Positions 1-64,000 of a DNA stretch of 64,000 bases are shown here, piece after piece (position 1 is the stretch's first letter; each line of letters begins with the position of its first letter). The notes under the pieces were generated by a model, which made no database searches, was not told the DNA's origin, and was given only the letters and a program-made list of their open reading frames with translations. The position numbers were made by a program, and so were the translations under genes. The DNA comes from an uncultured Gemmatimonadota bacterium (GTDB lineage: Bacteria; Gemmatimonadota; Gemmatimonadetes; Gemmatimonadales; Gemmatimonadaceae), in NCBI GenBank assembly GCA_902825965.1, contig CADEDA010000002.1, positions 124,001 through 188,000 of the forward strand, written 5' to 3'.

Positions 1-1285
1 GCCGCATGGCGAGCTTGACCACGTCCACGAAGCGGTCGATCTCGTCGACCGTCGTGTAGATGCTGGGCGTGATCCGGATGCCGCTGAACTCGGGGTGCAC
101 GATGGGGGTGTTCACGATGCGGTGGTTGGCGAGCATCCAGCTCCCGAGCTTCACCGGGTCGAGTCCGTCGACGGAGAGGAAGCCGATGGCGCCCGCCTTG
201 TCGGGCCCGAGCTCGGTGAGGACCTTCACGCGCGGCGAGTCCGCGAGCAGTGCCTTCGCCCAGCGATCGCGCAGGTAACGCAGCCGCGCGATCTTGCGGT
301 CCGCGCCGATGCCGCGGTGGAAGGTGATCGCGACCGAGACCGCGTTGAAGTTCGCCTGCGGGTGCGTGCCGATCTCCTCGTACTTCCGGACGTTGGCCTC
401 GCGCGACTTGTCGGAGCCCATCAGCGGCCAGAGGGTGGGGATCTTCGCCTTGCGCACGTACAGGAAGCCCGCCCCGATGGGCGCATGCAGCCACTTGTGC
501 AGCGAGGTCGCGTAGTAGTCGCACTCGAGTTCGTCGCGCGTGAACGGGAAGTGCGCGAAGGCGTGCGCCCCGTCGACGAACACCTCGATCCCGCGGGGGC
601 GCGCCATGCGCACCACGTCGCGGATCGGCAGGATCTGGCCGGTGAGGTTGGTGATGTGCGTGAGCTCGATGACCTTCGTCCGCGGGGTGATCGCGGCCTC
701 GAGGTTCCGGAGCAGCACCTTGGGGTCGGTGAGCGGCACCGGGAACGAGACCTGCTTGAGGACGATGCCCTCGCGGCGCTCGCGCTGCTGCCAGGTGGTG
801 ATCATCCGCCCGTAGTTCTGGTTGGTGATCAGCACCTCGTCGCCGCGCGCGAGGTCGATGCCGAGGATCATCGTCTCGAGCCCCTCCGAGGCGTTGCGGA
901 CGATCGCCATCTCCTCGGTGTCGCAGCCGAACTCCGCGGCGAGTTCGCGGCGCGTGCTCTCCATGCGCGGCTCGAGCACGCGCCAGTTGTGCTCCACCGG
1001 CAGCTCGTTGACGAACCGCAGGTCGCGGATCATCTGCTCGAGCACGTGCGTCGGCGTGGGCGAGATGCCGCCGTTGTTCAGGTTGATCATCGTGCGGTCC
1101 ATGTCGAACGCACGCTGGATGTGCGACCAGTACGATTCGTCGTCGGCGAGTGCGCCCGCACTGCGCGCACCGGCCACGGCCTCGGCCTTGAACAGCTGCG
1201 TGACCGCGCGCTCGGAGAGCATCGGGAGGGCGGTCCCGGCGCCGGCGAGTCCGGCGAGGAAGGAACGACGCGACGTGAGGGGCAC
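1..1285 (-). CDS. Class V aminotransferase family protein with Tat-type signal (C-terminus beyond window)
   Basis: PLP-dependent fold-type I enzyme of the class V / isopenicillin-N-epimerase-like group; the substrate cannot be told. It reads from a GTG at 1285 towards position 1 without a stop, so about 428 residues are visible and the C-terminus is missing. The N-terminus carries SRRSFLAGLAG, a twin-arginine motif followed by a hydrophobic stretch, suggesting folded export. NNGGISPTPTHVLEQ near residue 50 is the substrate and phosphate-loop region; VDGAHAFAHFP holds the PLP-ring Asp, and TSLHKW places the Schiff-base lysine at Lys264. It starts 24 bp after the stop of the barrel-like gene at 1310-2476 on the same strand, so it may be the last cistron of the sigma-factor operon. 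No Shine-Dalgarno is visible. Confidence 0.88.
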   Translation of the reverse strand, partial: MPLTSRRSFLAGLAGAGTALPMLSERAVTQLFKAEAVAGARSAGALADDESYWSHIQRAFDMDRTMINLNNGGISPTPTHVLEQMIRDLRFVNELPVEHNWRVLEPRMESTRRELAAEFGCDTEEMAIVRNASEGLETMILGIDLARGDEVLITNQNYGRMITTWQQRERREGIVLKQVSFPVPLTDPKVLLRNLEAAITPRTKVIELTHITNLTGQILPIRDVVRMARPRGIEVFVDGAHAFAHFPFTRDELECDYYATSLHKWLHAPIGAGFLYVRKAKIPTLWPLMGSDKSREANVRKYEEIGTHPQANFNAVSVAITFHRGIGADRKIARLRYLRDRWAKALLADSPRVKVLTELGPDKAGAIGFLSVDGLDPVKLGSWMLANHRIVNTPIVHPEFSGIRITPSIYTTVDEIDRFVDVVKLAMR

Positions 1286-1309
1286 GGGCGACTCGGGCTG
1301 GAGGAACCG

Positions 1310-2476
1310 CTAAGGTACCACGATCAGGCCCGACTCGCCTCCGAAGTCGTCACGCACGCGGGCCAGGTTCCGGGGGGCGCGCCACGGGCCCTGGTTGGTG
1401 CGCACCCCGATGTGGTACTTGCCCGAGCGCAGCCGGATGCGCGCGACCCAGTAGCTGCCTTCGCGCTCCATCGGCACCGGGCGCCACTCGGAGAAGTCGC
1501 CCGCGACCTCCACCTCGAGCCACTCGGCGGAGAAGACGCGCACCACGAGTTCGCCGCCGCCACCGCCCGCCAACGGTTCCACCGTCGCGTCGGCGATCGT
1601 CGAGCGCTGCATCACGGGCAACGGCTTGGGGCCCAGCGAGACGCGCAGCGACGCGGTGATGATGTCGGCCTGCGGCAGGCCGCGCACCGGGTCCGCGAGT
1701 TGCCGGCCGGCGCCGCCGATCAAGGCGACCCGATCCGTCAGTTGCAGCGTCGCGCTGCCGTACAGCGCGTTCTGGCTGAACTCGGCCCCGGCGATGGTCT
1801 GGCGGCGCGTGAGCGAGGCCGTGATGTCGTGCGGGCCGCCGCGGAGTTGCAGCACGAGCTGCGCGTCCTGGAACTCGAACGGCCCGCTCTCGTTCTCCAG
1901 CAACAGGCCCGCCGTCTCGAACAGCAGCGCGTCGGTGGCGTACAGGCGCGACAGCGAGAGGCTGCCGTAGAGGAATCCGAACCGGGACCATCCGCCGAGG
2001 TCGAACGCCGACGCCGCATTCCAGCGGGTGCCGCGCAGCGTGGTGGCCGCGGTGGCGCCGCCCCACGCGCCGCCGTTCTCCAACACGTAGTGCTGGCGCG
2101 CGAACCCGTTGGTGTTCCCCCCGTCCCCTGCGCCGCTCAACGAGAAGACCGCACCCGCCACCCCGAGGTCGGTGCGGAAGTTGGAGCGTCGCCCCCACGG
2201 CAACGACAACGCCGCCACGCCCTGCGCGGCGGCGAGCGAGTCCCGGGCGTACGTGAGGTTGCCGCTGGTGTAGAGCGTCCAGCGCTCGGTGGGGAGTCGC
2301 CAGAAGATGCCGAACAGCGCCGCGTCGGACGCTTCCTCACCGCCACGCGCACCGAGTCCGGGCTGGCGGAGGCGTGCGGCCCCCGCCTCCAGCCGGACCT
2401 CCGGCAACGCTTGTGCGGCGACGCTGCGCGTCGCCGCACCGATCAGCAGCAGCCCCAGGGCCGCGTGCCGGATCAC
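1310..2476 (-). CDS. Secreted outer-membrane-barrel-like protein with C-terminal glycogen-binding-like E-set domain
   Basis: No named family recognised for the main body. The protein has 388 residues and a GTG start. Residues 1-21 form a signal peptide ending SVAAQ. Residues about 22-290 are alternating polar/hydrophobic strands rich in Gly, Tyr and Trp, as in outer-membrane beta-barrels. Residues about 300-388 resemble the AMPK/CBM48 E-set fold (VEVAGDFSEW, then a G-x-Y-x-x-x-x-x-x-L-x-x-G-x-Y pattern), the same domain type found at the end of the upstream gene at 3134-3724. It is separated by 1 bp from the stop of the preceding cistron, so it is part of the sigma operon. Inference: an envelope protein, possibly glycan-related, controlled by the ECF sigma factor. 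Confidence 0.8.
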   Translation of the reverse strand: MIRHAALGLLLIGAATRSVAAQALPEVRLEAGAARLRQPGLGARGGEEASDAALFGIFWRLPTERWTLYTSGNLTYARDSLAAAQGVAALSLPWGRRSNFRTDLGVAGAVFSLSGAGDGGNTNGFARQHYVLENGGAWGGATAATTLRGTRWNAASAFDLGGWSRFGFLYGSLSLSRLYATDALLFETAGLLLENESGPFEFQDAQLVLQLRGGPHDITASLTRRQTIAGAEFSQNALYGSATLQLTDRVALIGGAGRQLADPVRGLPQADIITASLRVSLGPKPLPVMQRSTIADATVEPLAGGGGGELVVRVFSAEWLEVEVAGDFSEWRPVPMEREGSYWVARIRLRSGKYHIGVRTNQGPWRAPRNLARVRDDFGGESGLIVVP

Positions 2477-2477
2477 G

Positions 2478-3137
2478 TCACCGTGGGGGCCTCTGGCCAG
2501 TGGGAGCGAGACTGGCGCCGGCAGCAGGGGAATTGAGGAGCGACATCACACCTCGGGCCCGGACCTCGAGCGCCGCATCGGGCGCCAATCCCGCGGCGAC
2601 GTCGGATTGCACCGACGATCCCAGCGCGGCGATCTGCGAAGGGGTCGCCCCCTTCGCCATGAGTGAGGTCAGGCGCTCCAAGGCACGCGACGCAGGGATG
2701 CCGCGCGCGACGAGCTCGGTCATCACATCGAGTGGCATCACCACCGATTGATCGGCCGGCCAGGCGGCGCGGATCTTCTTCACCATCGGCGCAGGCACAC
2801 CGGCGCGGAGCGCATCCGCACCCGACGCGACCTCGGCCGCCGAGGGCGAGGGAGCCAGAAGGGCTCGCGCCTGCTCGAGGCGCTTCGCCAACGAAGACAC
2901 GGCGTCCCGAATCTGCTCCCCGGTCGCCTGCTTCGTGACACCTTCCATCGCCTTCGCGACGAGGGGCTGCGTGGGCAGGCCCTTCGATTCAGCCCGAGCG
3001 ATCTCCCGCTGCACGGCCGAACGCGTCTTCACATCGGCGATGGGCAGCACCGACGTCCCCTGCGCGAGCAGCGGGGCGGCGGACACGCTGGCGAGCACCA
3101 GCGCGACGAGAGTGGGGACTCTGCGATGCATGTTCAT
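2478..3137 (-). CDS. Secreted helical protein of unknown function in sigma-factor operon
   Basis: 219 residues, not recognised. MNMHRRVPTLVALVLASVSA starts a signal peptide cleaved near LLAQG. The rest is Ala-rich and predicted helical, with repeated hydrophobic heptad-like stretches (VSSLAKRLEQARALL, VMTELVARGIPASRALERLTSLM), and no Cys or obvious catalytic motif. The ATG at 3137 overlaps the TGA of the upstream E-set membrane protein in an ATGA junction, which argues for translational coupling and fixes the start well downstream of a longer possible frame. Its position between the putative anti-sigma factor and the barrel-like protein suggests a periplasmic accessory role; this is inference from context only. 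Confidence 0.8.
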   Translation of the reverse strand: MNMHRRVPTLVALVLASVSAAPLLAQGTSVLPIADVKTRSAVQREIARAESKGLPTQPLVAKAMEGVTKQATGEQIRDAVSSLAKRLEQARALLAPSPSAAEVASGADALRAGVPAPMVKKIRAAWPADQSVVMPLDVMTELVARGIPASRALERLTSLMAKGATPSQIAALGSSVQSDVAAGLAPDAALEVRARGVMSLLNSPAAGASLAPTGQRPPR

Positions 3138-3724
3138 CGGGCGAAGACCATCACGACGGAACCCTCTTGACCGTAGTCCGCGTCGCCCGACTTGGGCGCG
3201 CGCGGATCGGCCACCACCAATGTACCGTCGATCAGGAAGGCGTACACGTGCCGGCCCGGCGGGAGCGGGACCGTCACCGTCCAGACCCCGGTCTCCAGGC
3301 GGTCCAGCGGGGTCACCCCGCCCTGCCAATCATTGAAATCGCCCACCAGCGAGACCGACTCGGCCTTGCCGTCGTACACGAACTGCGTCTGCACCAGACC
3401 GTCGGCCACGTCCGCGACCCGCTGCGCCGGGAACGCGCTGCTGCCGGCGGGCCGCGCCGCCACGGCCGGCGCGGCCGGCTCGACGACCACGCCGCGCGTG
3501 ACGAAGCCCAGCAACAGGGCCACCGCCGCCAGACCGGTCGCACGCGCCGGCGTCACCGCCGCGCCGCGCCAGGCCTCCACCGCCCGCTGCCACAGCGACG
3601 GCCGGGGTGACTGCCACACCGCCTGCAATACCTGCGCGACCGCGCGCGGCTCCGGCGCCGCGGCCGGATCGGCCCGCAGCGTCTCGCGCACCCGCGCAAT
3701 CAGGAGATCCCGTTCATCGCTCAT
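3134..3724 (-). CDS. Probable anti-sigma factor: one-TM protein with C-terminal glycogen-binding (CBM48/AMPK-like) E-set domain
   Basis: 196 residues. Residues 1-60 are a cytoplasmic helical region in the place of an anti-sigma domain, although no ZAS zinc motif is visible. Residues about 62-82 (ATGLAAVALLLGFVTRGVVV) form one membrane helix. After an Ala/Pro linker, residues about 113-196 are an early-set domain like those of AMPK-beta and isoamylase/CBM48 proteins: VSLVGDFNDW, a GVWTVTVPLPPG strand pair, then YAFLIDG and DPRAP. The start overlaps the sigma gene by 11 bp and the stop overlaps the next gene as ATGA. Membrane topology plus linkage to an ECF sigma gene supports a regulator whose periplasmic sensor may bind a glycan; ligand binding is inference. 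Confidence 0.82.
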   Translation of the reverse strand: MSDERDLLIARVRETLRADPAAAPEPRAVAQVLQAVWQSPRPSLWQRAVEAWRGAAVTPARATGLAAVALLLGFVTRGVVVEPAAPAVAARPAGSSAFPAQRVADVADGLVQTQFVYDGKAESVSLVGDFNDWQGGVTPLDRLETGVWTVTVPLPPGRHVYAFLIDGTLVVADPRAPKSGDADYGQEGSVVMVFAR

Positions 3725-4283
3725 GCTGCATCACCTCGGTAAGACGTGCGCGCAACACATCACACGCGCGTTTGACTCGCATCCGGAGCGCACTGAGGCC
3801 GACACCCGTGACCGCGGCGATGTCCTCGTACGCCATGTCCTCCACGTGCCGGAGCAGGAAGGCCTCCCGCTGCTCCGCCGGCAGGGTCGCCAGGATCCGA
3901 TGGATCTCCTCGGTCCAGTCGCGTTCCGCCACCTCGATCGGTGCGTTCCCCCGCTCGGGGACATCACCGTACTGCACCACCGCGGCATGTCGTCGCCGCT
4001 TCTCCATCAGGCTGCGGCACCGGTTCGCGAGGATGCGGAAGAGCCAGGGCTCGAACCGCGCGTCGTCGCGGAACCGCGAGAGGTTGTGATAGACCCGTAC
4101 GAACGTGTCCTGCACCGCCTCCTCCGCGTCCTCGCGGTTGCCGACCATATGGAGGGCGAACCGGAGCGAGCGCGGATACAGCAAGTCCACCATCTGGGCG
4201 AACGCCTGCCGATCGCCTGCCTTGGCACGCAGGGGAAGGGCCGGGTCGATCGAGGAGCTGGCGGGCGTGTGGTCGTTGAGCAC
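3714..4283 (-). CDS. RNA polymerase ECF-type sigma factor
   Basis: Sigma-70 family extracytoplasmic-function factor of about 189 residues from the GTG at 4283. Region 2 reads AQMVDLLYPRSLRFALHMVG then NREDAEEAVQDTFVRVYHNL, the core-binding and -10 recognition helices. Region 4 reads LPAEQREAFLLRHVEDMAYE followed by DIAAVTGVGLSALRMRVKRA, a helix-turn-helix for the -35 element. Longer frames start at ATG 4352 or TTG 4409, but these add a low-complexity extension and run into a putative divergent regulatory region. The next gene, a membrane E-set protein, overlaps its 3' end by 11 bp, the usual sigma/anti-sigma arrangement. It is divergent from the aldehyde dehydrogenase gene. Confidence 0.93.
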   Translation of the reverse strand: MLNDHTPASSSIDPALPLRAKAGDRQAFAQMVDLLYPRSLRFALHMVGNREDAEEAVQDTFVRVYHNLSRFRDDARFEPWLFRILANRCRSLMEKRRRHAAVVQYGDVPERGNAPIEVAERDWTEEIHRILATLPAEQREAFLLRHVEDMAYEDIAAVTGVGLSALRMRVKRACDVLRARLTEVMQHER

Positions 4284-4396
4284 AGTGCGGGGAGTATGCC
4301 CCGCCGTGCTCGGTCCGCGCCACGCCGCGTCGCCTGGAACCGCCCCATCCATCGGTGTCGCCGTCACATCCCGTAGTACCCGGAGCGCGCTGCAAG

Positions 4397-4435
4397 TGTC
4401 ACATTTCAAACGAGATGCACGTGCCCATTGTGACA
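4397..4435. promoter_or_regulatory. Candidate operator: TGTCACA/TGTGACA inverted repeat in divergent intergenic region
   Basis: A perfect 7-bp inverted repeat, TGTCACA at 4397-4403 and TGTGACA at 4429-4435, has its half-sites about three helical turns apart. It sits between the divergently transcribed ECF sigma gene and the aldehyde dehydrogenase gene, if the latter starts at 4469. No regulator is identified; function is inferred from symmetry and position. Confidence 0.3.
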
Positions 4436-4468
4436 GCTTCGACCGCCGAGACGGTTGCCGATAGTGCC

Positions 4469-6031
4469 ATGACCGCCGGCGCCCGTCGGCCGGTCGAATC
4501 CCGTGACCCGTCGACTGGCGAGGTCTTCGCGCGCTACGAGTCGGCCGATGCGGCCGCCGTGGCGGCGGCGCTGGCGCGCGCGCGGCTTGCGCAGCCGGCC
4601 TGGGCCGCGCGGACGGCGCGCGAGCGGGCCGCCGTCGTGCGTCGCTTCCACGAGTCGCTCTATCGCCGGCGCGACGAGGTGGCGGCCCTCATCGCCCGCG
4701 AATCGGGCAAGCCGATCGTCGATGCCAGCGCCGCCGACGTCACGGTCACGCTCGACTTCGCCCGCTGGACCGCCGAGTCCCTGCCGCGCTTCGCCCGCGC
4801 ACCGTGGCAGGGGGTCGCCGGCATGGCGATGTGGCGCAAGCGCGTTCGCTACGAGCGCACGCCACTGGGCGTCATCGGCGTGATCGCGCCGTGGAACTAT
4901 CCGTTCTTCCTGCCCGCGACCTGCGTGCTGCCGGCCCTGGCCACGGGGAACGCGGTGCTGCTCAAGCCGAGCGAGTACACGCCGGGGTCGGGCGCGATCA
5001 TCGCGTCGCTGTGGCAGGACGCCGGCTTGCCCGAGGGCCTGCTGCAGGTGCTCCAGGGCGACGGCGTCACTGGTGCCGCGCTCACGCGCGCCGGCGTGGA
5101 CAAGATGCTCTTCACCGGCAGCGCGGCGGCCGGCCGCCAAGTCGCGATCGCCTGCGCCGAACAGCTGATCCCCTGTTCGCTGGAACTCGGCGGCAGCGAT
5201 GCGGCGATCGTGCTCGCCGATGCCGACCTGCAGCACGCGGCGGACGGCATCGCGTGGACCCGCTTCGCCAACGCCGGACAGACCTGCGTGGCGCCCAAAC
5301 GCGTCTATGTCGAGGCCGCGGCGTATGACGGGTTCGTCGCGGCCATGCAGCGCGCGGTGCGGGCGATCCGCGTCGGGGCCGGCGATGCGCACGACAGCGA
5401 GGTCGGTCCGCTCATCCGGCCGCAGGCCGCCGCGACCATCGCCGCACAGCTCGCCGATGCCGTCGCGCAGGGCGCGACCGTGGCGGCCCAGGCCACGGCA
5501 CCCGACCGACCCGGATTCCACGCGCCGACGCTCCTCACCGACGTGACCGATGCCATGCGCGTCATGCGCGAGGAGACCTTCGGTCCCCTGCTGCCGGTGG
5601 TGAAGGTGCGCGACAGTGAAGAGGCGATCGCACGCGCCAATGCCAGCGCGTTCGGGCTCTCGGCCAGCGTCTGGACCCGCGACCGCGCGCGCGGACTCGC
5701 CGTCGCGCAGCGACTGCAGACCGGCTCCGTGCAACTCAACGACGCCATCTCGATCGTCGGCATGGCCAGTGTGCCCTACGGCGGCACCAAGACCAGCGGA
5801 CTCGGGCGGATGCACGGAGTGGCAGGCCTCGAGGCCTGCGTGCGCAACACCCCGATCGTGGACGACCGGTTCACGCACTGGCACCAGCCCTGGTGGTTCG
5901 GGTACGGGCGCGGGCGCCTGGCGCAGGTGCGCGCCTTCCAACGCCTCGCCCACGGGGCCTCGCTCGGCGAGCGCCTGAGCGGGGTCCTGGGCACCATCCG
6001 ACTCGTCTTCGGACGCAAGGGAAGCCGCTGA
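4469..6031 (+). CDS. NAD(P)-dependent aldehyde dehydrogenase
   Basis: Aldehyde dehydrogenase superfamily, oxidising an aldehyde to the acid in the cytoplasm; the substrate is unknown. 520 residues from ATG 4469, the usual length; an in-frame ATG at 4415 would add 18 residues lacking family similarity. Visible motifs: GVIAPWNYPFFLP (Asn of the oxyanion hole), FTGSAAAGRQV (cofactor loop), LELGG with general-base Glu239, GQTCVAPK with nucleophile Cys273 (the usual 34-residue spacing), and EETFGPLLPVVKV. Its stop overlaps the start of the YggT-family gene by one base (TGATG), so the two are probably co-transcribed. No Shine-Dalgarno is visible. Confidence 0.95.
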   Translation: MTAGARRPVESRDPSTGEVFARYESADAAAVAAALARARLAQPAWAARTARERAAVVRRFHESLYRRRDEVAALIARESGKPIVDASAADVTVTLDFARWTAESLPRFARAPWQGVAGMAMWRKRVRYERTPLGVIGVIAPWNYPFFLPATCVLPALATGNAVLLKPSEYTPGSGAIIASLWQDAGLPEGLLQVLQGDGVTGAALTRAGVDKMLFTGSAAAGRQVAIACAEQLIPCSLELGGSDAAIVLADADLQHAADGIAWTRFANAGQTCVAPKRVYVEAAAYDGFVAAMQRAVRAIRVGAGDAHDSEVGPLIRPQAAATIAAQLADAVAQGATVAAQATAPDRPGFHAPTLLTDVTDAMRVMREETFGPLLPVVKVRDSEEAIARANASAFGLSASVWTRDRARGLAVAQRLQTGSVQLNDAISIVGMASVPYGGTKTSGLGRMHGVAGLEACVRNTPIVDDRFTHWHQPWWFGYGRGRLAQVRAFQRLAHGASLGERLSGVLGTIRLVFGRKGSR

Positions 6032-6618
6032 TGCGCGATCTGATCACCGTCGTGGACGCGGGCATCGGCGCGCTGCGCAGCGGCCTGAACATCCTGCTGC
6101 TGGTCGCCTTGGCACTCGCCGCCCTCGCGTGGGCGGTACGCACACGCCGACTCAGCCCCTTCAGCGGCGTGTCGCGCTTCGTCCGGCAATACGTCGATCC
6201 CCGGTTGGCGTCGATCGAGTCGCGGGTGCTGCGCATGGGCGGGACCTCGGCGAGCGTGCCGTGGTGGGCCTTGCTGGCGATCTTCGTCGTCGGCGTGACC
6301 GTGGTGTTCGTCCTCGGCTTCGTGCGCGACAGCATCGTGGGGCTGTACTACGCCTCGCGGCGCGGTCCCGTGGGCTACGTGGGACTCGCGCTGTCCTGGA
6401 CGCTGAGCCTGCTGCAACTCGCGCTGCTGGTGCGCGTGCTCTCGAGTTGGGTGGGAGGGCAGTACACCCGCCTCGTGCAGCTCTCCGTCCGGCTGACGGA
6501 GTGGTTCCTCGGGCCGCTGCGCCGTGCGCTGCCACCGCTTGGCATGATGGATCTCTCGCCGCTGGTGGCGTGGTTGATCATCGGGCTGCTGCAGAGCGTG
6601 GTGCTGCCGCTGCGATGA
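6031..6618 (+). CDS. YggT-family integral membrane protein
   Basis: 195 residues with four to five hydrophobic helices and two copies of the YggT repeat: a helix followed by an amphipathic SPFSGVSRFVRQYVDPRLASI-type stretch and, in the second half, a VRLTEWFLGPLRRALPP-type stretch before the last helix. The family is implicated in osmotic tolerance and envelope processes, but its molecular role is unsettled. It starts on the last base of the aldehyde dehydrogenase stop codon and its own stop overlaps the YggU/DUF167 start as ATGA. A yggT-yggU pairing is common across bacteria, which supports both calls. Confidence 0.88.
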   Translation: MRDLITVVDAGIGALRSGLNILLLVALALAALAWAVRTRRLSPFSGVSRFVRQYVDPRLASIESRVLRMGGTSASVPWWALLAIFVVGVTVVFVLGFVRDSIVGLYYASRRGPVGYVGLALSWTLSLLQLALLVRVLSSWVGGQYTRLVQLSVRLTEWFLGPLRRALPPLGMMDLSPLVAWLIIGLLQSVVLPLR

Positions 6619-6935
6619 GCGGCACGGTCGGTCTCACGGTGTCCCAGCGCGACGGTGCCGTGCGCTTCAGTGTGCGCGTGCAGCCGCGAGCGAGCCGCAG
6701 CGCGATCGTCGGACTGCACGGCGACGCGCTCAAGGTCGCGGTGCACGCGCCACCGGTGGACGGGGCCGCGAATGCGGCGGTGGTGGAGCTGCTGGCGGCG
6801 GCGCTGGGCGTGCCGCAGCGGGCGGTCTCGGTGGTGTCGGGCGCGACGGCTCGGCTCAAACTGGTCGAGGTCCAGGGCGTCGATGTGCCCTCCGTCCGCG
6901 CCCTGGCGGCCGAGGGCCGGCGAACCCCTCGATAG
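6615..6935 (+). CDS. DUF167 / YggU family protein
   Basis: 106 residues of the small alpha/beta DUF167 (YggU) family, whose function is unknown. The signature is complete: VRFSVRVQPRASRSAIVG at the N-terminus, LKVAVHAPPVDGAANAAVVE in the centre, and VSVVSGATARLKLVEVQG near the end, corresponding to the conserved GxxxRxKxxxI segment of the family. It overlaps the upstream yggT-like gene by 4 bp, as expected for the frequent yggT-yggU cluster. It ends just before the promoter and riboswitch region of the methionine genes, so it is probably the last gene of its operon. Confidence 0.93.
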   Translation: MSGTVGLTVSQRDGAVRFSVRVQPRASRSAIVGLHGDALKVAVHAPPVDGAANAAVVELLAAALGVPQRAVSVVSGATARLKLVEVQGVDVPSVRALAAEGRRTPR

Positions 6936-6942
6936 CAAGGAC

Positions 6943-6971
6943 TTGCCATCCGTTCATCCGGATATTAGGAT
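6943..6971 (+). promoter_or_regulatory. Putative sigma-70-type promoter of the metF-metH operon
   Basis: TTGCCA at 6943-6948, a 17-nt spacer and TAGGAT at 6966-6971 make a reasonable -35/-10 pair. The local sequence is AT-richer than its surroundings, and initiation about 7 nt downstream would put the transcript start about 10 nt before the SAM-II riboswitch. Call based on motif and position only. Confidence 0.5.
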
Positions 6972-6987
6972 GTATCGACAATCGACT

Positions 6988-11701
<4,714 letters not shown>

Positions 11702-11731
11702 TCCGACCCCCGAAACGCGGGCGAAAGGGGG

Positions 11732-11752
11732 CACAATCCGTGGTAAATTGTG
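11732..11752. promoter_or_regulatory. Candidate operator CACAAT-N9-ATTGTG upstream of the receiver-EAL gene
   Basis: Perfect 6-bp inverted repeat (CACAAT 11732-11737, ATTGTG 11747-11752) in an AT-richer patch of the short intergenic region after metH. It includes a TAAATT that could serve as part of a -10 element. Position suggests control of the downstream receiver-EAL gene; the binding factor is unknown. Confidence 0.3.
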
Positions 11753-11816
11753 ACGCAGGTCGCACGGATTCCGGACAGCCGGGGCTAGGTTGCAGGCGGT
11801 GAATCTCCCCGACGCC

Positions 11817-13010
11817 ATGGTCTCGCTCCCGTCCCAAACCGTCGACACGTCGCAGCGACGTGTCCTGCTCGTCGATGACGACGACGCCGTGCTGCGCGCG
11901 TCGACGATGGTGCTGCAGTTGGCGGGATTCGACGTGACGGCGGCGAAGGACGGGGCGTCGGCGATCGCGGCGCTCGACGCGAATGCGGACAATCCCTTCT
12001 GCGCGATCGTCTCCGACATCCGCATGGAAGGCATCAGCGGCCTCGACCTGTTGCGTGCCGCGCGCGAGCGCGACCCGGACGTGCCGGTGGTGATGATCAC
12101 GGGCGGCCCGTCGCTGTCGACGGCGATCGAGGCGATGCACAACGGGGCGCACCGCTACCTCATGAAGCCGGTGCCCAACTGGGAGCTCGTCGAGACGGTC
12201 ACGCGCGCCGCGCTGCTCTCGGACCTGGCGCGCATCGAACGCGAGGCCCGCGCGCTGCAGGGGACGGCCGACCTGGCGGTCGGGGACCGAGAGAAGCTCG
12301 ACACGGCGCTCGACCGGGCATTGCAGCAACTGTACATGGTCTACCAGCCGATCGTCTCGCTGCGCCAACACGCCACCGTCGGCTGGGAGTCCCTGGTGCG
12401 CACCCGCGAGGCCGCGATGCAGAGCCCCGGGACCCTGTTCGATTCGGCCGGTCGGCTGGCCCGTCAACCGGAGCTCTCGAGCGCGATCTACGCCAGCGTG
12501 GCGCGCCGTGCCGACGAGGTACCGTCGGATGCCCTGATCTTCGTGAACGTGCATCCCCCCGACCTCCTGAATCCCTCGCTGTACGGCGAAGGCTCGCCGC
12601 TCGCGGTGCACGCCACGCGCGTGGTGCTCGAACTCACGGAACGGACCTCGCTCGAGCGTCTGGGCGACATCGGGCCCGCGGTGGCGGACCTGCGCCGGCT
12701 CGGCTACCGCGTGGCCGTCGACGACCTCGGCACCGGCTACGCGGGCCTCACGAGCTTCACGCATCTCGCGCCGGACTTCGTGAAGCTCGATCGCTCACTC
12801 ATCACGGGCATCGAGAGGAACGAGACCAAGCAGCGCGTGGTGCGTGCGATGTACGGGCTCTGCGCGGAGCTCGGCATGACGGTGATCTCGGAGGGCGTGG
12901 AGACCGTCGCCGAGCGCGACACGCTGGCCGCCTTGGGCGCCGACTACCTGCAGGGGTATCTCTTCGGACGTCCGGCCGAAGGGATCACGCGGGCGACACT
13001 GCCGGCGTAG
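11817..13010 (+). CDS. Response regulator with EAL domain (c-di-GMP phosphodiesterase)
   Basis: About 397 residues from ATG 11817; GTG 11799 and TTG 11790 are alternative in-frame starts. Residues about 15-130 are a receiver domain: acidic VLLVDDDDAV, phosphoacceptor Asp67 in IVSDIRMEG, Thr in VVMITGG and Lys in YLMKPVPN. Residues about 165-395 are an EAL domain: the eponymous motif reads ESL (VGWESLVR), and the metal/catalytic set is otherwise intact, with FVNVHP, LELTER, VDDLGTGYAGL, VKLDRSLI, SEGVET and QGYLFGRP. It should hydrolyse c-di-GMP to pGpG when phosphorylated by an unlinked kinase. It is a single-gene unit between metH and a convergent propeller gene. Confidence 0.93.
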   Translation: MVSLPSQTVDTSQRRVLLVDDDDAVLRASTMVLQLAGFDVTAAKDGASAIAALDANADNPFCAIVSDIRMEGISGLDLLRAARERDPDVPVVMITGGPSLSTAIEAMHNGAHRYLMKPVPNWELVETVTRAALLSDLARIEREARALQGTADLAVGDREKLDTALDRALQQLYMVYQPIVSLRQHATVGWESLVRTREAAMQSPGTLFDSAGRLARQPELSSAIYASVARRADEVPSDALIFVNVHPPDLLNPSLYGEGSPLAVHATRVVLELTERTSLERLGDIGPAVADLRRLGYRVAVDDLGTGYAGLTSFTHLAPDFVKLDRSLITGIERNETKQRVVRAMYGLCAELGMTVISEGVETVAERDTLAALGADYLQGYLFGRPAEGITRATLPA

Positions 13011-13022
13011 CGCGAGCAGGCT

Positions 13023-13044
13023 GGCGCGTCGTGCGGGACGCGCC
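13023..13044. terminator. GC-rich hairpin between convergent genes (candidate bidirectional terminator)
   Basis: Perfect 8-bp stem GGCGCGTC / GACGCGCC with a 6-nt loop, in the 53-bp gap between the converging EAL and propeller genes. There is no U-tract on either strand, so rho-independent function is uncertain. Confidence 0.45.
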
Positions 13045-13063
13045 GAACGCCTCCGGAACGGCG

Positions 13064-14218
13064 TCAGCGCATGCGCGGCTGGACGGCGCGCACACGGAGC
13101 ATCGGATACGGGTCCTGGACGATCTCGACTGCGATGCCGTGGCGGAACGCGTGCATCGTCGGCGCATGCGATACCTGCGCAAGCAAGCGGCCGCTGCGTG
13201 CATCGATGAGATAGGCGCGTGTCGCCGCGACCGCAGGCTGCGCGAGCTGCATGCTCCCGGTGCGCGGCGGGCGACGGGCCGCGGCGTAGTCGACACGCGT
13301 GACATAGACGAGCAGCAGGTCCTTCGCGAGGTGCTGGATGCCCGAGATGCCATCCTCCGGGAACAGCATCGACGCGGCGGCGCCCTGGTCGACATAGACC
13401 GCGAATCGGAAATCCGGCAGCGTGGCCTCCCAGTCCAACGATCCGTCGAGCCGATACGAGCGCACGCGGCCGAAGGCGTGCAGGTAGAGGCGTGCGAACT
13501 CCGGGACGCAGACCATCTGGGCGCCGTGACTGATCGAGAGCCGCCGCGCGTACGGCGTCTGCACCGTGCTGAAGGGCTGGCCGAACGAGTCGATCGGCTC
13601 GCGCCGCTCGTCGAGGACCTGCACGAGACCGTGCTCCACGCCCACGCTCTGCAGCGTGCGCCCCGCAAGGTGGCAGGCGCCGATCACGTTCCGCGCCGGA
13701 CTGAAGCTGCGGCGGTACGCCATCTTCGCCCGGCGCGCCGTGAGTTCGGTGATGCCGAAGAAGCCCTGCCAGGCGAAGATGGTCGAGTCGCCGTCGTGGA
13801 AGATGCCGATCGGCTGTGCGAACTCTCCCGGCCCGCGCCCCCGTCGCCCGAATGCGCCGAGGAACGCACCCTTGGGGCTGAAGGCGCGGATCTGGCCGCT
13901 GGACGCCTCGGCCACGTAGATGGTGCTGTCCCCTCCGATGGTCACGCTGCTGATGGTGCCGAAGAGGAACGGTCCCTCCTCGTCCTCCGAGCCCACCTCG
14001 GCGAGCAAGCGGTCGCTGGCGGAGAGTTCGCGCCAGTCACGCATCGGCAGCTTGACTGCCGGTGTGCTCGGCTTGACGACCTTCTGCTTCGCCTGCGCGT
14101 CCATCGACGGCGCTGCGGCGACCGCGAGGCCGAGCAGTAGGGCCAACACCCAGCGATCCGGCCGCGTGTGGCGATCCGCCCCCCGGGTCCGCTTGCGGTG
14201 CGTGCGCATCGGGTCCAT
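13064..14218 (-). CDS. Exported 6-bladed beta-propeller (NHL-like) protein
   Basis: 384 residues. A basic, rather long N-region (MRTHRKRTRGADRHTRPDRW) precedes a hydrophobic core and a cleavage site near SMDAQAK. The mature part has NHL/6-bladed-propeller blade motifs: SSVTIGGDSTIYVAEASSGQ, IRAFSPKGAFLGAFGRRGRG then PGEF, and DGDSTIFAWQGFFGI. GRGPGEF is typical of the BF3-type 6-bladed propellers that are numerous in Gemmatimonadota and Bacteroidota. Ligand and partner are unknown; such proteins are generally periplasmic or surface binding scaffolds. A paralogous propeller gene lies at 15581-16717. It is convergent with the EAL gene. Confidence 0.85.
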   Translation of the reverse strand: MDPMRTHRKRTRGADRHTRPDRWVLALLLGLAVAAAPSMDAQAKQKVVKPSTPAVKLPMRDWRELSASDRLLAEVGSEDEEGPFLFGTISSVTIGGDSTIYVAEASSGQIRAFSPKGAFLGAFGRRGRGPGEFAQPIGIFHDGDSTIFAWQGFFGITELTARRAKMAYRRSFSPARNVIGACHLAGRTLQSVGVEHGLVQVLDERREPIDSFGQPFSTVQTPYARRLSISHGAQMVCVPEFARLYLHAFGRVRSYRLDGSLDWEATLPDFRFAVYVDQGAAASMLFPEDGISGIQHLAKDLLLVYVTRVDYAAARRPPRTGSMQLAQPAVAATRAYLIDARSGRLLAQVSHAPTMHAFRHGIAVEIVQDPYPMLRVRAVQPRMR

Positions 14219-14393
14219 CTCAGCCTCCGTCAGGTCGGCGTCGAGAATAGGAACGGGACCACACGGCGGCTAGGGATGCGGACGCGGGACCGTGCGGCAA
14301 CAGCAGCGTCCACCCTGCTCCGTCCCCGGCCGGTCAGCCTTAGATTCCCTGCACGGCGAGCCCTGCGACCCGTCACTCCGACCTTCCCCCCGA

Positions 14394-15560
14394 ATGACCA
14401 CCGATTCGAGCACCGCCCGACCGGCCCTCACCACCCTCTCCGACGACGAGCTCGCGTTCCGCGACGCGGTCGCCGCGTTCGCCGCCGGCGAAGTCGCCCC
14501 GCGTGTCGCTCAGATGGAGCGCGACGCGAAACTCGACCCCGCCCTGATCAAGGCGTACTTCGAGATGGGCCTCATGGGCATCCAGGCTCCGGAGGCGCAC
14601 GGCGGCGCCGGCGGCTCGGTCATGATGGTCACGCTCGCCGTCGAGGAGATCTCCAAGGTCGACGCCGCGGCGGCGATCATGGTCGACGTGCAGAACACGC
14701 TCGTCGCCAACCCGTTGCTCTCGGCCGCGACGCCGGCGCAGCTGGCGCGCTGGATGCCCAAGCTGTGCGCGGAGACGGTCGGCGCGTACGCACTCTCCGA
14801 GGCGGTGAGCGGTTCGGATGCGTTCGCGCTGCAGACGCGCGCCACCCCGAAGGACGGCGGCTTCGTGCTGAACGGCCGCAAGCTCTGGATCACCAACGGC
14901 GCGGAAGCGGGACTGTACGTGGTGTTCGCGACGGTGGATCCCGCCAAGGGCTACAAGGGCATCACGGCGTTCGTGGTCGAGCGGCCCGCACCGGGCTTCT
15001 CCGTCGGGAAGAAGGAGGACAAACTCGGCATCCGCGCGTCCAGCACGACCGAGTTGATCTTCGAGGAGGTGTTCGTGCCGGCCGAGAACGTGCTCGGTCA
15101 GGTGGGGCAGGGCTACAAGCTCGCGATCGCCGCGCTCAACGAAGGCCGCATCGGCATCGGCGCGCAGATGGTCGGCGTGGCGCAGGGCGCGCTCAATGCC
15201 GCGATCGCGTACCTCAAGGAGCGGCAGCAGTTCGGTCGGCCGCTGAGCGAGTTCCAGGGCATCCAGTTCCAGATCGCCCAGGCCGCGACCGAACTCGAGG
15301 CGGCGCGCCTGATGGTCTACAACGCCGCCCGGTTGAAGGACAGCGGCGGGGACATCGCGCAGGTGGGAGCGATGGCCAAGCTGCTCTCCTCGCAGGTCTG
15401 CGAGCGCGTGACCTCGCTCGCGGTGGAGCTCTTCGGCGGCTACGGCTACACGAAGGACTATCCGGTGGAGAAGTACTACCGCGACGCGAAGATCGGCACG
15501 ATCTACGAAGGCACGTCGAACATGCAGCTGCAGACCATCGCCAAGGGGCTGCTCAAGTAG
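14394..15560 (+). CDS. Acyl-CoA dehydrogenase (short/branched-chain type)
   Basis: FAD enzyme introducing the alpha-beta double bond of acyl-CoA thioesters in fatty-acid or branched-chain amino-acid catabolism. 388 residues from ATG 14394, the usual length. Motifs: MGIQAPEAHGGAG, AYALSEAVSGSD (FAD and substrate), LNGRKLWITNG, the middle beta-domain KLGIRASSTTEL, ERQQFGRPLSEFQGIQFQIA, LFGGYGYTKDYPVEKYYRDA, and the catalytic base Glu in IYEGTSNMQLQTIA. It most resembles butyryl-CoA or isovaleryl-type dehydrogenases. No ETF genes are nearby. It is flanked by divergent and convergent propeller genes, so it is probably monocistronic. Confidence 0.95.
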   Translation: MTTDSSTARPALTTLSDDELAFRDAVAAFAAGEVAPRVAQMERDAKLDPALIKAYFEMGLMGIQAPEAHGGAGGSVMMVTLAVEEISKVDAAAAIMVDVQNTLVANPLLSAATPAQLARWMPKLCAETVGAYALSEAVSGSDAFALQTRATPKDGGFVLNGRKLWITNGAEAGLYVVFATVDPAKGYKGITAFVVERPAPGFSVGKKEDKLGIRASSTTELIFEEVFVPAENVLGQVGQGYKLAIAALNEGRIGIGAQMVGVAQGALNAAIAYLKERQQFGRPLSEFQGIQFQIAQAATELEAARLMVYNAARLKDSGGDIAQVGAMAKLLSSQVCERVTSLAVELFGGYGYTKDYPVEKYYRDAKIGTIYEGTSNMQLQTIAKGLLK

Positions 15561-15580
15561 GCGTCCGGCGGCGGCGACGG

Positions 15581-16717
15581 TCAGCGCAGCGGATAGCGCT
15601 CGACCGTCTGCACCCCGTCGGTGTCCTCGTGCACGGCGTACACGCTGCGGGCGCCGACATGCACAACGCGACGCCCCGCCCGCAGCTGCACCTGCTGCAC
15701 GCGTGTTCCGGTCGCATCGAATACATCGTAGCGCGACGGTTCGTCGGGGCGCACGGCGGCACCCACCCACAGCCGCCCGTCGGCCGCGGCGATCACGCGG
15801 GCGGCATCGAACGGCGGGAACCGTTCCGCCCATTCCGCCGAGGCCACCTGCCGCCGGATCTGCGCGGCGTCCGCCGCGGGACCACGCCCGAGGCCACCGT
15901 TCTCCCCGCGACCGCTGACCGGACTGCCGAAGTTGAACTCGGCAACGAAGCGCCGCTTGTCGTCGTCGCGCAACGGCCGCAGGTCGACCGGGTACGCGGG
16001 ACCGATGGTCGGCGCACGCCCGCGCGCATGCACTTCCACGCGATAGGGTGCGGTGCGGACGATCATGATCGCCCCGCCGGACGCGACCGCCCACCCATCC
16101 TGCGCCGCGAACCCGATCATCGGCATGCGCGGCTCACGCGCCGGCGACTGGTCCTTGCGCCAGCGCGTGCCCTGGACGGTCGCCACGGTCGTGGGCTCGG
16201 CGTCGCGCGAGGGATCCCAGCGCACGAGGCGCACCGAGTCGTCTGGCAGGGCATTCGGTCCCTCCGCCCAGCTCGGGACCACGTGGTAGAGGCCACCCGT
16301 GGCATCCGCACCGCGCACGCCACCCCGGCCAGGGGCCTCGGCATTGTAGGCCCGCACGGCGCGTCCGTCCGGGGCGAGCAGCAGGATGCGGTTATTGCCT
16401 TGGTCGAGCAGCAGCGTGGAGTCCGCACGATGCCGCACCAGTCCGTTGGGGAGTCGGGTCTCCTGCGGTCCCGATCCTTCGCGCAACAGCAATCGGACGC
16501 TGCCGCTGCGCAAATCCGCGAGGACCACGCGATTCTCGATCCAATCCGCGATCAGCACGCGCCCGTCGGCGAGCTCGCGCACTCCGCGCACGAGCGAGAA
16601 GCTCTCGTCGAGCGTCGCGTCGGGGGTGTCGAGGCGCAGCGTCTGCGCCGGGAGCGGTCGGGTCGGCGTGGTGGTGACGACGCTCGCGACCGCGAGGAGG
16701 AGGGGGAGGCTGCGCAT
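15581..16717 (-). CDS. Exported 6-bladed beta-propeller protein
   Basis: 378 residues. MRSLPLLLAVASVV starts a signal peptide cut near PLPAQ. The mature protein has repeated propeller-blade signatures: VRGVRELADGRVLIADWIEN, RVVLADLRSGSVRLLLREGS then GPQETRLPNGLV, DSTLLLDQGNNRILLLAPDG, and VIAAADGRLWVGAAV. The G-x-G-P-x-E motif marks the first blade boundary as in the neighbouring propeller at 13064-14218. No enzymatic residues can be assigned, and a role in binding is inferred from fold. It converges on the acyl-CoA dehydrogenase gene with only 20 bp between stop codons. Confidence 0.83.
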   Translation of the reverse strand: MRSLPLLLAVASVVTTTPTRPLPAQTLRLDTPDATLDESFSLVRGVRELADGRVLIADWIENRVVLADLRSGSVRLLLREGSGPQETRLPNGLVRHRADSTLLLDQGNNRILLLAPDGRAVRAYNAEAPGRGGVRGADATGGLYHVVPSWAEGPNALPDDSVRLVRWDPSRDAEPTTVATVQGTRWRKDQSPAREPRMPMIGFAAQDGWAVASGGAIMIVRTAPYRVEVHARGRAPTIGPAYPVDLRPLRDDDKRRFVAEFNFGSPVSGRGENGGLGRGPAADAAQIRRQVASAEWAERFPPFDAARVIAAADGRLWVGAAVRPDEPSRYDVFDATGTRVQQVQLRAGRRVVHVGARSVYAVHEDTDGVQTVERYPLR

Positions 16718-16782
16718 ATGCCGTTGGTCCGCCTTGCCGCGTGAAGGGTTGCCCGCCGCGCTGCCGCGAGCGGTGCGGATGC

Positions 16783-16822
16783 GGTGAGGGGGGCGGAGCC
16801 GACCGGCTCCGCCCCCCTCACC
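16783..16822 (-). terminator. Perfect 18-bp GC-rich hairpin downstream of the M14 peptidase gene
   Basis: GGTGAGGGGGGCGGAGCC (16783-16800) pairs perfectly with GGCTCCGCCCCCCTCACC (16805-16822) around a 4-nt GACC loop. It lies 18 bp after the stop of the large M14 gene and upstream of the propeller gene start on the same strand, the position expected of a terminator. A U-tract is absent. Confidence 0.6.
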
Positions 16823-16840
16823 CGTCTCCGTACCCCTGCC

Positions 16841-19645
16841 TCACATCGTGGGCTTGTTCACCCCGATGAGCCCATTGAAGACCAGCTTGAACGTTCCGGC
16901 CGGCTGCGCGCGGAACAGCGCCTCGGCACCGATCAGCCGCACCGTGCCACGTCCGACCTGCGCGTCGGCGGCGACCACACCGCCCTCGAGATAGCTCTGG
17001 CCCCAGGCCCAGCCGCTGCGCAGCGGTGCGGCGCTGTCGAACCACAGCAGCGGCTTGACGCCGCGGGCGACCGCATCCGGCGTGAGCTTGAAGACCGGGC
17101 TGTTGTCGTACATCACGATCGCGCGCTTGCCCATGCCCTGCGTCGCAGGCTGCGTGTTGTCCACCGCGACCTCCAGCAGGGAGCCCGGCACGTAGAACTT
17201 GGTGTTGCCCAGCGGGCGCTCGGTGCCGTCAGGGAGCCGCTCGACGAGGTAGTCGCTCATCGGCAGGTCGAGATGCGCGGCGATGTTGGTGGAGCTGCCG
17301 ATCGTGATGATCGTGCCGCCGTTCTCGACGAACTGCTTGATCTGCGGGATGGAGCGGTCCTGCGTCACCGCGCCGGTCGCCTTGCGCCACTCGGCGGGGA
17401 GCGAGGCCGTGTCGATGACCCCACCACCGCCGCCGCCGAACCCGCCGCGACCGCCGGCGCCGGCCCCCGCGGCCGAGCGCTTCTCCGGGATCGCGCCGTC
17501 GACGAACACCAGCGCGTCGAACTTGGCGTTGAGGTTGCCGGCGTCGATCTCCTGCGGGTACACGATCCTGTAGTCGAACTCGTACTGTTCGAGCAGCCAC
17601 CGCGTCCAGCCGCTGGGCATCGAGCCACCGAAGCGGTCCCAGAGTCCGACACGCAGGGACTTCACGGGCTGTGCGCCGCCGCTGGTGCCGGCGGTGAACG
17701 AGAGGCCGAGCTCGCGCGCGGCGCGCTCGACGATGGGCTTGGACGTGCCGTTGTTGGCGATGATCCAGGTGCCGTCCGTCTTGCGGGCGACCGTCGCGCC
17801 GGCCTTGAGCAGGCGATTCACGACCGTGAACGCGTCGTTCTGCGCGCCCGACAGCGCCCAGGTGCCGCCGCTGGCGACGGTGCCGGCCATCGGCTTCACG
17901 CGGTTGTTCGGTGCGATCTTCTCGAGCGGGCCCGACACGTTCTCCATCAGCCGGTCGAACTCGACGCCCATCTGCATCGCGAGCGTCCAGCCCGCGTTGT
18001 CGTACGGCGGCGTGGGTGCGCCACCCGGGACGCGGAAGTCATTGGGATGGTCCTGCGGCTCGAACATGTCGAGCACGTGCGTGCCGAAGGCCTGGCCGGT
18101 CTTCACGACGTACGACCCGGCCGGATACTGCTTGCCGCCGGCCGAGAAAGCCGCGGTGGCACGATGCACGTCGATGCCGTTCTTCTGCAGCGCGACGATG
18201 AACTTCACCGCCGTGGGGAAGTCGGCCTGGTTGGACGGGATCACGTACGCGCGCGGGTCACGCCGGGCCGGATCGTTGAGCATGGCCATCGCCTGCTGCG
18301 CCCCGTCACCGGTGCGCGCCCCGGCGCCACCACCGAATCCGCCACCGCCACCACCGCCACCCCCCGGTGCGCCGGCGCCACCGCGCTGTGCGGCCTCGGC
18401 CGTGAGGCGCGCCTGGAGGGCCTCGATACGCTTGGGCCAGACCGTCCAGCTGTCCCGATTGCCCTTCGCGATCTGGTCCGTGCCCATCTTCCAGATGTTG
18501 AAGAGGAAGTGTTCCTTGTTGCGCGCGACCACGTCGAGCACCGCGCGGTTGGCCGTCACCGAGTAGTCCACCGACTGGCGGAACTTCCAGGGGCCCGGCT
18601 TGGCCGGCAGCGGCACATCGGCGCTGGGGATCTGCCGGTTGGCGATGAAGGGCACCTCGATCGGCGTGGGGCTGCCGATGGTCTCGGTGAGCAGGCCGAT
18701 GATGTTGTGGAAGTACGCCGTCGTGCGCAGACCGCCGTTCCACCACGTGGAGTAGCCGGTGGTGGCGCGCATGACCACGCCGCCCTTCTCCTCGGCGACG
18801 AAGCGGTGGTGCATCGCGCTGCCGACCACATCGAGTCCGGTGCGGATGAGCGGATGCAGGTTGTAGTTCATCGGGTCGCGGAACGGCGGCGCGAACATCA
18901 CCGTGCCGGCCGGGCCGGTCTGGTGATGGTTGTACATCACCTGCGGGTACCACTCCTGGTACAGCACGCGGTTCATGTTCTCGGACTCGGGCTGCGAGGC
19001 GAGGTAGAAGTCGCGGTTGTTGTCGTGGCCGATGTACTTCTGGTAGAGCCGCGGGATGCTGCCCACCGTGCGCAGCCGCGGGTTGCTCTCGCGCATGTAC
19101 CAGTCGCTGACGAGCTCCATGCCGTCGGGATTGGCATGCACCATCACGATGATCAGGTCGTTGCGGAAGCGCGTCGTCTCCTCGTCGTCGCCCGAGACGA
19201 GCTGCCAGTTGGTCTCGATGAGCTGTTGGGCGCCGAGCACCTCGGTGGCGTGCAGGCCACCGTCGATCCACACGATGCCCTTCCCCTCCTTCGCCAGCTG
19301 CCGCGCCTGGGCCTCGCTGATGCCCTCGGCGCGTGCCAACTGCTCGGCGATGCGGCGGTACCGCTCCTTGTTCCGGAGGTTCTCGGGGCTCGAGACGATC
19401 GCCATGAGCTGCGGCCGGCCCTCGGCCGTGAAGCCGATGGTGTCGAGCTCCATACGATCGGACTCGGTGGCGAGCTTGATCCAGTAGTCCTTGAACTTGG
19501 TGTAGTTCGGCAGCTGGTAGTCTGCGCCGATCTCGTGGCCGAAGAACTCCTTCGGCGAGGTCAGCCGTTGCTGCGCGGCGACCGGGAGGGCGAGGATCGC
19601 GGTGAGGGCGAGCGCTCGACCGAGGGTGGGGATCCGACGGGACAT
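16841..19645 (-). CDS. Secreted M14-family zinc carboxypeptidase-like protein with C-terminal amidotransferase-like domain
   Basis: 934 residues from ATG 19645, where MSRRIPTLGRALALTAILAL starts a signal peptide ending VAAQQ. The M14 domain occupies residues about 25-400: zinc ligands in GLHATEV (H-x-x-E), the NPDGM and HDNNRDFY specificity segment, MYNHHQTGP with the third zinc His, and the candidate catalytic Glu in LLTETIGSP. A Gly-rich linker follows near residue 440-450. The C-terminal third holds an alpha/beta domain with GLWDRFGGSMPSGWTRWLLE and FVENGGTIITIGSS, like a class-I glutamine-amidotransferase fold, interrupted by a second Gly-rich loop. The layout is shared with the M14 protein at 59410-62160. 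Divergent from the M24 peptidase gene. Confidence 0.92.
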   Translation of the reverse strand: MSRRIPTLGRALALTAILALPVAAQQRLTSPKEFFGHEIGADYQLPNYTKFKDYWIKLATESDRMELDTIGFTAEGRPQLMAIVSSPENLRNKERYRRIAEQLARAEGISEAQARQLAKEGKGIVWIDGGLHATEVLGAQQLIETNWQLVSGDDEETTRFRNDLIIVMVHANPDGMELVSDWYMRESNPRLRTVGSIPRLYQKYIGHDNNRDFYLASQPESENMNRVLYQEWYPQVMYNHHQTGPAGTVMFAPPFRDPMNYNLHPLIRTGLDVVGSAMHHRFVAEEKGGVVMRATTGYSTWWNGGLRTTAYFHNIIGLLTETIGSPTPIEVPFIANRQIPSADVPLPAKPGPWKFRQSVDYSVTANRAVLDVVARNKEHFLFNIWKMGTDQIAKGNRDSWTVWPKRIEALQARLTAEAAQRGGAGAPGGGGGGGGGFGGGAGARTGDGAQQAMAMLNDPARRDPRAYVIPSNQADFPTAVKFIVALQKNGIDVHRATAAFSAGGKQYPAGSYVVKTGQAFGTHVLDMFEPQDHPNDFRVPGGAPTPPYDNAGWTLAMQMGVEFDRLMENVSGPLEKIAPNNRVKPMAGTVASGGTWALSGAQNDAFTVVNRLLKAGATVARKTDGTWIIANNGTSKPIVERAARELGLSFTAGTSGGAQPVKSLRVGLWDRFGGSMPSGWTRWLLEQYEFDYRIVYPQEIDAGNLNAKFDALVFVDGAIPEKRSAAGAGAGGRGGFGGGGGGVIDTASLPAEWRKATGAVTQDRSIPQIKQFVENGGTIITIGSSTNIAAHLDLPMSDYLVERLPDGTERPLGNTKFYVPGSLLEVAVDNTQPATQGMGKRAIVMYDNSPVFKLTPDAVARGVKPLLWFDSAAPLRSGWAWGQSYLEGGVVAADAQVGRGTVRLIGAEALFRAQPAGTFKLVFNGLIGVNKPTM

Positions 19646-19776
19646 CGCGGTTCGACTCCGGTGGAAGGGGTGCCAGCCATAGTCTACGCCCTCCCGGTCC
19701 GCACCGCTGGCCCCCTGCGCGCCCCGCACGCGGGCCCGTATCTTCCCGGTTCTCACCTCCACTCCCGGAGCGCTGC

Positions 19777-21285
19777 GTGCGTCGTCCCGTCCGGTTCGTC
19801 CTCACTCGTGTGGCTGTTGTCGCCCTCGCCGCCGCGGCGGTGCACCCCGTCGCGGCGCACCCGCTCGCGGCTCAGGTCGCGCAGGCCGAGTTCGCGGCGC
19901 GCCGTGAGGCGCTGGTCAGCGCGATGCCCGACGGTGTGCTCCTCGCGCTGGGCGCGGGCGAACCGGTGCCGGACTTCATCCCGTTCCACCAGCAGGTGCA
20001 CTTCTTCTACCTCACGGGCTTCGACGAGCCGGGGGCGGCGCTGGTGGTCGTGAAGCGCGGGACGGAGCGGCGCACGATGCTCTTCGTGCGGGGCAAGAAC
20101 CCGGCGCAGGAGGTGTGGACCGGCAACCGGCTCGGCGTCGCCGGTGTGCGAGAGCGGCTGGGCATCGAGGGGCGGGACGCGTCCGTGCTCCGCACGGTGC
20201 TCGACTCCCTGCTGCAGGTGCACCCGGCCCTACACGTGCTGGGGGACATCGGGGCGCGCATGACCGAGCGCTCGGCCCACGACCAGTTCGTCGATGCCCT
20301 GCTCGCGCAGCGCCCGGGTGTGAAGCTGACCGACCTGCGGCGCGAGGTGGAGCGCCTGCGCGGCACCAAGAGCGCCGCCGAGCTCGACCGTATCCGCATC
20401 GCTGCGGAGATCAGCGCCCGGGGCCATCTCGCGGTGATGCGCGCGGTGCAGCCGGGCATGGCCGAGTTCGAGCTGCAGTCCCTCGCCGAGTACACCTGGC
20501 GTCGCGAGGGGGGCGACGGGCCCTCGTACGGCTCGATCGTCGGCTCGGGGCCGAACTCCACGACCCTGCATTACAACCGCAACGACCGCGTCGCCCAGGC
20601 CGGCGAGGTGATCGTGATGGACATGGCGACCTACTTCGACGGCTACGCGGCCGACATCACGCGCACGGTGCCGGTGAGCGGCCGCTTCTCGCCCGAACAG
20701 CGCGCGCTGTACGAGATCGTCCTGCACGCGCAGAAGGCGGCGGAGCGGCAGATCCGCGTGGGTGGTCCCGCGCGCGCGATGAGCGACTCGGCCAGCGCGG
20801 TGCTCGCGGCGGGCCTGGCGCAACTCGGACTGATCGAGTCGGCCGACGCCACCTATGACTGCGGCACGGCCGAGAGCCCGCGGAGCTGCTCGCAGCTGAG
20901 CCTCTACTACATGCACGGCCTCGGGCACGGCATCGGCTTGCTGGTGCATGACCCGGACCAGTACTCGCGCCTCGGACGGTTCGAGGTGGGGAGCGCCTTC
21001 ACCATCGAGCCGGGGCTGTACGTCCGCGCCAACCTGATCGAGATCATCCCGGAGACACCGCGGAACCGCACGCTCAAGGCGCGGATCGCGCCGGCGGTCG
21101 CGCGGCATGCGAACATCGGGGTGCGGATCGAGGACGACTACCTCGTCACCGCGAGCGGTGTCGTGCGCGCGTCGGCCGGCGTGCCGCGCGAGGTGGACGA
21201 GGTGGAGCGCGAGCTCGCCACGCCGCGCCCGCCGCGGGACGCGAGTGTGGTGGAGCGCTACCTCAAGTACAAGACCGGGCGCTAG
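19777..21285 (+). CDS. Secreted M24-family Xaa-Pro aminopeptidase
   Basis: Metallo-aminopeptidase releasing an N-terminal residue before proline; 502 residues from GTG 19777 with GGAG upstream. The N-terminus is a signal peptide (VVALAAAAVHPVAAHPLAAQ), so it acts outside the cytoplasm, unlike E. coli PepP. Residues about 35-190 are the creatinase-like N-domain (FFYLTGFDEPGA). The pita-bread catalytic domain holds all metal ligands: two Asp in VMDMATYFDGYAADITRT, His in MHGLGHGIGL, Glu in FTIEPGLYV and Glu in VRIEDDYLVT. Its stop overlaps that of the converging M61 gene at a CTAG palindrome. With the adjacent M14 and M61 genes it forms a secreted-protease neighbourhood. Confidence 0.94.
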   Translation: MRRPVRFVLTRVAVVALAAAAVHPVAAHPLAAQVAQAEFAARREALVSAMPDGVLLALGAGEPVPDFIPFHQQVHFFYLTGFDEPGAALVVVKRGTERRTMLFVRGKNPAQEVWTGNRLGVAGVRERLGIEGRDASVLRTVLDSLLQVHPALHVLGDIGARMTERSAHDQFVDALLAQRPGVKLTDLRREVERLRGTKSAAELDRIRIAAEISARGHLAVMRAVQPGMAEFELQSLAEYTWRREGGDGPSYGSIVGSGPNSTTLHYNRNDRVAQAGEVIVMDMATYFDGYAADITRTVPVSGRFSPEQRALYEIVLHAQKAAERQIRVGGPARAMSDSASAVLAAGLAQLGLIESADATYDCGTAESPRSCSQLSLYYMHGLGHGIGLLVHDPDQYSRLGRFEVGSAFTIEPGLYVRANLIEIIPETPRNRTLKARIAPAVARHANIGVRIEDDYLVTASGVVRASAGVPREVDEVERELATPRPPRDASVVERYLKYKTGR

Positions 21286-23138
21286 CGGCCGCGCAGGATC
21301 CCGGCGCGGATGCGCCGGGCCTTCTCGCTCGCGTCGGGGTCGGGCGCGATGTGCGTGTCGATGAGCGTCGTCACCTCCACCGTCGCGTCGAGCTTGAGCA
21401 GGTTCGTGTTCCGACGCACGTCGAGCGTCATGACGGCGCCGGGGCGCTTGCCCCAGAACTCGCGCCAGCGTTCGCCGAACGACGGATCGAGCGTCGACCG
21501 CCCGCCGATGGCGGTGATCACGTCGCCGATCTCGAGGCCGGCACGCGCACCCGCGCCGGTGGGGTCGAGTTCCTCGACGCGCACGCCCAGCGAGTCCCCG
21601 CGCAGCAAGGCACCCAGACGCGGCTCGCTCACCGAATCGCTCACGATGCGCCAGCCGGCGAGCGCGAGCCACTGCGCCCAGGGGTAGCGCTCGCGCCCGT
21701 CGACGTAGCGGTCGGCGAAGCTGCCGAGCGCCTTGCCGCCCGCGGCCCGGGTCGCTGCGTTCCAGAAGTCGTCGGCGGTGAAGCCCCGCCCCGCCTTGTA
21801 GGGTCCGCGCCAGAGTTCCTGCATGACATCGTCGAGCGAGCCGGCGTTGTCGGAGGCGTCGCGGATGAGGATGTCGAGGGCGAGGCCCGCGAGCGATCCC
21901 TTGTCGTAGTAGATGTCGGCCGTGCCGTCGCTCATCGCGAGCCAAGCCTGCAGCGACGCGTCCTCGAGCGCGACGTTGGGGACGGCGTTGCTGTGTTCGA
22001 TCTTGCCGAGGGTGGTCGCGAGGAAGGCCGCCTCGTCGATCAGGCCGCTGCGCAGCTGCGCGAGGTCCGCGTAGTAGTCGGTGATCCCCTCGCTCATCCA
22101 GAGCCAGGTGGTCGGCTGCGGCCGGTCGTAGCGGTAGGGCACCAGGTCGGCCGGGCGCAGCCGCTTCACGTTCCACGCGTGCACGATCTCGTGCACATGC
22201 ACCGCGACCACGAAGGGTTCGTCCAGGTACTCGGCACCGACGATCGCGAGCTCGCTGGTCCCGTGCTCGAGCGCGCTCATGCCGCCGAACCCCGAGTCGG
22301 CCACCTGGAGCACCGTGTACGCGGGCCAGGGCACCTCCCCGAAGACCCGTGCGAGCGGCTCGACGCTGCGGGCGAGCGCATCCCAGAGCCGTGCGCGCTG
22401 CGCGGCGCTGAGCGACGTCGCGGGGTAGGTCGCCAGGCGCATCCAGCGATCGGCCACGCGCGTGCTGTCGAGCGCGAAGCGCCCGACGAAGAACGGATGG
22501 TCGAGCAGGTCGTGCACGTCCGTGGCGGTGTAGCGGCGCGCTGAATCGCCCGGTGTCATGCCGGTGGCGACCAGCCAGTCGCGTTCGGTGTGGATGCGCA
22601 CCGTCGCCGGTGTCTCGGGTTGCCCCTCGACCATCAGGAACGTCGTGGTGCCGTTGAAGAAACCGAAGTCCTCGCGCGTCCAGGCGCGGGCGTTGTCGAG
22701 GGTGTCGGCGCGCACCTGGTAGTCCAGGACCACCTCGCCGCGCCCGGAGGGGACGAGACGCCAGGTGTCGGGGTCGAGCTTGTCCCAGCGGATGGGCTTG
22801 CCACCCTGCGTCGCGGAGAACTGCGAGACGTGCCGGGCGAAGTTCGCGATCTCGTACGCGCCAGGTGTCCAGGCCGGGAGGGAGAGGAGCACCGGCGTGC
22901 GCCCCTCGACGACGAAGCGCATGCGCACCTTCAGTTGCTGCAGGATCGCTTCCTCGGCGCCGAGGGTCACGTCGAAGCGCAGTGCCGAGACGGCGGCCGA
23001 GCGGGGGCTGCGCTCCGTCGCTTGGGCGGGGAGCGCGCGGGCGGCGAGGTGGAGCGGCGCGGCGACACCGGCGAGGGCGAGGGTCGCCGCGAACGGGAAC
23101 GTGGCAAGGCGCCGGAGCGCGGACGAGCGGAGCGGCAT
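21282..23138 (-). CDS. Secreted M61-family (glycyl aminopeptidase-like) PDZ protease
   Basis: 618 residues from ATG 23138, chosen because MPLRSSALRRLATFPFAATL starts a signal peptide ending ALPAQA; a longer frame to 23234 has no such logic. An N-terminal M61 beta-domain (LPAWTPGAYEIANFARHV) precedes the gluzincin catalytic core with HEIVHAWNVKRLRP (zinc ligands, residue about 315) and the downstream Glu in WMSEGITDYYADL. A PDZ domain near residues 515-600 carries GARAGLEIGDVITAIGG. It is paralogous to the M61 protein at 23813-25729 across a short unknown gene, in opposite orientation. Its stop codon shares the CTAG palindrome with the converging M24 gene. Confidence 0.93.
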   Translation of the reverse strand: MPLRSSALRRLATFPFAATLALAGVAAPLHLAARALPAQATERSPRSAAVSALRFDVTLGAEEAILQQLKVRMRFVVEGRTPVLLSLPAWTPGAYEIANFARHVSQFSATQGGKPIRWDKLDPDTWRLVPSGRGEVVLDYQVRADTLDNARAWTREDFGFFNGTTTFLMVEGQPETPATVRIHTERDWLVATGMTPGDSARRYTATDVHDLLDHPFFVGRFALDSTRVADRWMRLATYPATSLSAAQRARLWDALARSVEPLARVFGEVPWPAYTVLQVADSGFGGMSALEHGTSELAIVGAEYLDEPFVVAVHVHEIVHAWNVKRLRPADLVPYRYDRPQPTTWLWMSEGITDYYADLAQLRSGLIDEAAFLATTLGKIEHSNAVPNVALEDASLQAWLAMSDGTADIYYDKGSLAGLALDILIRDASDNAGSLDDVMQELWRGPYKAGRGFTADDFWNAATRAAGGKALGSFADRYVDGRERYPWAQWLALAGWRIVSDSVSEPRLGALLRGDSLGVRVEELDPTGAGARAGLEIGDVITAIGGRSTLDPSFGERWREFWGKRPGAVMTLDVRRNTNLLKLDATVEVTTLIDTHIAPDPDASEKARRIRAGILRGR

Positions 23139-23263
23139 TTCAGCGGGACGGGCGTGACCGGGAGGGGGCACGGGGGAGACGCGCAGGGTCGCCCGAGGGC
23201 CACAGCGTGCCGTCCGAGGGGGGTCGCTCGTCATTTCCCTCAGAACCGTCCGCCCCTACCCAA

Positions 23264-23767
23264 ATGACCGCTCCCGTCGTCCGAAACCGCGCGCAGGAGA
23301 ACAAGCGCCTCCACGTCGTGATGCGTGATGGTTCCCTCGTCGAAGGGGACATCCACATCGGCGAGGACATGTCGCTCGTGTCGTTCCTCACCAGCCGCAA
23401 GGGCGGGTGGATGAACATGACCGACGCGCGACGCCCCAAGCTCAACGAGCCGGCGGGCCACCTCATCGTGCAGACCGACCTGGTGGTGCTGGTGAGTGCC
23501 CCGGACGAGAACATGCAGGTGGTCGGCCCGTCGGGGCAGGGCGCCGGCGAGCGCGAGATCGAACTGCACCTGATCGGCGGGAAGACGATCAAGGGTGTGC
23601 TCTACCTCGCACCGATGCAGCGCATGAGCGACTACCTCTCGCACTGCGGCAAGTTCGCCGGGATCGCCCGGGCGACGTTGCTGCCGGACAACCGCGAGAT
23701 CGGCGACGTGGCGGTGAACACCGCGGCGATCGCCGTATTGCGCGAGGCGCGCGACGACGGGCAGTAG
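23264..23767 (+). CDS. Conserved-looking protein with an internal tandem duplication, function unknown
   Basis: 167 residues, not recognised with certainty; no signal peptide or membrane segment, so cytosolic. Two halves resemble each other: VVMRDGSLVEGDIHI...SLVSFLTSRKGGWMNMTDA and LHLIGGKTIKGVLYLAPMQR...DYLSHCGKFAGIARAT. Each has a strand, a polar turn with a central Gly, a second strand, then Ser-x-(Phe/Leu) and an aromatic stretch, which recalls Sm/PilZ-like small barrels without matching their key motifs. The start is ATG 23264, with no clear Shine-Dalgarno. It lies 45 bp before the second M61 protease on the same strand. A ligand- or RNA-binding role is speculation. Confidence 0.75.
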   Translation: MTAPVVRNRAQENKRLHVVMRDGSLVEGDIHIGEDMSLVSFLTSRKGGWMNMTDARRPKLNEPAGHLIVQTDLVVLVSAPDENMQVVGPSGQGAGEREIELHLIGGKTIKGVLYLAPMQRMSDYLSHCGKFAGIARATLLPDNREIGDVAVNTAAIAVLREARDDGQ

Positions 23768-23812
23768 GGATACCGGCATCCGAGTGGCGCGGCACGGGGG
23801 CGGGAGTCGATC

Positions 23813-25729
23813 TTGAAGACGACTCCTGCCCCTTCTGCCATGCCCGCCTCGCCCTCCCGATCCTTCCTGCGCGCCGCGATGCCGGCCGCGGTCCTCCTGC
23901 TCTCGCTGCCGCTGCGCGCCCAGGTGCCCGAGCCGCAGACGCCGAACACCATCTCCTACGACATCCGCTTCCCCCGCGCGGTGCACCGCGAGGGTGAGGT
24001 GACGGTGCGGTTCCGGGCGGTGCCGATCGGCCCGCTGCGCGTGCGGATGTCCCGGAGTTCCCCCGGCCGCTACGCACTGCACGAGTTCGCCAAGAACGTC
24101 TACTCCGTGAAGGCCGCCGACGCCGCCGGTGCGCCGCTCAAGGTCACCCGGGTCTCGCCCCACGAGTGGACGGTCACCGGCCACCGTGGCGAGATCGTGT
24201 TCAGCTACACGCTCTACGCCGACCGGGCCGACGGTACCTACGCGGGCATCGACGACACCCGCGCGCACCTCAACATTCCCGCGACCTTCGCGTGGGCGCC
24301 GGCGCTCACCACCCGCCCCATCCAGGTCACGTTCCACCGGCCTGACCCGGCGTGGAAGATCGCGACGCAACTGCAGCCGACGGCGGACCCCGAGACGTTC
24401 CGCGCACCGAACTTCCAGTACTTCATGGACTCGCCGACGCACCTCGGCGCACTCGACATCCGCGAGTGGCAGGTGATGAGCGGCGGGCGCACGCAGACCG
24501 TGCGCCTCGCCCTGAACCATCTCGGCACGGCCGAGCAGGCCGGCGCGTACGCCGAGCTCACCAAGCGCGTGGTGGCCGAGATGGCCGCGGTGTTCGGCGA
24601 GCTGCCGGTGTTCGACTTCGGCACCTACACGTTCATCGCCTGCTATCGCCCCAACTGCGTCGGCGACGGGATGGAGCATCGCAACTCCACCTCGCTCACC
24701 AGCGGGGGCTCGCTCGCGCAGTCGCAGCTGCAGCTGCTCGGCACGGTCTCGCACGAGTTCTTCCACGCGTGGAACGTCGAACGCATCCGCCCGAAGACCC
24801 TCGAGCCGTTCGATTTCACGGAAGCGAACTTCTCCAGCGAGCTCTGGCTGGCCGAGGGATTCACGAACTACTACGGGCCGTTGGTGATCGCGCGGGCCGG
24901 CATCCTCACGCCGGCGCAGTACGCGCAGCGGCTCTCGGGCGCGGTGAACACACTCACGACGAGCCCGGCCCGCAACTACGGCGGGGCGGTGGCGATGAGC
25001 CAGCAGGCGCCGTTCGTCGATGCGGCGGTGTCGATCGACCCGAACAACCGCAACAACACGTTCATCTCGTACTACACGTACGGCGAGGCCCTGGGCCTGG
25101 CGTTGGACCTCACGTTGCGTGCGCGCACCCCGCAGCTGACGCTCGATGACTTCATGCGCGAGATGTGGCGTCGCTTCGGCAAGGCGCAGACGCCGGCGCT
25201 CGCACCGGTGAAGGCCTACACCGTGGCGGACGCGGAGGCCGTGCTGGCGGATGTCACCAAGGACACGGCGTTCGCCGAACAGTTCTTCGCGCGCTACGTG
25301 GTCGGCAGCGAACTGCCGGACTATCCGGCGTTGCTCGCGCGGGCAGGATTCCTCGTGCGCCGGGCGGCCGAGGGGCGCGCCTGGATGGGCGATACCCCGC
25401 TCTCCGCGTTCGAGGGCGAGGTGGTCGTGGCCGGCCCGGCGCAGATCGGCTCGCCGATGCACGAGGTCGGCCTGTCGGCGGGCGACCGGATCCTCACGAT
25501 CGACGGCAAGACGGTGGCCACACAGGCCGACGTGCGTGCGGCACTCGAGGCGCGCAAGCCGGGCGACCAGGTGCGCGTGACCTGGCGCGCGCGCGCCGGC
25601 GAGAAGTCGGCGGCCATGACGCTGCGGGCCAATCCGCGAGTGGAGGTGGTGGCGTTCGAGGAGGCCGGCATGACACCGACCGCGGCGCAACTCGCGTTCC
25701 GCTCGGCGTGGGTGGGGAGCAAGCAGTGA
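23813..25729 (+). CDS. Secreted M61-family PDZ protease (second copy)
   Basis: 638 residues. The TTG start at 23813 is supported by GGGAG six nt upstream; ATG 23840 is a possible alternative without a Shine-Dalgarno. The N-terminus gives a signal peptide (FLRAAMPAAVLLLSLPLRAQ). M61 features: SRSSPGRYALHEFAKNVYSV in the beta-domain, GMEHRNSTSL, HEFFHAWNVERIRPKTL with zinc-binding histidines, and ELWLAEGFTNYYG with the third ligand. A C-terminal PDZ region (HEVGLSAGDRILTIDGKTVA) is present. It cleaves peptides with Gly or Ala in the first position if it behaves like characterised family members. Paralogue of the gene at 21282-23138. Confidence 0.94.
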   Translation: MKTTPAPSAMPASPSRSFLRAAMPAAVLLLSLPLRAQVPEPQTPNTISYDIRFPRAVHREGEVTVRFRAVPIGPLRVRMSRSSPGRYALHEFAKNVYSVKAADAAGAPLKVTRVSPHEWTVTGHRGEIVFSYTLYADRADGTYAGIDDTRAHLNIPATFAWAPALTTRPIQVTFHRPDPAWKIATQLQPTADPETFRAPNFQYFMDSPTHLGALDIREWQVMSGGRTQTVRLALNHLGTAEQAGAYAELTKRVVAEMAAVFGELPVFDFGTYTFIACYRPNCVGDGMEHRNSTSLTSGGSLAQSQLQLLGTVSHEFFHAWNVERIRPKTLEPFDFTEANFSSELWLAEGFTNYYGPLVIARAGILTPAQYAQRLSGAVNTLTTSPARNYGGAVAMSQQAPFVDAAVSIDPNNRNNTFISYYTYGEALGLALDLTLRARTPQLTLDDFMREMWRRFGKAQTPALAPVKAYTVADAEAVLADVTKDTAFAEQFFARYVVGSELPDYPALLARAGFLVRRAAEGRAWMGDTPLSAFEGEVVVAGPAQIGSPMHEVGLSAGDRILTIDGKTVATQADVRAALEARKPGDQVRVTWRARAGEKSAAMTLRANPRVEVVAFEEAGMTPTAAQLAFRSAWVGSKQ

Positions 25730-25748
25730 GTGTGCGGTAGGCGCGCGT

Positions 25749-26864
25749 TCAGCGTGTCGTCGCCGGGAGTCGCCACGCCGGCGATGCCGGGAGGTCCGGC
25801 TCCAGCGCCAACCGCGCCAGCAGCTCCCCCGTCGCCGCCGAGAACTTGAAGCCGAACCCGTTGCACGGGCTGCCGAGGACCACCTGTGGATGCCGCGGGT
25901 GGCGATCGACCAGGAAGTGTCCGTCGGGCGTGTTGGTATAGAGACAGGTGGCCGAGCGCAGGTGCGCGCCGGCCACCCGCGGCAGGAACCGATCGAGCAC
26001 CGCACGCGCCGAGGCGATCTCCTGCGGTCGCACCGCGCGCTCCACGGCCTCGGCCGTCGTGAACTCGCCGCTGCCATGCGTGGCGACCTTGATCGCCCCG
26101 TGCAGCGCGGGGAAGACCGCCGTTGCGTGCGTGTCCTCGTCGGCCATCACGAGGACCGGTGCGGACTCCGGTCCGAACGGATGCGCGGGCTGCTCGGCGA
26201 ACCAGTGGAGCGTGAGCCGTTCGACCTGCAGGGTGATGCCGAGCGCGGCGAGTTCCGCCGGCATCCACGCCCCGGTGGCCAGGATCAGCCGATCACCGCG
26301 ATAGGTCCCGCGCGCGGTCTGCAACTCCACGCCATCACCGACCGCGCGCCACGACAGCATGGGCTCGTCCACATGCAGTGTGGCGCCCAAGGCACGGGCC
26401 CGCGCGAGTTCCGCGCGCACGATGCGCTCGGGGAAGAGGATCCCGGCTGCCGGATCGACGAACCCCACCTGCCCCACGCTGGGGGTGAGCCAGGGCCAGC
26501 GCTCGCGCAGCTGCGCCTGCGCGAGCACCTCGAGCGCCAGACCGTGCGGCAACGCACTGGCCAGCGAGCCCGCGACCAGGCGATCCGCCGGTGGCGCGAG
26601 GAACACGCCTCCGGTGCGCACGAACAGTCGCTCACCCGCCACACGCTCGAGCTCGGGCCAAAGGGCGAACGCACGTTGCACCAGCGGCACGTACTGCGGG
26701 CCTTCCCAGGCCGTCAGCCGCGTGATGCGGGAATCGCCGTGCGTGGACCCCTGAGCATGCGGTGGTGCGAAGCGGTCGAAGCCGACCACCTCATGCCCCA
26801 ACTCGGCGAGTCGCCATGCCGCCGCGGCACCGACCGCCCCGAGACCCGCCACGAGGACTCTCAT
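25749..26864 (-). CDS. FAD-dependent amine oxidase of the sarcosine / N-methyltryptophan oxidase family
   Basis: 371 residues, typical of the monomeric sarcosine oxidase group, oxidising a secondary N-methyl amine with O2. The FAD-binding Rossmann motif is at the N-terminus (VAGLGAVGAAAAWRLAELGH), followed by the family signature GSTHGDSRITRLTAWE. The C-terminal flavin region reads YTNTPDGHFLVDRHP then GSPCNGFGFKFSAATGEL. In Bacillus monomeric sarcosine oxidase the covalent flavin Cys lies in ACGFSGHGFKF; aligned this way, a Ser occupies that position here and a Cys lies two residues later, so covalent attachment is uncertain. It converges on the M61 gene and is divergent from the amidohydrolase operon. 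Confidence 0.9.
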   Translation of the reverse strand: MRVLVAGLGAVGAAAAWRLAELGHEVVGFDRFAPPHAQGSTHGDSRITRLTAWEGPQYVPLVQRAFALWPELERVAGERLFVRTGGVFLAPPADRLVAGSLASALPHGLALEVLAQAQLRERWPWLTPSVGQVGFVDPAAGILFPERIVRAELARARALGATLHVDEPMLSWRAVGDGVELQTARGTYRGDRLILATGAWMPAELAALGITLQVERLTLHWFAEQPAHPFGPESAPVLVMADEDTHATAVFPALHGAIKVATHGSGEFTTAEAVERAVRPQEIASARAVLDRFLPRVAGAHLRSATCLYTNTPDGHFLVDRHPRHPQVVLGSPCNGFGFKFSAATGELLARLALEPDLPASPAWRLPATTR

Positions 26865-26976
26865 ATAGTCTGCGGGAAACTGCCGAGACCAGGCGCCAGC
26901 GCAAGACTGGCGCGCCGCGTTCTCCTCGGCGAGTATGAGCGATCCGCGCTACCCTTCCCTTCCGTCCTGTGCTGCG

Positions 26977-28668
26977 ATGACCCTGCTCCCGTCCTTCCCC
27001 GTGCGTGTGGCTGCCGGTGCCCTGCTCACCGCGTTGGCATCGTCCGCGCCCGCCCACGCGCAGCAGCCGCCTGCTGATCTCGTCGTCCTGAACGGCCGCA
27101 TCTACACCGCCGACGGCGCCCGCCCGGTGGTGGACGCGATGGCCATCCGTGGCGGCCGCGTGGTGTTCGTGGGGGACCGCGCCGGCGCCCGCGCACTCGT
27201 GGGGAGCGGCACGCAGACCGTGGACCTCGAGGGCCGCACCGTCATCCCCGGCATGACCGACGCCCACGCACACGTCGCCGGCCTCGGCTCCTCGCTGCGG
27301 AACGTCGACCTGGTGGGCACCACGTCCTATGCGCAGGTGATCGCGCGCGTGGTGGAGCGCGCCCGCACGACGCCCAAGGGCGAATGGATCATCGGTCGCG
27401 GCTGGGACCAGAACGACTGGGGGGATACGCGCTGGCCGTCGCACGCCGAACTCTCGCGCGCCGTGCCCGACCACCCGGTGTACCTCGAACGCGTGGACGG
27501 GCACGCCGGCCTGGTGAACGCCCTCGCGCTGCAGCAGGCGAACGTCACCAAGGCCACCAAGGACCCCAGCGGCGGCCAGATCATCCGTGACGCGCAGGGC
27601 AACCCGGACGGTGTGCTCGTCGACAACGCCCAAGGGCTCGTGGAGCGCGCGATCCCCGCGCCGACGCGGGCCCAGGTGAAGGAGAGCATCAAGGCCGCGA
27701 TCGCCGAGATGCATCGCTGGGGACTCACCGGCGTCCACGACGCCGGATCCTCCGCGCAGGTGCTGGAGCTGTACGAGGAGCTCGGTCGCGAGAACGCGCT
27801 CAACATCCGGCTCTACGCGATGATCTCCGACCACGGCCCGACGATCGACGCCTGGCTGGCGCGCGGCCCGCAGAGCGGGCTGCACAACGGCATGCTCTGG
27901 GTGCGCGCCATCAAGCTCTACCAGGATGGCGCGCTCGGCTCGCGTGGCGCGGCGCTGCTCGAACCGTACTCCGACGATGCGAAGACCAGCGGCCTGCTGG
28001 TCTCGGCACCGGAGCACATCAGGGAAGTCGCAACCAAGGCCATCCGCGCCGGCTTCCAGGTGAACACGCACGCCATCGGCGACCGCGGCAACCGCCTGGT
28101 GCTGGACTCGTACGCGGCGGTGCTGAAGGCCCATCCCACCGCGGACCATCGCTTCCGTGTGGAGCACGCACAGATCCTGCACTCGGACGACATCCCGCGC
28201 TTCGCCGAGCTCGGCGTGATCCCGTCGATGCAGGCCTCGCACCAGACCAGCGACATGTACTGGGCGGGCAATCGGCTCGGCGAGACGCGGTTGCGCGGGG
28301 CGTACGCCTGGCGCTCGCTGCTCGAGAGCGGTGTCATCATCCCCAACGGCTCCGATTTCCCGGTGGAGTACGTGAACCCGCTGATCTCGTTCAAGGCGAG
28401 CGTGACCCGCCAGGACGCGCGCAACTGGCCGGCCGGCGGCTGGTACCCCGAGCAGCGGATGACGCGCGAGGAAGGCCTCAAGTCGATGACGCTGTGGCCG
28501 GCCTACGCGGCCTTCCAGGAGCAGGAACTCGGGTCGCTCAGCGCCGGCAAGCGCGCGGACTTCGTCGTGTTGAGCCAGGACATCCTGCGCGTCCCCGACG
28601 CCGTGCTCTCGGAGACCAAGGTGCTCTCCACGTGGGTCGGTGGCACGAAGGTCTTCGAGCGGAGGTAG
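26977..28668 (+). CDS. Secreted amidohydrolase (YtcJ/NfdA-like)
   Basis: 563 residues from ATG 26977, chosen because it starts a clean signal peptide (MTLLPSFPVRVAAGALLTAL ... AHAQQ); ATG 26935 would add 14 residues. Metal-dependent amidohydrolase of the YtcJ/NfdA (N-substituted formamide deformylase-like) group: VIPGMTDAHAHVAGLG (H-x-H), the long insertion with GEWIIGRGWDQNDWGDTRWP, VKLYQDG-like AIKLYQDGALGSRGA with the bridging Lys, NTHAIGDRGN, RVEHAQILH, and PNGSDFPVEYVNP with the catalytic Asp. The substrate is unknown. It heads an operon with a membrane protein whose Shine-Dalgarno overlaps its stop codon. Confidence 0.93.
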   Translation: MTLLPSFPVRVAAGALLTALASSAPAHAQQPPADLVVLNGRIYTADGARPVVDAMAIRGGRVVFVGDRAGARALVGSGTQTVDLEGRTVIPGMTDAHAHVAGLGSSLRNVDLVGTTSYAQVIARVVERARTTPKGEWIIGRGWDQNDWGDTRWPSHAELSRAVPDHPVYLERVDGHAGLVNALALQQANVTKATKDPSGGQIIRDAQGNPDGVLVDNAQGLVERAIPAPTRAQVKESIKAAIAEMHRWGLTGVHDAGSSAQVLELYEELGRENALNIRLYAMISDHGPTIDAWLARGPQSGLHNGMLWVRAIKLYQDGALGSRGAALLEPYSDDAKTSGLLVSAPEHIREVATKAIRAGFQVNTHAIGDRGNRLVLDSYAAVLKAHPTADHRFRVEHAQILHSDDIPRFAELGVIPSMQASHQTSDMYWAGNRLGETRLRGAYAWRSLLESGVIIPNGSDFPVEYVNPLISFKASVTRQDARNWPAGGWYPEQRMTREEGLKSMTLWPAYAAFQEQELGSLSAGKRADFVVLSQDILRVPDAVLSETKVLSTWVGGTKVFERR

Positions 28669-28672
28669 ACCG

Positions 28673-29053
28673 ATGCCGACACGCCAACTCTTCCTGGTCC
28701 GCACCGCACTCATGGCCGGTGTGGCGGCGTTCGCGGGCATCGTGGCCTTCCAGCGTGCGCAGGGCAGCCTCGGCCCCGACAGCTTCCCGCTCCCGCTCGA
28801 CCAAGCCCGCTACGCACTCTGGGCGCTGGCCGCGCTGTCGCTGGCGGCCGCACTCTTCCTGCGCAGCCGCCTCGAGGGTGTCAGCGAGAAGCAGCGCGGG
28901 CTCCATCTCGTGATCGGCTGGGCCTTCGGGGAGGGCGTGGCGCTGTTCGGGATCATCCAGTACTTCCTCGGCGCGCCCGTGAGCGCGATGGCGGTGGGAC
29001 TGCTCGCCTTCATCGCGGCGCTCATGGTCCTCCCGATCCCGCGGGCGCGCTGA
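28673..29053 (+). CDS. Four-helix integral membrane protein, function unknown
   Basis: 126 residues and about four hydrophobic segments (LMAGVAAFAGIVAF, ALWALAALSLAAALFLRS, LVIGWAFGEGVALFGIIQYF, AVGLLAFIAALMVLPIP). No family recognised; the pattern is that of small conserved hypothetical membrane proteins. The start is firm: GGAGG at 28661-28665 overlaps the amidohydrolase stop and sits 7 nt before ATG 28673. Its stop overlaps the next start as TGATG. It is thus the second gene of the amidohydrolase / membrane protein / BtuF-like / M42 operon, with strict translational linkage on both sides. Confidence 0.85.
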   Translation: MPTRQLFLVRTALMAGVAAFAGIVAFQRAQGSLGPDSFPLPLDQARYALWALAALSLAAALFLRSRLEGVSEKQRGLHLVIGWAFGEGVALFGIIQYFLGAPVSAMAVGLLAFIAALMVLPIPRAR

Positions 29054-29967
29054 TGCGGGTCGTGTCCCTGCTGCCGAGTGCGACGGAGATCGTGGCGTCG
29101 CTGGGCGGGATGGAGCACCTCGTGGGCGTGACACACGCCTGCGACCATCCGGCCGTGGTGGACTCGCGGGTGCGCGTGACGCGCACGGCGATCGACGACC
29201 GCGCCGCATCGGGCGTGATCGACGCGCAGGTGCGCGAGATCACCGAGCGCGGCGCACCGCTCTACACGCTGCACGACGACCGCATCCGCGCGCTGCATCC
29301 CGACCTGATCCTCACGCAGGCGCTCTGCGAGGTCTGTGCGGTGATGGAGGACGATGTACGCGCGCTCGCGGCGCGCCTCGACCCGGTGCCGCGGGTGATC
29401 ACGTTGTCGGCCACGTCGCTCGACGGCGTGCTCGACGACATCCGCACCGTCGGCACGGCGATCGACCTCTCGGACGAGGCCGAGGAGTTCCTGGCCGGCG
29501 CGCGCGCGCGCATGGAGGCCGTGCACGCCACCCTCAAGGCGGCGCGTGCACCGCGCCCCCGCGTCGCGGTGATCGAGTGGGGCGATCCACTCTACGCCGC
29601 CGGGCATTGGGTGCCGGAGATGGTGCGGCGCGCCGGCGGCATCGACGTGCTCGCCAAGCCGGGAGCCCACTCCGTGATCGTCGACCTCGAGGCGGTGCGG
29701 GCGGCGGACCCCGAGGTGATCGTCATCGCCCCCTGCGGGTTCGACCTCGCACGTGCCGTGGCCGAGGGTGAGCGGTTGCTCGCGCAGCCCGAGTGGGCCT
29801 GGGCCGCGGACCGCCGCGTCTTCGCGGTCGACGCGAACGCGTTCGCCAGCCGTCCGGGCCCGCGTCTCGTGGACGGCATCGAGGTCTTCGCCCGCCTCTT
29901 CAACCCGTCGCTCTTCACTCCGGTCGATCCCGTCCATGCTCAAGCCCTCCGCGGTCAACTTCCTTAA
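29053..29967 (+). CDS. BtuF-like cobalamin-binding / ABC substrate-binding-fold protein without signal peptide
   Basis: 304 residues of the helical-backbone periplasmic binding protein fold (BtuF/FhuD type): RVVSLLPSATEIVASLGGME at the N-terminus, GVTHACDHPAVV, HPDLILTQALCEVCAV, RVAVIEWGDPLYAAGHWVPE and RPGPRLVDGIEVFARLFNP. Classical members are exported, but this one starts directly with the first strand and has no signal sequence, like the cytosolic-looking cobalamin-binding proteins common in this fold. No permease or ATPase is adjacent. It starts in a TGATG junction and its 3' end overlaps the M42 gene by 32 bp. A role in B12 handling would fit the B12-dependent MetH nearby, but ligand identity is inference. 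Confidence 0.85.
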   Translation: MRVVSLLPSATEIVASLGGMEHLVGVTHACDHPAVVDSRVRVTRTAIDDRAASGVIDAQVREITERGAPLYTLHDDRIRALHPDLILTQALCEVCAVMEDDVRALAARLDPVPRVITLSATSLDGVLDDIRTVGTAIDLSDEAEEFLAGARARMEAVHATLKAARAPRPRVAVIEWGDPLYAAGHWVPEMVRRAGGIDVLAKPGAHSVIVDLEAVRAADPEVIVIAPCGFDLARAVAEGERLLAQPEWAWAADRRVFAVDANAFASRPGPRLVDGIEVFARLFNPSLFTPVDPVHAQALRGQLP

Positions 29968-31006
29968 GCGACTCCTCGACACCCCCGGCCCCTCCGGATA
30001 CGAGGCCGCAGCCGCCAAGGTCTGGCGCGACGAGGCGACGTCCTTCGCGGCCGAGGTGCAGGCGGATGCCCACGGCAACTCGATGGCGGTGGTGAATCCC
30101 GGCGGGTCGCCGACCATCATGCTCGCGGGGCACATCGACGAGATCGGCGTCATCGTCACCTACATCGACGACGACGGCTACGTGTACATCGGTCCGATCG
30201 GCGGCTGGGACCCGCAGGTGCTCGTCGCGCAGCGCATCCGGTTCGCCGGGCGCAACGGCGACGTGCTGGGCGCCGTGGGCAAGAAGCCGATCCACCTGAT
30301 GAAGCCGGAGGACCGCGAGAAGGCCTCCAAGATGACCGACCTGTGGGTCGACATCGGGTGCTCCTCGCGGGCGCAGGCCGAGGCGCTGCTGTCGATCGGC
30401 GATGCCGGCGTGATCGACCAGCGGACGCTCGACTTCCCCAACGACCGCATCGTCTCGCGCGCGATCGACGACCGCATCGGTGCGTTCGTGGTGCTCGAGG
30501 CCTTGCGGCGCTACGCGGCCGACCCGGGCGACGCGCGCGTGGTGGCGGTGGCGACGACGCAGGAGGAGATCGGGTACCACGGCGGCGGCGCGCGGGTGGC
30601 CGGTGAGCGGGTGGACCCGGCGATGGCCATCGTGGTGGACGTCACCTTCGCGACCGACCATCCCGGCGTCGAGAAGAAGGAACTCGGCGACTCCAAGCTC
30701 GGGAGCGGACCGGTGCTCACCCGTGGCTCCGTGGTCTCACCGGTGGCGTTCCGCATCCTGCGCGACACGGCGGAATCGGCGCGGATCCCGTTCACACTGC
30801 ACGCGGCGGGACGCGAGACGAGCACGGACGCGGACGCGATCCACCTCGCGCGCCATGGCGTGGCGACGGCGCTGCTCTCGGTACCCAACCGCTACATGCA
30901 TTCGCCGAACGAGATGGTGAGTCTCGTGGACCTCGATCACGCCGCCGCGCTGATCGCCGCCGGCTGCAAGGCCGTCACCGCCGCCACCGACTTCACGGCG
31001 CGTTGA
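29936..31006 (+). CDS. M42-family metallopeptidase (glutamyl aminopeptidase / endoglucanase M type)
   Basis: 356 residues from ATG 29936. TET-like cytosolic dizinc aminopeptidase; all ligands are visible: His in MLAGHIDEIG, Asp in RAIDDRIGAFV, the catalytic and ligand Glu pair in TTQEEIGYHGG, Asp in AIVVDVTFATD and His in RYMHSPNEMV. The dimerisation/PDZ-like insertion covers VLVAQRIRFAGRNGDV to LWVDIGCSS. It overlaps the upstream BtuF-like gene by 32 bp in a different frame, so the start must lie inside that gene. It is the last gene of its operon, and its 3' end overlaps the convergent HEAT-repeat gene by 14 bp. Confidence 0.94.
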   Translation: MLKPSAVNFLKRLLDTPGPSGYEAAAAKVWRDEATSFAAEVQADAHGNSMAVVNPGGSPTIMLAGHIDEIGVIVTYIDDDGYVYIGPIGGWDPQVLVAQRIRFAGRNGDVLGAVGKKPIHLMKPEDREKASKMTDLWVDIGCSSRAQAEALLSIGDAGVIDQRTLDFPNDRIVSRAIDDRIGAFVVLEALRRYAADPGDARVVAVATTQEEIGYHGGGARVAGERVDPAMAIVVDVTFATDHPGVEKKELGDSKLGSGPVLTRGSVVSPVAFRILRDTAESARIPFTLHAAGRETSTDADAIHLARHGVATALLSVPNRYMHSPNEMVSLVDLDHAAALIAAGCKAVTAATDFTAR

Positions 31007-32768
31007 GCGCCGGCATCCCCATCGCGGTCGACCGACGCTGCGCCTGGGCGACGAGGCGCACGGAGGCCTCGCGCACCTCGCGGTCCCGGTCGTTGCGCAG
31101 GCCCTGCACCGCCGCCATGGTCTGCGGCGTGCGGATGGCGACGAGGGCCGTGCACGCCTGGATGCGCAGCGCCGCGTTGCGCTTCTGCGGGTGCGGACCC
31201 TCGCCCTCGGCGATCCTGATGAGGAGCTGCGCGGCCTCCGGCGTGCCCAGGCTGCCCACGGCGCTGATGGCCGAGTAGAGCACCTCGCGGTCCGGCTCCT
31301 TCTCCAGCACCGGCATGAGCAGTGCGAGCCCGCGCGGCGAGCGCTTGGCGGCGACGGTGGCCACCGCCCGATGCCGCACGAGCGGCGACTCGTCCTCGAG
31401 CGCGAGACCCACGGCGTCGAACGCGAGCGGCGACTCGAGCTGCCCGAGCGCGCGTACCGCGGCGCGGCGGGCACGGGCGTCCGGGTGATGCAGCAGTTCG
31501 AGCAGCGTCGACTCGCCGCGCGGGTCGCGGAGCTCGCCGAGGATCGCCGCCGCCTGGCGGACCATGAGGTCGCGGGTGTCGCGGGTGAGGGCGAGCAGCG
31601 CGTCGTGTGTGCGGCGGTGCGCGCGCAGGGCCTCGAGCAGCACCCGCCGGGCCTCCGGCGTGCGCGCCGACACGTACTCGTCGATCAGCGCCTCGGCGCC
31701 GTCGACGCCCAGCCGGGTGAGGATCGTGGTGAGTCGCGCCGCGAAGGCCTCGTCCGCCGCCCGCTGGTGCCGGAGCACCGCCAGCTGGCGCACCACCACG
31801 GTGCGGTCGGCGAGCCGGCGCAGCGCGTGGCTGAAGGCCTGCCGGCGGTCGTCGGAGTTGTACATCTCGTTCTGCTGCTGCTCGATCGCGATGAGCGCGA
31901 GCATCGATTCCACGAGGTCGTCGAACCGGCCCTGGCGGAAGGCGAGGTCGCAGAGCTGGACGAGGTCGCCGATGGCCGACACGAAGGCGACGCGGCTGTC
32001 GGCGATGTCGACCGCGTCGATCGCCGCGGCGAGCGCGGGATCGGTCGGCACCGGCATCTCGACCGGATCCTCGATCAACTCGACCTGCGGCGCCGGCGGC
32101 TGGGCCAGCGCGGCGAACGAGGACGGCGTGAGCTTGGGCGCCGACGGATGCTCCGTGATCGCGCCCGAGGCGCGCGGCGTCGGTGCGGAGCCGCGCTCGA
32201 CGATGGGGCGCGGCGCGGGAGCGGAGGGGCGTTCGGTGATCGGCTTGGGCGTCGGTGCCGACGGCCGTTCGCTGATCGGCTTGGGCGCCGAGGAGTGCTC
32301 CACGATGGGGCCCGCGCCGGAGCCGCGCTTGGGTGGCGTGTACAGCGCGGCCGGCTCAGGCGCCGTGCGTGCGACGAGCGTGCGCGGGAAGGCGCGCGCG
32401 TCGAGCACCGCCGCCCGTGCGGCGAATCGGCCCGGGGCGTCGGCTTCCGCGGGCACCGCGACGAGCATGCGCGCCAGGTCGAGCACGTCCGCGAGCGCCG
32501 CCCGGTCGGTGATGCCGAGTTCGAGCACGCCGCACTTGGTCAGCCGCGCCGCGAGGTCGCCGAGTCCGTCGGGGGCGGTGGCGCCGTCGACGAGGAGGCG
32601 GCCCTCGGTGAGCGTGAGCTTGGTGGCAGCCTTGCGGGCGGCGTCGACCACCGCCTTGGCGAGGTCCCGGTGTTCGGCGGCGGCCTGTGGCGCCGCGATC
32701 ATCCGCGCGAGGAGCGCAGCGAAGCGCTCGACGAGCGTCAGCGAGGGAGTGGGCGCGGCGTCTGGCAT
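30993..32768 (-). CDS. HEAT-repeat protein with Pro/Ser/Ala-rich linker
   Basis: 591 residues from ATG 32768; TTG 32804 is a less likely longer start. Cytosolic, with no signal peptide. An N-terminal helical domain (residues about 10-130) is followed by a low-complexity linker of repeated SAPxPxPIxER units (residues about 150-215). The C-terminal 250 residues are HEAT/PBS-lyase-type repeats such as MVRQAAAILGELRDPRGEST, ARRAAVRALGQLESPLAFDA, VRHRAVATVAAKRSPRGLAL and EVREASVRLVAQA. A scaffold role is likely for such repeats; no partner is indicated. Convergent overlap of 14 bp with the M42 gene. Confidence 0.87.
   Translation of the reverse strand: MPDAAPTPSLTLVERFAALLARMIAAPQAAAEHRDLAKAVVDAARKAATKLTLTEGRLLVDGATAPDGLGDLAARLTKCGVLELGITDRAALADVLDLARMLVAVPAEADAPGRFAARAAVLDARAFPRTLVARTAPEPAALYTPPKRGSGAGPIVEHSSAPKPISERPSAPTPKPITERPSAPAPRPIVERGSAPTPRASGAITEHPSAPKLTPSSFAALAQPPAPQVELIEDPVEMPVPTDPALAAAIDAVDIADSRVAFVSAIGDLVQLCDLAFRQGRFDDLVESMLALIAIEQQQNEMYNSDDRRQAFSHALRRLADRTVVVRQLAVLRHQRAADEAFAARLTTILTRLGVDGAEALIDEYVSARTPEARRVLLEALRAHRRTHDALLALTRDTRDLMVRQAAAILGELRDPRGESTLLELLHHPDARARRAAVRALGQLESPLAFDAVGLALEDESPLVRHRAVATVAAKRSPRGLALLMPVLEKEPDREVLYSAISAVGSLGTPEAAQLLIRIAEGEGPHPQKRNAALRIQACTALVAIRTPQTMAAVQGLRNDRDREVREASVRLVAQAQRRSTAMGMPALNAP
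32130..32310 (-). repeat. In-gene degenerate repeat encoding SAPxPxPIxER units
   Basis: Part of the HEAT-repeat gene. Roughly five to six copies of a 10-13-residue unit (for example HSSAPKPISER, RPSAPTPKPITER, RPSAPAPRPIVER, RGSAPTPRASGAITE) form a flexible linker. Boundaries are approximate. The DNA units are diverged, so this is a protein-level repeat and not a recent DNA expansion. Confidence 0.7.
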
Positions 32769-32867
32769 CGCGTGCTGGTGTCGCCTCCGGTGTGTCCGTA
32801 ACATACGCGTGCGCCGCGCCCGGCACTACGCGTCCGCGCGCGACCCACACCACTCCGGAGACCTCCG

Positions 32868-34190
32868 ATGCGCCGCCTGCGTCACGCCGCACTGCTCTCG
32901 CTCGCCGTCCTCGCCAGCAGCCCGCTCGCCGCGCAGACCGCGGCGCGCGTCACGGTCCTCAAGGCCGCGCGCGTCATCGACGGCACCGGGGCGGCGGCGA
33001 TCGCGAACGGCGTGGTGGTGGTCGAGGGCGACCGCATCACGGCAGTGGGCCCGGAGGCGTCGGTGCGCATCCCGGCCGGGGCCCAGCGCATCGACCTCGG
33101 CGACGCGACACTGCTCCCGGGGCTGATCGACGCCCACGTGCATTTCTTCGGGCGGGCCCTCGAGGACCGCGGCTCGGCCGAACAGGGCACCCGCGACTTC
33201 CCGGGCTACTCCGCCATCGTCGGCGCGGAGCATGCGCGGCGCACGTTGCTGGCGGGCTTCACGAGTGTGCGCCAGGCCGGCTCCGGCGACTTCGATGACG
33301 TGGCGCTCGTGCGGGCGATCGAGGACGGGTATGTGCAGGGGCCACGCATCCAGGCCGTGGGACACTCGCTCGGCATCACCGGCGGGCACTGCGACGAGAA
33401 CAACTACCGGCCCGGCCTGTTCGACGGCACGCCGGAGACCGGCATCGCCGACGGCATCGAGGAGATCGTGAAGGCCGTGCGCTACCAGGTGAAGTACGGC
33501 GCGGGCGCGATCAAGACCTGCGCCACGGGTGGCGTGCTGTCGGCCGGTGACGAGGTGGGGGTGTTGCAGTACACGTACGAGGAGCTCAAGGCGATGGTGG
33601 AGGAGGCGCACAAGCTCGAGCGGAAGGTCGCCGCACACGCCCACGGCACGGAGGGCATCAAGGTGGCGGTGCGGGCCGGCGTCGCGAGCATCGAACATGG
33701 CTCCTTCCTCGACGCCGAGGGCGCCAGGCTGATGGCCGAGCGCGGCACCTACCTCGTGCCGACGCTGATGGCCGGCGAGGCCGTGCTGCGAGCCGCCGAT
33801 GCCGGTGGCATCCCGCCGTTCATCGCGCAGAAGGCGCGCGCGGCCGGTGCTGCGATGAAGAGTGCGACCAAGATCGCCCGCGCGGCCGGTGTGCCGATCG
33901 CCCTCGGCACGGACGCGGGCGTCGGCGCACACGGGCAGAATGGCCATGAGTTCGCACTCATGGTGGAGTGGGGCGGGCTCACGCCCATGGAGGCACTCGT
34001 CGCGGGCACCTCCAACGCCGCCAAGTTGCTCGGCTGGTACGACCGGCTCGGCTCACTCTCGAGCGGCAAGCTCGCCGACATCGTCGCCGTGCCGGGCGAT
34101 CCGACGCGGGACATCAAGGTGATGGAGCGGGTGAGCTTCGTGATGAAGGGCGGGACCATCGTGAAGGGGCAGGGTGCGATTGCGCGCTGA
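32868..34190 (+). CDS. Secreted amidohydrolase (imidazolonepropionase / Xaa-Pro dipeptidase-like)
   Basis: 440 residues, ATG start preceded by GGAG at a good distance. The signal peptide ends at ASSPLAAQT. Subtype-I-like amidohydrolase: LLPGLIDAHVHFFG supplies the H-x-H metal pair, the carbamylated Lys is in GAGAIKTCATGGVLS, further histidines are in VAAHAHGTEG and SIEHGSFLD, and the catalytic Asp is in IALGTDAGVGAHG. This signature set is that of the exported Xaa-Pro dipeptidase/imidazolonepropionase-like group abundant in Gemmatimonadota. It is divergent from the HEAT gene and 39 bp before the HDAC-like gene on the same strand, so read-through is possible. Confidence 0.94.
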   Translation: MRRLRHAALLSLAVLASSPLAAQTAARVTVLKAARVIDGTGAAAIANGVVVVEGDRITAVGPEASVRIPAGAQRIDLGDATLLPGLIDAHVHFFGRALEDRGSAEQGTRDFPGYSAIVGAEHARRTLLAGFTSVRQAGSGDFDDVALVRAIEDGYVQGPRIQAVGHSLGITGGHCDENNYRPGLFDGTPETGIADGIEEIVKAVRYQVKYGAGAIKTCATGGVLSAGDEVGVLQYTYEELKAMVEEAHKLERKVAAHAHGTEGIKVAVRAGVASIEHGSFLDAEGARLMAERGTYLVPTLMAGEAVLRAADAGGIPPFIAQKARAAGAAMKSATKIARAAGVPIALGTDAGVGAHGQNGHEFALMVEWGGLTPMEALVAGTSNAAKLLGWYDRLGSLSSGKLADIVAVPGDPTRDIKVMERVSFVMKGGTIVKGQGAIAR

Positions 34191-34229
34191 GCGCGTCCCC
34201 CGGCGGCCCTCCTCCGCCCGCCGCAGCTG

Positions 34230-35135
34230 ATGGGACTGCACGCGTGGTCGAGCGCGCACTACGTGATCCCGCTGCCCGAGGGGCACCGGTTCCCGATCAC
34301 GAAGTACGCGCTCCTGCGCGACGCCGTGCTCGCCGAGGGGATCGTGCGGCCGGAGGCCCTGCACGACCCGGATCGCACGCCGGCGGAGGACATCGTGCGC
34401 GTGCACCATCCGGACTACCTCGACCGCCTGCTGCGGGGCCGCATGCCCGCCGCGGAGCAACGCACGCTGGGGTTCCCGTGGAGCGAGGCGCTGGTGGAGC
34501 GATCGCTGCGCGCCAGCGGGGGCACCCTCGAGGCGGCGCTCCGGGCGCTGGAGGCGGGACTCGCCATGAACCTCGCCGGCGGCACACACCACGCGTTCGC
34601 CACACACGGCGAGGGGTTCTGCGTGCTCAACGACGTCGCCATCGCGGCCGAGGCCCTGCGTGCCCGCGGGAAGGTGGAGCGGGTGGCGGTGATCGACCTG
34701 GACGTGCACCAGGGCAACGGGACACACGCGATCTTCGCGCAGGATCCGCGGACGTTCACGTTCTCGATGCACGGGCGGCGCAACTATCCGTTCCGCAAGG
34801 TCGCGGGGCGGCTCGACATCGAGCTGGAGGACGGGACGGGCGACAGCGAATACCTCGAGCGCTTGGCGGACGCGCTGCCGGGGGTGCTGGCGGCGGCGCG
34901 ACCGGACCTCGTGTTCTACCTGGCGGGAGCGGATCCGCACGAAGGTGACGCGCTTGGCCGGCTCAAGCTCAGCTTCGACGGGCTCATGCGGCGCGATGCC
35001 ATGGTGCTCGAGGCCGCGCGTGCGGTCGGGGTACCCGTCGCGATCGCGATCGCAGGGGGTTATGGTCGGGACATCCACGACACGGTGCGCGTGCACGCGA
35101 ATACGGCGCGCATCGCCCGCGACTTCCTCGGCTGA
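34230..35135 (+). CDS. Histone deacetylase family protein (class IV-like amidohydrolase)
   Basis: 301 residues of the zinc-dependent arginase/deacetylase fold. Active-site signatures are complete: the His pair in GGTHHAFATHG, Asp/His zinc ligands in IDLDVHQGNGT, Asp in YLAGADPHEGD and the terminal Tyr in AGGYGRDIHD. The short length and the GTHHAF...GEGFCVLND wording are like HDAC11-type (class IV) bacterial homologues. Natural substrates in bacteria may be acetylated lysines, polyamines or acylated metabolites; nothing here distinguishes these. It is followed after 2 bp by an alpha/beta hydrolase, so the pair is co-translated. Confidence 0.94.
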   Translation: MGLHAWSSAHYVIPLPEGHRFPITKYALLRDAVLAEGIVRPEALHDPDRTPAEDIVRVHHPDYLDRLLRGRMPAAEQRTLGFPWSEALVERSLRASGGTLEAALRALEAGLAMNLAGGTHHAFATHGEGFCVLNDVAIAAEALRARGKVERVAVIDLDVHQGNGTHAIFAQDPRTFTFSMHGRRNYPFRKVAGRLDIELEDGTGDSEYLERLADALPGVLAAARPDLVFYLAGADPHEGDALGRLKLSFDGLMRRDAMVLEAARAVGVPVAIAIAGGYGRDIHDTVRVHANTARIARDFLG

Positions 35136-35137
35136 CG

Positions 35138-36031
35138 ATGCCCCCGATCCCGCCGCCGCAGTCCAGCGGCATGACCACGACCACGGCGACACCGCTCTAC
35201 TGGTGCCGCTACGCACCGCGGGTGGCCGCGAGCCGGCTGCTCGTCCTGCACGGGGGTCCCGGAGCGCACCACGACTACCTGCTGCCGCAGATGCTCGCGC
35301 TGGCCGAGACGCGCGACTGCCTGTTCTACGATCAGCGCGGGGGCGGTCGCTCCAAGACCGATGACCGCAGCCCCATCACCTGGCGCACGCAGGTGGAGGA
35401 CCTCACCGCCGTGATCGCGGAGCTCGCACCGGGCCCGCTGACCCTGGTGGGCTACTCGTGGGGCGCACTGCTGGCGATGCTGTATGCGATCGAGGCGCAG
35501 GCCGGCCGCGCCGGGCCGCTGCCGGCGCGGATGGTGCTGCTCGACCCGGCGCCGGTCTCGCGGGCGTTCCGCGACGTGTTCGAGGCGGAGTTCGCGCGGC
35601 GGCAGGCGGGGCCCGCCGTGGCCGAGCTGCGCGCCGCGCTGGCGGCCAGCGGCCTGCGCGAACGCGACCCCGAGGCGTACAAGCAACGGACCTTCGAACT
35701 CAGCGTGGCCGGCTATTTCGCGGACCCGGCGCGCGCACAGGACCTCACCCCATTCCGCGTGACCGGTCGCGTCCAGCAAAGCATCTGGGAATCACTCGGG
35801 ACATTCGACCTCGTGCCCGCCTTGCGTGACCTTCGCGTGCCGTCGCTGGTCGTTCACGGACGGCAGGACCCGATCCCGCTGGACTCAGCGGCAGCCGTCG
35901 CCGCGGCGTTGAGCGCACGGACCGCGTGGCTGGATGGCTGCGGCCACGTGCCGTATGTTGAGCAACCCGAAGCGCTCTTCGCGGCCGTGCGCGAGTTCCT
36001 CCACGACACCGAGTCCCTGATCAGGCCCTAA
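35138..36031 (+). CDS. Alpha/beta hydrolase (proline iminopeptidase-like, S33)
   Basis: 297 residues (286 if ATG 35171 is used). Proline-iminopeptidase-like signatures: oxyanion loop LVLHGGPGAHHDYLLPQ, FYDQRGGGRSKTDD, nucleophile elbow VGYSWGALLAM with the catalytic Ser, the acidic residue in VVHGRQDPIP and His in DGCGHVPYVEQP. No signal peptide, so cytosolic; it would cleave N-terminal proline peptides or small esters/amides. It starts 2 bp after the HDAC-like stop and its own stop overlaps the next start as TAATG, giving a three-gene operon that ends at the hairpin at 36503-36526. Confidence 0.92.
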   Translation: MPPIPPPQSSGMTTTTATPLYWCRYAPRVAASRLLVLHGGPGAHHDYLLPQMLALAETRDCLFYDQRGGGRSKTDDRSPITWRTQVEDLTAVIAELAPGPLTLVGYSWGALLAMLYAIEAQAGRAGPLPARMVLLDPAPVSRAFRDVFEAEFARRQAGPAVAELRAALAASGLRERDPEAYKQRTFELSVAGYFADPARAQDLTPFRVTGRVQQSIWESLGTFDLVPALRDLRVPSLVVHGRQDPIPLDSAAAVAAALSARTAWLDGCGHVPYVEQPEALFAAVREFLHDTESLIRP

Positions 36032-36486
36032 TGGCTCCCCCGGACGACATCACGCAGCCCCACGTCGGCACGATCGAACACGACGGACGCCGCTACAACG
36101 TCTCGGTGCGGATCGTGTTCGACGGGATCGAATACGTGGGGCGACTCTGGTTCGCCGACGAGTCCTGGGACGATCTCGGACTCCCCGACCGTGGCGCCTT
36201 CCCGGGCCGGACCCGCGACGAAGTCATTGCGTTGACCAAGCGGCTCACCGAGCCGGAGATGGTGAAGCGGCACAAGCGCGCCCTCGCCGAGAAGCGCAAG
36301 TTCCGCGGCCTGCGGCGGCAGACGGAGGAGATCCTGGCGAAGATCCGGTACCTCAACCAGGTGGCGGTGTCGATGCGCGCCGGTCTCCTCGACGTGGAAG
36401 GGGCCGCCCAGGAGATCGACCTGACCGAGCAGCAGCTGCACGCGCTGATCGACAAGCTCGGGGAGCACGCCGGGGTCGAGACGTAG
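36031..36486 (+). CDS. Small cytosolic protein of unknown function
   Basis: 151 residues, no family recognised. The N-terminal half is predicted beta-rich (VGTIEHDGRRYNVSVRIVFD, YVGRLWFADESWDDLG) and the C-terminal half strongly helical and charged (MVKRHKRALAEKRKFRGLRR, QTEEILAKIRYLNQVAVSMR, IDLTEQQLHALIDKLG), possibly a coiled coil or nucleic-acid-binding helix pair. It begins on the last base of the hydrolase stop codon and is followed after 16 bp by a perfect hairpin, so it closes the HDAC-like operon. Coupling implies a role tied to the two hydrolases, but none can be named. Confidence 0.75.
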   Translation: MAPPDDITQPHVGTIEHDGRRYNVSVRIVFDGIEYVGRLWFADESWDDLGLPDRGAFPGRTRDEVIALTKRLTEPEMVKRHKRALAEKRKFRGLRRQTEEILAKIRYLNQVAVSMRAGLLDVEGAAQEIDLTEQQLHALIDKLGEHAGVET

Positions 36487-36502
36487 CGGCCGCAGGAGCG
36501 CT

Positions 36503-36526
36503 GGGGACCCGAGGATCCGGGTCCCC
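36503..36526 (+). terminator. GC-rich hairpin closing the HDAC-like operon
   Basis: Perfect 9-bp stem GGGGACCCG / CGGGTCCCC with a 6-nt AGGATC loop, 16 bp after the preceding stop codon. There is no U-tract; function is inferred from position and symmetry. Confidence 0.55.
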
Positions 36527-36540
36527 CGCACCACCCTCTC

Positions 36541-36564
36541 CCACGGAATAGATTCAATCCGTGG
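36541..36564. promoter_or_regulatory. Inverted repeat CCACGGA-N10-TCCGTGG covering the polX start codon
   Basis: A perfect 7-bp inverted repeat has its right arm on the GTG start of the PolX-like gene (36561). It could be an operator, or an mRNA hairpin that hides the start codon. The 10-nt AT-rich spacer also contains TAGATTCAAT. No Shine-Dalgarno is present. Confidence 0.4.
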
Positions 36565-38285
36565 ACTCCAAATCCGCCGCGCACCTCCTGCACGAGATCG
36601 TCGCCCTCCTCGAACTGCAGGGCGAGGACCCGGCCGTCCCCGCTCCCTTCGCCGACGCCGCGCGCTCCCTCGCCGCCAACGAGGGCCAGCCCATCGCCGA
36701 GTTGCTCCGGCGCGATCGACGCCGCTTCGCGCCGGAGGTCATCGAGGTCTTTGAGGACCTCAAGGCCACCGGTGGATCCACGCTGCTCGACCGCCTCCGC
36801 GAGAGCACACCCGAGGGGCTGTTCGAGATGATGCGGGTGCCCGGGCTGGGCCCGTCCCGCATCCGCCGCATCCACGAAGGACTCGGCATCGACACCCTGC
36901 AGGAACTCGAATCCGCCGCGCGCGACGGCCGACTCGCCGAGCTCCCGCGCTTCGGCGCGCGCACGGCCGAGCAGGTGCTCCGTGGCATCGCCTGGCTCAA
37001 GGAATCCGGCGCGCAGGTGCTGTACCCGCACGGACGCGCCGAGGCCGAACGGCTGCTCGCGGTCGTGCGGCGCCAGCAGGGCGTGGTGCGCGCCGAGATC
37101 GCGGGCGCCATCCGCCGCCACTGCGAGACCGTGCGCGAGATCGAGATCGTCGCCGCCTGTGCCCGCGAACCCGAGGCCGTCGCGGCCGCGCTGGCCCGTG
37201 CCCCCGGGGTGCGCGACTCCGTCGGCAGCGGCTCCCGCGAGGTGTCCATCCGCTACGATGACGGCATCCGCCTGCTGCTGCACTGCGTGAGCGCCGAGGA
37301 GTTCGTGGTCACCTGGTTCCGCGCCACCGGCAGCGAGGCGCACGTCGCCGAGGTGACGGCGCGCGCCGCACTCCGGGGCCTGACGCTGGACCGCCGGCAG
37401 TTGCGGCGCAGCGACGGCGGTGTCGTGGAGCTCGCCGACGAACCGGCGCTGTACGCCGCGATCGGCCTGCCCTGGCTCGCGCCCGAACTCCGGGAGGGCC
37501 TCGGTGAATCCGAGGCCGCGGCGGACGGCAGCATGCCGCGACTCATCGAGCTCGGGGACATCCGGGGGGCGCTGCACTGCCACTCGCAGTACTCGGACGG
37601 AGGGGCGACCATCGCCGAACTCGCGGCCGACGCGCGCCGTCGCGGTTGGACCTACCTCGGCATCTCCGACCACTCGCAGTCGGCGTTCTACGCCGGCGGG
37701 CTGACGGCCGAATCGCTCGCTCGCCAGCACGATGAGATCGACGCGATCAACGCCAGCTTCAGCGACTTCCGCGTGCTCAAGGGTGTCGAGGCGGACATCC
37801 TGCCCTGCGGCCGCATCGACTACCCCGTCGAGGTGCTCGACCGGTTCGACTACGTCATCGCCTCCGTGCACTCGCGGTTCGGCATGAACGAGACCCAGAT
37901 GACGGACCGCGTCTTGAAGGCGCTCGAGGACCCGCACATGTCCATCCTCGGCCACCCCACCGGGCGCCTGCTGCTCACGCGTGAGCCCTACGCCATCGAC
38001 ATGGACGCGGTGTTGCAGGTGGCGGGACGGCTCGGCGTGGCCGTGGAGCTCAACGCCGACCCGCACCGGCTGGACCTCGACTGGCGCCTCTGCCGCACCG
38101 CGAGCCGGCACGGCGCGCGCATCGAGATCGGCCCGGACGCGCACTCCGTGGACGGGCTCGAGAACATGGCGCTCGGGATCGGCATGGCACGCAAGGGCTG
38201 GCTCACGGCGGACGACGTGATCAACACGCGGAGCGCCGAGGCGCTCGTGGCGTTCGCGCGGCAGCGGAGGCGTCCCGCGTCGTGA
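36561..38285 (+). CDS. polX: DNA polymerase X family-like protein with PHP phosphoesterase domain (polymerase site degenerate)
   Basis: 574 residues, the length of bacterial PolX. N-terminal helix-hairpin-helix repeats (MMRVPGLGPSRIRRIHEGLG, LPRFGARTAEQVLRGIAWL) precede the palm. There the usual GS-x-RR...D-x-D motif reads AGAIRRHCETVREIEIV (residues about 180-196), and the third carboxylate strand reads GIRLLLHCV without Asp, so polymerase activity is doubtful. The C-terminal PHP domain keeps its metal ligands: GALHCHSQYSDGG, ISDHSQSAFYAGG, GVEADIL, IASVHSRFG, LGHPTGR and GPDAHSVDGL. The PHP domain gives 3'-5' exonuclease/AP-endonuclease activity in studied PolX proteins. GTGA overlap with nth suggests a base-excision-repair pair. 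Confidence 0.93.
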   Translation: MDSKSAAHLLHEIVALLELQGEDPAVPAPFADAARSLAANEGQPIAELLRRDRRRFAPEVIEVFEDLKATGGSTLLDRLRESTPEGLFEMMRVPGLGPSRIRRIHEGLGIDTLQELESAARDGRLAELPRFGARTAEQVLRGIAWLKESGAQVLYPHGRAEAERLLAVVRRQQGVVRAEIAGAIRRHCETVREIEIVAACAREPEAVAAALARAPGVRDSVGSGSREVSIRYDDGIRLLLHCVSAEEFVVTWFRATGSEAHVAEVTARAALRGLTLDRRQLRRSDGGVVELADEPALYAAIGLPWLAPELREGLGESEAAADGSMPRLIELGDIRGALHCHSQYSDGGATIAELAADARRRGWTYLGISDHSQSAFYAGGLTAESLARQHDEIDAINASFSDFRVLKGVEADILPCGRIDYPVEVLDRFDYVIASVHSRFGMNETQMTDRVLKALEDPHMSILGHPTGRLLLTREPYAIDMDAVLQVAGRLGVAVELNADPHRLDLDWRLCRTASRHGARIEIGPDAHSVDGLENMALGIGMARKGWLTADDVINTRSAEALVAFARQRRRPAS

Positions 38286-38932
38286 GGCGTCGCACCCGGG
38301 CCCAGTTGGCGGCGCACGCAGCGGAGATTCAGCGACGGTTGGCAGCCGAGTACCCCGACGCGCACTGCGAACTCACCTACCGCAATCCGTTCGAACTCGC
38401 CGTCGCCACCATCCTCTCCGCGCAGTGCACCGACAAGCGCGTGAATGCCGTGACGCCGGACCTGTTCGCCCGCTGGCCGGACGCCGAGGCGCTCGCGGCG
38501 GCGCCGCTCGAGGAGATCGAGTCCGTGATCCGGAGTACCGGGTTCTTCCGCAACAAGGCCAGATCGCTGCAGGGCCTCGCGCGGCAGCTGGTCGCGGAAC
38601 ACGGCGGCGAGGTGCCGCGTACCATGGAGGCACTCACGGTCCTGCCGGGCATCGGCCGCAAGACGGCGAACGTCGTGCTCGGGAACGCCTTCGGCATCAA
38701 CGACGGCATCGTGGTGGATACCCACGTGGCGCGCCTGGCCCGGCGGTTCGGCCTGACCCGCGCCACCGCACCGGTTCCCATCGAGCGCGCACTCCTGCCG
38801 CTGTTCCCCCGGGAGAGCTGGACCCAACTTTCCCACCTGATGATCTGGCACGGGCGTCGGACCTGCGACGCCCGCAAGCCACGCTGCACCCAATGCGTGT
38901 TGGCCGACATCTGCCCCTCGTACGCCCCCTGA
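38282..38932 (+). CDS. nth: Endonuclease III, DNA glycosylase/AP lyase
   Basis: Removes oxidised pyrimidines and nicks the abasic site. 216 residues from a GTG that overlaps the polX stop codon (GTGA). Features: ILSAQCTDKRVNAVTPDLF, the helix-hairpin-helix LPGIGRKTANVVL with Schiff-base Lys127, and VVDTHVARLARR with the catalytic Asp (residue 146). The C-terminal [4Fe-4S] ligands are complete in C-x6-C-x2-C-x5-C spacing (CDARKPRCTQCVLADIC). The Lys-Asp spacing is one residue longer than in E. coli, a small loop change. Translational coupling to the PHP-containing PolX fits a repair function. Confidence 0.97.
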   Translation: MRRRTRAQLAAHAAEIQRRLAAEYPDAHCELTYRNPFELAVATILSAQCTDKRVNAVTPDLFARWPDAEALAAAPLEEIESVIRSTGFFRNKARSLQGLARQLVAEHGGEVPRTMEALTVLPGIGRKTANVVLGNAFGINDGIVVDTHVARLARRFGLTRATAPVPIERALLPLFPRESWTQLSHLMIWHGRRTCDARKPRCTQCVLADICPSYAP

Positions 38933-38943
38933 CCCCGCCCTCG

Positions 38944-39414
38944 ATGCCCCTGCTCCGCCCGCTCGTCACCGTCACCGCTGCCGCCACCCTCGGCTGGACC
39001 GTCACCGCCTGCGCGAGTGCCGCGAAGGCGCCGGCGTCCACCAATGCCGCCTTGCTCGCGCCGCCCAAGGACGCCTGTGTCCTCGCCCGCGAGGACGCGG
39101 CGCTCAATCCGCGGCTGGACGTGGAGCGGGTGCCGGCGCCGATCAAGATGGACCCGGCACCCATCCGGCGTCCCGTACCGCGGAACGTGCTGCGCCGGGA
39201 CGGCTCGTCGGTGATCAAGGTGGAGGTGCTGGTCGACACCCTGGGCAAGCCGGACATGACGACCTTCGCGGTGATCGAGTCGTCCAACGTCTGGTTCACC
39301 AACGGCGTGAAGGCCGCCATCGCCAAGTGGACCTTCGAGCCCGCCCTCCGGAACGGCTGCAAGGTCCCGCGGTTCTACCTCTTCAGCGCCAGCTCCCCGG
39401 CCCGGCCGCGGTAG
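38944..39414 (+). CDS. Lipoprotein with TonB C-terminal-like domain
   Basis: 156 residues from ATG 38944, 11 bp after nth. The N-terminal hydrophobic stretch ends in TVTACASA, a plausible lipobox with Cys as acylation site. Residues about 70-150 resemble the TonB C-terminal/energy-transducing fold: VIKVEVLVDTLGKPDMTTF, VIESSNVWFTNGVKAAIAKW and FEPALRNGCKVPRFYLFSAS (the W-x-F-x-P-A pattern is typical). Without a membrane anchor helix plus proline-rich spacer it is not a standard TonB; single-domain versions of this kind are common in Gemmatimonadota and Bacteroidota, with unclear roles. Confidence 0.8.
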   Translation: MPLLRPLVTVTAAATLGWTVTACASAAKAPASTNAALLAPPKDACVLAREDAALNPRLDVERVPAPIKMDPAPIRRPVPRNVLRRDGSSVIKVEVLVDTLGKPDMTTFAVIESSNVWFTNGVKAAIAKWTFEPALRNGCKVPRFYLFSASSPARPR

Positions 39415-39485
39415 GCTAAGCCGGGCGGCTCGACTAGATTCCGTCCATCCACGCAGCGCCGTCCGTCGTCCTTCGTCCGCCGTCC

Positions 39486-39944
39486 ATGAAAACCGCCACG
39501 TTCGAAACCAACCTCGGCACCATCACCGCGGAGCTCTTCGAGAAGGACGCTCCCGGCACCGTCGCCAACTTCGAGAAGCTCGCCAACGAGGGCTTCTACG
39601 ACAACATCCGGTTCCACCGCGTCATCCCCGACTTCGTCGTCCAGGGTGGCTGCCCGAACGCCAAGATCGGCGGCACCCCCAAGGGTCCGCCGGGCACCGG
39701 TGGACCGGGCTGGACCATCAAGTGCGAGACCAAGGGGAATCCGCAGACGCACAAGCTGGGTGCGCTGTCCATGGCCCACGCCGGCAAGGACACCGGCGGC
39801 TCGCAGTTCTTCATGGTGCTCAGCGAGGCCAACACCCGGCACCTGAATGGCGTGCACACCGTCTTCGGGCAGATCACCACCGGGCTCGATGTCATGAACA
39901 AGCTCTCGCAGAACGATCATATGGTGAAGGTGCGCGTTTCCTGA
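39486..39944 (+). CDS. ppiB: Peptidyl-prolyl cis-trans isomerase, cyclophilin type
   Basis: 152 residues without signal peptide, therefore a cytosolic cyclophilin (PpiB type) accelerating proline isomerisation in protein folding. Catalytic and peptide-binding residues are visible: Arg in [15 protein letters not shown], Gln in the same block, [11 protein letters not shown] and [12 protein letters not shown]. The central loop [20 protein letters not shown] is longer than in E. coli PpiB. The gene is preceded by an A/T-poor leader with no clear Shine-Dalgarno. It is followed after 41 bp by a small membrane protein gene with its own good ribosome binding site. Confidence 0.96.
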
Positions 39945-39985
39945 ACGCGCGTCCGCACCACTCCCCCCGACTCGAGGAACTTCCC

Positions 39986-40144
39986 ATGACCGCTGGAACC
40001 CCGATGACCGGCCGCGACACCGCCGCCGCGTTCAAGGGCCTGCTCGTCGGCATCATCGCCCTCGGCATCGTCGTGCTCACGACCGTGTACCTCACGAACA
40101 AGAAGTTCGAAGGCCACGAGACGACGGCGGCCCAGCCGCACTGA
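39986..40144 (+). CDS. Small single-helix membrane protein
   Basis: 52 residues. GAGGAA lies about seven nt before ATG 39986, one of the few strong Shine-Dalgarno sequences in this window. After about 15 polar residues there is one hydrophobic helix (FKGLLVGIIALGIVVLTTVY), then a short charged tail KKFEGHETTAAQPH. The two histidines in the tail and its place 11 bp before a heavy-metal P-type ATPase suggest an accessory subunit or metal-related role, but this is inference. No family recognised. Confidence 0.7.
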   Translation: MTAGTPMTGRDTAAAFKGLLVGIIALGIVVLTTVYLTNKKFEGHETTAAQPH

Positions 40145-40155
40145 CGGGCCCTGAC

Positions 40156-42159
40156 GTGACGACGCCACCGGCGTCTTCCCACCCGCCCCCTCCGACGGCC
40201 GCCGAGCGCCCCGCGACCACCTCCGGTCGCGGGGCGTCCGCGTTCCCGGCCCCTGCGCCGTCGCGGCTCCCCTTCCCGCTCGCCGCCGCGCGCACGCCCG
40301 CGCTCACGTTGCTCGCCATGCTCGCCGGCGCCGCCATGCGGTTCGCCGACGGCCTCCGCCCCTACAGCACCACGGTCCTGCTCGTCGCGCTGGCCCTGCT
40401 CGGCGCCCCCGTGGTGCTGCGCACGCTGCGCGGCATTCTGCACGGGGAATTCGCCGCCGACGTCGTCGCGATGCTCGCGATCGTCACCGCCGTCATCCTG
40501 CAGCAGCCCTTCGCGGGCCTGGTGATCGTGCTCATGCAGACCGGCGGCGAGCTGCTGGAGCGCTACGCCGAGGGCCGCGCCAGCGACGCGGTCCGCGAGC
40601 TCGAGGCCGCCGCCCCGCGCATCGCCCACCGGGTCAGCGACCCGACGCGCATCGAGGACATCGAGGCCGAGCAGATCGTGATCGGCGACCGCATCCTCGT
40701 GCGCCCCGGGGAGATGGTGCCCTGCGACGGCGAGGTGATCGACGGCAGCAGCTCCCTCGACACCTCGCGCGTGACCGGCGAGGCGGTGCCCGAACGTGTC
40801 GGCATCGGCTCGGCGGTCCGCTCGGGCGTCGTGAACACCGTCTCGCCGATCCTCGTGCGGGCCACCGCCCCGGCGCGCGAGTCGCTGTACGCGCGGATCG
40901 TGGAGCTGGTGCGCAGTGCGCAGGCGGAGAAGTCGCCGATCCAGCGCATGGCCGACCGCTGGGCGGTGTGGTTCACACCCATCACGCTCGTGGCATGCGG
41001 CATCGCGTGGTGGCTCTCGGGTGACGCGGACCGCGTGCTCGCCGTGCTGGTGGTGGCCACACCCTGCCCGCTGCTGCTCGCGACACCGGTGGCGATCATC
41101 GGGGGGATCAACCGCGCGGCGCGGCGCCAGGTGATCGTGCGCAACGGCGCCGCACTCGAGCTGCTCGCGCGGGTCGACACGGTGGTGTTCGACAAGACCG
41201 GCACGCTCACCCACGGCCGTCCCGCGGTGCGCGACGTGCGCGTGCTCGTCCCGGCGACGGTGGGGGACGGGAGTCCGGACGCGCTCGACCGCCTCCTCGC
41301 GGCGGCGGCGGCCGTGGAGCTGGGCAGCGGCCACCTGCTGGCGCAGTCGGTGGTCGCCCACGCCCTCGAGCGCGGTCTCGCGCTCCCGGTGGCCAAGGAC
41401 ATCGTGGAGGAATCCGGCCGCGGCGTGTTCGGCCGCGTCGCGGACGCACCGGTCACGGTGGGCAATCGCGCACTCGTCGCCGAGCGACACCCGGCGCTGC
41501 GCGCGGCGCTCGAGGCGCACGTCCCCGCCGCGGACGGCGGACTCCGCGCCTACGTCGGCCTCGGGAACGCACAGCTGGGCGTGATCACGTTCGCCGACCG
41601 CATGCGCGAGGGACTCGCACCGTTCATCGCCCGGCTCCACCGACTCGGCCTCACGCGCACCGTGCTGCTCTCCGGCGATCACACCAGCAACGTGCGACCG
41701 GTCGCCGAGGCGCTCGGCATCACCGAGGCACGCGGCGACCTGTTCCCCGACGACAAGGTGGCGGCGGTCAAGCAGCTCGAGGCCGACGGGCGCCACGTGC
41801 TCATGGTCGGCGACGGGACCAACGACGCACCCGCCCTCTCCGCCGCGACCGTGGGCGTGGCCCTCGCGGCCCACGGGGGCGGCATCTCCGCCGAGGCGGC
41901 GGGTGTGGTGCTGCTGGTGGACGACGTCACCCGCGTGGAGGATGCCGTGCGCATCGGCCAGCGCGCCGTGGCGATCGCACGGCAGAGCATCATGGCCGGT
42001 CTCGTGCTCTCCGGGGCGGCGATGGTCGTCGCCGCCCTCGGCTTCATCCCGCCGACGGCGGGGGCGCTGATCCAGGAGGCGATCGACGTGGCGGTGATCC
42101 TGAATGCCCTGCGCGCGGCGCAGGATCCTCATGCAGGGCCCGCATCGCCGGCGTCGTGA
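40156..42159 (+). CDS. P1B-type heavy-metal-translocating ATPase (TPCP subtype)
   Basis: 667 residues, GTG start. There is no N-terminal CxxC metal-binding domain; a proline-rich 40-residue N-terminus leads straight into the helices. P-type landmarks: actuator SRVTGEAVPERVG, transmembrane metal site VVATPCPLLLATPVA, phosphorylation site FDKTGTLTHG, and hinge VGDGTNDAPALSA. The P1B 'HP' locus reads GSGHLLAQS, keeping His but not Pro. The TPCPLLLA intramembrane motif differs from the CPC of copper pumps and occurs in less-characterised members, so the exported metal is unknown. Its 3' end overlaps the antisense ccoS gene by 116 bp. Confidence 0.92.
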   Translation: MTTPPASSHPPPPTAAERPATTSGRGASAFPAPAPSRLPFPLAAARTPALTLLAMLAGAAMRFADGLRPYSTTVLLVALALLGAPVVLRTLRGILHGEFAADVVAMLAIVTAVILQQPFAGLVIVLMQTGGELLERYAEGRASDAVRELEAAAPRIAHRVSDPTRIEDIEAEQIVIGDRILVRPGEMVPCDGEVIDGSSSLDTSRVTGEAVPERVGIGSAVRSGVVNTVSPILVRATAPARESLYARIVELVRSAQAEKSPIQRMADRWAVWFTPITLVACGIAWWLSGDADRVLAVLVVATPCPLLLATPVAIIGGINRAARRQVIVRNGAALELLARVDTVVFDKTGTLTHGRPAVRDVRVLVPATVGDGSPDALDRLLAAAAAVELGSGHLLAQSVVAHALERGLALPVAKDIVEESGRGVFGRVADAPVTVGNRALVAERHPALRAALEAHVPAADGGLRAYVGLGNAQLGVITFADRMREGLAPFIARLHRLGLTRTVLLSGDHTSNVRPVAEALGITEARGDLFPDDKVAAVKQLEADGRHVLMVGDGTNDAPALSAATVGVALAAHGGGISAEAAGVVLLVDDVTRVEDAVRIGQRAVAIARQSIMAGLVLSGAAMVVAALGFIPPTAGALIQEAIDVAVILNALRAAQDPHAGPASPAS

Positions 42160-42259
42160 GGTCGTCGAACTGCCCCGAGCGGCTCGACCAGGCGTAGGCC
42201 GCGACGAAGCCCGCGACCATCACCAACGCCAGCGGGATGAGGACGAAGAGGACACTCAT
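42044..42259 (-). CDS. ccoS: cbb3-type oxidase assembly protein CcoS
   Basis: 71 residues: one N-terminal helix (MSVLFVLIPLALVMVAGFVA) then WSSRSGQFDDLTTPAMRAL, the CcoS signature with the conserved GQFDDL segment; the Pro/Ser/Gly-rich tail is extra. CcoS is required for cofactor insertion into CcoN in studied bacteria. It overlaps the ccoI stop as ATGA, as usual for ccoI-ccoS pairs, and is the last gene of the cbb3 operon. Its last 116 bp are antisense to the 3' end of the converging P-type ATPase gene, which may explain the low-complexity tail. Confidence 0.9.
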   Translation of the reverse strand: MSVLFVLIPLALVMVAGFVAAYAWSSRSGQFDDLTTPAMRALHEDPAPRAGHSGSPPRRSPPGSAPPPSAG

Positions 42260-44742
42260 GCGGCGCTCCGGACGAAGGGTCGGCTGAAGGTACGGCTGCG
42301 CCAGGCGCCGAGGATGGCCGTCACCGAGCTCACGGGCATCAGGATGGCCGCGACGATCGGGTCGAGCAGGCCCGCCATGGCCAGGCTCACGGCAATGGCG
42401 TTGTAGCCCAGCGCGATGAGCATGTTCCGGCGAATGATGCGGGTGGTCCGAGTGGCGCCGTCGAGCAGGTCGTTCAGCGCCGCGATGCCGCCGCGGGCCA
42501 AGTATACGTCTGCCGCTGCCATCGACGCCTCGGCGCCGCCGCGCACCGCGATCCCGACCGTGGCAGCCGAGATGGCCGCGGCATCGTTGACGCCGTCGCC
42601 CACCATGACCACCGGCCCGCGCGCACGCGCCGCCAGCACCGCGTCGCGCTTGCGCTCAGGGGTCGCACCGCCTTCGCTGCGCGCGGCGTCGAGGCCCAGC
42701 GTCCGGGCCACATGCGCGACCACTGGTGCGGCGTCCCCGCTCAGGATGCGCACCTCCCAGCCCGCCGCACGCAACGTGCGGACCGCGTCCGCGGCCTCGG
42801 CGCGCAGCGGGTCGCCGAACGTCGCCCGCGCGACGATCACACCGTCCACCGCGACGAGCACCGAGGTGCGGACCGCCGCGGCCTCGTCCTGCGGGCGCGT
42901 GCCGAAGCCCCGCGGGTCCGTGGCAGCTTCCGCCACCCACGAGGGCTTGCCGACACGCACCACGGTGCCGCGCACGCGGGCCTCGACCCCTGCGCCGAGC
43001 ACCTCGTACACCGCCTCGGCGTCGAGTGCCGCCACGGAATCCGACGCATCGCGGCCTGTCCAGGCGCTCACGAACGCCGCCGCGACCGGATGGCGCGAGT
43101 GCCGCTCCGCGGCGAGCACGAGCGCTTGCGTCGCGTCGTCACCCTCCCAGCTTGCGAGCGCGAGCCGTCCTTCGGTGAGGGTGCCCGTCTTGTCCACGAA
43201 GAGTGTGCCGCGCTCCGTCAGCGACTCGAGCGCATGCCCACCCTTGATGAGGATCCCGCGGGCCGCCGCGCGCCCGATCGCGACCGTGAACGCCAGCGGC
43301 GTCGCCATGGCGAGTGCACAGGGGCAGGTGACGACGAGCAGGGCGATCGCATGGTCCATCGCCCGCGCGGCGTCGGTCTGCCACCACAGCGCCGCGGTGA
43401 TGGTCGCGAGCAGCAATGCCGCGGCGATGAAGTACCCCGCGATGCGGTCGGCGAAGAGCACCACCGGCGCCCGTTCGCGGGCACCGGACTCCACATCGCG
43501 CAGCAGGCGCCCCAGCCGCGACTCGCTGCCGGCCTCCTGCACCTCCACGCGCAGGGGTGCGCTCAGGTTCACGGTGCCCGCGAACACCTGCGCGCCCTCG
43601 CGCACCGACACCGGCCGGGATTCGCCCGTGAGCAACGCGAGGTCGAGTGCCGAGCTGCCGCGCAGCACGACGCCGTCGGCCGCGAGTGTGTCGCCCGCGC
43701 GGACCTCGAGCAGCATGCCGGGTTGCACCGCCTCGGTGGGGATCTCGCTGATGGCCTCGGTGACGGGGTCCACGACCCGCGCGGTGGCCGGCGCGAGGGC
43801 GCCGAGCAGCGCGGCGGCATCCGCGGCGGTGCGCTGCGCGCGGTGTTGCAGGTACCGGCCGATGAGCAGCAGCAGGATCAGTGTCGACACGGCATCGAAG
43901 TAGATCGGCCCCGCATCGCGCACGGTGTTCACCGCGCCCTGCACCACACCGGCGCCGAGCGCGAGCGCGATCGGCACGTCCATGTGCAGTCCCCCGGCCT
44001 TGATCGCCTGCCAGGCGCTGGTGAAGAACACGCGCCCCGGCCAGACGATGGCCGGCACCACGAGCACGAGGCTGGTCCAGCGGAAGTAGCGCTCGAACTC
44101 GGCCTCGATCCCGCCGAACAGGCCGCTGTAGAGCGCCAGCGAGATCGCCATCACGTTCATCGCGATGGCACCTGCGACACCGATGCGCATGAGCATCGTG
44201 CGCTCCTCCTGCCGACGCGCCTCGTCGGCCCCGCGCCCCCGATACGGATGCGGGCGGTAGCCGAGCTGGTCGAGGGTGCGCGCGAGCACGCTGAGCGACG
44301 TCACGGCGGGATCCCACACGAGGCGCGCCAGGCCACGCGTCACGTCGAGCTCGGCGCGCACCGCGCCCGGGACCACCATCGGCACCCGTTCCACCAGCCA
44401 CACGCAGGACGCGCAGTGCACGCCCTCGAGGTAGAGAGCGGTCTCGGCCAGGCCGTCGGCGCCCACGCGCACGTGTGCCGCCGTGAAGGCCGCGTGGTCG
44501 AACTCCACGAAGCTCCGTCCGCTCACCGCCACCCGCTCGCCGCGGCGGTCGGGCAGCGCGTAGAAGCCGTCGAGTCCGCTCTGCTTGATGATCGCGGCGG
44601 CCGTCTCGCAGCCCGCGCAGCAATAGGTGGCGTCGTCCACGTGCCGCGCCTCGCCCGGCACGGCGTCGAGCCCGCAGTGCGAGCAGACGAGGCGGACCTG
44701 TGGCGCCGGCAGCGCCAATCCGGAGCTAACCGTTGTGCTCAT
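42256..44742 (-). CDS. ccoI: Copper-translocating P1B ATPase CcoI (FixI) for cbb3 oxidase assembly
   Basis: 828 residues. An N-terminal Cys-rich segment (LVCSHCGLDAVPG, TYCCAGCETA) characteristic of CcoI/FixI precedes a heavy-metal-associated domain with GVHCASCVW. Eight helices follow, with the intramembrane copper site VVTCPCALAMATPLA, actuator ALLTGESRPV, phosphorylation motif VDKTGTLTEG, the HP locus SRHPVAAAF and hinge VGDGVNDAAAISA. CcoI supplies copper to the CuB site of CcoN. It overlaps the TauE/SafE gene by 17 bp and ccoS by 4 bp, inside the cbb3 operon. Confidence 0.96.
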   Translation of the reverse strand: MSTTVSSGLALPAPQVRLVCSHCGLDAVPGEARHVDDATYCCAGCETAAAIIKQSGLDGFYALPDRRGERVAVSGRSFVEFDHAAFTAAHVRVGADGLAETALYLEGVHCASCVWLVERVPMVVPGAVRAELDVTRGLARLVWDPAVTSLSVLARTLDQLGYRPHPYRGRGADEARRQEERTMLMRIGVAGAIAMNVMAISLALYSGLFGGIEAEFERYFRWTSLVLVVPAIVWPGRVFFTSAWQAIKAGGLHMDVPIALALGAGVVQGAVNTVRDAGPIYFDAVSTLILLLLIGRYLQHRAQRTAADAAALLGALAPATARVVDPVTEAISEIPTEAVQPGMLLEVRAGDTLAADGVVLRGSSALDLALLTGESRPVSVREGAQVFAGTVNLSAPLRVEVQEAGSESRLGRLLRDVESGARERAPVVLFADRIAGYFIAAALLLATITAALWWQTDAARAMDHAIALLVVTCPCALAMATPLAFTVAIGRAAARGILIKGGHALESLTERGTLFVDKTGTLTEGRLALASWEGDDATQALVLAAERHSRHPVAAAFVSAWTGRDASDSVAALDAEAVYEVLGAGVEARVRGTVVRVGKPSWVAEAATDPRGFGTRPQDEAAAVRTSVLVAVDGVIVARATFGDPLRAEAADAVRTLRAAGWEVRILSGDAAPVVAHVARTLGLDAARSEGGATPERKRDAVLAARARGPVVMVGDGVNDAAAISAATVGIAVRGGAEASMAAADVYLARGGIAALNDLLDGATRTTRIIRRNMLIALGYNAIAVSLAMAGLLDPIVAAILMPVSSVTAILGAWRSRTFSRPFVRSAA

Positions 44743-45445
44743 GATGACTCGACTCCGCCGCAGGCGTGGCGTGCGCGTGGGGCGTGAAGCGCCCAGCGAT
44801 CGTAAGGAGGCCGATCACGACGAGCGCGACGGCCGTCACCGCCGGCACGCGGCGGCGCAGGGGGCCCAGCAGACGTTGTGCACCGAGTCCGACGGCGGCC
44901 ATCATCGGTACGGTGCCGGTCCAGAACGCCGCCATCACCACGGCACCCTGCCAGGCTCCCCCCGCGGCGGCCGAGGTCGCCACGAATGCGTAGAGCCAGC
45001 CGCAGGGGAGCGCGGCCGTGAGCATGCCCAGCGCCAGGCCACGCAGCACCGGGGGACGGTCCTGCACGGCCCGTACACCACGGGCGATCCGTGAGGCCAG
45101 CGCCGGCGGCACCGCCAGCGCCGGCAACACCACGCCGAACGTGGCCAGCAGCGTGGCGACGCCCCAGAGCACGAGCAGCACCCCCGCGACCACGGTGGCC
45201 GGTCGTGCGAGGCCGGCGATGGCGCCGGCGCGATCGAGGCCCGCGCCCGCCGCGCCCGCGATCGCACCGAGCGTCGCGTACGAGAGCAGCCGCCCCACGT
45301 TGTACGCGGCACTCGACCGCCACGCCTCGCGCGGACGCGACCCGTCCCCACCGGAGGCGAGGCAGGCGAAGCTGCCGCACATCCCGGCGCAGTGCGCCGA
45401 TCCCAACAACGCGGCGACGAAGACGGAGAGGGCGAGGGCGCTCAT
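44726..45445 (-). CDS. TauE/SafE-like (DsbD_2-type) membrane protein of the cbb3 operon
   Basis: 239 residues, six or so helices. The N-terminal helix carries the family's Cys/His motif ALLGSAHCAGMCGSFA, and the second half has GMLTAALPCGWLYAFVATSA. Proteins of this kind sit between ccoH/fixH and ccoI in many cbb3 operons and are probably involved in copper or redox supply to the oxidase, though their substrate is unproven. The C-terminal tail is His-rich (PHAHATPAAESSHHEHNG), fitting metal handling. It overlaps the ccoI start by 17 bp. Confidence 0.9.
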   Translation of the reverse strand: MSALALSVFVAALLGSAHCAGMCGSFACLASGGDGSRPREAWRSSAAYNVGRLLSYATLGAIAGAAGAGLDRAGAIAGLARPATVVAGVLLVLWGVATLLATFGVVLPALAVPPALASRIARGVRAVQDRPPVLRGLALGMLTAALPCGWLYAFVATSAAAGGAWQGAVVMAAFWTGTVPMMAAVGLGAQRLLGPLRRRVPAVTAVALVVIGLLTIAGRFTPHAHATPAAESSHHEHNG

Positions 45446-45471
45446 GCAGCGTGGGCGGCAGGTTGGGCGAC

Positions 45472-45495
45472 GGGGTGGACGGCGGGGTGGACGGC
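45472..45495. repeat. 12-bp direct repeat, two copies, between fixH and the TauE/SafE gene
   Basis: Two exact copies of GGGGTGGACGGC (45472-45483 and 45484-45495) in the 57-bp spacer of the cbb3 operon. Probably slippage-prone low-complexity DNA; no function is evident. Confidence 0.7.
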
Positions 45496-45502
45496 GGGTC
45501 GC

Positions 45503-46018
45503 TCAGCGCGGCCCGCTCGCCAGCTCCGGATGCAGGATGCTGATGAACCGCTCGCTGCCGCGCGCGACGACCACGCGCAGCTCCCACCGGCCGTCGTACT
45601 GCAGGCGCGAGTGGGCCACATAGCGGCCGGGCTCGGTCTCCTTGAGCGGCACGGTGATGCGGTCGTTGGGCGCGGAGTTGTGGATGAGGGTCCCGGCGAC
45701 GGCCGCCCCCGTCACGGCCGCACCGTCAGCGTCCGAGAGTCGCAGCGTGACGACACCCGCCGACGGCGTGCGCGCCTCGGCGCCCTGCTCGCGCGCCAAG
45801 GTGGCTTCCGAGCGCCACCCCAGGCGGTCGCTCTCGGCCTGCAGGGCCAGCGTGCTGTCCCAGGTGACGGCCTTCCGGTAGTAGTCCGGCTCGACGGCGA
45901 CGCCGTTCCGGTCGGAGTTCGCGGCGAAGAGCATCACGGTGTTCACCGTGACGGTCGCGAGGAGGCCGAGGGTGAGGAGCCATGGCCAGTACCAGCCGGG
46001 GGAGCGGGAGGGGCGCAT
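45503..46018 (-). CDS. ccoH: FixH / CcoH family protein
   Basis: 171 residues: one N-terminal helix (WYWPWLLTLGLLATVTVNTV) and a periplasmic beta-domain. The FixH signature VEPDYYRKAVTWD is followed by LGWRSEA and a C-terminal DGRWELRVVVARGSERFI. CcoH/FixH stabilises the cbb3 complex and works with CcoI in maturation. It is placed between ccoG and the TauE/SafE gene as in typical ccoGHIS clusters. Spacers on both sides contain short tandem repeats. Confidence 0.93.
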   Translation of the reverse strand: MRPSRSPGWYWPWLLTLGLLATVTVNTVMLFAANSDRNGVAVEPDYYRKAVTWDSTLALQAESDRLGWRSEATLAREQGAEARTPSAGVVTLRLSDADGAAVTGAAVAGTLIHNSAPNDRITVPLKETEPGRYVAHSRLQYDGRWELRVVVARGSERFISILHPELASGPR

Positions 46019-46037
46019 TGGGTCGGGAGTGGGGGAC

Positions 46038-46085
46038 GGCGACGAGGGGGAACGGCGACGAGGGGGAACGGCGATGCGGGGAGAC
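46038..46085. repeat. 16-bp tandem repeat between ccoG and ccoH
   Basis: Two exact copies of GGCGACGAGGGGGAAC (46038-46053, 46054-46069) and a third diverged copy (46070-46085) fill the spacer of the cbb3 operon upstream of ccoH. Adjacent sequence to about 46135 is also repetitive (GATGCGGG variants). No protein-coding role is seen. Confidence 0.75.
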
Positions 46086-46135
46086 CCGCGAAACGGGGAC
46101 GCGGGTGCGGATGCGGGTGATGCAGGATGCGGGAG

Positions 46136-47578
46136 CTAACTGCGCGGCACTGGAGCGTTGCGGCCGGCGGACTCGGCGCTCGTCGATGTGGGGCGTGGAG
46201 TGCTGGGACCGAGCAGACGCCACGCGAACTCGCGCGTGAAGTCGGTTTCGTCCGAGAGTCGGAAGCGCACGCGGCGTTCGCCGCCGACGAATCGGGCCTG
46301 CGGCTGCATCACGAAGACCGTCGTCGTCACCATCTCGCCCGGCCTCACACGCACCGGGTTCTCAGGCGCGATCAGCTTCGCACCGGGCTCGTCGATGTAC
46401 GCAATGGTGTAGAGGTGCTCCGTCGCCGTGCGGTTCGCGATCCGGATCCGCACCTGGTTGGCGACCTCGCCGTTGGCTTCCACGGCGAACGGCGCCCCCA
46501 GTGAACCGAGCAGTGTGACGTCCGCCGGCGAACGGTTGGCCAGGGCCAGCAGGAACGCGCCGAAGAACAGCGTGAAGCCCACCGGATAGAGCACCGTGCG
46601 TGGCCGCAGCTTCTTGGGCGGCTTGCCGGCCAGCGCGTCCTGCGACGAGTACCGGATCAGCCCCGTGGGCTTGCCGACCTTCACCATGATGTCGTCGCAG
46701 GCGTCCGCGCACTGGGTGCAGTGGATGCACTCCATCTGCAGTCCGTCGCGGATGTCGATGCCCGTGGGGCAGGTCATCACGCAGGCGTTGCAGGCCACGC
46801 AGTCGCCCAGTCCCGGGCGGGCGCCCGCGCCATGGCCGCGCGGCTCGCCGCGGCCGCGGTCGTAGGCGACGATCAGCGATTGCTTGTCGAGCAGCGCCGA
46901 CTGCCAACGGCCGTACGGACAGGCCACGAGGCAGGTCTGCTCCCGGAACCACGTGAAGTCCAGGAACACCGCCACCGACGTCACGGCCATCACGATGAAC
47001 GGCGTGGGGTGCTCCAACGGCGACTGCAGCATCCACCGGAACAGCGCGTCGGTGCCGACGAAGTACGCGAGGAACGTGTTGCCGAGCAGCACCGCGAGCA
47101 CGGCGTAGATCGCGTACTTGAGCAGCCGCCGCGGAGCGAAGTGCTTGCGCTCACGGTCGAGTGCGCGCGAGGCGTTGAACCCGCCCTCCACCAGCCGTTC
47201 GATGGGCCGGAACAGGAACTCCATCCACACCGTCTGCGGGCACGCCCAGCCGCACCACACCCGGCCGAAGAGCGCCGTGAGCAGGAAGATCAGGATGAGC
47301 GTGCTCACGAACAGCAGCATCAGCAGCAGCGTGTCCGTCGGCAGGAAGGTCGTGCCGAAGAACGTGAACTCGCGTCGCGGCAGGTCCAGCAGCATCCAGG
47401 GCTTGCCGTTCCAGCGCAGGTGCGGGAACGCGAGGTAGAACGCCATCAGCGCGTACGCGACCGCGCGCCGCCGGATCAGCCACTTGCCGGACGACGGCTT
47501 GGGGCGGATCCAGCGGCGTGACCCGTCCTCGTTCAGCGTCGCGAGGACGCGTCCCGTGGGGGCGGCAGGCGCGGCCAT
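46136..47578 (-). CDS. ccoG: Cytochrome cbb3 oxidase accessory protein CcoG (RdxA/FixG)
   Basis: 480 residues. Polyferredoxin-type membrane protein that reduces copper for delivery to the cbb3 oxidase. The first membrane Cys motif is GRVWCGWACPQTVW, followed by TCLVACPYGRWQ. Two ferredoxin clusters follow: CVACNACVMTCPTGIDIRDG and CIHCTQCADACDDIM. The helices and the C-terminal Ig-like IG-CcoG domain (residues about 370-470, ANQVRIRIANRTATEHLYTI) complete the family architecture. It starts 9 bp after the ccoP stop in the cbb3 operon. Confidence 0.96.
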   Translation of the reverse strand: MAAPAAPTGRVLATLNEDGSRRWIRPKPSSGKWLIRRRAVAYALMAFYLAFPHLRWNGKPWMLLDLPRREFTFFGTTFLPTDTLLLMLLFVSTLILIFLLTALFGRVWCGWACPQTVWMEFLFRPIERLVEGGFNASRALDRERKHFAPRRLLKYAIYAVLAVLLGNTFLAYFVGTDALFRWMLQSPLEHPTPFIVMAVTSVAVFLDFTWFREQTCLVACPYGRWQSALLDKQSLIVAYDRGRGEPRGHGAGARPGLGDCVACNACVMTCPTGIDIRDGLQMECIHCTQCADACDDIMVKVGKPTGLIRYSSQDALAGKPPKKLRPRTVLYPVGFTLFFGAFLLALANRSPADVTLLGSLGAPFAVEANGEVANQVRIRIANRTATEHLYTIAYIDEPGAKLIAPENPVRVRPGEMVTTTVFVMQPQARFVGGERRVRFRLSDETDFTREFAWRLLGPSTPRPTSTSAESAGRNAPVPRS

Positions 47579-47587
47579 GCCGATGCC

Positions 47588-48175
47588 TCAGTTCCCCGGC
47601 GGGGCCGGAGCCGCCGCCGTGGAGTCGACCGTGCCCTCGGCCGCCTTGGCCTGCGGTGGATTGGTCCCCTTCAGGCTCATCACGTACGCCGCGACCTCCT
47701 TCAGCTCGTCGGGCTTGAGGATCCGGTCCCACGCCGGCATGCCCTTCGCGAGCACACCCGCCGAGATGGTCTGGTAGATCGCGCCCGGCGTGCCGCCGTG
47801 GATCCAGGCCGCATCCGTGAGGTTGGGTCCGATCAAGCCGCCGCCGTCCGCGCGGTGACAGGCCGCGCAGTTCTTGGTGAAGACCTCGGCGCCTTCCTGC
47901 AACTCGTCCTTGTCGTTCAGCACCGCGAGCAGCGTCGCGTCATCCATCGCCGCCGGGGCGGGCGGCTGCGCCGCCTGGTGCGCGGCCACGTCGGCCTCGT
48001 ACTCGGCGACCATGCCCGGTCCCTCACCCATGAACCCCGGCGCGACGTAGTAGAACGGCACGAACAGGATCGTCGCGTAGAAGATCCACAGCCACCACCG
48101 GGGCATCGGGTTGTCGTACTCCTGGATGCCGTCGTAGTCGTGCGCCAGCAGCCGATCTTCGTCCTTGTTAGCCAC
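47588..48175 (-). CDS. ccoP: cbb3-type cytochrome c oxidase subunit III, one-haem form
   Basis: 195 residues. The N-terminus is the CcoP N-domain: YDGIQEYDNPMPRWWLW then a membrane helix. A single cytochrome c domain follows with haem motif CAACH (FTKNCAACHRADGGGLIGP) and axial Met in AKGMPAWDRIL. Classical CcoP has two c-haems and about 300 residues, so this is the short monohaem form. It overlaps ccoQ by 8 bp. Electron entry would have to be via this haem and the CcoO part of the fused subunit. Confidence 0.94.
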   Translation of the reverse strand: MANKDEDRLLAHDYDGIQEYDNPMPRWWLWIFYATILFVPFYYVAPGFMGEGPGMVAEYEADVAAHQAAQPPAPAAMDDATLLAVLNDKDELQEGAEVFTKNCAACHRADGGGLIGPNLTDAAWIHGGTPGAIYQTISAGVLAKGMPAWDRILKPDELKEVAAYVMSLKGTNPPQAKAAEGTVDSTAAAPAPPGN

Positions 48176-48374
48176 GGGTCACTCCTCGGCCCGCCTGCGC
48201 GGGCGCCTGGTCATCGTCCGAGAGGGGGAGCCGCGCATCGTACTCGTGCTGCGATGCCTGGCTCGGCGCGAAGGTCCTGATCACGATCGCCACGAAGGCG
48301 GTCATGAAGAGCACCAGCGCGACGATCGCGTAGATCGACAGTCCCGCGGCGCTCATCACATCGACGAGTTTCAC
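48168..48374 (-). CDS. ccoQ: CcoQ-like small subunit of cbb3 oxidase
   Basis: 68 residues: a single helix (SIYAIVALVLFMTAFVAIVI) then a charged tail including a QHEYDARLPLSDDD stretch typical of CcoQ/FixQ-like peptides. It overlaps the ccoNO stop as ATGA and ccoP by 8 bp, exactly the position of ccoQ in cbb3 operons. CcoQ stabilises the complex. Sequence conservation in this family is low, so the call leans on location and topology. Confidence 0.85.
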   Translation of the reverse strand: MKLVDVMSAAGLSIYAIVALVLFMTAFVAIVIRTFAPSQASQHEYDARLPLSDDDQAPAQAGRGVTRG

Positions 48375-50581
48375 TTGCCACCTCCGGGCGCCACCGCGGC
48401 GGCGGGGGCCGCACTCGCCGTGGCCGGCAGCTGCCGCACGTCACGCCCCAGGCGCTGCAGGTAGGCGACCAGCGCCACGATCTCGCGGTCGGCCAGGCCG
48501 GCCGGGCCGCCCTGCGACTCGATCCCCGCCGCGATGGCCTGCGCCTGCTCCCGCGCCATCGCCGGCGCGTTGGTCACCGCGTCGCCGTACGGCACGCCGA
48601 GCATGACCATGGCATCGACCCGCGACTGGATCTGGTCGAAGTCGAGCGCCTTGCGCTGCAGGTGTGCGTACGGCGGCATGATGGAGCGCTGCACCACCGA
48701 GCGCGGATCCTCCATGTGGCGCACGTGCCAGAGGTCGGGGTACTTGCCGCCCAGCCGCGCGAGGTCCGGCCCGATGCGGCGCGAGCCCCAGAGGAACGGG
48801 TGGTCGTACACGAACTCGCCGGGCTTGCTGTACTCGCCCCAGCGCTCGGTCTCGTGGCGCAACGGACGCACCATCTGCGAGTGGCAGTTGAAGCAGCCTT
48901 CCTTGATGTAGATGTCGCGGCCCGCCAGCTCCAGCGGCGTGTACGGCTTCACGCTCGCGATCGTCGGCACGTTCGACTTGATCAGGAAGGTCGGGATGAT
49001 CTCGGCGAGCGACGCCACGACTACCGCCACCACCACCATGACCATGAAGAAGACCGGCGCCCCTTCCCAGCGACGGTGCCACTTGACGCTGGTGAACGAG
49101 GCCACCAGCCCGCCCGCCGGCGCCGCATGCGGCTCGGGCGCGTGCGCGCCGAGCGGGGCGGCGGTCACGAGCGGGACCTCGTAGGTCGCCGGACGCGCCA
49201 TCCAGGTCTTCAGGATGTTGTAGCCGAAGATCAGCATGCCGAGGATGTAGAGCGACCCGCCGGCCACACGGACCCAGTACATCGGCATCAGCTTCATCAC
49301 GGTCTCGACGAAGTCGGGATACGCGAGGCGCCCGGTCTCGTCGAACGCCCGCCACATCAGGCCCTGCGTGATGCCGGCCGAGTAGATCGACGCGACGTAG
49401 AGCAGGATGCCGAAGGTGGCGATCCAGAAGTGCACCTCGGCGAGCTTCTTGGAGAACAGCGGCGCCTGGAACAGCCGCGGCGCCAGCCAGTAGATCATGC
49501 CGAACGTCAGGAACCCGTTCCAGCCGAGCGCACCGGTGTGCACATGGGCGATGATCCAGTCGGTGTAGTGCGCCAGCGAGTTCACCGACTTCACCGAGAG
49601 CATCGGGCCCTCGAAGGTGCTCATGCCGTACGCGGTGACCGCGACGACGAAGAACTTGAGCACCGGCTCCTCGGCCACCTTGTTCCAGGCCCCGCGCAGC
49701 GTGAGCAGGCCGTTGATCATGCCGCCCCAGCTCGGCATCCACAGCATCACCGAGAAGAGCATGCCCAGCGTGGACGCCCAGTCCGGCAGCGCGGTGTAGT
49801 GCAGGTGGTGCGGACCGGCCCAGATGTACAGGAAGACGATCGTCCAGAAGTGGAGGATCGAGAGCTTGTACGAGAACACCGGCCGCTCGGCGGCCTTCGG
49901 CATGAAGTAGTACATGAGGCCGAGGAACGGCGTCGTCAGGAAGAACGCCACCGCGTTGTGCCCGTACCACCACTGCATGAAGGCGTCCTGCACGCCGGCG
50001 TACAGGGAGTAGCTCTTCAGCGGCCCCGCCGGGACGCTGAGGTTGTTGAAGATGTGCAGGACCGCCACCGTCACGATCGACGCGATGTAGAACCAGATCG
50101 CGACGTAGATGTGCCGTTCGCGGCGCTTGACCATCGTGCCGACGAAGTTGATCGCGAAGGCGACCCACACCACCGCGATCGCGAGGTCGATCGGCCACTC
50201 GAGCTCGGCGTACTCCTTGGCCTGCGTGAAGCCCAGCGGCAGCGTGAGCGCGGCGGCGACGATGATCGCCTGCCAGCCCCAGAAGTGGAAGTTGCTCAAG
50301 CCGTCGGAGAACATCCGCGCCTTGAGCAATCGCTGGGTGGAGTAGTAGATGCCCGTGAAGATCGCGTTCCCCGCGAACGCGAAGATCACGGCGTTCGTGT
50401 GGAGCGGGCGGAGCCGGCCGAACGAGAGGAACTCGAGGCCGAAGTTGAAGACCGGGTTGGCCAGCTGCAGTGCGATCAGCAGGCCCACCAGGAAGCCCAC
50501 GAGGCCCCAGATGAAGGTGGCCCAGAGGAACTTGCGGACGATCGCGTCGTCGTAGGCGAAGGTGTCGACTCGAGTACTCAT
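48371..50581 (-). CDS. ccoNO: Fused cbb3 oxidase subunits I and II (CcoN-CcoO)
   Basis: 736 residues from ATG 50581 (MSTRVDTFAYDDAIVRKFLW). Residues about 1-470 are the catalytic haem-copper subunit CcoN with its His ligands: RPLHTNAVIFAFAGN, WYGHNAVAFFL, AGPHHLHYTALPDW and IIAHVHTGALGWNG. After a linker of about 40 residues and one helix (APVFFMVMVVVAVVVASLAE), residues about 530-700 are CcoO with the c-haem motif GCFNCHSQMVRPL and axial MPPYAHL. In classical operons ccoN and ccoO are separate. The enzyme is a high-affinity terminal oxidase reducing O2 to water and pumping protons. It is the first gene of its operon. Confidence 0.97.
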   Translation of the reverse strand: MSTRVDTFAYDDAIVRKFLWATFIWGLVGFLVGLLIALQLANPVFNFGLEFLSFGRLRPLHTNAVIFAFAGNAIFTGIYYSTQRLLKARMFSDGLSNFHFWGWQAIIVAAALTLPLGFTQAKEYAELEWPIDLAIAVVWVAFAINFVGTMVKRRERHIYVAIWFYIASIVTVAVLHIFNNLSVPAGPLKSYSLYAGVQDAFMQWWYGHNAVAFFLTTPFLGLMYYFMPKAAERPVFSYKLSILHFWTIVFLYIWAGPHHLHYTALPDWASTLGMLFSVMLWMPSWGGMINGLLTLRGAWNKVAEEPVLKFFVVAVTAYGMSTFEGPMLSVKSVNSLAHYTDWIIAHVHTGALGWNGFLTFGMIYWLAPRLFQAPLFSKKLAEVHFWIATFGILLYVASIYSAGITQGLMWRAFDETGRLAYPDFVETVMKLMPMYWVRVAGGSLYILGMLIFGYNILKTWMARPATYEVPLVTAAPLGAHAPEPHAAPAGGLVASFTSVKWHRRWEGAPVFFMVMVVVAVVVASLAEIIPTFLIKSNVPTIASVKPYTPLELAGRDIYIKEGCFNCHSQMVRPLRHETERWGEYSKPGEFVYDHPFLWGSRRIGPDLARLGGKYPDLWHVRHMEDPRSVVQRSIMPPYAHLQRKALDFDQIQSRVDAMVMLGVPYGDAVTNAPAMAREQAQAIAAGIESQGGPAGLADREIVALVAYLQRLGRDVRQLPATASAAPAAAVAPGGGK

Positions 50582-50691
50582 TCCCTTCTCCGGCGGGATT
50601 GGGGGGCGGTCCGGCACAGGCGTGCCGACCCGGGTGGGGGGAGCGTTGTGAACTTCGGCCCGTCAGGGGGGCCGGACAGTCGGGCCTAGGT

Positions 50692-50738
50692 GGAAATCCC
50701 GTCAGCGGAACCCGCATTTCCCCGGTCCGGCATTTCCC
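50692..50738. promoter_or_regulatory. Candidate operator repeats in the ccoNO / HD-protein divergent region
   Basis: GCATTTCCC occurs twice in the same orientation (50714-50722, 50730-50738), 16 bp apart, and the inverted half GGAAAT occurs at 50692-50697. The region separates the cbb3 operon from a divergent HD-domain gene. No FNR-type TTGAT-N4-ATCAA site was found. Function is inferred. Confidence 0.25.
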
Positions 50739-50845
50739 TACAGGCCCGGACGAGCCGGAGTTAGCTTTCCCAGTGTCCAAGTCACGGGTCGGCCGCCGAA
50801 TACGCGGCCGACCCGTCCGCACTTCACCCTGTGCCCGCCGAAGCC

Positions 50846-51448
50846 ATGTCCCTGTCCCCCCTTCCCAGCCGCGCCGAGGCCCTGGCCCTCATGGAGGCCT
50901 GGACCCAGAGCGATTCCCTCCGCAAGCACATGCTGAGCGTCGAGTGCGCCATGCGCGCCTATGCGCGGCAGTACGGCGAGGACGAGGCCCGCTGGGGGAT
51001 CACCGGGCTCCTGCACGACTTCGACTACGAGCGCTTCCCCAACGCCGCCCAGGCCGCGGATGCGGAACACCCCAGCGAGGGCGTGCGGCACCTCCGGTCG
51101 CTCGGATACCCGGAGGACGTCTGCGAGGCGATCCTGGGGCACGCACTCTTCACCGGCGTGCCGCGGGTCACGCGGATGGCCAAGGCGCTGTTCGCGGTGG
51201 ACGAGCTCTGCGGCCTGGTGACCGCCGCCGCGTTGGTGCGTCCCTCGCGCAGCGTGCTCGACCTCGAGGCCCCGTCCGTGAGGAAGAAGATGAAGGACAA
51301 GGCGTTCGCGCGCGGCGTCTCGCGCGAGGATGTCGTTAACGGCGCGGCCGACCTCGGCGTCGAACTCGACACGCACATCGCTTTCGTGATCGAAGCGATG
51401 CGCGGGAGCGCATCCACGCTCGGGCTGGCGGGAGTTTCGACCGCATGA
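50846..51448 (+). CDS. HD-domain metal-dependent phosphohydrolase
   Basis: 200 residues from ATG 50846 (GTG 50831 adds five). Compact HD fold: first His in LRKHMLSVECAM, the HD pair in ITGLLHDFDYERFPN, an EHPSEGVRHLRSLG segment and a distal Asp in ALFAVDELCGLVTAA. HDIG-type variants hydrolyse nucleotides or related phosphates; the substrate is not predictable. No signal peptide. It stands alone, divergent from the cbb3 operon and upstream of the sigma-factor efflux operon with 130 bp between. Confidence 0.9.
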   Translation: MSLSPLPSRAEALALMEAWTQSDSLRKHMLSVECAMRAYARQYGEDEARWGITGLLHDFDYERFPNAAQAADAEHPSEGVRHLRSLGYPEDVCEAILGHALFTGVPRVTRMAKALFAVDELCGLVTAAALVRPSRSVLDLEAPSVRKKMKDKAFARGVSREDVVNGAADLGVELDTHIAFVIEAMRGSASTLGLAGVSTA

Positions 51449-51517
51449 GTTCCCGTCTGTAGTCTGCGCCGGTTCCCAACGCCCGACCCGCGCCCCGCGT
51501 ACAGGAGGCTGTGACCA

Positions 51518-51586
51518 GTGAGCGTGTTCTGTGACCGCCGTCGCCCTGCCCTGGGCGACCGTCCCGCGACGGACCGTGATGTCTGA
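51518..51586 (+). CDS. Possible 22-residue leader ORF upstream of the ECF sigma gene
   Basis: A perfect AGGAGG at 51503-51508 is nine nt before GTG 51518, which opens a 22-codon frame ending TGA at 51584-51586, overlapping the sigma start ATG 51579 by eight bases. The sigma frame itself has only a weak upstream GTG (51531) at 22 nt from this Shine-Dalgarno. Either a leader peptide couples translation to the sigma gene, or the motif is coincidental. An 8-bp direct repeat CTGTGACC (51509-51516, 51529-51536) also lies here. Confidence 0.3.
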   Translation: MSVFCDRRRPALGDRPATDRDV

Positions 51587-52124
51587 ACGGCCCGCCGATG
51601 AACGGGATCTCGTGCTCGCCGCCCAGCGCGGCGAGCGGGAGGCGTTCTCGGAACTGGTGCGACGGCACCAGCGGCGCGCCTACGTGGTCGCGCGATCCAT
51701 CGTGATCAATCACGAGGACGCGGAGGATGCGGTGCAGGAGGCGTTCCTGCATGCGTTCAAGGCCATCGACCGGTTCCTCCCGGACCAGGCCTTCGGCGCA
51801 TGGCTCCATCGGATCGTCGCCAATGCCGCGTTGGACGTGACGCGCCGCCGCAAGGTGCGCGACGCGGATGAACTGCCTGAGACGGTGGCCTCGCCGTTCC
51901 GGGATCCGGCGGAGTCGAACGAACTGCGGTCGAGACTCCAGCAGGCGCTCCAGACGCTCCCCGCGCGGCAACGCTCGGTGATCGTGCTCCATGATGTCGA
52001 AGGCTTCAAACACTCGGAGATCGGCAGGATGCTCGACATCCCGGAAGGGACGGCGCGCTCCGACCTCCACTACGCCAGGTCCCACCTGCGCCGCGTGCTC
52101 GGCGAGGTGAGGAGCGGACTATGA
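51579..52124 (+). CDS. RNA polymerase ECF-type sigma factor (RpoE-like)
   Basis: 181 residues from ATG 51579. Region 2 reads FSELVRRHQRRAYVVARSIV then NHEDAEDAVQEAFLHAFKAI; region 4 reads LPARQRSVIVLHDVEGFKHS then EIGRMLDIPEGTARSDLHYA, the helix-turn-helix. Longer frames to GTG 51531 exist. It overlaps the next gene as ATGA and heads a plus-strand operon of membrane protein, Spy-like protein, TolC, adaptor and permease, so it probably controls an envelope-efflux response, perhaps including its own operon. Confidence 0.95.
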   Translation: MSERPADERDLVLAAQRGEREAFSELVRRHQRRAYVVARSIVINHEDAEDAVQEAFLHAFKAIDRFLPDQAFGAWLHRIVANAALDVTRRRKVRDADELPETVASPFRDPAESNELRSRLQQALQTLPARQRSVIVLHDVEGFKHSEIGRMLDIPEGTARSDLHYARSHLRRVLGEVRSGL

Positions 52125-52495
52125 CTGATGAGATGCGGGGCCCGGCCCTTGTCCGGGACGATGCAGTGACCAACGGATTGCGCGCGATCTACGCGGCCCC
52201 CACCGAGGCCGCGTACTGGGAGCGCCTCGAGCAGCGGATCATGGCCCATATCGAACGGGGCCAGGAGGAAGGCCGCTGGTGGGCCCTCTCGGAGCGCACG
52301 TACCGGTATGGCATGATGGCCGCCGGGCTCATCCTCATCCTCGCCGGCTCGGTGTACCTGCGCTCGCGCGCCGTGGAATCGCAGATGGCCTACGAGAGCG
52401 TCATCGAGACGCCGGGCGCCGACCAGCCGGTCTACGCCCGCCGGCTCCCCCTCGACGAGCGCCGGGCAACCCTGCGCGCGGCGACGGGACACTAA
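52121..52495 (+). CDS. One-helix membrane protein, candidate anti-sigma factor
   Basis: 124 residues: about 65 cytoplasmic residues with a charged helix (AAYWERLEQRIMAHIERGQE), one membrane helix (YGMMAAGLILILAGSVYLRS) and a short extracytoplasmic tail. No zinc anti-sigma motif (H-x3-C-x2-C) is present. Its ATGA overlap with the sigma gene and its topology point to an anti-sigma factor by position; no family is recognised. It is followed after 12 bp by the Spy/CpxP-like gene with its own AGGAG. Confidence 0.75.
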   Translation: MTDEMRGPALVRDDAVTNGLRAIYAAPTEAAYWERLEQRIMAHIERGQEEGRWWALSERTYRYGMMAAGLILILAGSVYLRSRAVESQMAYESVIETPGADQPVYARRLPLDERRATLRAATGH

Positions 52496-52507
52496 GGAGC
52501 GCAGGCG

Positions 52508-52885
52508 ATGTCGCGAACCAAGGGGATGGCCCTCGCGTTCTACCTGGTGGCCGTGGTCGCCGGCGCCGCCGTCGGGGTGACGGTGGACCGCTGGGTGCTG
52601 CGGGAACGGCTGGTGAACGAATGGGCGGACCCGCGCGCGATGCGGACGAAGTTGGCGGACGACCTCTCGCTGGACGCCACGCAACGCGCACGGCTCGACA
52701 CCATCCTGGATTCCCGGAACGCTCGATTCGACGCATTGATGGCCCCGGTGCGGCCGTCCCTCGACTCGGTGAGCGCCACCGCACGCCAGCAGATCCGGGA
52801 CCTGCTCACTCCCGAGCAGGTGACCATCTACGACCAGATGCAGCGTGAGCGCGAAGCCGCTCGGCAGCAGGAGAAGAAGAAATGA
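52508..52885 (+). CDS. Spy/CpxP-like membrane-anchored periplasmic protein
   Basis: 125 residues with AGGAG ten nt before the ATG. An N-terminal helix (GMALAFYLVAVVAGAAVGVT) acts as anchor or signal, followed by a charged helical domain with LSLDATQRARLDTILDSRNA and IRDLLTPEQVTIYDQMQR, the two LTxxQ-like helix caps typical of the Spy/CpxP/CnrX heavy-metal-resistance family. These proteins sense or buffer envelope stress and metals. It is placed between a putative anti-sigma factor and the efflux genes; its stop overlaps the tolC-like start as ATGA. Confidence 0.85.
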   Translation: MSRTKGMALAFYLVAVVAGAAVGVTVDRWVLRERLVNEWADPRAMRTKLADDLSLDATQRARLDTILDSRNARFDALMAPVRPSLDSVSATARQQIRDLLTPEQVTIYDQMQREREAARQQEKKK

Positions 52886-54186
52886 AGGTGTCCGTCAAGC
52901 GGTGGGTCGTCCTCGCCGCGCTGGCCCTGCCGTCCGTCGCGACGGCGCAGGATGCACGCCCCATCACGCTCGATGAGGCCGTGCGCCTCGCGCGGCGCAA
53001 CGTCCCCGCCGCCATCCAGGCGCGCAACCAGGTCCGCTCGTCGGCCGCCACGCTCCGGACGCGCTACGGCTCCTTCCTGCCCACGCTGTCGTTCGGTGGC
53101 GGCGCGCAGAAGCAGAACGGCACCCGCTACCTCGCCGACCTCGACACGATCCTCCCCAACGACGCCCCCTGGCGCGCCAACCACAGCCTCAGCTCCAACA
53201 TCGACCTGTTCCAGGGCGGACGCCGCTACTTCGATATGATGACGGCGCGCGCCAACGTCGACGCGGCCGAGGCCAGCGAGATCACGCAGAACTTCGCGGT
53301 CGCCCGTGACGTGAAGCAGCAGTACTTCGCCGTGCTCGCCGCCCGCGAGCAGCAGGCCGCCGCCAAGACGCAGCTCACGCAGGCCGAGCAGCAGCTCCGC
53401 GCCGCGGTCGCCCGCGTCGCCGCCGGGGCCGCCACGCGCTCGGACTCCCTGCGCTCGGTGATCCAGGTGGGCAACGCCAAGCTCGCCGTGCTCTCGGCCG
53501 ACAACGCGCTCGCCACCGCCAACGCCACGCTGTCCCGGCTCGTCGGCTCGATCGCCATCGTCACCGCCGTCGCCAGCGACACGGCCGACGTCGCGCGCCT
53601 CACCGCCACCGAGGCGGAGCTGTTCGACCTCGCCGAGCAGGGTCCGGCCGTCAACCAGGCCAAGGCCCAGCTCGCCGCCGCCAAGCAGTCCAAGCGCTCC
53701 TCGTGGTCGCCGTACCTGCCCACCGTCTCGCTCGGCCTCTCGCAGAGCTTCGCCGCCTCCGAGGAGGGCTTCGGCTTCCTCGGCGACCAGCGCAACAAGA
53801 ACCTCTCGACGAGCATCCGGCTCAACTTCCCGATCTTCAACGGGCTCGCCCGCGAGCAGCAGGTGGTGTCCGCCAACATCGCCGAGGACAACGCCGAGGC
53901 CCAGCTCCGCGACGCGCGGCTCAACGCGCGCCAGCTGATGGTCCAGCAGTACGGCAACTACCGCACGGCGCAGGCCCGTGTGGAGATCCAGATGGCCTCG
54001 GTGCTCGCCGGCGAGGAGGACCTCCGCGTGCAGCAGGAGCGGTACAACCTCGGCGCCGGCACCCTGCTCGACCTCATCACCTCGCAGTCCACCCTGATCA
54101 CCGCGCGACAGGCCCTCATCCAGGCGCGCCTTGATGCCCGCACCGCGAAGGCGCAGATCGAAGCGCTCATCGGCCGCGACCTCTGA
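52882..54186 (+). CDS. TolC-family outer membrane efflux protein
   Basis: 434 residues with a signal peptide (VVLALAL-type hydrophobic core, cleavage near ATAQD). Two outer-membrane-factor repeats: ITLDEAVRLARRNVPAAIQA near the N-terminus, coiled-coil helices such as EQQAAAKTQLTQAEQQLRAA, and beta-segments including LPTVSLGLSQSFA; the second half repeats the pattern and ends ARQALIQARLDARTAKAQIE. It forms the trimeric outer-membrane channel used by the adaptor and permease encoded next. It overlaps the Spy-like gene by 4 bp. Confidence 0.95.
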   Translation: MKVSVKRWVVLAALALPSVATAQDARPITLDEAVRLARRNVPAAIQARNQVRSSAATLRTRYGSFLPTLSFGGGAQKQNGTRYLADLDTILPNDAPWRANHSLSSNIDLFQGGRRYFDMMTARANVDAAEASEITQNFAVARDVKQQYFAVLAAREQQAAAKTQLTQAEQQLRAAVARVAAGAATRSDSLRSVIQVGNAKLAVLSADNALATANATLSRLVGSIAIVTAVASDTADVARLTATEAELFDLAEQGPAVNQAKAQLAAAKQSKRSSWSPYLPTVSLGLSQSFAASEEGFGFLGDQRNKNLSTSIRLNFPIFNGLAREQQVVSANIAEDNAEAQLRDARLNARQLMVQQYGNYRTAQARVEIQMASVLAGEEDLRVQQERYNLGAGTLLDLITSQSTLITARQALIQARLDARTAKAQIEALIGRDL

Positions 54187-54227
54187 TCCGCACGACCCCC
54201 ACCACGCACCACACCGGAGTCCCCGCC

Positions 54228-56027
54228 GTGAAGCGCCAGTCCCTCGCCCTCCTCGTCCTGCTCGGCCTCGCCGCCGCCTGCGGGAAGAAAGAGGAGGCCG
54301 CCATCACCATCCGCACGGCGCCAGCCGAGCGGCGCACGATCGTCGTCTCGGCCGAGGCGACCGGCGTGATCGAACCGATCAACGTCGTGGAAGTGAAGTC
54401 CCGCTCGTCGGGCCAGGTCACCGAGATGCCGGTGGAGACGGGCTCGCTCGTCCGCGCCGGCGACCTCATCGTCCAGCTCGACACGCGCGACGTGCAGAAC
54501 GGCTACGACCAGGCGAAGGCCGACCTCGATGCCGCCGAGAAGCGCCTCGAGGTCTCGTCCATCCAGAAGAAGCGCTCGGACGAGCTCTTCGCGGCCAAGA
54601 TCATCACCGCGCAGGAGAACGAGACCGCGCAGCTCGACTACACCAACGCCGCGACGGCGATCGTCCGCACCCGCGCGGCACTCGACCTCGCGCAGCAGCG
54701 TCTCGACGACGCCCGCGTCACGGCCCCGGTGCTCGGCACCATCATCGAGAAGCCGGTCGCGCTCGGCCAGGTCATCCAGTCGGGCACCAGCACGGCCGGC
54801 GGCGGCACGACCATCGTCAAGATGGCCGACCTCACCAAGGTGCGCGCCCGCGCACTCGTGAACGAGACGGACATCGGCGGCGTGCGCGCCGGCCTCGAGG
54901 CCACCGTGATCGTCGATGCCTTCCCCGACCGCACCTTCCGCGGCACCGTGGAGAAGATCGAGCCGCAGGCCGTGGTGCAGCAGAACGTCACCATGTTCCC
55001 GGTGCTCGTCTCGCTCGAGAACCGCGACGGCAGCCTCATGCCCGGCATGAACGGCGAGGTGGCCATCGTCTCCGAGCGTCGCGAGAACGTGCTGGCGATC
55101 CCAAACGAGTCCATCCGCAGCGTCCGCGAAGCCGCGGCCACCGCCACCATGCTCGGACTCAACGGCGACTCCGTCGCTGCCAAGCTGCGCGAGTCGATGG
55201 GCGGCGGTGGTGGGTTCGGTGGTGGCTTCGGCGGTGGCAACGGCGGTGCCCGTCCGGCCGGTCCCGGCAACAACAACTCGATGGGGACCAACGGCCGGCC
55301 GCGTCAGGTGCCGGTCTCGACCCCGGGCTACGTCGACCTGCTCCCGCAGCAGGGCGGTCAGGGGGGCGGGCGCCAGGGTGGATTCGGCGCCCCACTGCCC
55401 GAGGTCACCGACGCTCAGTGCAAGGCCATCCAGACCGCGCGGCAGTCCAAGCCCGCCGCGGCCAAGAAGGTCGATGACCTCAGCGCGAAGATGCGTGACC
55501 CCAACGCAGACCGTCAGACGCTCATGGCGGACCTGCGCGCCGCCTACACCGAGCTCGGCGTCGACATGAACGTCGTCCGCGCCTGCCGCATGCGGGAAGG
55601 CAACGGCGGTGCACCTGGTGGGGCACCCGGTGGGGCGCCGGCCGGGGCGACGCAGGGCGGAGCCCGGCCGACCGGTGGTGCCGCACCAAACGGTGCGTCC
55701 CGCATGCCGATGGGCGGTGGCAACGGCGGCATCACCGGCGCGCGGACCAGCGGTCGCAGCATGAGCCGCTCCGGCCTGGTGTTCGTGAAGAAGGAAGACG
55801 GGTCCTGGGACCCGCGCGTCGTGCGCCTCGGCATCGCCGACTACGACTACACCGAAGTGATCGGCGGACTCGAGGAGGGCGAGCAGGTGGCCCTGCTCTC
55901 GGCCGTCGCACTGCAGGTGCAGCGGCAGCAGAACAACGACCGCATGAAGGCGATGACCGGTGGCGCGAGCCCGCTGGGCGGCGCCGGGGCCGGTGGGCCC
56001 GGCGGCGGTCGTCCGCCGGGACGCTGA
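54228..56027 (+). CDS. MacA-like periplasmic adaptor lipoprotein with large Gly-rich insertion
   Basis: 599 residues, against about 370-400 for typical MacA/HlyD adaptors. GTG start; the N-terminus ends in LGLAAACGKK, a lipobox. Residues about 25-330 are the adaptor proper: biotinyl-lipoyl half motifs (VEVKSRSSGQVTEMPVETGS, VTAPVLGTIIEKPVALGQVI), an alpha-hairpin, and a beta-barrel ending in VLAIPNESIRSV. An insertion (residues about 330-505) is Gly/Pro-rich and holds a small helical module with two Cys (DAQCKAIQTARQ ... VVRACRMREG). The membrane-proximal strand resumes at SGLVFVKKEDGSWDPRVVRL. It lies between tolC-like and permease genes. Confidence 0.93.
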   Translation: MKRQSLALLVLLGLAAACGKKEEAAITIRTAPAERRTIVVSAEATGVIEPINVVEVKSRSSGQVTEMPVETGSLVRAGDLIVQLDTRDVQNGYDQAKADLDAAEKRLEVSSIQKKRSDELFAAKIITAQENETAQLDYTNAATAIVRTRAALDLAQQRLDDARVTAPVLGTIIEKPVALGQVIQSGTSTAGGGTTIVKMADLTKVRARALVNETDIGGVRAGLEATVIVDAFPDRTFRGTVEKIEPQAVVQQNVTMFPVLVSLENRDGSLMPGMNGEVAIVSERRENVLAIPNESIRSVREAAATATMLGLNGDSVAAKLRESMGGGGGFGGGFGGGNGGARPAGPGNNNSMGTNGRPRQVPVSTPGYVDLLPQQGGQGGGRQGGFGAPLPEVTDAQCKAIQTARQSKPAAAKKVDDLSAKMRDPNADRQTLMADLRAAYTELGVDMNVVRACRMREGNGGAPGGAPGGAPAGATQGGARPTGGAAPNGASRMPMGGGNGGITGARTSGRSMSRSGLVFVKKEDGSWDPRVVRLGIADYDYTEVIGGLEEGEQVALLSAVALQVQRQQNNDRMKAMTGGASPLGGAGAGGPGGGRPPGR

Positions 56028-56030
56028 GCC

Positions 56031-57251
56031 ATGCTGTTCGGCGAGACCATCCGCGTCGCCCTCGGGGCACTCCGCGCGAACAAGCTGCGGTCGCTGCTCA
56101 CGATGCTCGGCATCGTGATCGGCGTCTCCGCGGTGATCGCGGTGGTGGCGCTCGGGCGCGGCGCGCAGCAGGCGGTCAATGACCGCATCTCCTCCCTCGG
56201 CACCACGCTGCTCACCGTCTCCCCCGGCCAGGCGCGCACCGGCGGCGTGATGACGTTCGATGTCCGCACGCGGCTCCTGCTCGAGGATGCCGACGCCCTG
56301 GTCGAGCGCGGCGTCGACATCGCGGCCGTGCAGCCCGAGATGTCGAGCAACCTGCAGGTGCAGTTCCTCAACAAGAACACCGGCACCCAGATCGTCGGCA
56401 CCACGGCCAACTACCCCGAGGTGCGGAAGTACGAGGTCGAGTACGGACGCTTCTTCACCAACGCCGAGGACCTGGGCCGGCAACGGCTCGCGGTCGTGGG
56501 CCCCACCGTGGTGCAGAACCTCGGCCTCGAGAGCGGCAACGCGCTCATCGGCGAGAACATCCGCATCCGCGGCATCCAGTTCACCGTCGTCGGCGTGTAC
56601 AAGTCCAAGGGCCAGGCCTCGCCGTTCAACAACCCGGACGACCAGATCCTCATCCCCATCCAGACGGCGCGTTTCCGCGTGATGGGCAACAACCGGCTCC
56701 GCTCGATCTCGGTGCTGGCGCCGAGCGAGGCGAAGATCCCGGACACCATGGCGGACATCCAGAAGATCCTGCGGCGCGAGCACAAGCTGCGCCCGGACAA
56801 GCCGGATGACTTCCAGATCCGCAACCAGGCCGACTTCCTCAACACGCTCGGCGAGACCACGCAGGTCTTCTCGATGCTGCTGGCCGGCATCGCCGCGGTC
56901 TCGCTGCTCGTCGGCGGCATCGGCATCATGAACATCATGCTGGTGTCGGTCACCGAGCGCACCCGCGAGATCGGCATCCGCAAGGCGCTCGGGGCGACGA
57001 AGGTGAACATCCTGTTCCAGTTCCTCATCGAGGCCATCGTGCTCTGCCTGGTGGGCGGCGCGCTGGGCATCGCGGTGGGCGCGGGCGGGGCGATGGCGTT
57101 CACCAAGCTCCTCGGCTGGTCCACGCAGGTCGGCGCCACCAGCGTCGGCATGGCGTTCGGGTTCTCGGCCCTGGTCGGCGTGGTGTTCGGGGTCTATCCG
57201 GCCCGGCGCGCCGCCGGCCTCGACCCGATCGTGGCGCTGCGGTACGAGTAG
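56031..57251 (+). CDS. MacB-type ABC transporter permease (no ATPase domain)
   Basis: 406 residues, the FtsX/MacB permease half only. An N-terminal MacB-PCD (ALRANKLRSLLTMLGIVIGV) is followed by a large periplasmic domain (residues about 45-270), then three C-terminal helices with VSLLVGGIGIMNIMLVSVTE then RTREIGIRKALGATKVNI, and a final FGVYPARRAAGLDPIVALRY. Mechanotransmission by this family requires a LolD-like ATPase, which is neither fused nor adjacent here. With the TolC and adaptor genes upstream it completes a tripartite exporter for small molecules or peptides. A hairpin follows at 57315. Confidence 0.95.
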   Translation: MLFGETIRVALGALRANKLRSLLTMLGIVIGVSAVIAVVALGRGAQQAVNDRISSLGTTLLTVSPGQARTGGVMTFDVRTRLLLEDADALVERGVDIAAVQPEMSSNLQVQFLNKNTGTQIVGTTANYPEVRKYEVEYGRFFTNAEDLGRQRLAVVGPTVVQNLGLESGNALIGENIRIRGIQFTVVGVYKSKGQASPFNNPDDQILIPIQTARFRVMGNNRLRSISVLAPSEAKIPDTMADIQKILRREHKLRPDKPDDFQIRNQADFLNTLGETTQVFSMLLAGIAAVSLLVGGIGIMNIMLVSVTERTREIGIRKALGATKVNILFQFLIEAIVLCLVGGALGIAVGAGGAMAFTKLLGWSTQVGATSVGMAFGFSALVGVVFGVYPARRAAGLDPIVALRYE

Positions 57252-57314
57252 GCCCCGCGCGGGTGGCGCTCCGGCGCCGCTGACCGAACGCTGCCACCAA
57301 CGCGCGCCGATTCC

Positions 57315-57344
57315 GAGGGCGGCCCCAGCACCGGGGCCGCCCTC
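57315..57344 (+). terminator. GC-rich hairpin after the efflux operon
   Basis: Perfect 12-bp stem GAGGGCGGCCCC / GGGGCCGCCCTC with a 6-nt AGCACC loop, 63 bp past the permease stop and 50 bp before kup. No U-tract. Confidence 0.6.
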
Positions 57345-57394
57345 CGGCGTTCCGGCTGGAATCCACCGTCGCGGACGCTACATTCCCAGACGCA

Positions 57395-59386
57395 ATGTCG
57401 GACCCCACGCCCCCCGCGTCTCCCCCGCCGCCGCCCCAGCGGCCGTCGGCGGCGATGACGTCGGAGTACCGGCCGCCCGAGCGGCACCATGTCGAGGCGC
57501 ATCCCACCGGGAAGCGGCTGGCGATCCTGACGCTCACGGCGCTGGGCGTCGTCTACGGCGACATCGGGACCAGTCCGCTGTACGCGCTGCGCGAATGCTT
57601 CAAGCCGGAGTACGGGCTCGCGCCGACCCCCGAGAACGTCTACGGGATCCTCTCGCTGATCCTCTGGTCGCTCATCCTCGTGGTGAGCGTGAAGTACATC
57701 GTGTTCATCATGCGCGCCGACAACCGCGGCGAGGGCGGCATCCTCGCCATGCTGGCGATGCTGCTGCAGCAGATGACCGAGAAGACCTGGCGCCGCGCCG
57801 CCTTGGTGGCACTCGGCCTCTTCGGCGCCGCCCTGCTCTACGGCGACGGCATGATCACGCCGGCGATGTCCGTGCTCTCCGCCATGGAGGGGCTCATCGT
57901 CGTCTCCGACAACTTCGCACCGCTGGTGGTGCCGCTGTCCGTGGTGATCCTCGTCGTGCTGTTCCTCGCCCAGCGGGTCGGGACCGCCGGCGTCGGCGTG
58001 ATCTTCGGGCCGGTGACCTTCCTCTGGTTCACCACCATCGCGGTGCTCGGCGTGCTGGAGGTCCTGCGCGAGCCGCAGATCCTCTTCGCGGTGAACCCCG
58101 GCTATGCCGCCCGCTTCGTGTTCACCCACGGCACCGCCGGGTTCATCGTGCTCGGGGCGGTGGTCCTCGCCGTCACCGGCGCCGAGGCGCTGTACGCGGA
58201 CATGGGCCACTTCGGCAAGCGACCCATCCGGCTCGCCTGGTTCGGCCTGGTGCTGCCCGCGCTGGTGCTCAACTACTTCGGCCAGGGTGCGTTGGTGCTG
58301 CGCGATCCGGCGGCGGCGGCCAACCCGTTCTTCCTGCTGGCGCCGCGGTTCATGCTCTACCCGCTCATCGCGCTGGCGACCGCCGCCGCCATCATCGCCA
58401 GCCAGGCGATGATCTCCGGCGCGTTCTCGCTCACGCAGCAGTGCATCCAGCTCGGCTACAGCCCCCGGATGACGATCACGCACACCTCGGCCAAGGAGTT
58501 CGGGCAGATCTACATCCCCGAGGTGAACAACGCGCTGATGGTGGGCTGCCTCCTGATCGTGTTCGGGTTCCGGGACTCGACGTCGCTCGGCGCCGCCTAC
58601 GGCATCGCCGTGACCGGGACCTTCGTGATCACCACCACGATCTTCACCGTCATCACCATCACGCGCTGGCAGTGGCCGCTCTGGCGCGCGCTGCCGTTCT
58701 TCCTGGTGTTCCTGCTCATCGACGGGGCCTTCCTCGGCGCCTCGCTGCTCAAGTTGCTCCACGGCGGCTGGGTGCCGCTCGCCGTCGCGATCGCGCTCTT
58801 CACCATGATGACCAGCTGGAAGCGCGGCCGTGAGATCCTCCGCGAGCGCCTGGTGGACATCGCCCTGCCGCTCGACACCTTCCTCGAGGACATCAACCGC
58901 AAGCCGCCCACACGGGTCACCGGCACCGCGGTGTTCATGACCTCGGAGTCCGCGGGTGTGCCCGTCGTGCTGCTGCACCACCTCAAGCACAACAAGGTCC
59001 TGCACGACACCGTGATCCTGCTCTCCATCACCACCGACGAGGTGCCCGAGGTGCCGCGCGCGGAACGCGTGCGCATCGAGGCCCTCGGCCAGGGCTTCTT
59101 CCGCGTGGTGGCGCGGTACGGTTTCATGGAGTCGGCCGACGTCAAGGAGGTGCTGCAGCGCTGCCGCGACTTCGGCATCGCCGCGCGCCCGCTCGAGACC
59201 AGCTACTACCTCGGGCGCGAGCAGCTCATCCCGCGCCCCGGCCCGTGGAAGAAGGACGGCCTCTCGATGAGCTACGCCCGCAAGAAGCTGTTCGCGGTCA
59301 TGTCGCGGAACGCGCGGTCCGCCACCGAATACTTCCAGCTCCCCCCCAATCGCGTGGTGGAGCTCGGCACGCAGATGGAATTCTAG
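57395..59386 (+). CDS. kup: Low-affinity potassium uptake transporter Kup
   Basis: 663 residues, KUP/HAK/KT family proton-coupled K+ importer. The N-terminus is a 40-residue Pro-rich tail, then LGVVYGDIGTSPLYALRECF, the family signature. Twelve helices follow, including IMRADNRGEGGILAMLAMLL, LYGDGMITPAMSVLSAMEGL, VTGAEALYADMGHFGKRPIR and GQIYIPEVNNALMVGCLLIV. A C-terminal cytosolic domain (residues about 490-663) is present, with VPVVLLHHLKHNKVLHDTVI. It is separated from the efflux operon by a hairpin and ends 23 bp before an M14 gene on the same strand. Confidence 0.97.
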   Translation: MSDPTPPASPPPPPQRPSAAMTSEYRPPERHHVEAHPTGKRLAILTLTALGVVYGDIGTSPLYALRECFKPEYGLAPTPENVYGILSLILWSLILVVSVKYIVFIMRADNRGEGGILAMLAMLLQQMTEKTWRRAALVALGLFGAALLYGDGMITPAMSVLSAMEGLIVVSDNFAPLVVPLSVVILVVLFLAQRVGTAGVGVIFGPVTFLWFTTIAVLGVLEVLREPQILFAVNPGYAARFVFTHGTAGFIVLGAVVLAVTGAEALYADMGHFGKRPIRLAWFGLVLPALVLNYFGQGALVLRDPAAAANPFFLLAPRFMLYPLIALATAAAIIASQAMISGAFSLTQQCIQLGYSPRMTITHTSAKEFGQIYIPEVNNALMVGCLLIVFGFRDSTSLGAAYGIAVTGTFVITTTIFTVITITRWQWPLWRALPFFLVFLLIDGAFLGASLLKLLHGGWVPLAVAIALFTMMTSWKRGREILRERLVDIALPLDTFLEDINRKPPTRVTGTAVFMTSESAGVPVVLLHHLKHNKVLHDTVILLSITTDEVPEVPRAERVRIEALGQGFFRVVARYGFMESADVKEVLQRCRDFGIAARPLETSYYLGREQLIPRPGPWKKDGLSMSYARKKLFAVMSRNARSATEYFQLPPNRVVELGTQMEF

Positions 59387-59409
59387 ACTCCCTTTCACCG
59401 CCCGCCGCC

Positions 59410-62160
59410 ATGCGCCGTTCCGTCCTCGCCCTCGCCCTGCTCGTCCTGAGCGCCCCGGCCGCGTCCGCCCAGCGCACGCCGACCGATTCGCTCCGGGACG
59501 ACCGCAACTTCTCGTTCTACGCCAAGGGCCCGTACCGCAGCAGCGTGCCGCGCCCGGACGCGATCCTCGGGTATCCGGTCGGCAGCTGGCACACGCAGTA
59601 CGCCCAGCAGGAACGCGTGCTGCTCGGGATCGCCGAGTCGGCGCGCGACCGCGTGCGGGTGGAGGAGATCGGGGTGTCCAACGAGCGCCGCACGATGCGC
59701 GTGTACGTGGTCTCCACGCCCGAGAACATCGCCCGGCTCGACGCCATCCGCGCCGACCTCGACCGCCTCGCCGATCCGCGCGGCGCCACGCCGGCGCAGC
59801 TCGAGGCCGTCCAGGCCCGCACCCCGGCCGTCGTCTGGTTCTCCGGCTCCGTGCACGGCGACGAGGTGCCCGGCTTCGAGGCCTCGATGCAGCTGCTCTA
59901 CCACTTCGCCGCCACCGAGGACCCGGCCACGCTGGCGCTCATGAAGGACGCGCTCGTGATCATCAATCCCAGCTCCAATCCCGACGGCCACGAGCGCTTC
60001 TCGGTGTGGAGCAACTCCATCGCCGTGGGCAGCCCCGAGCGGCAGGCGATCGAGCAGCAGCGGGGGCAGCCGTGGACCATCTCCGGCCGCTTCAATCACT
60101 ACCGGTTCGACATGAACCGCGACCTCATGGCGATGACGCAGAAGGAGGTGCAGGCCATCGTCGGCGGCATGCTGCGCTGGCACCCGATGGTCGCGGCCGA
60201 CCTGCACGGCTACACCTCGACGTACTACATGGCGCCCGCCGCGCGGCCCGTGAACGCCAACATCTCCGGCTGGCCCTACAAGTGGAGCGAGATGATCGGC
60301 CGCGGCAACGCCGCGGCGTTCGATGCGTTCGGATGGCTCTACAACGTGCGCGACGGCTTCGACCTGTACTATCCGGGCTACTACGACTCCTGGCCCGCGC
60401 TCACCGGCGCGATGGGCACCACGTACGAGACCGACGGGGGCCCGGCGCTGCTCAAGCGCCGCGAGGACGGCACGCTGCTCTCGTTGCGTGACGGCATCGC
60501 CAAGCACTACACCGCGGCGATCGCCACCTGGGAGACCTCGGCACGGAACGCGCGGGAGCTCGTGAAGGACTACGCCGCCTTCCGCCAGAAGGCCGTCACC
60601 GACGGCCGGAACGGCACCATGAAGCGCGTGGTGTTCCTGCCGGGCAACGACCCGGCGCGGGCGGCCGAGCTCGCCGCGGCACTGCTGCGCGCGGGCGTGG
60701 AGGTCACGCGCACCACGGCGGCGCACACCAGCGCCAAGGCACACGGCTACGCCGCCGATGCCGTCACCACCCGCAGCTTCCCCGCGGGTGCGTATGTCGT
60801 CGACCTCGCGCAGCCGCAGGGCAAGGTCGCGAAGGCCGTCCTCGAGCCGGACCCGGAGCTCGACCCCGTGTTCGCCAAGAACCAGCTCGACCGCTTCGCG
60901 CGCAACCAGACACGCTCGCGCAATGCGAACGACAGCGAAGGCTACGAGTTCTACGACATCTCGGCCTGGGCGCTGCCCGTGGCCTTCGGCGTCGAGGCGT
61001 ACTGGACCGAGGATGCGCCCGCGGTGAGCGGCAGCGCCCTCTCGTTGGCCAACGGCGTGCGGCACAACGGCGAGATCCTGCCCCACGCGCTCAGCGGCGG
61101 TGTCGTCGAGGGGATGAACGCCTCGTCGAGCTACCTCTGGAGGAACAACCGCGACGGGGCCGGCAAGCTCGCCGCACAGCTGCTGCAGGAAGGGTACCGC
61201 GTCTCGATCGCCGCCGAACCGCTGCAGACCGGCTCCACCACCTGGCCCCGCGGCACCTTCATCGCCCGAGTCTCGCGCAATGACGCGACACTCGCCGCCC
61301 GAATCGACGCGATCGCCAAGGAAGCCGGCGTGGAGGTGCGCGGCGTGAACACCGCGTTCCCCGATGCGGCGCAGTACGGCACCGGGTCCGGCGTGGTGGT
61401 GGCGCTGCAGGCGCCACGCGTCGCCCTCGTCGGGGAGACCGGCATCTCGCAGACCTCGTACGGCGCGATCTGGTGGACCCTCGAGCAGCGCTACGGCATC
61501 AAGTTCACCCCGATCTCCGTCGACGCCCTCTCCGGCGACCTCTCGGCCTTCAACGTGATCCTCGTGCCAAGTGGCGGGCTCGGACGCCTCGGCCGCGGCG
61601 AGTCGCTCAAGCGCTGGGTGGAGGGCGGCGGTGCGCTGCTCACCTTCGGCGGCGCGACGGGCTGGGCGATGCGCGAGGACGTCGGCCTCACCACCGCACG
61701 CCGCATCCAGTGCGAGGAGAAGAAGGACCTCAAGCCCGCACCGGCCGCCAAGGCGCCGCTGGACTCGGTCCGCGCGACCGCCTCGCCGAACGCCTGCGCC
61801 GACCAGGTCGCCGACCTGCCGGGCACGCACTTCGATGTCGTCTTCGACCTGTCGCACTGGCTGACACTCGGACTCGAGCAGCAGCGGCAGACCGTGCTGG
61901 TGGGCGGGAGCAGCTTCTACACGCTGTCCAAGGACGGCGGCAATGTCGCGGTCTTCCCGACCACGGGCACGCTGCGGCGCGGCGGTTTCGTCTTCCCCGA
62001 CAACTCGGAGCGCCTGCTCAAGGGCAGCACGTTCATCGTGCAGGAGCGCGTGGGCGGCGGCAACGTGGTGATGTTCACGAGCGAGCCGATGTTCCGCGGG
62101 TGGTGGCGCGCGCTCGACCGCCTGGTGCTGAACGCGATGCTGCTGGGCACGGCGTTCTGA
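59410..62160 (+). CDS. Secreted M14-family zinc carboxypeptidase-like protein with C-terminal amidotransferase-like domain
   Basis: 916 residues from ATG 59410 with a signal peptide ending at PAASAQ. M14 catalytic domain at residues about 40-370: zinc ligands GSVHGDEVPG (H-x-x-E) and AADLHGYTST (His), substrate segments SSNPDGHERF and RFDMNRDLMAMTQ, and the candidate catalytic Glu in GTTYETDGG. A central beta-rich region is followed by an alpha/beta domain (residues about 660-900) with RVALVGETGISQTSYGAIWW and FNVILVPSGGLGRLG, related to the equivalent domain of the protein at 16841-19645. Both are probably extracellular or periplasmic peptidases. A long hairpin follows its stop. Confidence 0.93.
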   Translation: MRRSVLALALLVLSAPAASAQRTPTDSLRDDRNFSFYAKGPYRSSVPRPDAILGYPVGSWHTQYAQQERVLLGIAESARDRVRVEEIGVSNERRTMRVYVVSTPENIARLDAIRADLDRLADPRGATPAQLEAVQARTPAVVWFSGSVHGDEVPGFEASMQLLYHFAATEDPATLALMKDALVIINPSSNPDGHERFSVWSNSIAVGSPERQAIEQQRGQPWTISGRFNHYRFDMNRDLMAMTQKEVQAIVGGMLRWHPMVAADLHGYTSTYYMAPAARPVNANISGWPYKWSEMIGRGNAAAFDAFGWLYNVRDGFDLYYPGYYDSWPALTGAMGTTYETDGGPALLKRREDGTLLSLRDGIAKHYTAAIATWETSARNARELVKDYAAFRQKAVTDGRNGTMKRVVFLPGNDPARAAELAAALLRAGVEVTRTTAAHTSAKAHGYAADAVTTRSFPAGAYVVDLAQPQGKVAKAVLEPDPELDPVFAKNQLDRFARNQTRSRNANDSEGYEFYDISAWALPVAFGVEAYWTEDAPAVSGSALSLANGVRHNGEILPHALSGGVVEGMNASSSYLWRNNRDGAGKLAAQLLQEGYRVSIAAEPLQTGSTTWPRGTFIARVSRNDATLAARIDAIAKEAGVEVRGVNTAFPDAAQYGTGSGVVVALQAPRVALVGETGISQTSYGAIWWTLEQRYGIKFTPISVDALSGDLSAFNVILVPSGGLGRLGRGESLKRWVEGGGALLTFGGATGWAMREDVGLTTARRIQCEEKKDLKPAPAAKAPLDSVRATASPNACADQVADLPGTHFDVVFDLSHWLTLGLEQQRQTVLVGGSSFYTLSKDGGNVAVFPTTGTLRRGGFVFPDNSERLLKGSTFIVQERVGGGNVVMFTSEPMFRGWWRALDRLVLNAMLLGTAF

Positions 62161-62168
62161 GTGGGGCC

Positions 62169-62214
62169 GGACGCCGGGTGGTGGGGGCGGCTGCCGCCCC
62201 GCCACCCGGCGTCC
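62169..62214. terminator. Long GC-rich hairpin between converging genes
   Basis: GGACGCCGGGTGG (62169-62181) pairs with CCACCCGGCGTCC (62202-62214), and an inner 7-bp stem GGGGCGG/CCGCCCC (62184-62190, 62194-62200) continues it. It is centred between the stop of the M14 gene (62160) and the end of the converging plug-domain gene (62222), so it can serve both strands. No U-tract. Confidence 0.65.
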
Positions 62215-62221
62215 TGGATCC

Positions 62222-63118
62222 CTAGCGCCGCTTCGGCACCAACCGCGTCCAGATCACGATCACGCCGCAGCCGGCGTTCCGGCCGGCGAACTCGCCCGGC
62301 ACGTCCGCGGCGCCGGTGTAGACCTCGATCGCCTCGATGTCGTTGATCGGCGTGTTGAGCCCGAAGCTATTGTTCTCCACGCCGTCGACGAAGTACTCCG
62401 GCAGGCAACCGCGCGGGGCGCGGGCCATACGGATGAAGCAGCCACCCCCGCCACCGCATTCGACGAGTGTGCCGCGCACCTGACGCATGGCGTCACTGAG
62501 CCGGTTGTAGCCGGCCTTCTCGATCTGTGCGCGCGTGAGGTACTGCCCGCGGCCCGTGCGCTGGCGACGCTCGAAGTCGGCGTAGCGTCGTGCGAGCGGC
62601 TCAGGCGCGGTCACGGTGACCCCGGCCACGCGCTGGGCCGCGGCGGCCGCCGCCGCGGCCGAATCCAGGTCCACGCTCGTCGAGTCGAGCTCGAGGGTCC
62701 GCTCCATCACCTCGCCCGCCGCGAAGGGCAGGGTGAGGTTCGCCCGCGGGAATCCCTGCGCAAACACCACGAAGCGGTTGATGCCCGGGGGCAGGCTGTC
62801 GAGGTTGAACCGACCCGCGGAATCGGAGACGGCCACCCGCCCGGTCCCGACCACGGCGATCCGGGTCCCCGCGACCGGTTTGGCGGTCGAGGCGTCCAGC
62901 ACGACCCCATGGAATCGTGCTGGACGGGCGGCGCGCTGGGCGTCGAGCCGCATCGGGCTGCCGGCGGCGAGGCCAATCGCGAGGCACAGGGCGAGGCACA
63001 GGGCGAGGCACGGGGCGAACACGATGTTCGCTGTGCGCACAGCTTGACGCGCGCAGCGCCGCAGGCGCGGCCGACGCGCCGCGTCCAACCAGGCGGCGAG
63101 GGGAATGGGCATACGCAC
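62222..63118 (-). CDS. Plug-only TonB receptor-like protein with carboxypeptidase-regulatory domain
   Basis: 298 residues. A basic N-region leads into a hydrophobic core (CLALCLALCLAIGLAAG) serving as signal or anchor; ATG 63112 is an alternative start. Residues about 65-145 form a carboxypeptidase-regulatory-like beta-sandwich (FHGVVLDASTAKPVAGTRIA, DSAGRFNLDSLPPGINRFVV). Residues about 185-295 resemble a TonB receptor plug (LTRAQIEKAGYNRLSDAMRQ, YFVDGVENNSFG, IEAIEVYTGAADVP) but the polypeptide stops there, with no barrel. Four Cys lie in the plug (ECGGGGGCF, RGCLPE, NAGCG). Such truncated receptors are characteristic of Gemmatimonadota; their role is unknown. Divergent from the SusC-like gene. 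Confidence 0.82.
   Translation of the reverse strand: MRMPIPLAAWLDAARRPRLRRCARQAVRTANIVFAPCLALCLALCLAIGLAAGSPMRLDAQRAARPARFHGVVLDASTAKPVAGTRIAVVGTGRVAVSDSAGRFNLDSLPPGINRFVVFAQGFPRANLTLPFAAGEVMERTLELDSTSVDLDSAAAAAAAAQRVAGVTVTAPEPLARRYADFERRQRTGRGQYLTRAQIEKAGYNRLSDAMRQVRGTLVECGGGGGCFIRMARAPRGCLPEYFVDGVENNSFGLNTPINDIEAIEVYTGAADVPGEFAGRNAGCGVIVIWTRLVPKRR
62981..63016. repeat. 12-bp tandem repeat in the signal-sequence region
   Basis: Three copies of GAGGCACAGGGC (62981-62992, 62993-63004, and 63005-63016 with one change) lie inside the plug-domain gene and encode the CLALCLALCLA core on the minus strand. Copy-number change would lengthen or shorten the hydrophobic core by four residues while keeping frame. 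Confidence 0.8.
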
Positions 63119-63310
63119 GGAGAAACAGAGGGCCGGCCGCGGTTCAGCGCAAGCTTTACCCGGCGTTTCTGCGCGGCCGTCACGGGTACCGGGACCAACC
63201 GTCCCGTCCCTTGCGCTTTCCTATAGCCCGGCGCAGAGTGGTGCACCGCGTGACGTCACCGTGACACACGCGTGCGGTACCCCCACTCCCTTCACGGAGC
63301 CGTTTCACTC

Positions 63311-64000
63311 ATGCATCGTCTCGGGTCACTCCGGACACTCAGGGCATTCCTGCTGTTGGCAGCGATGTTCCTGAGCGGCGGCGCACTCGCCGCACAACAG
63401 GCCCTCATCACGGGCAAGGTCACCGCCGGCGGTTCGCCGCTCGCCGGCGCCACCATCACCATCCCCGCCATGGCCGGCGTGGGCACGGTCAGTGACGAAG
63501 CCGGCAACTACCGGCTCGCCGTCAGTTCGCGCCTCGAGACGGTCGTCGTGCTCGCGCGCGCGATCGGCTACAAGCCGGTCCGCACGTCGGTGACGATGAC
63601 CAACAATCGCGGTGAGGCGAACTTCACGCTCGAGCGTGACGTGCTCAACCTCGACCAGGTCGTCGTCACGGGCCAGAACCAGGAGATCTCCCTCAAGAAG
63701 GTCGCCTTCTCGGTCGGCGTCGTCGACAATGCACAGCTGAAGGAAGCGCCGTCGATCTCGCCGCTCGGCGGCCTCAACGGCCGCGTCGCCGGCGCCAGCG
63801 TCGCCGCGGTCTCCGGCTCGCCGGGCTCCGCCCCGGCCATCCGCCTCCGCGGCGCCACCTCGCTCACCGGCCGCCAGGACCCCCTGGTGATCGTCGATGG
63901 CACCATCTCCCGCATCTCGCTCGCGGACATCGCGGCCGAGGACATCGAGCGCGTCGAGGTGATCAAGGGCGCCGCCGCCAGCTCGCTCTACGGCTCCGAC
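63311..64000 (+). CDS. SusC/RagA-family TonB-linked outer membrane receptor (5' part)
   Basis: The first 230 residues of a large receptor that continues past the window. The N-terminus is a signal peptide (LRAFLLLAAMFLSGGALAAQ). Next is a carboxypeptidase-regulatory-like domain, residues about 25-105 (LITGKVTAGGSPLAGATITI, GNYRLAVSSRLETVVV, LARAIGYKPVRTSVTM). The TonB box region NLDQVVVTG precedes the plug: APSISPLGGLNGRVAGASVA, AIRLRGATSLTGRQDPLVIV and RVEVIKGAAASSLYGSD. The wording VIKGAAASSLYGS is the SusC/RagA plug signature. It would import large nutrients with a SusD partner, expected just downstream. Divergent from the plug-only gene. Confidence 0.95.
   Translation, partial: MHRLGSLRTLRAFLLLAAMFLSGGALAAQQALITGKVTAGGSPLAGATITIPAMAGVGTVSDEAGNYRLAVSSRLETVVVLARAIGYKPVRTSVTMTNNRGEANFTLERDVLNLDQVVVTGQNQEISLKKVAFSVGVVDNAQLKEAPSISPLGGLNGRVAGASVAAVSGSPGSAPAIRLRGATSLTGRQDPLVIVDGTISRISLADIAAEDIERVEVIKGAAASSLYGSD

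Follow-up and report, generated by a model that had tools for sequence, protein, structure and literature searches.

A conserved ECF sigma factor cassette of Gemmatimonadota that encodes a putative anti-sigma factor and a predicted outer-membrane barrel, both with AMPK-type E-set domains

Why would a gene for an ECF sigma factor share an operon with genes for a membrane protein and a barrel-like protein that both end in a domain of the glycogen-binding type? The question is raised by four minus-strand genes at positions 1310-4367 of the window (the whole stretch of 64,000 nucleotides analyzed, from an uncultured Gemmatimonadota bacterium), which lie in the order sigma (SIG), ANT, HEL and BAR (Table 1). 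There is an 11-bp overlap between SIG and ANT and a 4-bp one (ATGA) between ANT and HEL, and 1 bp separates HEL from BAR; the overlapping or 1-bp-spaced genes described in the first-pass annotation were borne out at the coordinates it gave. That annotation had placed the operon at 1310-4283; the genes stand, but the upstream limit probably does not. The observation of the operon was confirmed, whilst its interpretation as an envelope glycan-sensing module was partly supported, as set out below.

Table 1. Features of the sigma operon and its downstream neighbor (window coordinates)
Feature	Position	Strand	Basis
Class-V aminotransferase-like protein, Tat-like signal	1..1285, end outside window	-	Sequence, neighbor tally
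BAR, predicted 14-strand outer-membrane barrel with C-terminal E-set	1310..2476	-	AlphaFold2, fold comparison
HEL, secreted all-alpha protein, predicted periplasmic	2478..3137	-	Signal, AlphaFold2
ANT, putative anti-sigma	3134..3724	-	Profile matches, hydropathy
SIG, ECF sigma factor (sigma2 + sigma4)	3714..4367	-	Sigma70_r2, Sigma70_r4_2, TIGR02937
Predicted -10 element GGGTAC, spacer 16 nt from -35	4376..4381	-	Motif conservation, pattern match
Predicted -35 element TGTGAC, promoter of the sigma operon	4398..4403	-	Sequence, motif conservation

SIG belongs to the ECF sigma-70 family, having regions 2 (PF04542, 58.4 bits) and 4 (PF08281, 52.7 bits), no region 3, a length of about 200 aa and a TIGR02937 score of 83.1 bits (cut-off 42.9). 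Its start is probably the GTG at 4365-4367, instead of the GTG at 4281-4283 chosen earlier, because the frame is open and encodes residues that the genus conserves, with the predicted -10 element 8-9 nt upstream. In the window's own genome the promoter pattern was matched at G000:C2:128376-128404, with this start codon in frame 8 nt 3' of the match.

Upstream of sigma, GTGAC-N15-17-GGGT was found in 10/13 cassettes of the genus and 21/45 other cassettes, compared to about 1% of random windows. The window's genome has only three sites of the strict pattern TGTGAC-N16-GGGTAC, one at this cassette, one at the paralogous cassette and one at a SusC-like TonB receptor, and the reversed control pattern had no match there. 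Across 17 genomes of the genus there were 16 strict sites and 0 control sites, the extra sites falling mostly within coding sequence. Genus orthologs of the SusC-like receptor keep the site in part, and it is degenerate in several; these ortholog sites come from a best-match scan, an approach with some circularity. A family-wide promoter, TGTGAC-N15-17-GGGTYT, was rejected as unspecific, with 28 sites in 39 genomes against a similar number of reversed-control matches. The sigma operon is predicted to be autoregulated from the TGTGAC-N16-GGGTAC promoter, and the predicted regulon, from a pattern search of the genome only, is very small.

ANT is predicted to have a short cytoplasmic N-terminus, one transmembrane helix (hydropathy maximum at about residues 63-81) and a periplasmic E-set of CBM48/AMPK1_CBM type at residues 111-173. 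The CBM48/AMPK-like domain that had been proposed for this one-helix protein is a significant Pfam match (PF16561, 40.3 bits, cut-off 26.8; PF02922, 40.5 bits). All 46 ANT members matched AMPK1_CBM or CBM48 at E ≤ 0.1, and the ANT profile matched AMPK-beta1 (1z0n) with an E-value of 1.7e-12. AMPK1_CBM matches are confined to three places in the 4.07-Mb genome, two in the operon and one in the paralogous cassette, which rules out a chance resemblance.

Whether ANT holds SIG was assessed from its sequence and its inheritance. Pfam recognized no anti-sigma family in the N-termini of the 46 members, and there was no solved anti-sigma domain among the PDB matches of this segment. This would suit a reading in which ANT is no anti-sigma factor and the sigma gene is just a neighbor of genes for envelope proteins (a pore, a helical protein and an E-set membrane protein) that sigma transcribes. 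Against it stand the sigma-ANT overlap in most cassettes, co-evolution that holds within genomes, a natural fusion and the single membrane pass that is typical of anti-sigma factors of the ECF kind; some distant ANT proteins also carry a YLDGEL/YLDGDP-type N-terminus, which bears a resemblance, and no more, to class I anti-sigma domains. We consider this reading improbable. Given the overlapping gene pair, the co-evolution and the fusion of sigma, ANT and HEL, we infer that ANT probably acts as an anti-sigma factor of SIG, in line with the sigma/membrane-protein interaction envisaged earlier.

In the synteny check that had been called for, on 61 cassettes fetched by ANT matches and spanning genus to order level, sigma was present in 60, HEL in 60 and BAR in 53, with tightly spaced or overlapping genes. 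Tree-distance correlations were 0.70-0.84 for all gene pairs, and when cassette partners were re-paired within genomes the observed correlation was reached in 0/2000 trials per pair; the four genes co-evolve, even under within-genome re-pairing. In one locus (L080) SIG, ANT and HEL are fused in one ORF, in which the periplasmic E-set precedes HEL. Five complete-context cassettes have no BAR (L066, L080, L083, L087 and L092), so BAR is not essential to the core. The HEL profile was found in 123/200 genomes of the phylum and the ANT profile in 204/298, with largely coinciding absences.

HEL has a hydrophobic N-terminal signal and a nine-helix AlphaFold2 model (pLDDT 88), which agrees with its first description as a secreted helical protein. 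Sequence and fold comparison gave no informative match. The best matches listed, designed helical-repeat proteins and MTERF-like chains, were set aside as a guide to fold identity, as they reached Z ≤ 11, a range that a common helical arrangement can reach.

The AlphaFold2 model of BAR (pLDDT 79) has a barrel at residues 26-281, a flexible linker and an E-set at 298-387. The barrel, recognized as such in the first-pass annotation, is modeled with 14 strands of outer-membrane type and resembles the porins CymA (closest; Z 21.6, rmsd 3.1, 241 aligned, identity 9%) and OmpG (Z 20.1). BAR is predicted to be a porin-like pore, although a fold in common with porins does not demonstrate function; Pfam detected no plug or TonB-receptor match in it, so it does not class with FecA-type receptors. 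The second E-set that had been noted at its end is below the Pfam AMPK1_CBM cut-off alone (21.2 bits vs 26.8), but a 41-member BAR profile matched Sip2 (E 1.3e-4) and also AMPK-beta1, and the model places a separate beta-domain there. With normal porin topology this E-set would face the periplasm, as the ANT E-set does, an arrangement that points to contact or relay between the two E-sets and not to two separate sensors.

The domain type first pointed to glucan sensing, in which both E-sets would bind alpha-glucan or a related oligosaccharide entering via BAR and the activated sigma would raise uptake. AMPK-beta requires W100, K126, W133 and N150 for glucan binding (PMC4032982). K126, the glucan-contact lysine, was found in 0/110 E-sets examined, and ANT proteins of the window's genus have neither W133 nor N150 (both 0/13). 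BAR E-sets retain W100 in 51/51 and W133 in 49/51, and never N150. In the window, ANT keeps only W100 of the four residues and BAR keeps W100 and W133, so that neither has the full glucan-binding set of AMPK-beta. However, plant AKINbeta2, with the same tryptophan pair and neither the lysine nor the asparagine, still binds starch (PMC4032982). The nearest barrel is a cyclodextrin porin, and the SusC-like receptor has the same promoter; 14-strand porins nevertheless look alike whatever their substrate, and the identity to CymA is low. No carbohydrate-active enzymes were seen among adjacent genes in the Pfam families listed (the first 25 of 43 and the first 25 of 36), and a polysaccharide utilization locus was rejected on this basis. 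The first-pass reading survives as an envelope signaling operon, whilst glycan sensing is weakly supported, and we regard the glucan-sensing version as rather unlikely.

We think it reasonably probable that the operon is a dedicated, autoregulated ECF sigma/anti-sigma cassette spanning the cell envelope. The short cytoplasmic segment of ANT would keep SIG at the inner membrane, BAR would form a 14-strand pore in the outer membrane and extend its E-set into the periplasm, and HEL would be the periplasmic helical partner between them. A change of state in BAR/HEL, when a ligand occupies the pore or the E-set or when BAR fails to assemble, may then reach the periplasmic E-set of ANT and free SIG. 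The freed SIG would transcribe its own operon from the TGTGAC-N16-GGGTAC promoter, where a leaderless start is predicted, and probably, in the window's genus, the operon of the SusC-like TonB receptor as well, until new ANT, HEL and BAR bring repression back.

A bolder version of this scheme and a rival to it can be weighed. The bolder version is a TonB-independent relay, in which a ligand that occupies the pore or its E-set would directly free the ECF sigma through paired periplasmic E-sets and the helical adaptor, and duplicated cassettes would act as several independent sensors per cell; we put this forward tentatively. The rival is a monitor of the envelope or of outer-membrane assembly resembling RseA/RseB, in which HEL and the ANT E-set would protect the anti-sigma until BAR that has failed to assemble, or its E-set free in the periplasm, displaces them to release sigma. 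In its favor, one cassette encodes the barrel, the periplasmic helper and the putative anti-sigma, the regulon is predicted to be very small, the E-sets are conserved while their glucan contacts are not, and E. coli RpoE answers outer-membrane protein defects (PMC8103513). However, the predicted regulon showed no gene for a chaperone or protease, five complete-context cassettes have no BAR, and the cassette holds no DegS-like or RseB-like gene; such a monitor appears possible but doubtful.

Several known systems come close to the cassette. FecI/FecR/FecA and the Bacteroidota ECF-FecR-SusCD systems likewise relay a signal from the outer membrane through the inner membrane to an ECF sigma, and a SusC-like receptor lies in the predicted regulon here; theirs, however, use a TonB-dependent receptor with a signaling domain together with FecR, whereas BAR is a predicted 14-strand porin-like barrel that bears an E-set, and Pfam does not class ANT as FecR. 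Unlike OmpG and CymA, BAR carries a C-terminal E-set and shares its operon with a sigma and a putative anti-sigma. The E-set fold of ANT and BAR is that of the AMPK-beta/Sip2 glycogen-binding domain, but the cassette domains have lost Lys126 always and Asn150 and Trp133 partly, and would work in a bacterial periplasm. RseA differs from ANT in its recognized anti-sigma domain and in lacking an E-set, RseB is not helical as HEL is, and the RpoE system has its outer-membrane protein encoded outside the operon and a large stress regulon. What RpoE/RseA/RseB of E. coli would share with the cassette as proposed is an ECF sigma, a single-pass anti-sigma, a periplasmic partner and an outer-membrane-protein signal (PMC8103513). 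As is proposed for ANT, SigI/RsgI of Clostridium thermocellum combines a membrane anti-sigma with an external carbohydrate-binding module, in several paralogous pairs per genome (PMC12203970). SigI is, however, no ECF sigma, and acts at a Gram-positive surface with no outer-membrane pore or helical partner. The RsgI sensor domains listed include CBM3, CBM42, PA14 and GH10, without CBM48, the type found in ANT (PMC12203970). Pfam gave no RsgI match for the cassette proteins, including the 46 ANT members, and ANT is partnered by an ECF sigma in place of the SigI with which the N-terminal domain of RsgI pairs.

In the literature compared, which did not include the main ECF reclassification, we found no paper joining anti-sigma with AMPK1_CBM, Gemmatimonas with isoamylase early set, or ECF with CBM48, and none describing this four-gene make-up, as the first-pass annotation had supposed. 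The cassette looks like an undescribed means of signaling across the envelope. Two proteins that share one kind of domain, one porin-like and one an anti-sigma, maintained as a set and duplicated across this phylum, would amount to a third route. There are up to eight copies per Gemmatimonadota genome. Six further loci, holding sigma, ANT and HEL-like genes, lie in genomes labeled as other phyla (Salinivenus, Eisenbacteria, Nitrospirae, Nitrospira and Deltaproteobacteria; mostly MAGs), which rules out a phylum-specific oddity. Gemmatimonadota is a phylum with little genetics, and the cassette is directly testable, since its promoter is predicted, its regulon is predicted to be very small and the cultured strain Salinivenus lutea carries a copy.

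The aminotransferase-like gene lies on the same strand about 25 bp 3' of BAR. Class-V aminotransferases made up 8/50 downstream neighbors; the tally table gives no member names, and identities of 69-87% to the first member single out L037, L038, L039, L041, L043, L044 and L048 as carriers. It is a genus-level neighbor outside the core module and possibly co-transcribed with it. Upstream neighbors included DUF4382 (6/56) and CarboxypepD_reg (6/56).

Four tightly packed genes encode an ECF sigma factor (SIG), a putative inner-membrane anti-sigma factor (ANT), a helical secreted protein (HEL) and a predicted outer-membrane barrel (BAR), confirming the operon observed in the first-pass annotation. 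ANT has a short cytoplasmic segment, a single hydrophobic helix at about residues 63-81 and a periplasmic domain. This domain, proposed earlier to be CBM48/AMPK-like (hereafter E-set), exceeded the Pfam cut-offs for both CBM_48 and AMPK1_CBM, and a 46-member ANT profile matched the AMPK-beta1 glycogen-binding domain (E 1.7e-12). The claim of a secreted helical protein was borne out by the signal sequence of HEL and its confident nine-helix AlphaFold2 model (pLDDT 88); structure and sequence comparison gave no informative relative. A barrel-like protein with a second E-set had also been claimed, and the AlphaFold2 model of BAR (pLDDT 79) showed a 14-strand barrel, a flexible linker and a small, separate beta-domain. 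Structural comparison placed the barrel closest to CymA, a cyclodextrin porin (Z 21.6, rmsd 3.1, 241 residues aligned); OmpG also aligned with it. The terminal domain alone fell below the Pfam cut-off, but the BAR E-set family profile matched both Sip2 and AMPK-beta1. Because the strand number is even, normal porin topology would place this E-set on the periplasmic side, as for that of ANT.

Coordinates of the cassette and associated features (L, fetched loci; G:C, genome and contig; G000, the window's own genome)
Feature	Location	Strand	Remark
SIG	window 3714-4367 (less likely, 3714-4283)	minus	ECF sigma factor, regions 2 and 4
ANT	window 3134-3724	minus	
HEL	window 2478-3137	minus	
BAR	window 1310-2476	minus	
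Class-V aminotransferase-like, Tat-like signal	window 1-1285	minus	about 25 bp after BAR
SIG-ANT-HEL fusion	L080:3763-5949 (G036:C67)		
M14 carboxypeptidase	L066:2598-4451; L083:5793-7556; L087:5608-7359		
SusC-like receptor + adjacent lipoprotein	L177:3319-6993 (G000:C11)		behind third genome copy of promoter pattern

The cassette is genuine and conserved. AMPK1_CBM has only three matches in the 4.07-Mb genome: two lie in the window operon, the third in another cassette, on contig C7, that has the same four genes. ANT was found in 51/61 genomes in a search spanning genus to order. Synteny was conserved in 61 cassettes selected by ANT hit (the window and 60 hits with flanking DNA): SIG was present in 60, HEL in 60 and BAR in 53. 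The single absences of SIG and of HEL, and three of those of BAR, fell at contig ends. Gene order was usually SIG-ANT-HEL-BAR; five cassettes have BAR upstream of SIG, and a few have it before HEL. Two loci (L062 and L078) carried a second HEL-family gene after BAR. Across the phylum, the ANT profile matched 204/298 genomes, the weakest matches possibly being other CBM48 proteins, and the HEL profile, which is independent of the E-set, matched 123/200; copy number reached about eight in one genome. A scan of a species-level genome collection gave six loci with SIG, ANT and HEL-like genes whose genomes carry the labels of other phyla: one in Salinivenus lutea, one in each of two Eisenbacteria MAGs, and one each in MAGs labelled Nitrospirae, Nitrospira and Deltaproteobacteria, the MAG loci possibly reflecting mis-binning.

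Tree distances of the four families correlated at 0.70-0.84, a level never reached for any gene pair in 2000 shuffles that swapped cassette partners only within genomes holding several cassettes. In one relative SIG, ANT and HEL form one continuous reading frame, with HEL directly behind the periplasmic E-set, though sequence errors in this draft assembly could conceivably underlie the fusion. Judged from their sequences, the four genes belong together.

GTGAC-N15-17-GGGT was found upstream of SIG in 10/13 genus cassettes and 21/45 others, over a background of about 1% in random windows drawn from the same loci. An in-frame start codon lay ≤12 nt from the -10 in 31/40 cases, against 35% at random positions; in the window (4365-4381) it follows the matched pattern by 8 nt, a spacing similar in most cassettes. 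This proximity suggests that SIG mRNAs are leaderless and that the sigma start likely moves to GTG 4365-4367. The strict pattern WTGTGAC-N15-17-GGGTWH occurred at three sites in the window's own genome (reversed control, 0): at both cassettes and upstream of a SusC-like TonB receptor. A near-identical pattern gave 16 sites and 0 control sites in 17 genus genomes, most extra sites falling inside genes.

The SusC-like receptor has Plug and CarboxypepD_reg domains, and the lipoprotein in the SusD position after it had no Pfam match. A recognisable promoter version was present at a comparable upstream position in 9/13 SusC homologues examined; since the best match was chosen for each, conservation in those columns is to some extent a product of the selection, the independent part being shared position and spacer drift. 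Several homologues also carry a CRP-like palindrome (TGTGA-N6-TCACA) just downstream. From these matches we predict that the receptor is under a promoter of the cassette type.

The evidence fits best an autoregulated ECF/anti-sigma cassette that includes a porin-like component in the outer membrane and a helical one in the periplasm, in which anti-sigma binding, component contacts, the signal and the release step are putative. It resembles FecI/FecR/FecA, an outer-to-inner relay, although that relay runs via a TonB-dependent receptor, and has a three-compartment layout in common with RpoE/RseA/RseB. SigI/RsgI follows the same logic of an anti-sigma carrying a carbohydrate-binding sensor, but there the sigma factor belongs to another class, the modules differ and an outer-membrane partner is lacking (PMC12203970). 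The literature searched held no description of this composition, which may be listed as an unnamed ECF group.

The first-pass interpretation was partly supported: the conserved module, the barrel and the E-sets of ANT and BAR stood, whereas glycan sensing found weak support. Glucan binding by rat AMPK-beta1 requires W100, K126, W133 and N150, but plant AKINbeta2, which has the Trp pair and neither of the other two residues, still binds starch (PMC4032982). Among 59 ANT and 51 BAR E-sets, W100 was present in all 110 and K126 in none; W133 was kept in 49/51 BAR and 31/59 ANT (0/13 in the window's genus), and N150 in 0/51 and 21/59 (again 0/13). Thus the BAR E-set could bind a glucan, while ANT of this genus probably does not do so in the AMPK manner. 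Pfam tables of immediate neighbours contained no carbohydrate-active enzymes among the matches listed (the top 25 out of 43 families in one tally and out of 36 in the other). The downstream neighbour in the genus is usually a class-V aminotransferase-like protein with a Tat-like signal, as in the window; some eight cassettes, most of them from this genus, have a similar gene behind BAR, followed by one encoding an EVE domain. In three BAR-less cassettes an M14 zinc carboxypeptidase-family protein directly follows HEL. Given the residue census and the neighbouring genes, we favour a relay via protein contacts; a glucan or other small ligand acting at BAR could be among its inputs. Upstream neighbours matched DUF4382 in 6/56 and CarboxypepD_reg in 6/56.
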